Shown here: one piece after another, positions 1 to 38,013 of the stretch
Position numbering within the stretch: position 1 is the first letter of the stretch
Layout of the letters: each line of letters starts with the position of its first letter
NCBI GenBank assembly: GCA_938034415.1
Contig: CALHLE010000056.1
Span: 1-38,013, forward strand
DNA: 38,013 nt
Reading direction: 5' to 3'
From: an uncultured Anaerolineae bacterium
Lineage (GTDB): Bacteria; Chloroflexota; Anaerolineae; J036; Brachytrichaceae
Notes under the pieces: generated by a model
Seen by the model: only the letters and a program-made list of their open reading frames with translations
What the model was told of the DNA's origin: nothing
Databases searched by the model: none
Made by a program: the position numbers and the translations under genes

Positions 1-482
1 CCTACATCCGAGAGCTACGGCCCTATATGTATTGGCTGGGCTTTCTAGCGGACGGACGCGATGCTGGCGAGCTAGACTGGAGGGCCATCGGGGGAACATG
101 GGGCATTGCCACAAGTCGCCTAGTGAACTGGGAGCGCACCACTGAATGTTTCAAGAGCAAACAGCTCGACGGCATCCTTGAGAGGATCGCGCGATCAGAA
201 CACAAAAACAGCGTTATTCTCGCAAACTACGTAGCCAAATACTTCGATGACATATGGGCGCATCTTCAGAGCTTAATATCGGCGCTCGCGCCCGATGCGG
301 AAGTGCACTACATCGTCGGAAACTCAACGTTCTACGGTGTGCTCGTGCCTACGGAACTTCTGCTTGCTGAAATGTTAACGACCCTCGGCTTCAAGGGCGT
401 GCGTTGCAAAGCAATTCGCAAACGCAACTCCAAGAAGGAACTCATCGAATTTGATGTTGTCGGCAGATGGAAAGGCGGGTGA
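1..482 (+). CDS. DNA methylase-like protein, C-terminal part (5' end outside window)
   Basis: The reading frame is open from base 3, so this is the C-terminal part (about 159 residues) of a gene that begins outside the window. The first in-frame ATG, at 27, is unlikely to be the true start. The end of the protein carries the pattern IVGNSTFYGVLVPTE followed by a basic RKRNSKKELIEF tail. From memory, this tail is typical of a family of site-specific DNA methyltransferases (COG0863/COG1041-like) that end just after the methylase fold. The catalytic (D/N)PPY motif would lie upstream and cannot be seen. The GC content is clearly lower (roughly 50 percent by eye) than in the genes that follow, which suggests horizontal acquisition, as is common for restriction-modification genes. 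The family assignment is moderate; a protein of unknown function is the alternative. Confidence 0.55.
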   Translation, partial: YIRELRPYMYWLGFLADGRDAGELDWRAIGGTWGIATSRLVNWERTTECFKSKQLDGILERIARSEHKNSVILANYVAKYFDDIWAHLQSLISALAPDAEVHYIVGNSTFYGVLVPTELLLAEMLTTLGFKGVRCKAIRKRNSKKELIEFDVVGRWKGG

Positions 483-503
483 TCCGCCGTCGAAGCGTCG
501 CCC

Positions 504-1448
504 ATGTTCCTCATCACCGAATGGATGCCCGCAGGCGTTGACCGCCTCGCAGCCGCAGGCGTGACGCTCTACGACCCGGAGCTTTGGCGCGACCGCGCGC
601 GTCTGTCGGCACAGCTCGCGGATTGCACGGCGCTCATCGTGCGCAACCAAACCCGCGTGGATGCGGCGCTCCTCGCCAACGCGCCGCGGCTCAGGGTGGT
701 GGGCCGGCTGGGCGTCGGGCTGGACAACTTAGACCTCGAGGCACTGCGCGCGCGGGGAATCACCGTCGTCACCGGCGGCAACGCCAACGCCATCGCTGTG
801 GCCGAATACACCCTGGCTGCGATGCTGACCCTGGCGCGCAGGCTGCCGGCTGCTGACCGCCACACGAAGGGCGGCGGTTGGGATCGCGCTGCGTTCGGCG
901 CCGGATTCGAGCTGCACGGCAAGACGCTCGGCTTAATCGGCCTCGGCGACATCGGCGCACGAGTAGCCCGCCGCGCCCTCGCCTGCGGCATGCGCGTGGT
1001 AGCGCACGACCCGTTGATCACGCCCCACCATTTCGCCGCCGCCGAACTGGGCGTGACGCTCGCGCCGCTGGACGACCTGTTGGGCGAGAGCGATTTCATC
1101 TCGCTGCACGTGCCGCTGCTGCCCACCACCCGCCATCTGATCAACGCCGAGCGGCTGGCGCGCATGAAGCCAACAGCCGTGCTGATCAACACCAGCCGAG
1201 GCGGGATCGTAGACGAAGCCGCGCTGATCGAGGCGCTGCGCGCCGGACGGCTGGGCGGCGCTGCACTCGACGTGCGCGCGCTCGAGCCGCCCGAACAGCC
1301 CGACCCGCTGGCTCAATTTGAGAACGTGCTGCTCACGCCGCACATCGCCGGCCTCACCGCCGAATCACAGGCGCGCGTGTGTCAGGCAGTAGCGGAGGAT
1401 GTGCTCCGCGTGCTGCGCGGCGAAAAGCCTTTGTTCGCCGTCCAGTAG
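504..1448 (+). CDS. D-isomer-specific 2-hydroxyacid dehydrogenase (SerA-like)
   Basis: This 314-residue protein is an NAD(P)-dependent oxidoreductase of the D-2-hydroxyacid dehydrogenase family, which interconverts 2-oxoacids and D-2-hydroxyacids in the cytoplasm. The Rossmann dinucleotide motif GLIGLGDIG lies at residues 143-151. The catalytic residues are in the expected places: Arg232 in INTSRGG, Glu261 in RALEPP and His280 in TPHIAG. The N-terminal substrate domain ends with the GRLGVGLDN signature near residue 68. There is no C-terminal ACT domain, so this is the short form; a 3-phosphoglycerate dehydrogenase, glyoxylate/hydroxypyruvate reductase or D-lactate-type role cannot be separated by sequence alone. 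It starts 21 bp after the methylase-like gene but differs strongly from it in base composition. Its stop lies 4 bp from the stop of the convergent epimerase gene. Confidence 0.88.
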   Translation: MFLITEWMPAGVDRLAAAGVTLYDPELWRDRARLSAQLADCTALIVRNQTRVDAALLANAPRLRVVGRLGVGLDNLDLEALRARGITVVTGGNANAIAVAEYTLAAMLTLARRLPAADRHTKGGGWDRAAFGAGFELHGKTLGLIGLGDIGARVARRALACGMRVVAHDPLITPHHFAAAELGVTLAPLDDLLGESDFISLHVPLLPTTRHLINAERLARMKPTAVLINTSRGGIVDEAALIEALRAGRLGGAALDVRALEPPEQPDPLAQFENVLLTPHIAGLTAESQARVCQAVAEDVLRVLRGEKPLFAVQ

Positions 1449-1452
1449 GCTG

Positions 1453-2421
1453 TTACGCTCGCCCCGCTCGCAGCAACCCGAACCACGCCAGCGTATCGCG
1501 CACGGTCTCGGCGAACGGCCTCGCCGCATGACCCAGCTCGACCTCAGCTTTGCGCGAAGAGACCGGACCCCAGAACTCAAAGGTGCGGAAGTTCTCCGGC
1601 AGGTTGACAAACGGCAGCGCATCGGCCAACCGGACGAGCCAACGCACCAAGCCGCGCGCCAGGCGCAGTCGAGGCCGACGCACCCCCTGGCAAGCATCCA
1701 CTGTTTCCAGCAACTCGCGCATCGTCAAGTTGTGCCCTCCTAGGATGTAGCGTTCGCCGGCGCGGCCGCGCTCAGCCGCCGACAGGTGCGAGGCGGCTAC
1801 ATCGCGCCCATCCACGCAATTGATCACGGCGTCGAAGTAAACGGGAATGCGCCCGCGCCCCGCCTCGCGGATGACCAAACCGGTGGTCGGCTTGACATCG
1901 CCGGGGCCGAACACGGCAGTCGGCAACAATGCAATCACCTCAAGGTCGCGCGCAGCCAGGGCGAGCCGCTCCATCGCCCATTTCGCCTCGTAGTAGGCGC
2001 TGTGCGCGCTGCCGGGGACGTAGCAACTGCGCTCATCCAGCGCCGACATACCGGGGATATAGCGCTGCGCCAGGGTTGTGAGCGAGCTGGTGTAGATCAC
2101 GCGATGCACGCCCGCTTCGCGCGCCGCGTCGAGCACGCGTTGCATCTCCGCACGCGCTTCTTCAACAGCGCGCGCGATGCGCCGAAAGTCCTGCGGATAG
2201 GCCGCGGCGGCGTGGAAGAGCACATCGCAATGGCGCATCGCCACCGCCAGCGACGGGCCATCGCGCAGGTCGGCCAGCGTCCATTCGACCGGCAGATCGC
2301 CGATCGCGCCGGTGTTCGTCGGATGGCGTCGTATGGCGCGCACCGACCACCCGCGCGCCATCGCCGCGCGCGCAATCTGGCCGCCGATAAACCCCGTTGC
2401 GCCCAGGACGCAACATTTCAT
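1453..2421 (-). CDS. NAD-dependent epimerase/dehydratase (extended SDR, dihydroflavonol reductase-like)
   Basis: The protein is an extended short-chain dehydrogenase of 322 residues that acts on a sugar nucleotide or ketone substrate with NAD(P). The start at 2421 is chosen because the Rossmann fold begins immediately (MKCCVLGATGFIGG, glycine motif at residues 7-14). A longer frame upstream would only add an atypical 30-residue extension. The active site shows the TSS segment at residues 111-113 and YYEAK, with Tyr143 and Lys147. Sequence style resembles the dihydroflavonol-4-reductase/3-beta-hydroxysteroid dehydrogenase branch, including hopanoid-associated sugar epimerases. It lies 97 bp downstream of the acyl-CoA ligase on the same strand, so the two may be co-transcribed. 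The substrate is not predictable. Confidence 0.85.
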   Translation of the reverse strand: MKCCVLGATGFIGGQIARAAMARGWSVRAIRRHPTNTGAIGDLPVEWTLADLRDGPSLAVAMRHCDVLFHAAAAYPQDFRRIARAVEEARAEMQRVLDAAREAGVHRVIYTSSLTTLAQRYIPGMSALDERSCYVPGSAHSAYYEAKWAMERLALAARDLEVIALLPTAVFGPGDVKPTTGLVIREAGRGRIPVYFDAVINCVDGRDVAASHLSAAERGRAGERYILGGHNLTMRELLETVDACQGVRRPRLRLARGLVRWLVRLADALPFVNLPENFRTFEFWGPVSSRKAEVELGHAARPFAETVRDTLAWFGLLRAGRA

Positions 2422-2518
2422 ATCGTTGACTCGACGGATCTGCACCGCATGCCGCACTGACGGAACAGACGCACCACTACGCCCATCGGCAACAACGGCG
2501 CAACAGGGCAACGCCGGC

Positions 2519-4267
2519 TCACTCGCCGGCGACTTCTTGCCGTTCGCGCGCTTCCTCGACCAGCACGCGCCGCAGCACTTTGCCCACCTGCGTCTTGGGC
2601 AGCTCTTTGCGAAACTCGACCACGCGCGGGACCTTGTATGGCGCGAGGTTCTGCTTGCAAAATTCCTTGAGCGCGTCGGCGGTCACGCTCGCCTCCGGCT
2701 TGAGCACGACGAACGCCGTGAGCGTGTCATCGCCGCGGGCGGGATGCGGCACGCCGACCACAGCCGCTTCGAGCACCGCCGGATGGGTGAATAGCACCTC
2801 TTCCACTTCGCGAGGCAACACTTTTAGCCCGCCGACGTTGATCATGTCCTTCTTGCGATCCACGATGTAGAAATAGCCGTCGGCGTCCATGCGCGCGATG
2901 TCGCCGGTATGCAGCCAGCCGTCGGCGTCAATCGTCCTGGCCGTCTCATCGGGCCGGTTCCAGTAACCCTTCATCACCTGCGGCCCGCGCACGCACAGCT
3001 CGCCAATCGTCTCGGGGTTGCCGTCCATGGGCAAGTCGGCGCCGGTGACGAGGTCCACCAGCTTCGCATCAGTATCGGGAAAGGGCAGGCCGATGCTGCC
3101 GGCGCGGTTCTCGTTGAACTCCGGGTTGCAATGGGTCACCGGCGAGGCCTCGGTCAGGCCGTAGCCTTCGACCAGCCGGCCGCCGGTGATGGCATTGAAG
3201 CGTTTTTGAATCTCCACGGGCAGCGGCGCGGAACCGCTAATGCAGGCCTTCACGCTCTTCAGATCGTACTGGGCGACGTTGGGATTATTGACGATGCCGA
3301 TGTACATGGCCGGCACGCCGGGGTAGATAGTGCAGCGCTCTTTGCTGATGATGCGCATGACGTTTTCAATCGGCCGCGGATTGGGCACGATGACCAACTC
3401 GGCGGCCATGGCGATGCCGTATAACATGCACACCGTCATGCCGTAGACATGAAAGAAGGGGATGGCAGCCATTACCTTTTCGCCGCCCTCGACGCCGCTG
3501 GTTAACCACGCGCGCACCTGCATCGTGTTGCACACGAGGTTGCGATGGGTGAGCATGGCTGCCTTGGGCGCGCCGGTGGTGCCGCCGGTGTACTGGAACA
3601 ACGCCACGTCGTCCGGTTGCGCCGCCGGCGAAGGCGCCGGATCAGCCGTTGCCAGCAAGTCGCTAAACAGACGCGCATCCGGTTCGCCTGTTACGTCCAC
3701 CCAGTCGCGTTCCCTGCGCTGGCGCGAGCGCACAAGCTGTTTGAACGGGAACGGCAGCGTCTCGTAGATGTGCGCGACGATGACGTGTTCGACCGCCGTC
3801 TCCGCGCGAACCTCCTTCAGCCGAGGATAGAACAGGTTGAGCAGGACGATCACCTGCGCGCCGCTGTCCACAAGCTGCTGCTTGAGTTCACGCGCCGTGT
3901 AGGTGGGGTTCGTGTTTACCACGATCGCGCCCAGGCGCATGGCGGCAAAGAAGGCGATGATGAAATGCGGCGAGTTCGGCAGCATCAGCGCCACGCGGTC
4001 GCCGCGCCGCACGCCGAGTTTGCGCAAAGCGGCGGCAAAACGCTCAACCAGCGCGCCGAGCTGGCTGTAGGTCAGCACGCCGCCCACCATCACGCGCCCG
4101 CCCAGGATATAGCGCAACGCGAACCGGGTTGCCGGGTGATCGGGGTACTTGCGCACGGCGTCGGCGAGCAGATCGTTGAGCGTCGCTTCGGGGTAACTCA
4201 GCGTGGCCGGCACGCTGCGGTCGTAATGCGCTAGCCACGGTTTCGGGGACGGCTGGCGATCCGACAT
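2519..4267 (-). CDS. fadD: Long-chain-fatty-acid--CoA ligase (AMP-forming)
   Basis: A 582-residue member of the ANL adenylating superfamily that activates a fatty acid to an acyl-AMP and then to acyl-CoA. The P-loop-like AMP-binding motif YTGGTTGAPK is at residues 226-235. It is followed by the GYGLTEASPV core motif, the GWLHTGD hinge region, VDRKKDMI, and the C-terminal PKTQVGKVLRR segment whose lysine serves adenylation. All core motifs are intact. The start at 4267 is preferred over one 54 bp further upstream because a strong purine-rich ribosome binding site (GAGGAGGAGG) lies a few bases before it. A TATACT -10-like box sits upstream. The hydrophobic N-terminal third fits long-chain substrates, but chain length is not certain. 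The neighbouring enolase-superfamily and epimerase genes do not form an obvious beta-oxidation operon. Confidence 0.9.
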   Translation of the reverse strand: MSDRQPSPKPWLAHYDRSVPATLSYPEATLNDLLADAVRKYPDHPATRFALRYILGGRVMVGGVLTYSQLGALVERFAAALRKLGVRRGDRVALMLPNSPHFIIAFFAAMRLGAIVVNTNPTYTARELKQQLVDSGAQVIVLLNLFYPRLKEVRAETAVEHVIVAHIYETLPFPFKQLVRSRQRRERDWVDVTGEPDARLFSDLLATADPAPSPAAQPDDVALFQYTGGTTGAPKAAMLTHRNLVCNTMQVRAWLTSGVEGGEKVMAAIPFFHVYGMTVCMLYGIAMAAELVIVPNPRPIENVMRIISKERCTIYPGVPAMYIGIVNNPNVAQYDLKSVKACISGSAPLPVEIQKRFNAITGGRLVEGYGLTEASPVTHCNPEFNENRAGSIGLPFPDTDAKLVDLVTGADLPMDGNPETIGELCVRGPQVMKGYWNRPDETARTIDADGWLHTGDIARMDADGYFYIVDRKKDMINVGGLKVLPREVEEVLFTHPAVLEAAVVGVPHPARGDDTLTAFVVLKPEASVTADALKEFCKQNLAPYKVPRVVEFRKELPKTQVGKVLRRVLVEEARERQEVAGE

Positions 4268-4332
4268 CGAACCTCCTCCTCTCGCTTGCCGACGTCCGAC
4301 AAACGCCGGCGCCCTGATCATGACATGCGGTC

Positions 4333-4338
4333 AGTATA
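4333..4338 (-). promoter_or_regulatory. Possible -10 element for the acyl-CoA ligase gene
   Basis: On the minus strand the hexamer reads TATACT (five of six matches to the sigma-70 -10 consensus) and lies about 65 bp upstream of the ligase start. It is part of an 8-bp palindrome AGTATACT at 4333-4340. No convincing -35 box was found at the usual spacing, so this is tentative. Confidence 0.35.
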
Positions 4339-4390
4339 CTCGAGCGCGCTTAGCTACCACGCCGTCCTCGCCGCATTCGGCTGGCGATCG

Positions 4391-4442
4391 CGCGCGCGTT
4401 CAAGGCCGACGGCGCAGCATCACCCCAACCTGAACGCGCGCG
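4391..4442 (-). terminator. Long-loop inverted repeat downstream of the enolase-superfamily gene
   Basis: CGCGCGCGTTCA at 4391-4402 is exactly complementary to TGAACGCGCGCG at 4431-4442, giving a 12-bp perfect stem with a 28-base loop. It lies about 20 bp beyond the stop codon of the minus-strand gene ending at 4463. There is no T-tract, so it is not a standard intrinsic terminator. It may stabilise the 3' end of the transcript, or it may be a chance product of GC-rich sequence. Confidence 0.35.
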
Positions 4443-4462
4443 ACGCCCGCCATATGACGACA

Positions 4463-5653
4463 TTACTCGAACCACGTCGTGCCCGGATACTGATATTGCC
4501 GCGCCACCTCCTCATCTAACTCGACGCCGATACCCGGCCGGTCGGTCAACTCGATGTAGCCGTCTTTGATGATGTCCTTCTTCTCTTTGATGATCGTCGT
4601 CCAATAGGGGCGCTCGTTCCAGTGCCACTCCAGTACCAGGAAGTTCGGCACGCTGGCGCACACATGCGCGCTGGCCATTGTGCCGATCGGCGACGAGACG
4701 TTGTGCGGTGCAAACGGGATGTAATACAGCTCGGCCAGGTTGGCGATCTTGCGGCCATCGCTCAGCCCACCGCACTTGGGCAGGTCGGGCATGACGATGT
4801 CCACGGCCTGCTTCTCGAGCAGCTCGCGGAAGCCGAAGCGCAGATAAATGTTCTCCCCGGCGCAGATGGGCGTTGTGCTGTGTCGCTTCACCTCGCGCAT
4901 CGCGTCAACGTTCTCCGGCGGCACCGGCTCCTCCAGCCAGAGCAGGTGATACTGGCTCAAGTCGCGCACCAGCCGGATGGCGCTTGGCACATCGAGGCGC
5001 GTGTGCACGTCGGCAGCTACGGCCACATCCTTGCCCGCTGCGCGCGTCACCATGTCCACCAATTGCAACATGCGCTCATGCTCGCGCTGCATGGCGGTAT
5101 AGTTGAACCTGTCTTTGCTGAACGCGCCCTCTTTAAGCGTGAGCACCTGCGTGTCGGCGTCCACCGGGATGCGTTTGGCGGAGTATGCGCCGATGTCCAG
5201 GTCTATCTTGAGCGCGGTGAAGCCCTTGGCCAGCACGCCGTGCACCACCCGCTCGATCTCATCGAACTCCATGCCGGGGTCAACCTGACAATCGCAATAC
5301 ATCCAAATCTTGTCGCGGAACTTGCCACCGAGCAGCTCATATACCGGCACGCCCATCGCCTTGCCCTTGATGTCCCATAGTGCGATCTCGATGCCGGTGA
5401 GCGCAGTAATAAGCGCGCCGCCGGTGCCGCCGTCGAAGACATGACCGCGACGCATCTCCTCGAACAGTGCGTCAATGGCGAACGGATCGCGCCCGATCAG
5501 CTTGTGCTCGAGATACTGGATGATGGCGATGGCCTGCTTGCCGCCGTGCACACACTCGCCGATGCCGGTGACGCCGGCGTCCGTCGTAATCTTGACCCAC
5601 AGGTGCATGCCATGGCCAACCGTAGCAGCCGTTTTGACAGATGTGATCTTCAT
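4463..5653 (-). CDS. Enolase-superfamily sugar-acid dehydratase-like protein (mandelate racemase/muconate lactonizing family)
   Basis: A 396-residue enolase-superfamily enzyme, predicted to abstract the alpha proton of a sugar acid and usually eliminate water. The three Mg2+ ligands are visible: Asp215 in AADVHTR, Glu241 in LEEP and Glu267 in CAGEN. The likely catalytic residues are Lys149-x-Asp151 after the second strand, His217 two residues after the first metal ligand, and an Asp290/His317 dyad (MPDLPKCGG, APHNVSSP). An Asp-x-His metal-ligand motif plus the distal His is known from acid-sugar dehydratases of the galactonate/mannonate type, so a dehydratase is more likely than a racemase or cycloisomerase. 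The start at 5653 gives the standard MKITSVK opening; an upstream frame adds 19 atypical residues. Its neighbours (PPK2 upstream, acyl-CoA ligase downstream) do not reveal the substrate. Confidence 0.85.
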   Translation of the reverse strand: MKITSVKTAATVGHGMHLWVKITTDAGVTGIGECVHGGKQAIAIIQYLEHKLIGRDPFAIDALFEEMRRGHVFDGGTGGALITALTGIEIALWDIKGKAMGVPVYELLGGKFRDKIWMYCDCQVDPGMEFDEIERVVHGVLAKGFTALKIDLDIGAYSAKRIPVDADTQVLTLKEGAFSKDRFNYTAMQREHERMLQLVDMVTRAAGKDVAVAADVHTRLDVPSAIRLVRDLSQYHLLWLEEPVPPENVDAMREVKRHSTTPICAGENIYLRFGFRELLEKQAVDIVMPDLPKCGGLSDGRKIANLAELYYIPFAPHNVSSPIGTMASAHVCASVPNFLVLEWHWNERPYWTTIIKEKKDIIKDGYIELTDRPGIGVELDEEVARQYQYPGTTWFE

Positions 5654-5731
5654 AGTCGCTTCGTTTGATAGGTCAACAGGGTGTGAGTCAAGTGTGTGCG
5701 CAACATGCACTACGGTACAACTCGGCTAACG

Positions 5732-6535
5732 CTACTCGATCACGACCCTACTCAGGTCCTCCTTCGGCTGCGGGTAGCGCATCTTGAATCCCTTCAGCGT
5801 ATCGAGGATGATGTTCACGGCGACCCAGTCGCGATACCACTTCTTGTTGGCCGGGATCACATACCACGGCGCCCACTCCGTGCTGGTCTCGTTGATGGCA
5901 TCCTCGTAGGCGCGCATGTAGTCGTCCCAGCGCGCGCGCTCCTTCAAGTCGCCGATGTTGAACTTCCAATGTTTGTTTGGGTCATCCAGGCGCGCCTGCA
6001 GCCGGCGCTTCTGCTCGTCTTTGCTGATGTGTAGATAGAACTTGAGGATGGTCACACCCTCATCGGCCAACATCCGCTCGAACTCGCGGATGTGCTGATA
6101 GCGGCGTCGCCATACCGACTCCGGCGCCAGGGCCTGCACGCGCACGATGAGCACATCCTCGTAATGGCTGCGGTTGAAGATCACGATCTCGCCCTTGCTG
6201 GGGACGTGCGGATGAACGCGCCACAGGTAGTCGTGGTCGAGTTCGACCGGCGTAGGCGCTTTGAAATTGGCCACCTTCACACCCTGCGGGTTCACGCCGT
6301 CGAACACCGATCGGATCAGGCCGTCTTTACCGCCGGTATCCATCGCCTGCAACACAATCAGCAGCTTGCGCTTGCGCTCGGCGTACATCAGCTCTTGCAA
6401 GTTTTCAAGTTCGTCGTTCAGCGCGTCCACTTGCTCTTTGGCTACCGACTTCTGGCCATCGAACAAGCAGGTGTCTTCGGGGTCGAAATTGCTGAGACGG
6501 ATGGGATGGCCGGGGATCACTTTGTAGGGATGCAT
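5732..6535 (-). CDS. ppk2: Polyphosphate kinase 2 family protein
   Basis: A 267-residue PPK2-family phosphotransferase that moves phosphate between inorganic polyphosphate and nucleoside mono- or diphosphates in the cytoplasm. The Walker A variant AMDTGGKDG lies at residues 64-72, the Walker B and lid region EIVIFNRSHYED at 116-127, and the C-terminal half holds the RLQARLDDP and WKFNIGDLKER helices common to the family. Length and motifs fit a single-domain enzyme of the short PPK2 type; I cannot assign class I, II or III with certainty. It follows the glycosyltransferase by 29 bp on the same strand and precedes the enolase-superfamily gene by about 78 bp. No strong ribosome binding site is seen before the ATG. 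Confidence 0.92.
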   Translation of the reverse strand: MHPYKVIPGHPIRLSNFDPEDTCLFDGQKSVAKEQVDALNDELENLQELMYAERKRKLLIVLQAMDTGGKDGLIRSVFDGVNPQGVKVANFKAPTPVELDHDYLWRVHPHVPSKGEIVIFNRSHYEDVLIVRVQALAPESVWRRRYQHIREFERMLADEGVTILKFYLHISKDEQKRRLQARLDDPNKHWKFNIGDLKERARWDDYMRAYEDAINETSTEWAPWYVIPANKKWYRDWVAVNIILDTLKGFKMRYPQPKEDLSRVVIE

Positions 6536-6564
6536 AGCAGATAGTTTCGCGCTGAGTTGAGCCT

Positions 6565-7506
6565 TCAGGTTGTCAGGATCGCGCGCAGTGCTTCCGATGA
6601 AACGACGCGCGCCCGCTGCACCGCGCGACGGGCGCGCAACATGCGCGGGATGCCGATCAAGCCGGCGAGCTGGCCTTTGAGCCGGTTGCGCGCCGCTCGT
6701 CCCCGCCAGGCCCGCAGCGCGCCCCAGGCGATGCGCAACTGTTCGCTGACGATCGCGCCGAAGTGCGCGCGGATCACCTCACCCGGCACGTCTTTGGCCA
6801 GCAGCCAGATGAAGTTGCGGCCATCGTAGAAGCTGTTGATTACGCCGCCCCCGGTCGCGCTCACCTTGTGATACACGATGGCGTCGTGAGCGAAAGCGCA
6901 CCGGTAGCCGGCCAACTGCGCCCGCCAGGCCAAGTCCACGTCCTCGCACGAGAACTCGAATCGCTCATCCAGCAGCCCGATCGCATCGAGCATAGCACGG
7001 CGATACACGGCCGCTGCACCGCACGCCCCGAAGACATACTCGACATCGAAGCGGCCATCGTCCAACTGCCATACGCCGCGATTGCCCGGCACGCCGCGCA
7101 CCGAGTAAAAATCGCCCGCGCTGTGCAGATAGTCGCGCCGGTCGAACAAGCGCAACTTGCTGGCCACAAAGCCGGCATCGGGATGCTCGTGAAAGCAGCG
7201 CGCCACACGCTCCAGCCAGCGCGGGTCCGCTTCCGTATCGTTGTTCAAAAGCGCGATGGCCTCGGCCGATGGGCTGGCTGCGCGGATGCCGGCGTTGCAC
7301 GCGCCGGCAAAACGCCGATTCTCCGGCAGCGCCAGCAGCTTCACTTCGGGGAAGGACTCGGCCACCAGGCGGCGCGACTCGTCCTGCGAAGCGTTGTCCA
7401 CCAGGATGACTTCCAGCGGCGGCAGCGTCTGTCGGCGTAACGCATTCAGGCATACCGGCAGGTGGGGCGCGCCATTCCAATTCGGAATGACCACGGAGAT
7501 GAGCAT
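6565..7506 (-). CDS. Glycosyltransferase family 2 protein
   Basis: A 313-residue GT2 (GT-A fold) enzyme, predicted to transfer a nucleotide-activated sugar to a cell-surface glycan or lipid acceptor. The N-terminus begins directly with the fold (SVVIPNWNG). DNASQDES is the first nucleotide-binding loop, LLNNDTE holds the metal-binding Asp-x-Asp equivalent, and SCEDVDLAWRA is the acceptor-side ED motif. This pattern resembles rhamnosyltransferase-like GT2 enzymes. The C-terminus is Arg-rich and amphipathic, which suggests peripheral membrane contact. It is transcribed divergently from the sigma factor gene. If the palindromic -10 element at 7516-7527 is used on this strand, transcription would start only a few bases before the ATG, giving a nearly leaderless mRNA. 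Confidence 0.9.
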   Translation of the reverse strand: MLISVVIPNWNGAPHLPVCLNALRRQTLPPLEVILVDNASQDESRRLVAESFPEVKLLALPENRRFAGACNAGIRAASPSAEAIALLNNDTEADPRWLERVARCFHEHPDAGFVASKLRLFDRRDYLHSAGDFYSVRGVPGNRGVWQLDDGRFDVEYVFGACGAAAVYRRAMLDAIGLLDERFEFSCEDVDLAWRAQLAGYRCAFAHDAIVYHKVSATGGGVINSFYDGRNFIWLLAKDVPGEVIRAHFGAIVSEQLRIAWGALRAWRGRAARNRLKGQLAGLIGIPRMLRARRAVQRARVVSSEALRAILTT

Positions 7507-7515
7507 GCTCGGCTG

Positions 7516-7527
7516 AAATTATAATTT
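7516..7527. promoter_or_regulatory. Palindromic, probably bidirectional -10 element
   Basis: AAATTATAATTT is a perfect 12-bp palindrome in the 41-bp gap between two divergent genes. It presents a consensus TATAAT on the plus strand (7520-7525) and another on the minus strand (complement of 7518-7523). It is the most AT-rich spot nearby. No good -35 hexamer is visible on either side. Expected start points are about 7532 (plus) and about 7511 (minus), giving very short leaders for both genes. Confidence 0.6.
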
Positions 7528-7547
7528 TGCAGGCAGAAATCTCCCCC

Positions 7548-8219
7548 ATGCTTACGTCTGCATCATCGCTTGCGCGCGAGGCTGAGCCGGATGCCGCGAC
7601 GGCAACGCAGCCAGACCATGCGACAGCCGAACTGTTCGCCGGCGAAAGTGACCAAGCGCTGGCCCGGCGCGCAAGGACCGATCGCGAGGCATTCGGCGTG
7701 CTCTACGAGCGCTACGTTGCGACGATCTACCGCTACGTCTTCTATCGCGTCGGCAACGAGGAGGACGCAGAAGACCTGACGGCGCGCGTGTTCGCCCGCG
7801 CCTTGAAACACATTCACAACTACAACGACCGCGGCGTGCCGTTCACCGCCTGGCTGTATCGCATCGCGCACAACGTAGTGGCCAATTTCCATCGCGACAA
7901 CAGCCGTCGCCCTGCCATACCGCTCGATGAAGTGGAAACGCTGTGCGAGCCGGCCGCGCAATCAGACCATGCGGACGCCGATCAGCGCATTGATAGCGAG
8001 CGAGATCGTCAGCGGCTGCTTCGAGCGATCCGCATGCTGCCCCCGGAACGACAACATCTGATCGTGCTCAAGTTCGTCGAACAATTGCAGAACGCCGAAA
8101 TCGGCCAAATCATGAACCGCAGCGAAGGCGCCATTAAGTCGCTGTATCACCGCACGTTGCTGCAATTGCGCGAGATCATGGACGAATCGGAACGCACACG
8201 CACACTGCAACGCACATGA
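7548..8219 (+). CDS. ECF-type RNA polymerase sigma factor
   Basis: A 223-residue extracytoplasmic-function sigma factor that would direct RNA polymerase to a small regulon. Region 2 is clear: it starts with the FGVLYERYVATIYRYVF helix, continues through the -10-recognition segment with NEEDAEDLTARVF, and ends with FTAWLYRIAHN. Region 4 follows near residues 145-205, with LPPERQHLIVLKFVE and the helix-turn-helix around EIGQIMNRSEGAIKSLYHR. Regions 1.2 and 3 are absent, as expected for ECF proteins. I chose the ATG at 7548 rather than a TTG at 7527, because the TTG lies next to the -10 hexamer and would not be transcribed. Its stop overlaps the start of the next gene (ATGA at 8216-8219), so the two are probably translationally coupled. 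Confidence 0.88.
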   Translation: MLTSASSLAREAEPDAATATQPDHATAELFAGESDQALARRARTDREAFGVLYERYVATIYRYVFYRVGNEEDAEDLTARVFARALKHIHNYNDRGVPFTAWLYRIAHNVVANFHRDNSRRPAIPLDEVETLCEPAAQSDHADADQRIDSERDRQRLLRAIRMLPPERQHLIVLKFVEQLQNAEIGQIMNRSEGAIKSLYHRTLLQLREIMDESERTRTLQRT

Positions 8220-8458
8220 CTCACACGACGCCGAAACTCAGCCCCGAGGACATTGCCTGGCTAGAGCGCCGGCTCAGCGCTGCCGTCGCGCCGGTTGCGC
8301 CGCGCCCCGAGTTTGTCTTGCGCGCCAAGCAAGAGCTGATGGATGCGCCCATCACCCGCCCGCTGCCGGCGTGGGTGAAGCGCAGCGCGCTGGCGGCGGC
8401 CGCGCTTTCTACGCTCTCACTTGTAGCCATGTTGGCCTATTTGCGCCGCCGCAGATAA
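8216..8458 (+). CDS. Small single-pass membrane protein, possible anti-sigma partner
   Basis: An 80-residue protein with a charged, proline-containing cytoplasmic part (residues 1-55), one hydrophobic helix at about 57-75 and a terminal Arg-rich RRRR stop-transfer tail. It overlaps the sigma factor gene by four bases (ATGA), the usual arrangement for sigma/anti-sigma pairs. The PRPEFVLRAKQEL segment before the membrane helix recalls the short linker found in many Chloroflexota membrane proteins next to ECF sigma genes. There is no HxxxCxxC zinc motif, so it is not a standard ZAS-domain anti-sigma factor. The role as a regulator of the sigma factor is inferred from position only. Confidence 0.6.
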   Translation: MTHTTPKLSPEDIAWLERRLSAAVAPVAPRPEFVLRAKQELMDAPITRPLPAWVKRSALAAAALSTLSLVAMLAYLRRRR

Positions 8459-8486
8459 GCCCCGCCGCGGATAGCGCGCACGACGT

Positions 8487-9692
8487 ATGAGCACGGCTTT
8501 CACGATCGGCATCATCGCCGTTTCTTTTTTAGTCATCATCATTTTGCTGGCGCAACTCAGGCGCGCCCTGGACAAGGCGACGCACCTGAGCGACACCGTG
8601 CGCCAATTGCGCCGACAGCTCGACACCACCCGCGAAGCACTCACACGATGCGAAGAGGCTAAAGAGGCGTTGGGCGAGGCGGTGTTCGATCCGGTCATCT
8701 TCGTGGATAACGACCGACAGGTCACTGCGTGCAACAACGCCGCCGACCGGCTCGGGATTTGCAAAGTCGGGAACAGCCTGATCGCAGCAGCCCGCTCATA
8801 TGAGCTGGATAGCTTGGCCGGCGACACGATCGCCGGACGCGCCGAACTGCCGCGCGAGTTCGCTTTGCACAACCGCTTGTTCCGCGCGCAAGCCATCCGC
8901 TTCACAGGCGGTGCGGTCATTGTGCTGCGCGATGTGAGCGAACTGCAACGCCTCGGGCGTGCCCGGCGCGATTTCGTCGCAAACATCTCACACGAATTGC
9001 GCACCCCGCTCACTGCGATGAGCCTTCTGCTCGACACCTTTCGCGCTGAATCCGCCAACATCACGCCTGCGCAACAACGCCTGCTCAGACAGATGCAGGA
9101 TCAGACCGAGTCGCTCACCCAGTTGGTACAGGAGCTTTCAGAATTGACGCAGATTGAGTCGGGCCAGATGCCGATGCGCATGCTGCGCGCCTCGCTGTAT
9201 GATGTCGTCAGCACGGCCATCACCCGTTTGCTGCCGCAGGCCGAGCGAGCCGGATTGCGCATCGTGAACGCCGTCCCCGAAGCGCAGCGCGGCTTGTTCG
9301 ACCCTGACCAGATCCGGCGCGTGCTCTCCAACTTGCTGCACAACGCGATTAAGTTCACGCCGCAAGGCCAGATCACCGTTTTCGTCCTCGCGGACGAAGA
9401 AGCCGACCGACAACTTCAAAAGCTGCGCGCCGAGCCCAACGGCACAGATCTGACCGTAGAGGACGTGCTGATCGTCGGCGTGCGCGATACCGGCGTGGGC
9501 ATTCCGCGTGAGGAGTTGCCGCGCATCTTCGAGCGCTTCTACAAAGTAGATCGCGCGCGCGGACAAGGCGGCACCGGCCTCGGCCTGGCCATCGCCAAAC
9601 ACATCGTCGAAGCGCACGGCGGGCGCATCTGGGCCGAGAGCACGCTGGGCAAAGGCACGACCTTTTACTTCACCGTGCCGCGCGAAGGCTAA
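8487..9692 (+). CDS. Membrane-bound PAS sensor histidine kinase (PhoR/WalK-like)
   Basis: A 401-residue sensor kinase. An N-terminal membrane helix (about 5-23) is followed by a short coiled segment (25-62), a PAS domain (about 65-150, opening with DPVIFVDNDRQV), a HisKA domain with phospho-accepting His169 in FVANISHELRTP, and a complete HATPase domain. The ATPase motifs are the N-box Asn286 (NLLHNAIKF), G1 box DTGVGIP (334-340), FERFYKVD, and G2 box GGTGLGLA (361-368). It therefore should be active. There is no large extracytoplasmic domain, so the signal is probably sensed in the membrane or by the PAS domain. No response regulator lies beside it; it is an orphan here. It starts 28 bp after the small membrane protein and is likely part of the sigma factor operon. 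Confidence 0.92.
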   Translation: MSTAFTIGIIAVSFLVIIILLAQLRRALDKATHLSDTVRQLRRQLDTTREALTRCEEAKEALGEAVFDPVIFVDNDRQVTACNNAADRLGICKVGNSLIAAARSYELDSLAGDTIAGRAELPREFALHNRLFRAQAIRFTGGAVIVLRDVSELQRLGRARRDFVANISHELRTPLTAMSLLLDTFRAESANITPAQQRLLRQMQDQTESLTQLVQELSELTQIESGQMPMRMLRASLYDVVSTAITRLLPQAERAGLRIVNAVPEAQRGLFDPDQIRRVLSNLLHNAIKFTPQGQITVFVLADEEADRQLQKLRAEPNGTDLTVEDVLIVGVRDTGVGIPREELPRIFERFYKVDRARGQGGTGLGLAIAKHIVEAHGGRIWAESTLGKGTTFYFTVPREG

Positions 9693-9770
9693 AGCGGGTC
9701 GGACGGTCTGCTTGTCCATAAGCTGCGTGGTAACATCTTCGCGCAGACTCGCTTAAAAGCCGATTCCCCT

Positions 9771-10502
9771 ATGCACACCCGAAGATACCAAGCTGTGCTC
9801 TTCGACCTGGACGGCACTTTGCGCGCGAATCAACCCGAAGGCTTCGAGGCGTTCGTGGAATATGCCGGACGGGTCGGCATCGTCCTCACCGAAGAGCAAA
9901 TTAAGATCTGCGAGCGCGAGGCGCATCGCTACTGGGCCAGCGATCGCGTGGACGCCGACATGGCGCGTTACGACCAGCGCGGATTTTGGGTGAACTACAA
10001 CCAGATCCTGCTCAACGCGATGAACGTCGCGCGCGACTGCGCGGATTGCGCCCACCGCATCCAGGACCTGTTCGACGGATACGACCCACAGGATGTGGTG
10101 TTCGCCGACACCCGCCCGGTGTTGCAGACGCTCTACGACGCCGGCTACACGCTCGGCCTGGTGTCAAACCGCGAAGAGCCGCTCGACCCATTCGCGGAGC
10201 AATACGGCATTCGCCAGTTCTTCGCGTTCACGCTCTCGGCCGGCCAGGCCGGCTGCTACAAGCCGGATCCGCGCATCTTTTATCGCGCGCTGGAGATGGC
10301 CGGCGACGTCGCCCCGTCGAAAGCGGTGTACATCGGCGACAACTTCTTCGCCGACGTGATCGGCGCGTTGAACGTCGGCATGGACGCGATCTTGATTGAC
10401 CCGCGCAACGTGTTCGAGCGCTACTACACGACGCGCGTCAGGCGCCTGAGGGACGTGCTCAGCTTGATCGAAACGCGCCAGGTCGAGAGCGGCGTTCGCT
10501 GA
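9771..10502 (+). CDS. HAD-superfamily hydrolase (phosphatase, YjjG/PGP-like)
   Basis: A 243-residue haloacid dehalogenase-type phosphohydrolase. Motif I is LFDLDGTL, with nucleophile Asp12 and acid/base Asp14. Motif II is the Ser in LGLVSNREE, motif III the Lys in CYKPDPRIF, and motif IV IGDNFFADV. The cap between motif I and II is helical (C1 type), as in nucleotide or phosphoglycolate phosphatases. Substrate cannot be read from sequence. It lies about 78 bp after the histidine kinase and 4 bp before the S41 protease gene on the same strand. Confidence 0.88.
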   Translation: MHTRRYQAVLFDLDGTLRANQPEGFEAFVEYAGRVGIVLTEEQIKICEREAHRYWASDRVDADMARYDQRGFWVNYNQILLNAMNVARDCADCAHRIQDLFDGYDPQDVVFADTRPVLQTLYDAGYTLGLVSNREEPLDPFAEQYGIRQFFAFTLSAGQAGCYKPDPRIFYRALEMAGDVAPSKAVYIGDNFFADVIGALNVGMDAILIDPRNVFERYYTTRVRRLRDVLSLIETRQVESGVR

Positions 10503-10506
10503 CCTG

Positions 10507-11832
10507 ATGGACACGCGCCCCCGTTTTGCCTTACGCTGCGCATCCGCTGGCCTGATCCTTGCGCTCGCCTTCGCCGGGCCGGGCGCGACGCCGCCTTTAT
10601 TCGCATTCAGCCATGCAGCGCCGCCGGCCCGGTCACTTCGCATCACACCTGCGCCAACAGCCAGCGTCAACGCCCAGTCCACAGCGCGCCAACAGCGCAT
10701 CTTCAATAAACTGTGGCGCATCGTCAACGAACGCTACATTTATCCGGACTTTAACGGCTTCGATTGGCAAGCCGCGCGCGTTGAGATCGGCCAACGCATC
10801 CGTGCTGGCCTGACGGACGAAGCGTTCTACGAGATGATGCGCGACCTGATCGCCGGCCTGAACGACGACCATTCGCAGTTCCTCTCGCCCGACGAAGCCA
10901 GAGAGGAAGACGCAGAATACAGGGGCGTCGGCGCCTACACCGGCATCGGCATCGTGAGCGCCGTGAACGCGGCGCGCGGTTACATCTATGTGCTGACTGT
11001 GATGCCGGACAGCCCCGCCGAACGCGCCGGCATCCAACCGCACGACCACGTGCTCGAGATAAATGGCCAGCCATCGGTGAACGCCGCCGGAGAGCCGCAA
11101 CTCCATCTGCTGCGCGGCGATGTCGGGACGACGGTCACGCTGCGCGTGAGGACGCCCGGCCAGGCGCCACGCCTGGTCGCGGCGCAGCGCGCCGTGGTGA
11201 CGAGCATTGAGCGCATTGAGCACCGCTTGCTCACCGGCGGCGACGCCGGCGAAATGCGCATCGGCTACCTCAACGTGCCGTCGCTGTTCGAGGCCAGCGT
11301 GCTCTCGCGTTCCCGCGCAGCAATCCGCGACCTGATGAGGGATGGGGCGCTAGATGGCTTCATCCTCGACCTGCGCACCAACGGCGGAGGCACTTACGGC
11401 AATTTGCGCGGCTTACTCGCGATCTTCACCAGCGGCGATGTAGGCGAGTTCGTCGCGCGCAGGGGCACGACGACGCCGATTCGCGTCCGCGCGTCGGCCA
11501 TCGGCAATTCGCAACGAGTGCCCCTGGTGGTGCTAGTCAGCGCTGCCACGGAGTCCTTCGCCGAGGTGCTGGCCGGCGCGCTACAAGCCGCCGGACGCGC
11601 CACGCTGATCGGCCAGGTCACAGCCGGCAACGTCGAGATTTTGCTCTCGCACGACTTCGAGGATGGTTCGCGGCTGTGGCTGGCCGAGGAGACCTTTCGG
11701 CTACCTAACGGAAGGATGTGGGAGGGCGAGGGGTTGACGCCGGACATACTGATCCCACTCGGCTGGGATGAGTATACGGCGGAAGACGATCCCGTGCTCG
11801 GCGCGGCCCTCAAGCATTTCGCACTGCGATGA
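10507..11832 (+). CDS. S41-family (C-terminal processing-like) protease with PDZ domain, atypical catalytic dyad
   Basis: A 441-residue exported protease of the tail-specific/CtpA type. An N-terminal signal-like segment (about 7-35) is followed by an N-terminal helical region, a PDZ domain (about 140-220; VMPDSPAERAGIQPHD) and the S41 catalytic core (about 245-420; LDLRTNGGGTYGN). By alignment of the AEVLAGAL helix to classical CtpA/CtpB proteins, Ser350 in TESFAEV occupies the nucleophile position. Exactly 25 residues later, where the general-base Lys normally stands (TFGKG), this protein has Asn375 (TAGNVE). It may use another base, as in other S41 branches, or be inactive. It overlaps the next gene by four bases (ATGA). 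Confidence 0.85.
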   Translation: MDTRPRFALRCASAGLILALAFAGPGATPPLFAFSHAAPPARSLRITPAPTASVNAQSTARQQRIFNKLWRIVNERYIYPDFNGFDWQAARVEIGQRIRAGLTDEAFYEMMRDLIAGLNDDHSQFLSPDEAREEDAEYRGVGAYTGIGIVSAVNAARGYIYVLTVMPDSPAERAGIQPHDHVLEINGQPSVNAAGEPQLHLLRGDVGTTVTLRVRTPGQAPRLVAAQRAVVTSIERIEHRLLTGGDAGEMRIGYLNVPSLFEASVLSRSRAAIRDLMRDGALDGFILDLRTNGGGTYGNLRGLLAIFTSGDVGEFVARRGTTTPIRVRASAIGNSQRVPLVVLVSAATESFAEVLAGALQAAGRATLIGQVTAGNVEILLSHDFEDGSRLWLAEETFRLPNGRMWEGEGLTPDILIPLGWDEYTAEDDPVLGAALKHFALR

Positions 11833-12725
11833 TTTGCGACTACGAAGGTTCGGACTACCGCACGCGCTTCTGGGAGAACGCCGACCGCGCCTACGAAGAC
11901 GCCGTCGAGCGCATCGCCATCGCGCACATGCTGCCGCCGCGCGGCGCGCGCATGGCCGAATTCGGCGCCGGCTTCGGCCGCCTAGCCGATTTATATGCCG
12001 GCTATGATGAGGTGATCCTGCTGGACTATTCCCGCTCATTGCTCGAGGAAGCGCGGCAGCGCTGGGGGCATGACCCGCGCTTCAAATTCGTCGCCGCCGA
12101 CATCTATCACCTGCCGTTCGCGCCCGGCGTGCTCAGCGCCGCCACGATGATCCGCGTCATCCATCACATCGCCGACGTGCCGGCCGCACTGACGCAGATC
12201 CGGCGCGCCATGGCGCCCGGCGGGACGTTCGTGCTCGAATTCGCCAACAAACGCAACCTGAAGGCGATGATGCGCTATCTGGCGCGGCGTCAGCGCTGGA
12301 ACCCCTATTCGCCCGAGCCGGTCGAGTTCGCGACGCTTAACTTCGACTTCCATCCGCGGTGGATGTTGCAGGCGCTGCGCGACGCCGGCTTCGCCGTGCG
12401 CGCCAAGCGGACCGCATCCTACCTGCGCGCCGGCGTCTTCAAGCGCGTCCTGCCACTCAAAATGATGGTGCGCATAGACGCAGCGCTTCAGCGCACCGCC
12501 GCGCTGGCGCTGCTCTCACCCAGCGTGTTCGTGCAATTGGTGGCCGACAGTCAGGGCCGCGAAGCAGAAGGTGAAGGCGCAGCGCTGAGCGGCGAGGGGC
12601 TCTTTCGCAGCCCGCGCTCCGGGCAGCCGCTGCGGCGCGAGGGCGATACGCTGGTGTGCGACGCCGACGGCACGCGCTGGCGAGCGACCGGCAACTTCTA
12701 CGATTTCAAAGCGCCGGTCGCGTGA
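11829..12725 (+). CDS. SAM-dependent class I methyltransferase with a C-terminal Trm112-like segment
   Basis: A 298-residue methyltransferase of the UbiE/Methyltransf_11 style. Motif I, EFGAGFG, is at residues 44-50; VILLDYS holds the acidic SAM-ribose ligand; AADIYHLPF and MIRVIHHIAD mark the post-motif strands. The last 40 residues (LFRSPRSGQPLRREGD, then VCDADG and TGNFYDF) resemble the Trm112-like zinc ribbon often fused to such enzymes. Only one of the four usual cysteines remains, so it cannot bind zinc in the normal way. The start codon overlaps the protease stop (ATGA at 11829-11832), indicating coupled translation. The substrate is unknown; small-molecule or lipid/quinone methylation are both possible. 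Confidence 0.85.
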   Translation: MICDYEGSDYRTRFWENADRAYEDAVERIAIAHMLPPRGARMAEFGAGFGRLADLYAGYDEVILLDYSRSLLEEARQRWGHDPRFKFVAADIYHLPFAPGVLSAATMIRVIHHIADVPAALTQIRRAMAPGGTFVLEFANKRNLKAMMRYLARRQRWNPYSPEPVEFATLNFDFHPRWMLQALRDAGFAVRAKRTASYLRAGVFKRVLPLKMMVRIDAALQRTAALALLSPSVFVQLVADSQGREAEGEGAALSGEGLFRSPRSGQPLRREGDTLVCDADGTRWRATGNFYDFKAPVA

Positions 12726-12759
12726 TAACTCAAGGTTGCGCGCTGGGCGCCGCTCCCGG

Positions 12760-14832
12760 CTACTGCAGCGCGGGAGGACGCGCGGTGAAGCTATAGAGGC
12801 GCTCACGCGTGGCGACATAGACCGTATTGCTAGTCGCGTCGAACGCCATGTCTTGCGCGTCAATGAATTCGTCTTGTGCGCCGCGATACTGGCGCACAAA
12901 CTGGCCCGTCTTCGTCAACTCCACCACCGAGCCGCTGCCGGCGTCGAGCACGAATATGCTGCCGCGATTAGGGTCATCGCCGCTAAGGGCGATCGCAGCC
13001 ACGCGACTCCACTGCTGATCGGGCAGGCCGGTCACGGTGAACTGCATCGGCTGACGGCTGAAATACTTGAGGATGGCGCCGCTGCGCTGCAGCACGTAGA
13101 TTGCCCCATCAATCGCAAAGTCCAGGCTTTCTTTAAGGGGGTTGTAGGGCGAGCGAAAGTAAGAATCCCCCGAACCCAGCCTGTCGCCGGCCAGTCGGTA
13201 GCGCCAGATTTGGCCCACCCCCGTGTCGAGCAAATAGACTGTGTTGTTGTACAGCTCGCCGGCCTGCACTCGCACCGGCGTTGCGTCGGCATTGGTGGAG
13301 ATGGGAATCGGCGAGGCACGGCCGGTGGCCGAGCTGTACTCGAAGATCTGCCCGACAGCGAATAACACCGCACCCTCCGTCCGCCAGCGATTCCCCGCAG
13401 TGGTCGCCCAAGCGATATCCACCAAAGCGACAGGGGTAGTCGTCATGCCCTCGCTAAACACGATGCTCACCTTTTTGCCGGTCGTGCCGGTGCGCTCGGC
13501 GTTGAGCACGTAGTAGTCGGCGCTGTTGGCATCCCGATTCAGCACGTATACGCCCAGCGCCGAGGCAGCGATGCGCCGCGCTGCACTGCCCTCGAACACG
13601 GCCAGCAGAATCGGCTGCACGCGCGTTACTTGGGCGATCTCATCGAGGCGGGCACGCGCCTGCGCCTTTGCCTCATCGAAGGCAGCGCGGTCTTGGGGGT
13701 TCTTCGCCTCATATTCAGAGATCATCTCCAGCGCTCGCGCCCAGTCCGCTTTGGCCTGAGCGGGGTCGGCCGCAGCCCTGGCCGCTTCCACCTGCGCCTG
13801 GGTATCGTTGCGCAGGCGAATCCGCTCCGCCTCGCCGCTGAACTGCAAATACAACACCGCAACAATGACGGCGACGACAATCGGGATCAATACGGCAATG
13901 GCGGCCAGAAGAAAGGTTGCCGTGCGAGAGCGCTGTTCCACATCGGCCGGCGCCTCCTGCGGCAACAAACGCGCGCCCAGGGCACCGAGGCTGCGTTGCA
14001 CCCAGCGCGCCACCTGGTTCACTGTTGCGGCGATGGTCGCAGTCGCCGGCGGTCCCGCCGGCGCAGGGGCGTGCGGCGAAGCAGCGGAGACGGATGGCGA
14101 TTCGGCGCGGCGCGCGGCGGAGACGGTTTCGGCAGATGACCGAGCCGGCTGAGGCGAAGCCGGTTTGGTCGCGCCAGGGGCGACATCTACCGACAGCGCG
14201 ACGCCGATCATGCGGCCGCGTTTAACGTTGGCGTTGAGGTACCCAGCCACCATGCGCGCGTCGCCTTTGCCCATGCAGACGCGGATCAACTCATCGCTCA
14301 CCCCCAGGGTAGAGCGCGAACCGGTCAGCACGAAGACATCGCCGGGCTGTACGGCAAAGTTATTGAACTGCACATCCACCGATGGGCTGATGCCGACGAC
14401 CTGAGCCGGGGTTGCTGGATAAGGCGCGATTACTTCAAAAGCGCCGGCGTCCGAGCGCGCGTAGGCGATAGCCGGTCCGGCCTGCGCGATGATCAATCCA
14501 TCGCCGGTAACCAACGCACAGCTAATCGAACCTTCCAGGCGACGGCTGAGCGGCGCGCCCTTGTTCAATTGCACAACGCGGTCGTTGGCCAGCTTGATCG
14601 CCAGGCGTAACGCAGAGGTCACACCGCCCGGCGCCCGCATGAACGCATCATGCAATGCGCGAGCGACGTCGGCGCACGTCGAAGGCGAGGCGGTAGGCAG
14701 ATCGAGGAAGACAACCAGCTTCTCGCCCTCTCGCGCCGCGCGTTTGCCCACAACGTGCAACGAAACTTGCGGCGTGTCACCCAGCTCTTCGCCATTGATG
14801 ACGTTGATGGAGGAGAACGAGACGTCGTACAT
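12760..14832 (-). CDS. Pseudo-PP2C phosphatase / transmembrane / beta-propeller-like protein
   Basis: A 690-residue protein of unusual architecture. Residues 1-215 have the layout of a PP2C-family phosphatase, but the three metal-binding signatures are lost: the usual DGMGG position reads FLDLPTAS, GDSR reads AGPAIAY, and SDG reads TGSRS. A Pro/Ala/Ser-rich linker (220-270) leads to one strong membrane helix (305-331). Then comes a charged helical stretch (333-402), and a C-terminal region (about 410-690) of repeated strands such as TVYLLDTGVGQIWRY, GSIFVLDAGSGSVVEL and NTVYVATRERLYSF, typical of NHL/six-bladed propellers. The first domain is probably cytoplasmic and the propeller extracytoplasmic. 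The ATG at 14832 follows the ligA stop by 4 bp; an upstream TTG at 14847 is less likely. Function is unknown. Confidence 0.75.
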   Translation of the reverse strand: MYDVSFSSINVINGEELGDTPQVSLHVVGKRAAREGEKLVVFLDLPTASPSTCADVARALHDAFMRAPGGVTSALRLAIKLANDRVVQLNKGAPLSRRLEGSISCALVTGDGLIIAQAGPAIAYARSDAGAFEVIAPYPATPAQVVGISPSVDVQFNNFAVQPGDVFVLTGSRSTLGVSDELIRVCMGKGDARMVAGYLNANVKRGRMIGVALSVDVAPGATKPASPQPARSSAETVSAARRAESPSVSAASPHAPAPAGPPATATIAATVNQVARWVQRSLGALGARLLPQEAPADVEQRSRTATFLLAAIAVLIPIVVAVIVAVLYLQFSGEAERIRLRNDTQAQVEAARAAADPAQAKADWARALEMISEYEAKNPQDRAAFDEAKAQARARLDEIAQVTRVQPILLAVFEGSAARRIAASALGVYVLNRDANSADYYVLNAERTGTTGKKVSIVFSEGMTTTPVALVDIAWATTAGNRWRTEGAVLFAVGQIFEYSSATGRASPIPISTNADATPVRVQAGELYNNTVYLLDTGVGQIWRYRLAGDRLGSGDSYFRSPYNPLKESLDFAIDGAIYVLQRSGAILKYFSRQPMQFTVTGLPDQQWSRVAAIALSGDDPNRGSIFVLDAGSGSVVELTKTGQFVRQYRGAQDEFIDAQDMAFDATSNTVYVATRERLYSFTARPPALQ

Positions 14833-14836
14833 CAAC

Positions 14837-17969
<3,133 letters not shown>

Positions 17970-17986
17970 GTCTTGGCCGGTCAGAA

Positions 17987-19336
17987 TCAGGCGGCTAGGC
18001 CTTGTAACACCTCAACCACCCGCGCCACGACCTCATCGGCCTGTTGTTCGGTGAGGATCAGGGCCGGCGCGAAGCGCAGCGCGCTGGGGCCGCACTTGGT
18101 CATCACCACCCCGTGCTTGCCGAGCGACTTAATCACTTGCTTCAAGTGGTCGGTGCTCAGGGGTTGGCCTTGCCGGTCCACCAGGTCGACGGCAACCATC
18201 AACCCGCGCCCGCGCACCTCGCCGATGGTCGGCACATGCGCGCGCGCCGCCTCGAAGCCTCGCATCAATCGCGCGCCGACGCACGTCGCGTTCTCCAGCA
18301 GGCCCTCCTCGCGCATGATGGCGATCGTCTCTAGGCCGGCGCGGCAGGCGATGGGATTGCCCCCGAAGGTGCTGCCGTGCGCCGCCGGCCACCAGCGATC
18401 CATCAGATCGGCGCGGGCGATGATGCCACCCAGCGGCAGGCCCCCGCCGATGGCCTTGCCCAGCGCGACGATGTCGGGCGTCACGCCGCTGTGCTCGAAC
18501 GCGAACCAGCGTCCGGTGCGCCCCAGTCCGGTCTGCACTTCGTCGGCGATCAGCAGGGCGCCGGTGCGGTCGCACACTTGGCGCAGGAAGGGCAGAAAGT
18601 CATCCGGCGGGACGATGTAGCCGCCCTCGCCGGCGACCGGCTCGACGAGGATCGCCGCCAGGTCGTCGGGATGCACCAGTTTGTCGAGCGTCATCTGGAT
18701 GAACGCCTTCCATTGGCCGCAGCAGTCCTGCGGCGCGCGCGGCCCGTGGCCGAAGGCGCAGCGCCCGCAGCTCGGATAAGGCACATGCTCGACGCCGGCC
18801 AGCAGCGCGCCCAAGTGTCGCCGATAGCCGCTGCTGCTGCCGGTGGCGGCCAGCGCGCCCATCGGCCGGCCGTGAAAGCCGTCAATGAACGCCAGCACCA
18901 TGCTGCGGCCGGTGACTGCGCGCGCCAGCTTCAACGCCGACTCCACCGCCTCGCTGCCGCTGTTGACCAGCAGCACCTTGCCGGTATCGAGCGGCGGCGG
19001 CATCAGGCTGCGCAGCGTCTCCGCGATTTCCACATAAGGCGCCATATAGCCCACGTGCGCGGCGGCGTGGATGAGCCGGCCGGCCTGGTCGGCGATCGCC
19101 TGCACCACGCGCGGGTGGCAGTGGCCGACGTTCATCGTGGCGATGCCGGCGGCCATGTCGTAATAGCGGTTGCCCTCGAAGTCGTAGAGGAACACGCCCT
19201 CGCCGCGCGCGAAGGCGATGTCGGTGTAACGATAAATAGCCGGGCTGACCACTGCGCGGTCGCGGGCGATGAGGTCGGCAGAGGTGAGCAGCTCTGCGCG
19301 CTCACCGAGCAATGCATCGTGTGGCGGGTAAGTCAT
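17987..19336 (-). CDS. Class III (PLP) aminotransferase, 4-aminobutyrate/ornithine-type
   Basis: A 449-residue fold-type I, class III aminotransferase that moves an amino group from an omega-amine, such as 4-aminobutyrate, to an oxoacid. The PLP-binding residues are Asp265 in IADEVQTGLGRTG and Lys294 in ALGKAIGGGLPLGG. SGSEAVESALKLAR (127-140) binds the cofactor phosphate. The start at 19336 is chosen because the longer frame adds 24 residues with no homology-like features. A cysteine cluster (Cys190, Cys193, Cys205, Cys206) interrupts the region between the cofactor loop and the catalytic Asp; a similar insertion occurs in some archaeal and thermophile GABA/ornithine aminotransferases. It lies downstream of the oligopeptide-type permease genes and directly upstream of the alcohol dehydrogenase. 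Confidence 0.9.
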   Translation of the reverse strand: MTYPPHDALLGERAELLTSADLIARDRAVVSPAIYRYTDIAFARGEGVFLYDFEGNRYYDMAAGIATMNVGHCHPRVVQAIADQAGRLIHAAAHVGYMAPYVEIAETLRSLMPPPLDTGKVLLVNSGSEAVESALKLARAVTGRSMVLAFIDGFHGRPMGALAATGSSSGYRRHLGALLAGVEHVPYPSCGRCAFGHGPRAPQDCCGQWKAFIQMTLDKLVHPDDLAAILVEPVAGEGGYIVPPDDFLPFLRQVCDRTGALLIADEVQTGLGRTGRWFAFEHSGVTPDIVALGKAIGGGLPLGGIIARADLMDRWWPAAHGSTFGGNPIACRAGLETIAIMREEGLLENATCVGARLMRGFEAARAHVPTIGEVRGRGLMVAVDLVDRQGQPLSTDHLKQVIKSLGKHGVVMTKCGPSALRFAPALILTEQQADEVVARVVEVLQGLAA

Positions 19337-19362
19337 GGGTGTGATTCTACGCCATGCCCGAA

Positions 19363-19381
19363 GCACCCTCTGCAAGGGTGC
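19363..19381 (-). promoter_or_regulatory. Perfect 7-bp hairpin in the aminotransferase leader
   Basis: GCACCCT at 19363-19369 pairs exactly with AGGGTGC at 19375-19381 across a 5-base loop. It lies in the 106-bp gap between the permease gene and the aminotransferase start, about 27 bp before the start codon. No T-run follows it on the minus strand. It could be an intercistronic stability element or attenuator; its role is unproven. Confidence 0.35.
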
Positions 19382-19412
19382 ATTTCTGACAGGGGGTGGG
19401 CACAACACATGA

Positions 19413-19448
19413 GGGTAGGCGCAGGCAATGCCTGCACCCGCCCTACCC
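19413..19448 (-). repeat. REP-like palindrome overlapping the permease stop codon
   Basis: GGGTAGG (19413-19419) pairs with CCTACCC (19442-19448), and inside it GCAGGCA (19421-19427) pairs with TGCCTGC (19429-19435), with a short bulge on one side. The structure covers the stop codon of the minus-strand permease gene. It has the size and GC-rich look of dispersed REP-type palindromes or transcript-stabilising hairpins. I see only one clear copy in this window. Confidence 0.5.
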
Positions 19449-20336
19449 GCGCCGGCTCATGCGCGGGTCGAGCAGGTCGCGTAGGCCGTCGCCGAGGAAA
19501 TTGAACCCGATGACGGCCGAGAAGATGGCCAGGCCCGGGAAGGCAGCCAGCCACCACTCGAAGAACTTGTGCCGGCCGGCGGCGACCATCGCGCCCCATT
19601 CGGGCGTGGGCGGCACCGCGCCCAGCCCCACAAAGGAGAGTGAAGCGGTCAGCAAGATCGCGTTACCCATGTCGAGGCTGGCCTTGACCAGCATGATCGG
19701 GAGCGCGTTGGGCAGAATGTGTTTGAAGAGCGCACGACGGCGCGTCGCCCCCAGCGCCGTCGCCGCGCTGACAAACTCCATCTCGCGCAGGGCAATGACC
19801 TGACTACGAATGAGCCGGGCGTACTCCGGCCACAACACCAGCGCGATGGCCAGCGCGGCGTTCTGCAACCCCGGCCCGAGCGCGGCAGTGATCGCGATGG
19901 CCAGGATCAGCGATGGGAACGCCAGCACGGCGTCGGCGACGCGCATGATGATCTCATCGAGCAATCCGCCGGCGTCGCCGGCCACAGCGCCTAGCAACAC
20001 ACCGACTGAGCCGCTCATGGCTACGACGGCCAGCGCCACCGGCAGCGAGACGCGCGCACCGTGCAACACGCGGCTGAGGATGTCGCGCCCAAGCTCGTCG
20101 GTGCCGAACACATGCTGCGCGCTGGGCGGTTTCAAACGGTTGGTCACGCGCTGCGCCGTGGGCGAGTATGGCGCGATCAACGGCGCCATCAGCGCGACGC
20201 AGAGCCAGAACAGCACAATGACGCCGCCGATCATCACGGAGGGGTTGCGCAGCAAACGGCGCAAGTTGCGCCTGAGCGCGGCCGCGCGTTCGGTGGTCAG
20301 CGCCGGCGCGGCGGGATACGCAGAAGCGACGGCCAT
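19443..20336 (-). CDS. ABC transporter permease (DppC/OppC-type)
   Basis: A 297-residue inner-membrane permease of the peptide/nickel (PepT) ABC family. It has the N-terminal helix of DppC proteins (GGVIVLFWLCVALMAPLIAPY), the FGTDELGRDILSRVL signature between the first helix and the transmembrane core, and the EAA loop (EFVSAATALGATRRRALFKHILPN) that docks on the ATPase. About six membrane helices are visible. The start at 20336 lies just after the stop of the partner permease (one base between); a longer frame reading through the partner gene adds 15 unlikely residues. It pairs with the DppB-type protein and the binding protein upstream. No ATPase subunit gene follows; the next gene is an aminotransferase. 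Confidence 0.93.
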   Translation of the reverse strand: MAVASAYPAAPALTTERAAALRRNLRRLLRNPSVMIGGVIVLFWLCVALMAPLIAPYSPTAQRVTNRLKPPSAQHVFGTDELGRDILSRVLHGARVSLPVALAVVAMSGSVGVLLGAVAGDAGGLLDEIIMRVADAVLAFPSLILAIAITAALGPGLQNAALAIALVLWPEYARLIRSQVIALREMEFVSAATALGATRRRALFKHILPNALPIMLVKASLDMGNAILLTASLSFVGLGAVPPTPEWGAMVAAGRHKFFEWWLAAFPGLAIFSAVIGFNFLGDGLRDLLDPRMSRRG

Positions 20337-20337
20337 G

Positions 20338-21357
20338 TCACGACAATCGCACGCGCGGGTTGAGCAGCGCGTACGAGACATCCACCGCGAAGTTGATCCC
20401 GATGTAGATCACCGCGACCAGCAACGTCACCCCCATGATCGGCGCGAAGTCGAGTTTGGCGGCCGATTCGACGGCATAGCGCCCGATGCCGGGCCAGGCA
20501 AACACTGTCTCGGTCATCACCGCGCCGGCCATCAGGTTGCCAAAGGCCAGGCCGATGGCCGTCACGGCCGGCAACGCCGCGTTGCGCAGCGCATGGCGCA
20601 TCACGACGACGCGCTCGATCAGCCCTTTGGCCCGCGCCGTGCGGATGTAGTCCTGTTGCAACACTTCGATCATGGCCGAGCGCACGATGCGCGTGATCAG
20701 GCTCATGCTGTATGCGCCGAGCACCATCGCCGGCAACATCAGATGATGCAGCGCGTTGGCGAAGGCATCGCCTCGGCCGGCCAGTAGGCTATCCACGGTG
20801 AGCAGGCCGGTGACCACCGGCGGCGGCACCATTCGTGGGTTCATCCGGCCAGGGCCGGGCATCCACTGCAGGCGGTAATAGAACAGCGACAAGGCCAGCA
20901 ACCCCAGCCAGAACACCGGCACGCACACGCCGATCAGCGAAGCTACCCGCGCCAGGTGATCGGCCAGCGTCTCGCGCTTCACTGCAGCGATCACGCCCAG
21001 CGGCACACCCAGCGCCACCGCGATCAGCGTCGCGGCGATCGCCAGCTCGACCGTGGCCGGGAAATAGCGCGCGATGTCCGCCGAAACCGATTGCTGTGTG
21101 ACGATGGATTCACCCAGATCACCGCGAATGAGGTTGCCGACGTAAGTGAGGTAGCGCTCGTGCGGCGGCTTATCCAGCCCCCATCGCTCTCGGTAGGCTT
21201 GCACGATCTGCGGATTGGCCATGGCGCGCTCGGAGAGCACCATCGCCAGCGGGTCGGCGGGGATCAGGTAGGTGATGACAAAGCCGAGCAACGTCACCAG
21301 GAGCAGCAGGGGAACTGTGATAAAGACTCGGCGGATGAGATAAGCGAGCAGCGACAT
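20338..21357 (-). CDS. ABC transporter permease (DppB/OppB-type)
   Basis: A 339-residue inner-membrane permease, the usual partner of DppC. The N-terminus MSLLAYLIRRVFITVPLLLL is the conserved first helix of DppB proteins. It is followed by a periplasmic segment with RWGLDKPPHERYLTYV and GDLGESIVTQQSV, and the core membrane region with the EAA loop (QQDYIRTARAKGLIERVVVMRHALRN). The C-terminal FAWPGIGRYAVESA motif is also typical. The pair would form the pore for import of peptides, nickel complexes, opines or oligosaccharides. It follows the binding protein gene after a 116-bp gap that contains a strong hairpin. Confidence 0.94.
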   Translation of the reverse strand: MSLLAYLIRRVFITVPLLLLVTLLGFVITYLIPADPLAMVLSERAMANPQIVQAYRERWGLDKPPHERYLTYVGNLIRGDLGESIVTQQSVSADIARYFPATVELAIAATLIAVALGVPLGVIAAVKRETLADHLARVASLIGVCVPVFWLGLLALSLFYYRLQWMPGPGRMNPRMVPPPVVTGLLTVDSLLAGRGDAFANALHHLMLPAMVLGAYSMSLITRIVRSAMIEVLQQDYIRTARAKGLIERVVVMRHALRNAALPAVTAIGLAFGNLMAGAVMTETVFAWPGIGRYAVESAAKLDFAPIMGVTLLVAVIYIGINFAVDVSYALLNPRVRLS

Positions 21358-21420
21358 GTGGGTGTTGAGGCGACATCCATTCGGCGCGCGGCAACGCCGC
21401 AGCAGGCCGGCACAGATCAG

Positions 21421-21460
21421 AGAGAGAGGGAGCCACCCATTGCCGAGGGCTCCCCTCTCT
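21421..21460 (-). terminator. Intercistronic hairpin after the binding protein gene
   Basis: AGAGAGGGAGCC near 21423-21434 can pair with GGCTCCCCTCTCT at 21448-21460, a stem of about 12 bp with one bulged base and a 13-base loop. It lies right after the binding protein stop (21474) and before the permease gene. No T-run follows, so it is more likely an mRNA-stabilising or partial-attenuation hairpin. Such elements commonly keep binding protein levels above permease levels. Confidence 0.5.
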
Positions 21461-21473
21461 TCCCGAATGAGAC

Positions 21474-23147
21474 TTACTGCGACATGAAGTAATAGTCCAG
21501 GAAGTACACCGGGTTGTAGATCACATCCTTTAGCTTCGCCGAGGCGACGATCTGCACTTTGGGCTGGATCAGGCCGATGAACGCCGCGTCATCGAGCATG
21601 ATTTCCTGCACCTTGCGGTACATCTCGGCGCGCTTGGCCGAGTCGGTAATCTGGGCGGCGGCGAGGGCGAGCTTTTCGGCCTCTTTGTTCACGTAGTACA
21701 CGCGCTTGGCAGCCGACGCGCCCTCCACGGCAAATGCCGGCGCCCAGCCGTGCGGGTCAAGGAAGTCCGGCGTCCAGTCGGCGATGGTGGCGGTGAGCTT
21801 GCCGGCGCGGTAGTCGGCGCGCCAGGTGCTGGCGTCGCGCGGCTCGACCTTGAGCGTGATGCCCACCTCGGCCAAGTCCTCTTGCAGCTTCGCCACCAGG
21901 GTGTCAGCCAGGATGACGTTGCTCATCTTGCGCTCGCCGGGGTAAACCATCGTCAGCTCAAAGCCGTTCTCGTAGCCGGCTTCTTTGAGCAGCGCCTTAG
22001 CTTGGGCCACGTCGCGCTTGGGCGCCAGCGCCGGGTCGGTGCCCAGCAAGCCCAGTGGGATGATGGTGGGCAGATGCAGCGCTGTGCCGCCAAGCAGGCC
22101 GTTAATGATGCCGTCGTAGTCAATGGCCAGCTTGATCGCTTGGCGCACGCGCTTATCGGCCAACGGCTGGGACAGCTCGGCGTTCATCGTCAGCGCCAGG
22201 TAAGTCATGTCCAGCGTATTGCCAGTGATAACCTGCAGGTTCGAGTTACCCTCCAAGCGCTTGATGGCGTCCACATCGAGGCCGACGGCGATGTCAATAT
22301 CGCCGCGCTCTAGCGCCTGTTGGCGCGCCGCATCGTCGGGGATTTCGCGGAAGATGATGCGGTCGAACGGGGCCGCCCCACGCCAGTAATTCGGGTTGCG
22401 CTCGATCACCACCTGCTCGCCGCGCTTCCACTCTTTGATCATGTAGGGGCCGGTGCCGGCGGAGTTGTTGTCCAGCCAGTCGGTCGCTTTGTCGGCGTCT
22501 TTGGCGTCATCGGCGTCCGTGCCCCCTTGCCCCTTCACCACCTTGGAATCCACCACGGCGAAGTTGGGCGACACCAACATGGACAGAAACGCCGCGTTCG
22601 GCTCTTTTAGCGTGATCTTGACCGTTGAGGCGTCGGGAGCTTCGATGCTAGCAACGTGGTCGCTATACAGCCAGGACGGGTTGTCCTGCAATGCGCCCAT
22701 GCGCTTGAACGAGAACACGACATCTTCGGCGGTCATGGGGTTGCCGCTGGCGAACTTCACGTCGCTGCGCAGCTTAAAGGTATAGACCAGCGCATCGTCG
22801 GAGATCGTGTAAGACTCGGCCAGCAGCGGCTCGACGCGGTCAATCGTCGCGCCTTTATCGGGGAGCGTGACCAATGTCTCGTACACGGCGCGCATGATTT
22901 GTGGCGGCGTGATCTCGTACTGCCGGTGCGGGTCGAGCGTGCGCGTGTCGGCTTTGGGCAAACCGACTACGAGCACCTTCGCTTCGGCAGGCGCCGTGGT
23001 GGGCATTGCTGGCATGGGGGCTTCGGTAGCAGCCGGCTGGGCCGGCGCAGAGGGCGCCGGCGCCGTTGGCTGCGCGCATGCCGCCAGCGTCAGCCCCATG
23101 GCGACGGTCAAACCGATGAACAGCGTGTTGCGATTGGTTGTCTTCAT
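21474..23147 (-). CDS. Peptide/nickel-type ABC transporter substrate-binding lipoprotein (SBP family 5)
   Basis: A 557-residue extracytoplasmic binding protein. The signal peptide MKTTNRNTLF... ends in a lipobox (LTLAAC), with Cys24 as the likely lipid-anchored residue. It is followed by an Ala/Pro/Thr-rich linker (about 25-55). The SBP_bac_5 fold follows, with KADTRTLDPH, YETLVTLPDKG, and the RNPNYWRGAAPFDRIIFREIPDD segment typical of the family. The ATG at 23147 is selected because an AGGAGGAG ribosome binding site lies eight to nine bases before it; a TTG six bases upstream is too close. Family members bind oligopeptides, nickel chelates, glutathione or oligosaccharides. Because the upstream neighbour is an alpha-L-rhamnosidase, a glycan ligand is possible but unproven. 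Confidence 0.93.
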   Translation of the reverse strand: MKTTNRNTLFIGLTVAMGLTLAACAQPTAPAPSAPAQPAATEAPMPAMPTTAPAEAKVLVVGLPKADTRTLDPHRQYEITPPQIMRAVYETLVTLPDKGATIDRVEPLLAESYTISDDALVYTFKLRSDVKFASGNPMTAEDVVFSFKRMGALQDNPSWLYSDHVASIEAPDASTVKITLKEPNAAFLSMLVSPNFAVVDSKVVKGQGGTDADDAKDADKATDWLDNNSAGTGPYMIKEWKRGEQVVIERNPNYWRGAAPFDRIIFREIPDDAARQQALERGDIDIAVGLDVDAIKRLEGNSNLQVITGNTLDMTYLALTMNAELSQPLADKRVRQAIKLAIDYDGIINGLLGGTALHLPTIIPLGLLGTDPALAPKRDVAQAKALLKEAGYENGFELTMVYPGERKMSNVILADTLVAKLQEDLAEVGITLKVEPRDASTWRADYRAGKLTATIADWTPDFLDPHGWAPAFAVEGASAAKRVYYVNKEAEKLALAAAQITDSAKRAEMYRKVQEIMLDDAAFIGLIQPKVQIVASAKLKDVIYNPVYFLDYYFMSQ

Positions 23148-23240
23148 CTTCAATTCTCCTCCTCAAGTGTAACGGGCTAGCAGGCGGGCTGAACCCAGGT
23201 CGAAATATACCTGTGATCCTCGCATTGAAACAACCGCGCT

Positions 23241-26186
23241 TCACCGGATCGCTATCAGCTCTTGCTCAATTGCCCGCAGCTTCTCCGGCGCGATCACGCG
23301 CGGCGCGACGCGCGCAGCCGCTTCGAGCGACAGATTCATCCACTGGGACGCGAGCGATGCAATTGCTTCCTCGCCTAGGCGCCTTGTCAGCACCGCCCGC
23401 GCCCTCTCGTCGGCCAGCAGCTCGCGCAGCGCGCTGCCGCGGTCGAATCGGCCCGCGACATGGCGAACATTGGCCATGGCCCGCGCCAAGTTCAGCCCGG
23501 TCGAGACAAACGCATAACGCCCTGAGCCGACTTCGACGGTCACGGCGCCGCTCTTTGCCCGCGCCAAATGCACGCCTGAATTTCGCCCGGCACGCAGCGG
23601 CCGGCCCGACTCGGTCACTTGCGACAGCTTGTCGGCGGGGATGCGTACGGTGGCGCGCGCGTTGGGCGGGACGGTCGCCTGCAGCCGAAAGTCCGCCTCG
23701 GTCAATTGCCAGGCGACGACCAGTTCGCCATAGGGCGTCTCCAGCGTTGCGCGTGCGTGCGTGATGCCTCCGCCCGGCTGTGGCTGAATCAGCACATGGG
23801 CGTAACCGGCGGCATCCTCATCCAACTCGACGCCGGCAACGACGCGATACAGCCAATCGCCGATTGCGCCGTAGGCGTAATGGTTGAACGAGTTCATGCT
23901 CGCGTCCTGGAAGCTGCCATCCGGCTTGATGCCATCCCAGCGCTCCCAGATCGTCGTCGCCCCCTTCCTCACCGGATACAGCCACGACGGATAGCTCTCC
24001 TGATTGAGCAATTCGTAGGCCAGGTCGGTGTGGCCGAATCGGCTGAGCACGTGGCACAAATACGGCGCGCCGACGAAACCGGTGGTCAGGTGATAGTCGG
24101 CCTTGCGGATCTCGTCGGCCAAGCGCTGCGCAGCCAGCGGGCGCAGCTTCTTCGGCAGCAGGTCGAAGTGCAGCGCCAAAACGTAAGCCGTCTGCGTGCC
24201 CGAGCCGACGCGGCCGTTCGGCGAAACGAACTCGGCGTTGAACGCCGCGCGCACTTTCTCGAAGAGCGCGTCGTATGTGCGCGCATCCTCCTCCTTACCC
24301 AGCACACGCGCAGCGCGCCGCACAAGATCCACGCTGTGGGCAAAGAACGCCGTGGCGATCAACTCGGTGTTTGTCACCGGCGCGGGTATCAGCGGATTCG
24401 AGCCACGATAGTCCAGCCAATCCCCGAAGTGAAAGCCGCTCATCCACAGATAACGCTCGCCGGCCTGCTGGCGCATATAGTCCACCCAGCCGGTCATGCT
24501 CTCGTATTGCGCTTCGAGGATGTCCCGGTCGCCGTAGCACAGGTAGATCGTCCACGGCACGATGACGGCCGCGTCCCCCCATGCCGCCGAGCCGGCGGCT
24601 CGCCCCGGCACGCCGCCGCTCAGCACGTCAGGGATGACATACGGCACGCTGCCATCGGGATGCTGATCGGCTGAAAGGTCACGCAGCCACTTGGTGAAGA
24701 ACGCCGCGACGTGCCGGTTAAAACATGCTGTGCGGACGAACACCTGGGCGTCGCCGGTCCAACCCAGCCGCTCGTCTCGTTGCGGGCAGTCGGTCGGCAC
24801 ATCTACGAAGTTGCCCTTTTGCCCCCACACGATGTTGTGCTGCAACTGATTGACCAGCGGGTTGCTGCACTCAAAGTGACCGATGGGCGGAATGTCGGAG
24901 TGCACGACCACGCCGGTCAAGTCGTCGGGCGTCAATTCGCCTGGCCAGCCCTCCACCTTGACGTATCGAAAGCCCATGAACGTGAAGCGCGGTTCATAGA
25001 CCTCCTCGCCCTCGCCCTTCAAGGTGTATTCCAATGTTTGGCGAGCCGCGCGCAGGTTTTCGGTATAGAAGTTGCCGTCGCGGTCGAGCACCTCGGCGTG
25101 CTTCAGGGTGACCGTCGTGCCCGATGCGCCGCGCACCCTCAAGCGCACCCATCCCACCATGTTCTGGCCGAAGTCGGCGATGCATTCGCCCGTGGGCGAG
25201 GTGACGATGCTCACTGGCCGCAACTCCTCCTGCTGACGCACGGGCGGCCCAACCTGCGCGACGAGGTGATCCTTACGATGGTCAAGGATCCGCACTGCGG
25301 ACCAACCGGCATCGTCGAAGCCGGGGCAATCCCACCCGGTTCGCTCCAGCCGGGCATCGTAGGTTTCGCCGTGATAAATCTCGGCCATGCGGATCGGGCC
25401 GGGCGTCGCGCGCCAGTGCGCATCGCTGACGATGATGGCCGTGCGCCCGTCGGTGTAAGTCACGCGCAACTGCGCCAATAGCGCCAGGCAATCGCCATAC
25501 AGGTTGCGTTGACCCTCGAAGCCAAGATGCCCGCGATACCAACCATCGGCAAGCATGGCCCCAATGACGTTCGCTCCTTCGACCAGCAGATCGGTCACGT
25601 CGTAGGTTTGATACTGTAATCGTTTGTTGTAGCTTGTCCAGCCCGGCGTGAGCAGGCCATCGCCCACGCGACGGCCATTGAGATACAGCTCATACAGTCC
25701 CAGGCTGGTGGCATACAGGCGCGCCGCGCGCACTTGGCCATCGAGCGCAAACGGGCGGCGCAGCAACGGCGCCGGCCGGGGCTGCGCCGGATCTTGCGGA
25801 TCATCCCAATCCGGCGTGATCCACTGCGCTTGCCAATCGGCGGCGTCTAGCAGCCCCATCTCCCACCAGCCGGATGGGCTCCAATCCGACGGACGGTCGC
25901 TTTGATCCCAGACGCGCACGCGCCAATAGCAGCGCTGGCCGGAGCTAAGCTCCGGCCCAGCATAACGCACATGCACCGATCGGTCGGATGACACCTTGCC
26001 CGTGTCCCAGATCACGTCGTCGCCGCCAGAGTCGGCGGTGACGATGATCCGATACGCCGACTGGCGCACATCGCGCGCGGTTTCATCTGCGCGCAGCTTC
26101 CAGCTTAGTCGAGGACGGCGCGCGCCCAGGCCAAGCGGGTTGACGAAGTATTCGCACGTGAGATGGTCGGGGGTAAGTGTGGGCAT
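23241..26186 (-). CDS. Alpha-L-rhamnosidase (glycoside hydrolase family 78) with extra C-terminal helical segment
   Basis: A 981-residue GH78 enzyme that removes terminal alpha-L-rhamnose from plant glycosides, pectin-derived oligosaccharides or bacterial glycans. The order is an N-terminal Ig-like domain (1-115), beta-sandwich domains including a carbohydrate-binding part (about 140-430), an (alpha/alpha)6 catalytic barrel (about 435-785) and a C-terminal beta domain (about 786-895). The catalytic motif DCPQRDERLGWTGD is at 466-479, with Glu472 the likely general acid. Glu748 in TTIWERWDG is the likely general base. Residues 897-981 form an additional Ala/Arg/Glu-rich helical tail. There is no signal peptide, so the enzyme probably acts in the cytoplasm on imported oligosaccharides. 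The SDR gene lies 29 bp upstream and the ABC binding protein gene downstream. Confidence 0.95.
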   Translation of the reverse strand: MPTLTPDHLTCEYFVNPLGLGARRPRLSWKLRADETARDVRQSAYRIIVTADSGGDDVIWDTGKVSSDRSVHVRYAGPELSSGQRCYWRVRVWDQSDRPSDWSPSGWWEMGLLDAADWQAQWITPDWDDPQDPAQPRPAPLLRRPFALDGQVRAARLYATSLGLYELYLNGRRVGDGLLTPGWTSYNKRLQYQTYDVTDLLVEGANVIGAMLADGWYRGHLGFEGQRNLYGDCLALLAQLRVTYTDGRTAIIVSDAHWRATPGPIRMAEIYHGETYDARLERTGWDCPGFDDAGWSAVRILDHRKDHLVAQVGPPVRQQEELRPVSIVTSPTGECIADFGQNMVGWVRLRVRGASGTTVTLKHAEVLDRDGNFYTENLRAARQTLEYTLKGEGEEVYEPRFTFMGFRYVKVEGWPGELTPDDLTGVVVHSDIPPIGHFECSNPLVNQLQHNIVWGQKGNFVDVPTDCPQRDERLGWTGDAQVFVRTACFNRHVAAFFTKWLRDLSADQHPDGSVPYVIPDVLSGGVPGRAAGSAAWGDAAVIVPWTIYLCYGDRDILEAQYESMTGWVDYMRQQAGERYLWMSGFHFGDWLDYRGSNPLIPAPVTNTELIATAFFAHSVDLVRRAARVLGKEEDARTYDALFEKVRAAFNAEFVSPNGRVGSGTQTAYVLALHFDLLPKKLRPLAAQRLADEIRKADYHLTTGFVGAPYLCHVLSRFGHTDLAYELLNQESYPSWLYPVRKGATTIWERWDGIKPDGSFQDASMNSFNHYAYGAIGDWLYRVVAGVELDEDAAGYAHVLIQPQPGGGITHARATLETPYGELVVAWQLTEADFRLQATVPPNARATVRIPADKLSQVTESGRPLRAGRNSGVHLARAKSGAVTVEVGSGRYAFVSTGLNLARAMANVRHVAGRFDRGSALRELLADERARAVLTRRLGEEAIASLASQWMNLSLEAAARVAPRVIAPEKLRAIEQELIAIR

Positions 26187-26215
26187 TAGTGTGGGCTTTG
26201 CCGCGCGTCGAGCAC

Positions 26216-27028
26216 TCAGTATGCGTGCGTGGTCATGCCGCCATCCACGGCGAGCACCTGGCCGGTGACGAAGCGCGCCAGGTTGCTGGCAAGGAACAAC
26301 GTCGCGTCAGCAACCTCGGCCGGGTTGGCGTATCGGTCGAGCGAGGGCTGGGTCTCGTCCATCTTGGCCGGATCCACGACGCGTGTGGCCAGGAAGCGCG
26401 CCGTCTTGGTTGGGCCGGGCGCAATCACGTTGGCGCGCACGCCGGCGCGGCGACACTCGATGGCCAGGCAGCGCGTGTAGTGCATGATGCCGGCCTTGGC
26501 CACGGCGTAGGCCACCTCACGCTCGACGCCGAACAGCGCCGCCACCGACGCGATGTTGATGACCGAGCCTTGCTTGCGCGCGATCATGCCGGGCACTACA
26601 AGCTTGCACACTTGGATCGTCCCGATCAGATTGCGGTTGAAGATGGCCTGCAAGTCTTCGGGTGAGATACCGAGCGCGTCATTCGGATCAGGCTTGCCTT
26701 TGCCGCTCGCACCGATGTCGCCGCCGGCGCAGTTGACCAGGATTGTGATCGGCCCAAGCGCTTCTTCGCCGGCCTGCACCGCGCGCCTCATCGCCTCGTA
26801 ATCGGCCACGTCGGCCGTCACACCAACGACCGTCGCGCCGCGCTCGCGAAACTGAGCGACCACGGCGTCGAGGTTGGGCGCTTCGCCAAAGACCGACGGC
26901 GACTCCGGGCGATGGTCGTGAAGGATGACGGCGGCGCCGGCGTCGGCCAGCCTTTCGGCGATGGCTCGACCCAGGCCGCGGCCTGAGCCGGTGACGAGCG
27001 CCACACTATTGGCAGGCAGAAGTTGCAT
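26216..27028 (-). CDS. Short-chain dehydrogenase/reductase (classical SDR)
   Basis: A 270-residue classical SDR. The cofactor motif TGSGRGLGRAIA (14-25), the structural NCAGG motif, the catalytic Ser in INIASVAALFG and the YAVAK active site are all present. The C-terminal FVTGQVLAVDGGMT closes the fold. It would reduce or oxidise a hydroxyl group using NAD(P). It is 29 bp upstream of the rhamnosidase gene on the same strand, so an L-rhamnose 1-dehydrogenase role in the non-phosphorylating rhamnose pathway is attractive, but no substrate-specific residue confirms it. Confidence 0.9.
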   Translation of the reverse strand: MQLLPANSVALVTGSGRGLGRAIAERLADAGAAVILHDHRPESPSVFGEAPNLDAVVAQFRERGATVVGVTADVADYEAMRRAVQAGEEALGPITILVNCAGGDIGASGKGKPDPNDALGISPEDLQAIFNRNLIGTIQVCKLVVPGMIARKQGSVINIASVAALFGVEREVAYAVAKAGIMHYTRCLAIECRRAGVRANVIAPGPTKTARFLATRVVDPAKMDETQPSLDRYANPAEVADATLFLASNLARFVTGQVLAVDGGMTTHAY

Positions 27029-27138
27029 GGGCTAATTTGCTCCGTAGCGATAGTTAACGGTTTGCTTGCGTTAGTTGAGCTGGTGGGTCATCGTGCGCAA
27101 GCTGTATTTTGGCGAAGGCGACGGATTTAGCAAACGGC

Positions 27139-28323
27139 TCATCGGCCGCGCCTCAGCAAGCTCGCGCGGCGCACGATGTGCTTGCCGTATTGCGCCCGCA
27201 GGTCGTCGAGCGCGCGCGCCAGCGCCAGCCGGGCCTCGCGCTGCGGGTCGCCGAACAGGGCCATCTGCAGTCCTTCGCTCAGGCCGCTCGCGCCAACGCC
27301 GATCAGGCGAATCGGGTCGCCGCGCTGGCGGTCGCGGCCTCCGCCCCGGCCCAGCCACGCCTGCCACCACAACGGCTCAACAGCAGCGAAGAGCTCCTCG
27401 CCGAGCTGCGTCGGCGCGGGGAGCTTGGTCTGGCGGGTGACCGTGTAAAAATCATGCCAGCGCAGCTTGAGATGGACGGTGTGGGCAAAGCGGTTGTGCG
27501 CGCGCAATCGCGCGGCCACTTCATCGCTCAGGAGGAGCAGCATCTGGCGCAGGGTCTCTGCATCGCGCACATCGCGGGCGAAGGTGCGCTCCTCGCTGAT
27601 GGACTTGACCTCACGCGCGGCATGCACCGGTGAACCATCCTGGCCATACGCTCGCGCGATGACCACCTCGGCGTGATCGCGGAAGACGGGGCGCAACAAC
27701 CGCGGCGAGGCGCGCTGCAAGTCGCCGATCGTCGCAATACCGATCTGCTCCAAACGCGCTGCGGTCGCCGGGCCGATGCCCCACAACTCGCCAACGGGCA
27801 TCGGCGCGAGGAACTCGGCCTCCTGGCCGGGAGCGACGACCAGCACGCCGTTCGGCTTGGCGCGCCCGCTGGCCATCTTCGCAACCAGCTTGCTCGTCGC
27901 GACACCGATCGAGGCGGGCAAGCCCACTTCATCGCGGATGCGGGATTGGATCTCTAACGCCAGCGCCCGCGGGTCTTGCATCAGTCCGGTCGCGTCGAGG
28001 AAGGCTTCGTCAATCGAGATTTGCTGTAGCGCGCCGCCATACTCGCGCAGCAGGTCCATCACGCGCTTCGAGTATTCGGCGTAATGCGCGCGCGAGCCGG
28101 ATACGATGATCAGGCCGGGGCACAGGCGCATCGCCTGCGACGTGGGCATGGCGTTGCGCACGCCGAACCGGCGCGCAGGATACGACGCCGATGACACCAC
28201 GCCGCGTTGGTCGGGGCGACCGCCAACGACGAACGGCTTGCCGCGCAGCGAAGGATTGCGCAGCTCCTCGACGGCACAGAAGAAGGCGTCGAGGTCAAGG
28301 TGAAGGATGATGCGCTCGGCTAT
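27139..28323 (-). CDS. dinB: DNA polymerase IV (Y family), no canonical start codon
   Basis: A translesion DNA polymerase of the Y family, about 394 residues, that bypasses damaged bases. Reading upstream of the first in-frame GTG (28200) gives 41 more codons with the essential N-terminus RIILHLDLDAFFCAVEE: metal ligand Asp10, steric-gate Phe15, and the finger region LRNPSLRGKPFVVGG. The catalytic SIDEAFLD lies at about 103-110. There is no ATG, GTG or TTG in that 41-codon stretch or in the roughly 25 codons before it. The natural position of the start, ATA at 28321-28323, overlaps the upstream stop codon as ATAG. Either AUA is used through translational coupling, or a base is wrong in the sequence. 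A GTG start at 28200 would remove an active-site Asp and is unlikely. Confidence 0.88.
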   Translation of the reverse strand: MAERIILHLDLDAFFCAVEELRNPSLRGKPFVVGGRPDQRGVVSSASYPARRFGVRNAMPTSQAMRLCPGLIIVSGSRAHYAEYSKRVMDLLREYGGALQQISIDEAFLDATGLMQDPRALALEIQSRIRDEVGLPASIGVATSKLVAKMASGRAKPNGVLVVAPGQEAEFLAPMPVGELWGIGPATAARLEQIGIATIGDLQRASPRLLRPVFRDHAEVVIARAYGQDGSPVHAAREVKSISEERTFARDVRDAETLRQMLLLLSDEVAARLRAHNRFAHTVHLKLRWHDFYTVTRQTKLPAPTQLGEELFAAVEPLWWQAWLGRGGGRDRQRGDPIRLIGVGASGLSEGLQMALFGDPQREARLALARALDDLRAQYGKHIVRRASLLRRGR

Positions 28324-28880
28324 GAGTAGCTCAAATTCTGCGCGGCGCGGACTTCGCTGTAGCTGTCGGCCAGGTCGTTCAGCCGGCGATTCGTCTCGCC
28401 CAGCTCGGCAACGATGCGGTCGAGGTTGCGTTCGCCGCGGGCGACGTCCACTTTCATGAGCGCCAGCGGCACGGTCAGCAGCGTCTCATGTGTTCGGCGC
28501 AATTCGCCGACGATGCCGCGTTCCATCGCCTCGATCTCGCTGAGCACGTCAGCAGCGTCCTCCGATCGCTTGGCGATCTTCTTGATGCGACGCAGGCGAT
28601 TGAGCTTGCACACTGCGCGGTTCACGTTGCCGGGCACGTCGCGCACCTGGCGCAGCAGCTCGGCCTTCTGCTCGTAGGGAATCGGGCAGAACTTGAGTGC
28701 GTCCTTGATTTCGTCCACCAATCGGACGGCGTCGGCGGCGTATTGACCCTCAGGCATGCCGGCCGGCAGACGCTCGGATTGGAAGCGGCGGGCAAACATG
28801 GCGAATGGGACAGCCAGCCCGAGCAAAATCGCTAGCGCAATCAGCGCCAACAACAAAAATAGAACCAATGGGATGAACAC
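28320..28880 (-). CDS. Membrane-anchored coiled-coil protein of unknown function
   Basis: A 186-residue protein with one N-terminal membrane helix (about 3-30, MFIPLVLFLLLALIALAILL) and a long, charged helical cytoplasmic part. The helical region has heptad-like Leu/Ile spacing (for example GNVNRAVCKLNRLRRIKKIA and VLSEIEAMERGIVGELRRT). The GTG at 28880 is chosen because a GGAGG site lies five bases upstream and it begins directly at the membrane helix. A longer frame overlaps the upstream methyltransferase. The last codons overlap the putative start of dinB (ATAG). No family is recognised. Its structure resembles scaffold or cell-envelope proteins that hold a helical bundle near the membrane. 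Confidence 0.7.
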   Translation of the reverse strand: MFIPLVLFLLLALIALAILLGLAVPFAMFARRFQSERLPAGMPEGQYAADAVRLVDEIKDALKFCPIPYEQKAELLRQVRDVPGNVNRAVCKLNRLRRIKKIAKRSEDAADVLSEIEAMERGIVGELRRTHETLLTVPLALMKVDVARGERNLDRIVAELGETNRRLNDLADSYSEVRAAQNLSYS

Positions 28881-28899
28881 CTGGACCTCCGATGAGCGC

Positions 28900-29538
28900 C
28901 TATCCGGCGCCCGAACTTTCACCCTGAACGCGCGCTGTTGTCATTGTAGCAACGCCGGATGAGAAGCGATACGTCAACCATGCCGATGGCCGGCCGCGTG
29001 CTGCGTCCATGCCATCCGCGCGAGAAACCAGCGCCAGCTCCGGCGCGAAGATCGCCAGGTCTGTTGCCAAAATGCCGCTGCCTTGCGACTGCCCATCGGC
29101 TTTGAACATGACGTAGAGCAGGAATGTCCCATCTGGCGCGAGCAGGCGCTTGACATGGCGCGCATACGCCGATCGGCCGCCGGCCGGCAAGCCGTGAAAG
29201 CAGCCGATATCGAGGATCAAATCGAATGGCCCGGCCAGCGCGCCGAGCCGCGTCACATCGCCTAGGCGCAGGTCGGCCTGCACGCCGGCTTCGCGCGCTT
29301 TGCGCCTGGCCTCCAGGATGGCCCTGACGGCAAAATCAACGCCGGTCACGCGCCAGCCATGTTGCGCCAGGGTGATGGCGTTCGTGCCCGTGCCACAGCC
29401 GAGATCGAGCGCGCGCCCAGGCGGATGCGCTGCAATAAACGCAAGCAGCTCCGGCGGCGAGATCCCGGTATCCCATGGCGGCCGTTCGCGTCGCAGATAC
29501 CAACGGTTGAATGCGAACCAACGCTTGAGGCGTTCCAT
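28900..29538 (-). CDS. SAM-dependent class I methyltransferase (thiopurine/tellurite resistance-like)
   Basis: A 212-residue methyltransferase. Residues 20-37 (PPWDTGISPPELLAFI) resemble the substrate-entry segment of thiopurine S-methyltransferase/TehB-like enzymes. Motif I is ALDLGCGTGTNAI (43-55), and the acidic residue of VTGVDFA (64-70) binds the SAM ribose. DLILDIGCFHGL is the post-motif III strand. The C-terminal 20 residues lie just before the next gene's ribosome binding site. The acceptor (S, N, O, Se or Te) is unknown. It is the first gene of a long minus-strand run and is divergent from the small membrane protein at 29607. Confidence 0.87.
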   Translation of the reverse strand: MERLKRWFAFNRWYLRRERPPWDTGISPPELLAFIAAHPPGRALDLGCGTGTNAITLAQHGWRVTGVDFAVRAILEARRKAREAGVQADLRLGDVTRLGALAGPFDLILDIGCFHGLPAGGRSAYARHVKRLLAPDGTFLLYVMFKADGQSQGSGILATDLAIFAPELALVSRADGMDAARGRPSAWLTYRFSSGVATMTTARVQGESSGAG

Positions 29539-29606
29539 TGCTCATCAGACTCTCAGACGACTCGCCTAGACTCATGGATTAGACACTTGCAGCTAACCCG
29601 ATTTAC

Positions 29607-29999
29607 ATGAACCAAGCGAGCCATTCCCTCCCTTCAAACGAAGTCTGCTTTAACATCGGCCCCAGAGAGCGGCAGAAACGCCTCGTTATCGGAATCGTCG
29701 GCATTGCCGCAGGCACGCTCGCGTTTGTGCTGATGCGCGCGGCAGTCGCGCCGTGGTGGGCAAACCTCGCCCTGCTGCCGATCTTCTTTGCCGGCGCCGC
29801 CGGCGTGATCCAGTGGCGCGAGAAGACGTGCGTGGCGTTTGCGCGTCGCGGCGTGCGCAACCTGGATAGCGGAATCGAGGCCATCGCGGACGAGGCCGAG
29901 AAGCAGGCGCTGAACAAACGCGCTGCAAAGATCACCATGAAGTCGTTTGCCTTCAGCGCGCTGGCAACAGCCTTCGCTATCTTCCTATCCGTGGTTTGA
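29607..29999 (+). CDS. Small membrane protein with three predicted helices
   Basis: A 130-residue protein. The N-terminus (about 1-26) includes FNIGPRERQKR, recalling the conserved start of small DUF2892-like inner-membrane proteins, and Cys14 lies nearby. Hydrophobic helices are at about 27-43, 49-68 and 111-129, and a charged, helical cytoplasmic loop lies between the second and third. I do not recognise a function; a DUF2892-type membrane protein is a guess. Its stop codon overlaps the next gene's start (TGATG), which indicates coupled translation with the AcpH-like protein. Confidence 0.7.
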   Translation: MNQASHSLPSNEVCFNIGPRERQKRLVIGIVGIAAGTLAFVLMRAAVAPWWANLALLPIFFAGAAGVIQWREKTCVAFARRGVRNLDSGIEAIADEAEKQALNKRAAKITMKSFAFSALATAFAIFLSVV

Positions 30000-30580
30000 T
30001 GAACTGGCTGGCCCACCTCTTTCTGTCCGATGACGACGTCGAACATCGCATTGGCAACGTCATCGCAGATTGGGTGAAGGGCGAGGCGCGCGCGCAGTTC
30101 AGCCCGGGCATCCAGCGCGGGTTCGCCGGCCACCGCCTGATTGACCTGTACACCGATGCCCATCCGGTCGTCGCGCGCAGCCAAGCGCGCATCGAATCGC
30201 CGTTCAGGCGCTACGCTGCCGTTTTGATAGATGTGTTCTACGACCACTTCCTCGCGGTGGATTGGGAACGTTACTGCAAGACGCCACTGCGCGAATGGAC
30301 GGCTGCCGTGTATGCGCAGTTCGCTGCGCACTGGCACCGACTTCCCGATCCAGCGCGCATTGGCCTGCAGCGCATGGCGCAGGACGACTGGCTCGGATCG
30401 TATGCCACATGCGACGGCATCGAGGCTACGCTGCGCCGCATGTCGCGCCGGCTGAGCCGGCCCAGCCGCCTGGGCGAGGCCGCGCCACAACTGACCGCGC
30501 ACTACGCCGCGTTGCGCGCCGACTTCCATGACTTCTTCCCCGAATTGCAGGCTTACGCACGAGCAGCTTGGCTAACCTGA
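29999..30580 (+). CDS. Acyl carrier protein phosphodiesterase-like protein (AcpH/DUF479 family)
   Basis: A 193-residue member of the AcpH family. The hallmark N-terminus MNWLAHLFLS is followed by RIGNVIADWVKG, GFAGHRLIDLYTDAHP and the YDHFLA motif; these His/Asp residues form the metal-dependent phosphohydrolase centre. The classical enzyme removes phosphopantetheine from acyl carrier protein, but many family members are of unproven activity. The ATG at 29999 overlaps the previous stop codon. The gene ends inside the convergent acyltransferase gene (28-bp overlap of the two 3' ends). Confidence 0.85.
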   Translation: MNWLAHLFLSDDDVEHRIGNVIADWVKGEARAQFSPGIQRGFAGHRLIDLYTDAHPVVARSQARIESPFRRYAAVLIDVFYDHFLAVDWERYCKTPLREWTAAVYAQFAAHWHRLPDPARIGLQRMAQDDWLGSYATCDGIEATLRRMSRRLSRPSRLGEAAPQLTAHYAALRADFHDFFPELQAYARAAWLT

Positions 30581-31485
30581 AGCGCATTCATCATGGCGGC
30601 CATCTCCGCCGTGATTGCGGCCACGATCTCCTCTGCGCCGCCCAGGGCAAGCAGGGCTTCGCCGCGCAGTGGGCGACCGAACGTCACGGACGGCATCACC
30701 GGCGTGCGCTCGCGCCGGCGCATGTGGACAATCAACTGAACCGCTGCGGCAGCGCGCTCGCGATCTTTCGGATCGCGCCGCAACCTGGCCGGCAAACTAT
30801 GCAGCGTCCAAGGCAGAATCACCCCGCTGACCAGGGTGGGGACTACGCGCACGGCGGGCACGCGCCGGACAAATATCCCCAGGCTTGGCGACCACGCGCG
30901 CAGCGATTCGATCGCGCCTGACATACACGCCGGATCGGGTTCGATGCGCCCGGCAGGGTTGATGAACAACGCCCCACCCCCTTCTAGATGGCGGGCAATC
31001 TGGCGGACGACGGTGAAGCGCTCGCACTCCGTCGCCGGCACAGGGATCATGCGGGCGAACATGTTGGGCAGCGCGCGCGCGAATGGGCGGTCGTTCGCAA
31101 CCACCTTCAAGTCACGGCGTGGAATGGCGCTGAAGCATGCGAGCGACTCTGACATGCCGGCGTGGTTAGCCGCAAAGACCACCGGCCCATCCATCGGCAC
31201 GTGATCCAGGCCGGCGACCCGCAGCCCGCGCGTATGTCGCAGCAGGAATTCGCGCGCAGCCGCTTGCAAACCCGCTTCGCCGATGCGCCGGTCGAAGTCC
31301 ATCACCAAGCGGGTGAAGCGTTCCGCATATGGCCAAAGCAACCGCTCTAGGGCCGGGCGTATCCAGCGCGCCTGCGCCAGTCCAAAGTTGTCGAGCAAGT
31401 CTTGTAGATTGATGCGCGTCAGCGTTTGATGGCGCGCGGCATCATCCGAGATGCGGCCGGCCAGAGCAGCCCGAGCGCTCGTCAT
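30553..31485 (-). CDS. Divergent PlsC-like lysophospholipid acyltransferase
   Basis: A 310-residue protein with the glycerolipid acyltransferase fold. The usual catalytic NHxxxxD motif is replaced by NHAGMSE, so His108 is kept but the acidic partner is Glu113 rather than Asp. The usual FPEGTR motif reads FINPAGR (174-180), which lacks the conserved Glu. PVVFAANHAG, ATECERF and VVPTLVSGVILPW fit the other family blocks. It may acylate a lysolipid or an unusual acceptor such as a membrane sugar or alcohol, or it may be poorly active. It is 90 bp downstream of the LuxR regulator on the same strand, so it could be part of the protease operon. Confidence 0.75.
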   Translation of the reverse strand: MTSARAALAGRISDDAARHQTLTRINLQDLLDNFGLAQARWIRPALERLLWPYAERFTRLVMDFDRRIGEAGLQAAAREFLLRHTRGLRVAGLDHVPMDGPVVFAANHAGMSESLACFSAIPRRDLKVVANDRPFARALPNMFARMIPVPATECERFTVVRQIARHLEGGGALFINPAGRIEPDPACMSGAIESLRAWSPSLGIFVRRVPAVRVVPTLVSGVILPWTLHSLPARLRRDPKDRERAAAAVQLIVHMRRRERTPVMPSVTFGRPLRGEALLALGGAEEIVAAITAEMAAMMNALQVSQAARA

Positions 31486-31575
31486 ACAAACGTGATTCTA
31501 GGCCAGATGACCGAGACTGCGCTGATAGGGGCATCTCTCCGTGGGCAGGCGCAAGCGTCACCTCCCCCTCACCGC

Positions 31576-32211
31576 TCAAAGGGTAATCAACCCCAACTTC
31601 GCAGCCCGGCTCACTGCCTCAGTGCGACTGGCGACGCCGAGCTTGGCGTAAATCGAGGAGAGATGAAATTTGACGGTGGATTCGCTCACCCCCAGCTCGT
31701 GCGCGATCAACTTGCTCGGCAAGCCGCGGCTCACCTGCTCCAGCACCTCGACCTCGCGCGGGGTAAGCGCCGGTTTGGGTTCGGCCTCCTCTGAGGGACT
31801 GGTCTGCCGAGCCGCTATCGGCGTCGTCGCGAATTGACCGGCCATATATGCCGGCAGCGCCGCCATCCCACTCAGAGCAGCCATCGCTGCTGCGCGCAGC
31901 TCCTCCGCCGAAGCGTCGGCCGGGATGATGCTCCAACCACGCAACGGCAGCGCGCGCAACGCATCCACAGCCGCGCCGTCATTGGCCAGCACGACCACGC
32001 TCTGCTCGCGTTCGTCGGACAACACGCCGACAAGCGGCAAGAGTTGATCAGGATCGGTCAACAAGAAAAGGTCGGCATTCGCAACAGTTGGCGATCGCTC
32101 AAGCGCGGGCGTCTCGCCGACGACCTCCCAAGTCGGCTCGGCCTGCGCAAGCAAGGCGCGCAGGCCGAGCCGCAACGCAGGCGTCGGGGCGACGATGAAG
32201 ACGCGCGGCAT
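31576..32211 (-). CDS. LuxR-family transcriptional regulator with degenerate receiver domain
   Basis: A 211-residue NarL-type regulator. The N-terminal domain (1-115) aligns with response-regulator receivers (VFIVAPTPALRLGLRALL, EVVGET), but the acidic pocket is lost: the usual DD pair reads AP (8-9), the phospho-acceptor Asp aligns with Thr52 (LLTDP), and the conserved Lys with Pro97. The C-terminal domain (about 147-211) is a complete LuxR/GerE helix-turn-helix (LTPREVEVLEQVSRGL, GVSESTVKFHLSSIYAKLG). It should bind DNA independently of phosphorylation. It lies 32 bp after a trypsin-like protease gene on the same strand. The proteases upstream may therefore be regulated by, or modify, this protein. 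Confidence 0.85.
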   Translation of the reverse strand: MPRVFIVAPTPALRLGLRALLAQAEPTWEVVGETPALERSPTVANADLFLLTDPDQLLPLVGVLSDEREQSVVVLANDGAAVDALRALPLRGWSIIPADASAEELRAAAMAALSGMAALPAYMAGQFATTPIAARQTSPSEEAEPKPALTPREVEVLEQVSRGLPSKLIAHELGVSESTVKFHLSSIYAKLGVASRTEAVSRAAKLGLITL

Positions 32212-32243
32212 GGCAGACGGCGAACGGACTTCCGCAGTCTACT

Positions 32244-32861
32244 TCACAGCCGGTCGTTGTCCGCGATCCATTCAGCGACGACATGGCTGGGGATGGCCAC
32301 GCTCAGATCGCCGCCGAAGATCATGGCGTTGACGCCGATAACTGCGCCGGCGGCGTTCAGCAACGGACCGCCGCTGTTGCCCGGCGCCAGCAGCACGTCC
32401 GAGCGGATGTATGGCGCAATGCGCCTCGTCCCGCGAATCGCCATGCTGCCCAGGCCGCTGATGACGCCAGAGGTGACGACGCCGGTCTGTCCCCACGGGT
32501 TGCCGATGGCAAAAACGAGTTCGCCCACCCGCAGGCGAGCCGAATCGCCGATTCGCGCAGTTGGCAGTCCACCTACAGCTAGACCGAGCAGCGCCAGGTC
32601 GAGTTGTGGGTCGCCGGCAAGCAGTTGGGCAGCAAAGCGGCGATTGTCCGCGGTGACGATGCGCAGGCCGCCGCTGTTACGGCGCGTTACTCCGGCTACC
32701 ACGTGCGCATTGGTGACGACCTCGCTGCGCGTAGCGTCGCTATGCCAGATGATGCCTGTGCCTACGCCGCGGCCGCCTGCGTCAACCCGAACGACGCTTG
32801 CTTTGGCAGCCTCGATCATGTCGGCGAACGCTTGATTCACCTCCAACAGAGATCGCGTCAT
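32244..32861 (-). CDS. Trypsin-like serine protease (S1C), no signal peptide
   Basis: A protein of about 205 residues with a chymotrypsin-fold protease domain only. Numbered from the GTG three bases upstream, the catalytic triad is His54 (VTNAHVVAG), Asp89 (PQLDLALL) and Ser164 (APGNSGGPL), and the oxyanion loop is intact. There is no signal peptide, membrane helix or PDZ domain, so the protein should stay in the cytoplasm, unlike most HtrA proteases. The ATG at 32861 or the GTG at 32864 can be the start; both lie just after the stop of the PDZ-containing protease gene. The two proteases, which share their type but not their domain composition, probably work together. Confidence 0.88.
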   Translation of the reverse strand: MTRSLLEVNQAFADMIEAAKASVVRVDAGGRGVGTGIIWHSDATRSEVVTNAHVVAGVTRRNSGGLRIVTADNRRFAAQLLAGDPQLDLALLGLAVGGLPTARIGDSARLRVGELVFAIGNPWGQTGVVTSGVISGLGSMAIRGTRRIAPYIRSDVLLAPGNSGGPLLNAAGAVIGVNAMIFGGDLSVAIPSHVVAEWIADNDRL

Positions 32862-32869
32862 CACTTTGC

Positions 32870-33763
32870 TTAGCTTTTCTGGCCGACGACAACGGTCAGC
32901 ATTTGAGCAATACCGCCACGGCTGACGCGGACACTTACCGGCTTACCGACCCGATCGCCATGCAGCGCTGCCATTAAATCGTCGGCGTCGTTGATGGGCT
33001 GGCCCTCAACGGCGAGCAGGATGTCGCCGATCAGCAGACCACCCCGCTCCGCCGGGCTGTTCTCTTCTACGCGCACGATGAGCAAGCCATACTCTTGCTT
33101 ATCGCTGCGTAGGGCCGGCGGTAGCTTCACCTGCTGGCTAACGATGCCAAGATAACCGCGCTTGACGTAGCCTTGCTCGGTCAAGGCGCCGGCCACCTTC
33201 AGCGCGACGTTCATCGGAATGACGATTGTCGCGCCGCGCACTAAACCTGTGGTGAGCAGACCGAACGCTGCGCCGGCGACATCCACCAAGGCGCCGCCGC
33301 TGAAGCCGGGATAGGGAATCGCGTCGGTCTGGATGTAGCGCTCCAGGGTTGCGCCGCTGCGGCCGGTGCGCAGCGAGCCGCCGACCTTGCTCACGACGCC
33401 CAAGCTGGCCATTACCCCATCAGGCGATGGACGGCCGACGGCCAGCGCAAGCTGTCCCACGCGCGCCTCGGCGGCCGCAGTCGCAAGCGGCACGCCAAGC
33501 CCTTGCACGCGCAGCACGGCGAGATCGGTCGAGGCATCGCGCCCAGCGATTTGCGCGCCGAGAACACGGTTGTCGTAAGTCTGTACGGTCAGGTTGTTCT
33601 CACGTTCTAGCACATGATCGGCAGTGAGCACAAGCTCATCGGCATAGGCTATGCCGGTTGCGGGCTGGCGCGCTCGTCCGTTGACCATAACAAGTGACTT
33701 GCCGATGCGCTCAACAGCATCGGCCATTTGGTTAGAAAACGCACTAAGCATGTTGATGTCCAT
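32870..33763 (-). CDS. HtrA-like serine protease with one PDZ domain, no signal peptide
   Basis: A 297-residue S1C protease. The catalytic triad is His50 (LTADHVL), Asp80 (STDLAVL) and Ser155 (PGFSGGAL). A single C-terminal PDZ domain (about 200-297; NSPAERGGLLIGDILLAVEG) follows. The protein opens directly with a helix (MDINMLSAFSNQMADAVERI) and no signal peptide or membrane anchor is visible, which is unusual for HtrA/DegP proteins and suggests a cytoplasmic role in substrate recognition. A purine-rich AAGGAG lies before the ATG. It is the first gene of a minus-strand operon with a second trypsin-like protease and the LuxR-like regulator. Confidence 0.9.
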   Translation of the reverse strand: MDINMLSAFSNQMADAVERIGKSLVMVNGRARQPATGIAYADELVLTADHVLERENNLTVQTYDNRVLGAQIAGRDASTDLAVLRVQGLGVPLATAAAEARVGQLALAVGRPSPDGVMASLGVVSKVGGSLRTGRSGATLERYIQTDAIPYPGFSGGALVDVAGAAFGLLTTGLVRGATIVIPMNVALKVAGALTEQGYVKRGYLGIVSQQVKLPPALRSDKQEYGLLIVRVEENSPAERGGLLIGDILLAVEGQPINDADDLMAALHGDRVGKPVSVRVSRGGIAQMLTVVVGQKS

Positions 33764-33993
33764 ACTGTTGATACTCCTTCGATACTCCTCTCATCGGTTA
33801 GCACTACTCGGATGATTGTGCGAGGACAAGCATAGACAGCATCGTTCGCCAGAGCTACTCCACTTAGGTATAGTTCGGGCTAGGCGTTCGTTCAGGGGAA
33901 AGGTCTGCCATCACTATCCAATGGCATCCTGTGCATACACGGCGCCTATCGTTGCTGAACTTAAGATGAAGGACTGATGAAGGACTACTGAAG
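33764..33993. promoter_or_regulatory. Divergent promoter region of the HtrA-like and pncB genes
   Basis: A 230-bp gap between two divergent genes. On the plus strand, TATAGT at 33869-33874 is a possible -10 box for pncB. On the minus strand, TTGTCC followed 17 bp later by TAGTGC is a weak candidate for the protease operon. The leader of pncB contains a tandem 11-bp duplication (33965-33986). I see no NAD-riboswitch-like structure or clear operator. Confidence 0.35.
33965..33986 (+). repeat. Tandem 11-bp duplication in the pncB leader
   Basis: GATGAAGGACT occurs twice in direct succession, ending 7 bp before the pncB ATG. Each copy carries a GAAGGA Shine-Dalgarno-like element and an ATG, so it creates two mini-ORFs, MKD and MKDY. 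The first stop and the second ATG overlap as TGATG. The second mini-ORF stops two bases before the real start. Confidence 0.7.
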
Positions 33994-35553
33994 ATGAGAC
34001 CGAGCGAACGAGATGTCGCCGAGGGCATTCTATTTACCGACCAGTACCAGTTGACCATGGCGCAGTTGTATTACCGCGCCGGCATCCACGAACGACGCGC
34101 TCAGTTCGAGCATTTCTTCCGCAGCTATCCTGATTATGGCAAGCACCAGGCCGGCTACTGCGTGAACGCCGGCCTGGGCACGCTGATCGAGTGGATGCAG
34201 CGCGCTCGGTTCCGCGATGCGGATTTGGCCTATCTCAGGGCACAAAAGACGCGGGGCGGCGGTCCGCTGTTCGGCGCAGACTTCCTGGACTGGTTAAGCC
34301 GCTACGGCAACTTCGACGCAATTACCTTGCGCGCCATCCCTGAAGGTCACGTAGTGCATCCTCAAGCGCCGCTCACGGTGGTCGAGGGTCCGCTGGCAAC
34401 CACCCAACTGCTTGAGAGCGCGCTCCTCAACCAGCTCAACTTCCAAACGCTGATTGCGACTAAGGCAGCGCGCATTCGCGAGAGCAGCCAGGGGCGAACG
34501 GTGCTGGAGTTCGGCATGCGGCGCGCTCAAGATCGCGGCGCAAACGCCGGAACGCGCGCTGCGCTGATCGGCGGAGCCGACTTCTCGTCGAACGCCGGCA
34601 TGTCGCACGTGCTGGGCTTCCCGCCCAAAGGCACTCACGCCCACAGCATGGTGCAAGCTTTCATCGCCATGGGCGGCAGCGAGTTGGACGCATTTCGCGC
34701 CTACGCCGAGGTCTATCCGGATGACTGCTTACTTTTGGTGGACACGATCAACACGTTGGAGAGCGGCCTGCCCAACGCGATCAAGGTGTTTGAGGAGCTG
34801 AGGCGCAAAGGGCACACACCAATCGGCGTCCGCCTCGACTCCGGCGACCTCGCCTATTTGAGCATTCAGGCAGCCAAGATGTTGGACCAAGCCGGCTTTC
34901 CCAATACGTCCATCGTGCTGTCCAATCAGCTCGATGAGCTGGTAATCTGGCAAATCACGGCGCAGATCCGCGACGAGGCGCAGCGCTATGGCATGGATCC
35001 TGAGCGCGTGATTGCGCGTTTGGTCTACGGCGTTGGCACGAACTTGATTACGTCACACGGTCACCCTGCCCTTGACGGCGTCTATAAGCTGGTCTCTGTC
35101 GAACGTGATGGAACATGGGCGCCGGCGATCAAAATCTCAGAAACGCCGATGAAGACTTTGAACCCGGGCGATAAGGCCGTCTGGCGGCTCTACGATCGCC
35201 GAGGGATGGCTACTGCCGACCTTATTTGCTTACGCGAAGAAGATCCGCGTCAACACGAATGGCTCGTCCTGCGCCACCCGACCGACCACACCAAGTTCCG
35301 CAGCTTGCACCACAGCGAAATTTCAGGGTTTGAGCCGCTCCTGGTCGAAGTGCTGCGAGAGGGCCGATTGGTCTGCGAGTTGCCGACCATCGAGGAGATG
35401 CGCGCGACCCGGCAACGCGACATCGAACGGCTGGACGCCGGCGTGCGCCGCCTGATCAATCCCCACACCTATCACGTTTCGCTCAGCCAGAAGCTGTGGG
35501 ACCTCAAGCAGACGCTGATCGAAGAAGCGCGGACGCAACATGCCATCCACTAG
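33994..35553 (+). CDS. pncB: Nicotinate phosphoribosyltransferase
   Basis: A 519-residue enzyme that joins nicotinate to PRPP, with ATP hydrolysis, to form nicotinate mononucleotide, the salvage route to NAD. Diagnostic blocks are [15 protein letters not shown] (13-27), [10 protein letters not shown] (171-180), the [12 protein letters not shown] region (212-223) with the phospho-accepting His, [21 protein letters not shown] and [11 protein letters not shown]. The first ATG after the leader gives this full-length protein. The protein is complete and all motifs are conserved. It is divergent from the HtrA operon and its 3' end overlaps the convergent phosphoribosyltransferase by 4 bp. Confidence 0.97.
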
Positions 35554-36248
35554 TGCAAAGCAGCCGTCCGCGCCTGTCCATCCGCGCTCACCGCGTGCGC
35601 ATCCGCGCCAGCCCGCTGCAGGTAGGCGATCACTTCGTCGTCGGACAGTTGGCCAAAGTCCTGATACCACGCGCCAATGCCCATGAGTAGCTCCGGGGTC
35701 AGCAGGCAGACTATCTCATCCGCCTCATCCTGGAGCGCTTCCAGCGTTTGCGGCGCGCCGACCGGCGCGGCGACGCTCACCCATGCCGGCTGGTGCGCGC
35801 GGACGGCACGGATAGCCGCGCGCATCGTTGCGCCGGTGGCGATGCCGTCGTCCACCAGGATCACAACCCGCCCCGCCAAGTTGGGGAAGGGACGCGCGCC
35901 GCGAAAGACGCGCTCTCGCCGTTGCAGTTCGGCCAACTCGCGTTGGGTCACACGCTCGACGTCCTCATCGGTCAACCCCAACTCCGCGATTAGCTCATGC
36001 GAGAGCACACGCACGCCGCCTGAAGCGATCGCGCCCATCGCCAGCTCCTCTTCGCCCGGCACGCCCAGCTTGCGCACTACGAAGACGTCCAAAGGCGCCT
36101 TCAGCGCGCTCGCAACCTGGTAAGCCACCGGGACGCCGCCGCGCGGCAAGGCTAGTACGATAACATCATTGCGCCCGGCGTAGCGCTGTAACCGCTGCGC
36201 CAGCAACCGACCGGCCTGGGAACGATCTCGGAAGCGACGCATGTTCAT
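35550..36248 (-). CDS. Class I phosphoribosyltransferase
   Basis: A 232-residue protein with a type I PRTase fold. The PRPP-binding loop [10 protein letters not shown] is at residues 132-141. The N-terminal [15 protein letters not shown] and [15 protein letters not shown] segments are typical of a widespread family of putative phosphoribosyltransferases whose physiological substrate is unknown; some members are fused to dienelactone-hydrolase-like domains. I do not identify the nucleobase. The ATG at 36248 is used; the alternative TTG upstream adds five residues, and the ATG at 36242 is also possible. A TATAGT -10-like box lies at 36284-36289 on the minus strand. The 3' end overlaps pncB by four bases; a link to PRPP or NAD metabolism is inferred from this neighbour. 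Confidence 0.85.
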
Positions 36249-36350
36249 CGAACAACTCAGCAATAAGTCAGAGAGGTTAAATCACTATAAGACTTGTAGG
36301 TTTATTCACCCGTGCAGATTTGCCAGGCTGTATCAGTGGAGCGTCACCGC

Positions 36351-36370
36351 ATTAAACAAATCTTAATATG
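36351..36370 (+). promoter_or_regulatory. Possible Pho-box-like tandem TTAA repeats upstream of phnD
   Basis: Two xTTAAxxx elements (ATTAAACA and CTTAATAT) repeat with an 11-bp period, the spacing seen in PhoB/SphR-type Pho boxes. A third CTTAAT lies at 36390-36395. The stretch is AT-rich and about 80-100 bp before the start of a phosphonate/phosphate transporter gene. This is only a resemblance; the full consensus is not matched. Confidence 0.3.
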
Positions 36371-36448
36371 CACTTCGTGCAGAGACAAACTTAATGGCTA
36401 TCATGCTATCTTGCAATCTGACTGAATACAAGGAGACCACACTTCACT

Positions 36449-37541
36449 ATGATTCACCATAAGACTCGACTTGGGTTATTAAGCACACTACTTGCGGCGC
36501 TCATCGTGGCCTGCGCCGCGCCAGCGCAGCCAGCACAACCAGCCCAACCAGCCGCGCCAGCGCAGCCCGCTCAACCAGCTGAACAAAGCGTCAAGCCCAC
36601 CGAGGCGCCGGCTAGCGCTGCTGGCTCAGCCACAACAACCGAATGCCCGCGCCCCGAGGAGATGGACAAGCGCTTCTGCGACGAGGATGGCGACCTTGTC
36701 CCCGATGCACCTAAGGACCCTGCGCAGTGGGTGAATCCCGACACGCTGATCTTCGCCTACACCCCTGTTGAGGATCCGTCGGTATATCGCGTGGCCTGGG
36801 CCGATTTCCTGGCGCATATGGAGAAGGTGACCGGCAAGAAGGTGGAGTTCTTCGCGGTGGACTCCAACGCGGCGCAGCTCGAAGCGATGCGCGCCGGTCG
36901 GCTGCACGTCTCCGGCTTCAACAGCGGCAGCGTGCCGGTAGCCGTCAACTTCGCCGGCTTCGTGCCTTTCGCCATGATGGCCAAGGCCGACGGATCGTTT
37001 GGCTATGAGATGGAGATTGATTATCGTGCCGGCCGATAGCGACATCCAGAAGGTTGAAGACCTGCGCGGCCGCACCATCGCCTTCACCGAGCCGACCTCC
37101 AACTCCGGCTACAAGGCCCCCGTGGCGCTGTTGGCCTCGCAGTTCAACATGGTGGTCGACAAGGACTACAAGACGGTCTTCTCCGGCGGTCACGACAACT
37201 CGATCCTAGGCGTGGCCAACAAAGACTATGAGGCGGCACCGATCGCCAACTCGGTGATGAAGCGCATGATAGCGCGCGACAAGATCAAGGCCGAACAAGT
37301 GCGCTCGATCTATCGCTCCCAGACTTTCCCCACCACCGGCTACGGCTACGTGTACAACCTCGACCCCAAGCTGGCCGAGAAGGTGCGCGAGGCGTTCTTC
37401 TCGTTCAACTGGGAGGGCACCTCGCTGCAAAAGGAGTTCAGCCGCTCCGGCGAGGCGCAGTTCATCCCGATCACCTACAAGGAGTACTGGGCGGTCGTCC
37501 GCGAAATTGACAAGCAGATGGGCGTGAAATACGTCCCATAA
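36449..37541 (+). pseudogene. phnD: Phosphate/phosphonate ABC transporter substrate-binding lipoprotein (PhnD-like), single-base frameshift
   Basis: The two consecutive frames (36449-37039 and the +1 frame to 37541) together form one PhnD-family binding protein of 363 residues if one base is removed. The first part has a lipobox (LIVAC, Cys22), an AQP-rich linker, DEDGDLVPD, LIFAYTPVEDPSVYR and RLHVSGFNSGSVP. The second part has DLRGRTIAFTEPTSNSGY, SGGHDNSILGV and VREAFFSF. The break is around 37016: GAG ATT GAT in frame one must become GAG TTG ATT to restore an uninterrupted MELIIVPADSD. The cause may be a sequencing/assembly error or a true mutation. Downstream it is followed by a strong intrinsic terminator-like hairpin and then phnC. 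Confidence 0.9.
36524..36586 (+). repeat. Imperfect 9-bp repeats coding an (Ala-Gln-Pro)n linker
   Basis: Codons for Ala-Gln-Pro and close variants repeat about seven times directly after the lipobox cysteine of the PhnD-like protein. The nucleotide repeats are imperfect (GCG CAG CCA, GCA CAA CCA, GCC CAA CCA), consistent with a flexible surface linker that can change in length. Confidence 0.75.
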
Positions 37542-37563
37542 GACTACGCCGACATACAAGCAG

Positions 37564-37604
37564 CACAAGACGAGGCGCGCTGCGCACCTCGTCTTGTGTT
37601 TTCT
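37564..37604 (+). terminator. Rho-independent terminator/attenuator between phnD and phnC
   Basis: CACAAGACGAGG (37564-37575) is perfectly complementary to CCTCGTCTTGTG (37587-37598), making a 12-bp stem with an 11-base loop, followed by TTTTCT. This is a classic intrinsic terminator. As it lies between the binding protein and ATPase genes, partial read-through would give more binding protein than ATPase, as in other ABC operons. Confidence 0.88.
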
Positions 37605-37613
37605 GATAAGCCT

Positions 37614-38013
37614 ATGCTTCGCATCGAAAAGCTCGTCAAGCGATACCCTACCGGTGACCACGCGCTGCGCGGGGTAGATCTCACGGTCACAGAAGGCGAA
37701 GTCATCGCGTTGATCGGGCCGTCCGGCGCCGGCAAGAGCACGCTCATCCGCTGCGTCAATCGGCTGGTGGAGCCGACCTCCGGCAAAATTTGGCTGCGCG
37801 ACATCGAGATCACTGCACTCAACTCGCGCCAGCTTCGCCAAATACGCCGCCGCATCGGGATGATCTTCCAGGAGTATGCGTTGGTCGAGCGGCTGACGGT
37901 GATGGAGAACGTCCTCTCCGGACGGCTCGGCTACGTCAACTTCTGGCAGAGCTGGTTCCGACGCTTCCCCCAGCGCGACGTTGATCAGGCGTTTGCCTTG
38001 CTGGAGCGCGTTG
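37614..38013 (+). CDS. phnC: Phosphonate/phosphate ABC transporter ATP-binding protein, N-terminal part
   Basis: The first 133 codons of an ABC ATPase that runs past the right end of the window. The Walker A motif GPSGAGKST, the Q-loop sequence [15 protein letters not shown], and the segment [21 protein letters not shown] are characteristic of PhnC, the ATPase of phosphonate/phosphite/phosphate importers. The signature LSGGQ, Walker B and H-loop lie beyond the window. The ATG follows the terminator hairpin by about 10 bases. With the PhnD-like gene upstream it forms a PhnDC(E) import operon. Confidence 0.93.

Follow-up and report, generated by a model that had tools for sequence, protein, structure and literature searches.

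The window considered here (the whole analyzed stretch of 38,013 nucleotides from contig CALHLE010000056.1 of an uncultured Anaerolineae bacterium) holds, beside ligA, a gene whose protein joins a phosphatase-shaped domain, a membrane helix, and a propeller in one chain (Table 1). The original prediction had the reading frame, strand, and start right; the start MYDV is conserved and corresponds to the ATG at 14832. Full-length relatives, 62–89% identical within the genus, have the same domains, and the architecture is therefore not a matter of chance.

Table 1. The gene, the parts of its protein, and its upstream neighbor, in positions of the window
Feature	Residues	Positions	Strand	Basis or remark
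Whole gene	1-690	12760..14832	-	690 aa plus stop; single copy
PP2C-fold domain, predicted pseudophosphatase, without flap	1-218	14179..14832	-	Profile, hhalign, AlphaFold model
Pro/Ala-rich linker, amphipathic segment at its end	219-304	13921..14178	-	Conserved R-x-L-P
Membrane helix	305-331	13840..13920	-	Hydropathy maximum 308-326; more positive on its N-terminal side
Three-helix bundle	335-400	13633..13830	-	AlphaFold model; weak TPR-like profile matches in relatives
Six-bladed NHL-type beta-propeller	401-683	12784..13632	-	Profile and model; signature LDxGxGQIWRY
ligA, upstream neighbor		14837..16930	-	Transcript probably shared, in own genus and some relatives only

How widespread is such a gene? 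Its own genome, whose nearest relatives are labeled Candidatus Roseilinea and Thermoflexales (class Anaerolineae, Chloroflexota), has one copy, and the gene is intact in the genus. Of 34 relatives of good quality, 33 have a homologue, as do 99 of the 103 good genomes sampled from Anaerolineae and, with a single-sequence query, at least 54 of the 123 genomes of a phylum sample. LDxGxGQIWRY and one other short pattern are specific enough to pull relatives out of 84,980 species genomes. It is, in short, a single-copy gene strongly conserved in almost all Anaerolineae and in many other Chloroflexota. One match, from Marisediminitalea (L145), spans only residues 105–180 of the query and was rejected as a full family member.

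Neither Pfam nor NCBIfam offers a family over cut-off for the whole protein, and a single-sequence search of the PDB returned nothing usable; profiles succeeded. When the PDB was searched with a profile of 33 N-terminal domains from the family, every match with an E of 0.01 or lower was a PP2C phosphatase (best tPphA, 2.4e-12), and hhalign matched the domain to the canonical PP2C family of its own and related genomes with a probability of 99.6%. The AlphaFold model of residues 1–225 (30 sequences; pLDDT 90.3, pTM 0.88) has the central beta-sandwich and flanking helices of this fold and fits tPphA with a Z of 18.9 over 204 residues (rmsd 3.4); tPphA, a Sphaerobacter phosphatase, Stp1, PstP, and others all lie at Z 17–19 over about 200 residues. 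The flap insert is absent. That the N terminus is PP2C-like, as originally proposed, is thus upheld by profile, alignment, and predicted structure alike.

The same proposal held that all three acidic metal motifs had been lost, and this is true of two. In the hhalign alignment, P120 stands at the Asp of GDSR (motif II) and S172 at the Asp of CSDG (motif III), but D44 of FLDLPTAS aligns with the first metal Asp (ADGMGG), and only the glycines that follow it are gone. A census of 114 aligned family sequences, with denominators that vary by position, finds D or E at the motif I position in 72 of 101 members, the motif II Asp in 1 of 107, and the motif III Asp in 2 of 107, with no member having both of the latter; in the region of the fourth motif, column 207 is Asp in 44 of 113 members and R207 in the window protein. 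In other Chloroflexota classes, members have likewise lost these residues, with AQVQPAQAY in place of GDSR and LCSSxxA in place of CSDG. An Asp loss that runs through the family and into other classes looks ancient, and not like an accident of one genome. Judged by its motifs, the domain is predicted to be a catalytically dead PP2C fold without the metal ligands that catalysis needs, although a single metal might still be bound by D44 and, in many distant members, by the Asp close to the fourth motif.

Is a domain of this kind still of use to the cell? Against eight congeners, its dN/dS is mostly 0.05–0.09, rising to 0.15 and 0.23 with the two remotest of them. The propeller gives 0.10–0.14, or 0.24 with the remotest congener, and the linker about 0.3–0.5 within the genus. 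The low ratios of the dead domain argue that it is retained by strong purifying selection and is, hence, functional. In other words, a phosphatase fold appears to be under selection without its catalytic residues, which is what is meant by a pseudophosphatase. At long distance, the propeller is the best-conserved globular part (mean identity of 23% vs. 21%), and within the linker, the R-x-L-P motif (L290-P291) keeps its P in 91% of distant members.

In the C-terminal half, the AlphaFold model of residues 335–690 (pLDDT 93.2) shows three helices followed by a propeller of six four-stranded blades, bounded in the model by residues 402–683, that matches NHL propellers at Z 22–26 (Brat NHL 25.7, PknD 23.3). 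The family profile retrieves NHL structures by sequence as well (Thin at 4e-19, PknD at 1e-11), and Pfam NHL matches at E up to 0.1 occur in 19 of 56 relatives and not in the window protein. The propeller-like C terminus of the original prediction can accordingly be named an NHL propeller. That prediction had staked itself on a PP2C fold at one end and a propeller at the other, and the models gave both; what it called a charged helical stalk is, in the model, a compact bundle of helices at 336–353, 357–377, and 379–399.

Between the two halves, hydropathy finds a single hydrophobic segment, 308–326, within the one membrane helix that had been proposed. One membrane helix is likewise found in 87 of 112 members; the other 25 have a second hydrophobic segment, usually 40–110 residues earlier, which in the 4 two-segment members examined sits in the region before the membrane helix (in the window protein, this region ends in the conserved L-P) and which, if it crosses the membrane, could alter the topology. 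In the 87 one-segment members, the net charge of the N-terminal flank is +1.7 vs. +0.3 for the other, and because the N-terminal flank is the more positive, the N terminus is predicted to lie in the cytoplasm with the propeller outside the membrane.

We know this layout, a lone membrane helix between an N-terminal signaling domain and a propeller, from PknD, a Ser/Thr receptor kinase of Mycobacterium tuberculosis that consists of a kinase, a membrane helix, and an extracellular, C-terminal, six-bladed NHL propeller (1rwi; PMC1262709; PMC6213207), although for our protein the orientation is the predicted one. PknD differs in that its inner domain is a Hanks-type kinase, whereas the window protein would have a dead PP2C there and has an extra three-helix bundle before the propeller. 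The inner domain has its own relatives. PP2C (PPM) phosphatases of the PstP and tPphA type share the fold (Z 17.7–18.9, profile E 2e-12), and PstP is also membrane anchored, but the window protein is without two of their three acidic metal motifs and without their flap; to our knowledge, PstP has not been described with a propeller. PP2C phosphatases of the SpoIIE and RsbU type also link the fold to a membrane or a sensor, and a few family members match the SpoIIE profile weakly, but those are active partner-switching enzymes with another topology and another sensor. For pseudophosphatases as such, the precedents are in animals: TAB1 and PHLPP1/2 combine a PP2C fold and a degenerate metal site with a proposed binding or scaffold role (PMC12002173). 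Their architecture is unrelated, one of their metal sites is still present, and PHLPP has also kept the flap. A survey of PP2C domain architectures in bacteria, published in 2025, mentions neither NHL or other propeller partners nor inactive members (PMC12088040). The original prediction took the combination as not known to be a described system, and our literature search found no description of it either, which is weak evidence, as most subscription journals lay outside its coverage.

Neighboring genes were compared at 88 loci, 21 from the gene's own family and 67 from others. The ATG lies four bases after the ligA stop, and the suggestion that the two are cotranscribed is probably correct for the genus and some relatives; beyond them it does not extend, since ligA is upstream in 12 of the 21 own-family genomes and in 0 of the 67 others. 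A link so lineage specific is therefore uninformative about function, and we have rejected ligA as a functional partner. Directly downstream on the same strand, in other families, one finds tsaD (22 of the 88 loci) or a gene for an LCP cell-wall ligase (16 of 88), both of which are on other contigs in the genome at hand. The commonest neighbor, tsaD, also adjoins the gene in other classes, in several cases so closely that stop and start codons overlap; its role is in tRNA modification, and it offers no clue to signaling. In 12 loci from other families, a gene for a metallophosphoesterase lies upstream, and predicted lipoproteins are downstream in several members from other classes and in one genus of the own family. 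In one family of the class (L066, L069, L092, L098, and L108), a conserved protein of ~330 aa, with no Pfam match in L066, is encoded directly downstream. A MoxR gene adjoins the homologue in some relatives; the MoxR/vWA/propeller conflict systems (PMC7159879) were considered and rejected, since their propeller forms one protein with vWA and their description includes no dead PP2C. As for the Ser/Thr kinase system that had been suggested, it is permitted and no more: five Hanks-type Ser/Thr kinases, of which one has PASTA domains, and a single canonical PP2C are encoded in the genome, all on other contigs, and the neighborhoods compared showed neither a kinase nor a response gene conserved beside the gene.

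What, then, might such a protein do? With somewhat more confidence than doubt, we favor a single-pass, PknD-like envelope receptor in which a pseudophosphatase has taken the place of the kinase. The propeller would bind a ligand in the envelope or outside the cell, binding would cause a change across the membrane, in conformation or in oligomeric state, and the N-terminal domain would act by binding and not by catalysis, holding or releasing a phosphoprotein, a kinase, or a phosphatase. This partner may belong to a cell-envelope pathway, because an LCP gene often follows. Counting against the receptor are tsaD as the most frequent neighbor, the absence of a conserved kinase or response gene alongside, the second hydrophobic segment of some members, and the metal that D44 or the Asp at column 207 might retain. 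Of the signal-transmitting receptor originally proposed, the architecture has held up, and a receptor fits it best because PknD has the same outside part; the signaling itself we infer.

The genes downstream could be read differently, that is, as pointing to a scaffold in which propeller and bundle organize cell-wall or surface assembly on the outside with LCP-type enzymes while the PP2C shape is no more than a docking anchor in the cytoplasm and no signal crosses the membrane. The LCP and lipoprotein neighbors and the better long-distance conservation of the propeller speak for this, and we consider it unlikely though well worth keeping in mind: in most of the genus, selection acts more strongly on the inner domain than on any other globular part, which is more than a mere anchor calls for, and the LCP adjacency is missing from most lineages and from the gene's own family. 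Could the N-terminal domain instead still be an enzyme, a slow or narrowly specific phosphatase using D44 and unusual ligands to hold one or two metals? The acidic residue at motif I in most members and the frequent Asp at column 207 would suit it, as would the single metal that PHLPP2 and TAB1 retain in their M2 site. However, these two, with that one site left, are reported to be inactive (PMC12002173), the GDS Asp is gone in 106 of 107 members and the SDG Asp in 105 of 107, no glycines follow motif I, there is no flap, and an arginine occupies the fourth motif of the window protein, all of which makes an enzyme very improbable. Finally, identity across the phylum is very low and the window protein meets no Pfam family over cut-off, as might be expected if the resemblances were chance, the halves unrelated in function, or the gene decaying; this we regard as already refuted by high-confidence models with strong matches, by presence in nearly all good relatives and intactness in the genus, and by dN/dS far below 1.

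The receptor we favor would matter for several reasons. Two folds, each well understood, are combined in it in a way that we have not found described, and nearly all of a bacterial class has conserved its gene; it would be a PP2C pseudophosphatase found in bacteria throughout a phylum, so that noncatalytic phosphatase receptors would not be solely an animal invention; and its gene offers a concrete entry to envelope signaling in a poorly studied phylum.

How far back might the family go? Full-length homologues occur in two genomes of ~0.8 Mb, one labeled Patescibacteria (L143, 413–2581; L144, 6984–8978), with the whole architecture kept and Asp changed to Asn at PP2C motifs II and III. Recent work places the Candidate Phyla Radiation (CPR; Patescibacteria) as sister of Chloroflexota (PMC12329446), and one might imagine that this family of presumed pseudophosphatase receptors descends from a common ancestor of Chloroflexota and Patescibacteria and has been kept as a core envelope sensor. 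Were it true, there would be a new kind of bacterial receptor and also a shared gene in support of the proposed sister relation, but we think it quite doubtful; both genomes are derived from bins, transfer or misbinning may have put the homologues there, and the apparent sister of the two sequences in our tree (L081) is a broken sequence.

Three further observations concern other genes of the window. At 36449–37541 (plus strand), a one-base frameshift near 37015, whether mutation or assembly error, divides a gene for a phosphonate/phosphate-type substrate-binding protein into two frames that overlap. A DNA polymerase IV-like gene at 27139–28200 (minus strand) has an in-frame extension upstream to ~28300 that holds the N-terminal HLDLDAFF motif and no ATG, GTG, or TTG, so that an unusual start codon is possible. 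Two adjoining trypsin-type serine protease-like genes occupy 32244–33763 (minus strand), and a PDZ-like tail seems to be present in 32870–33763 and not in 32244–32864.
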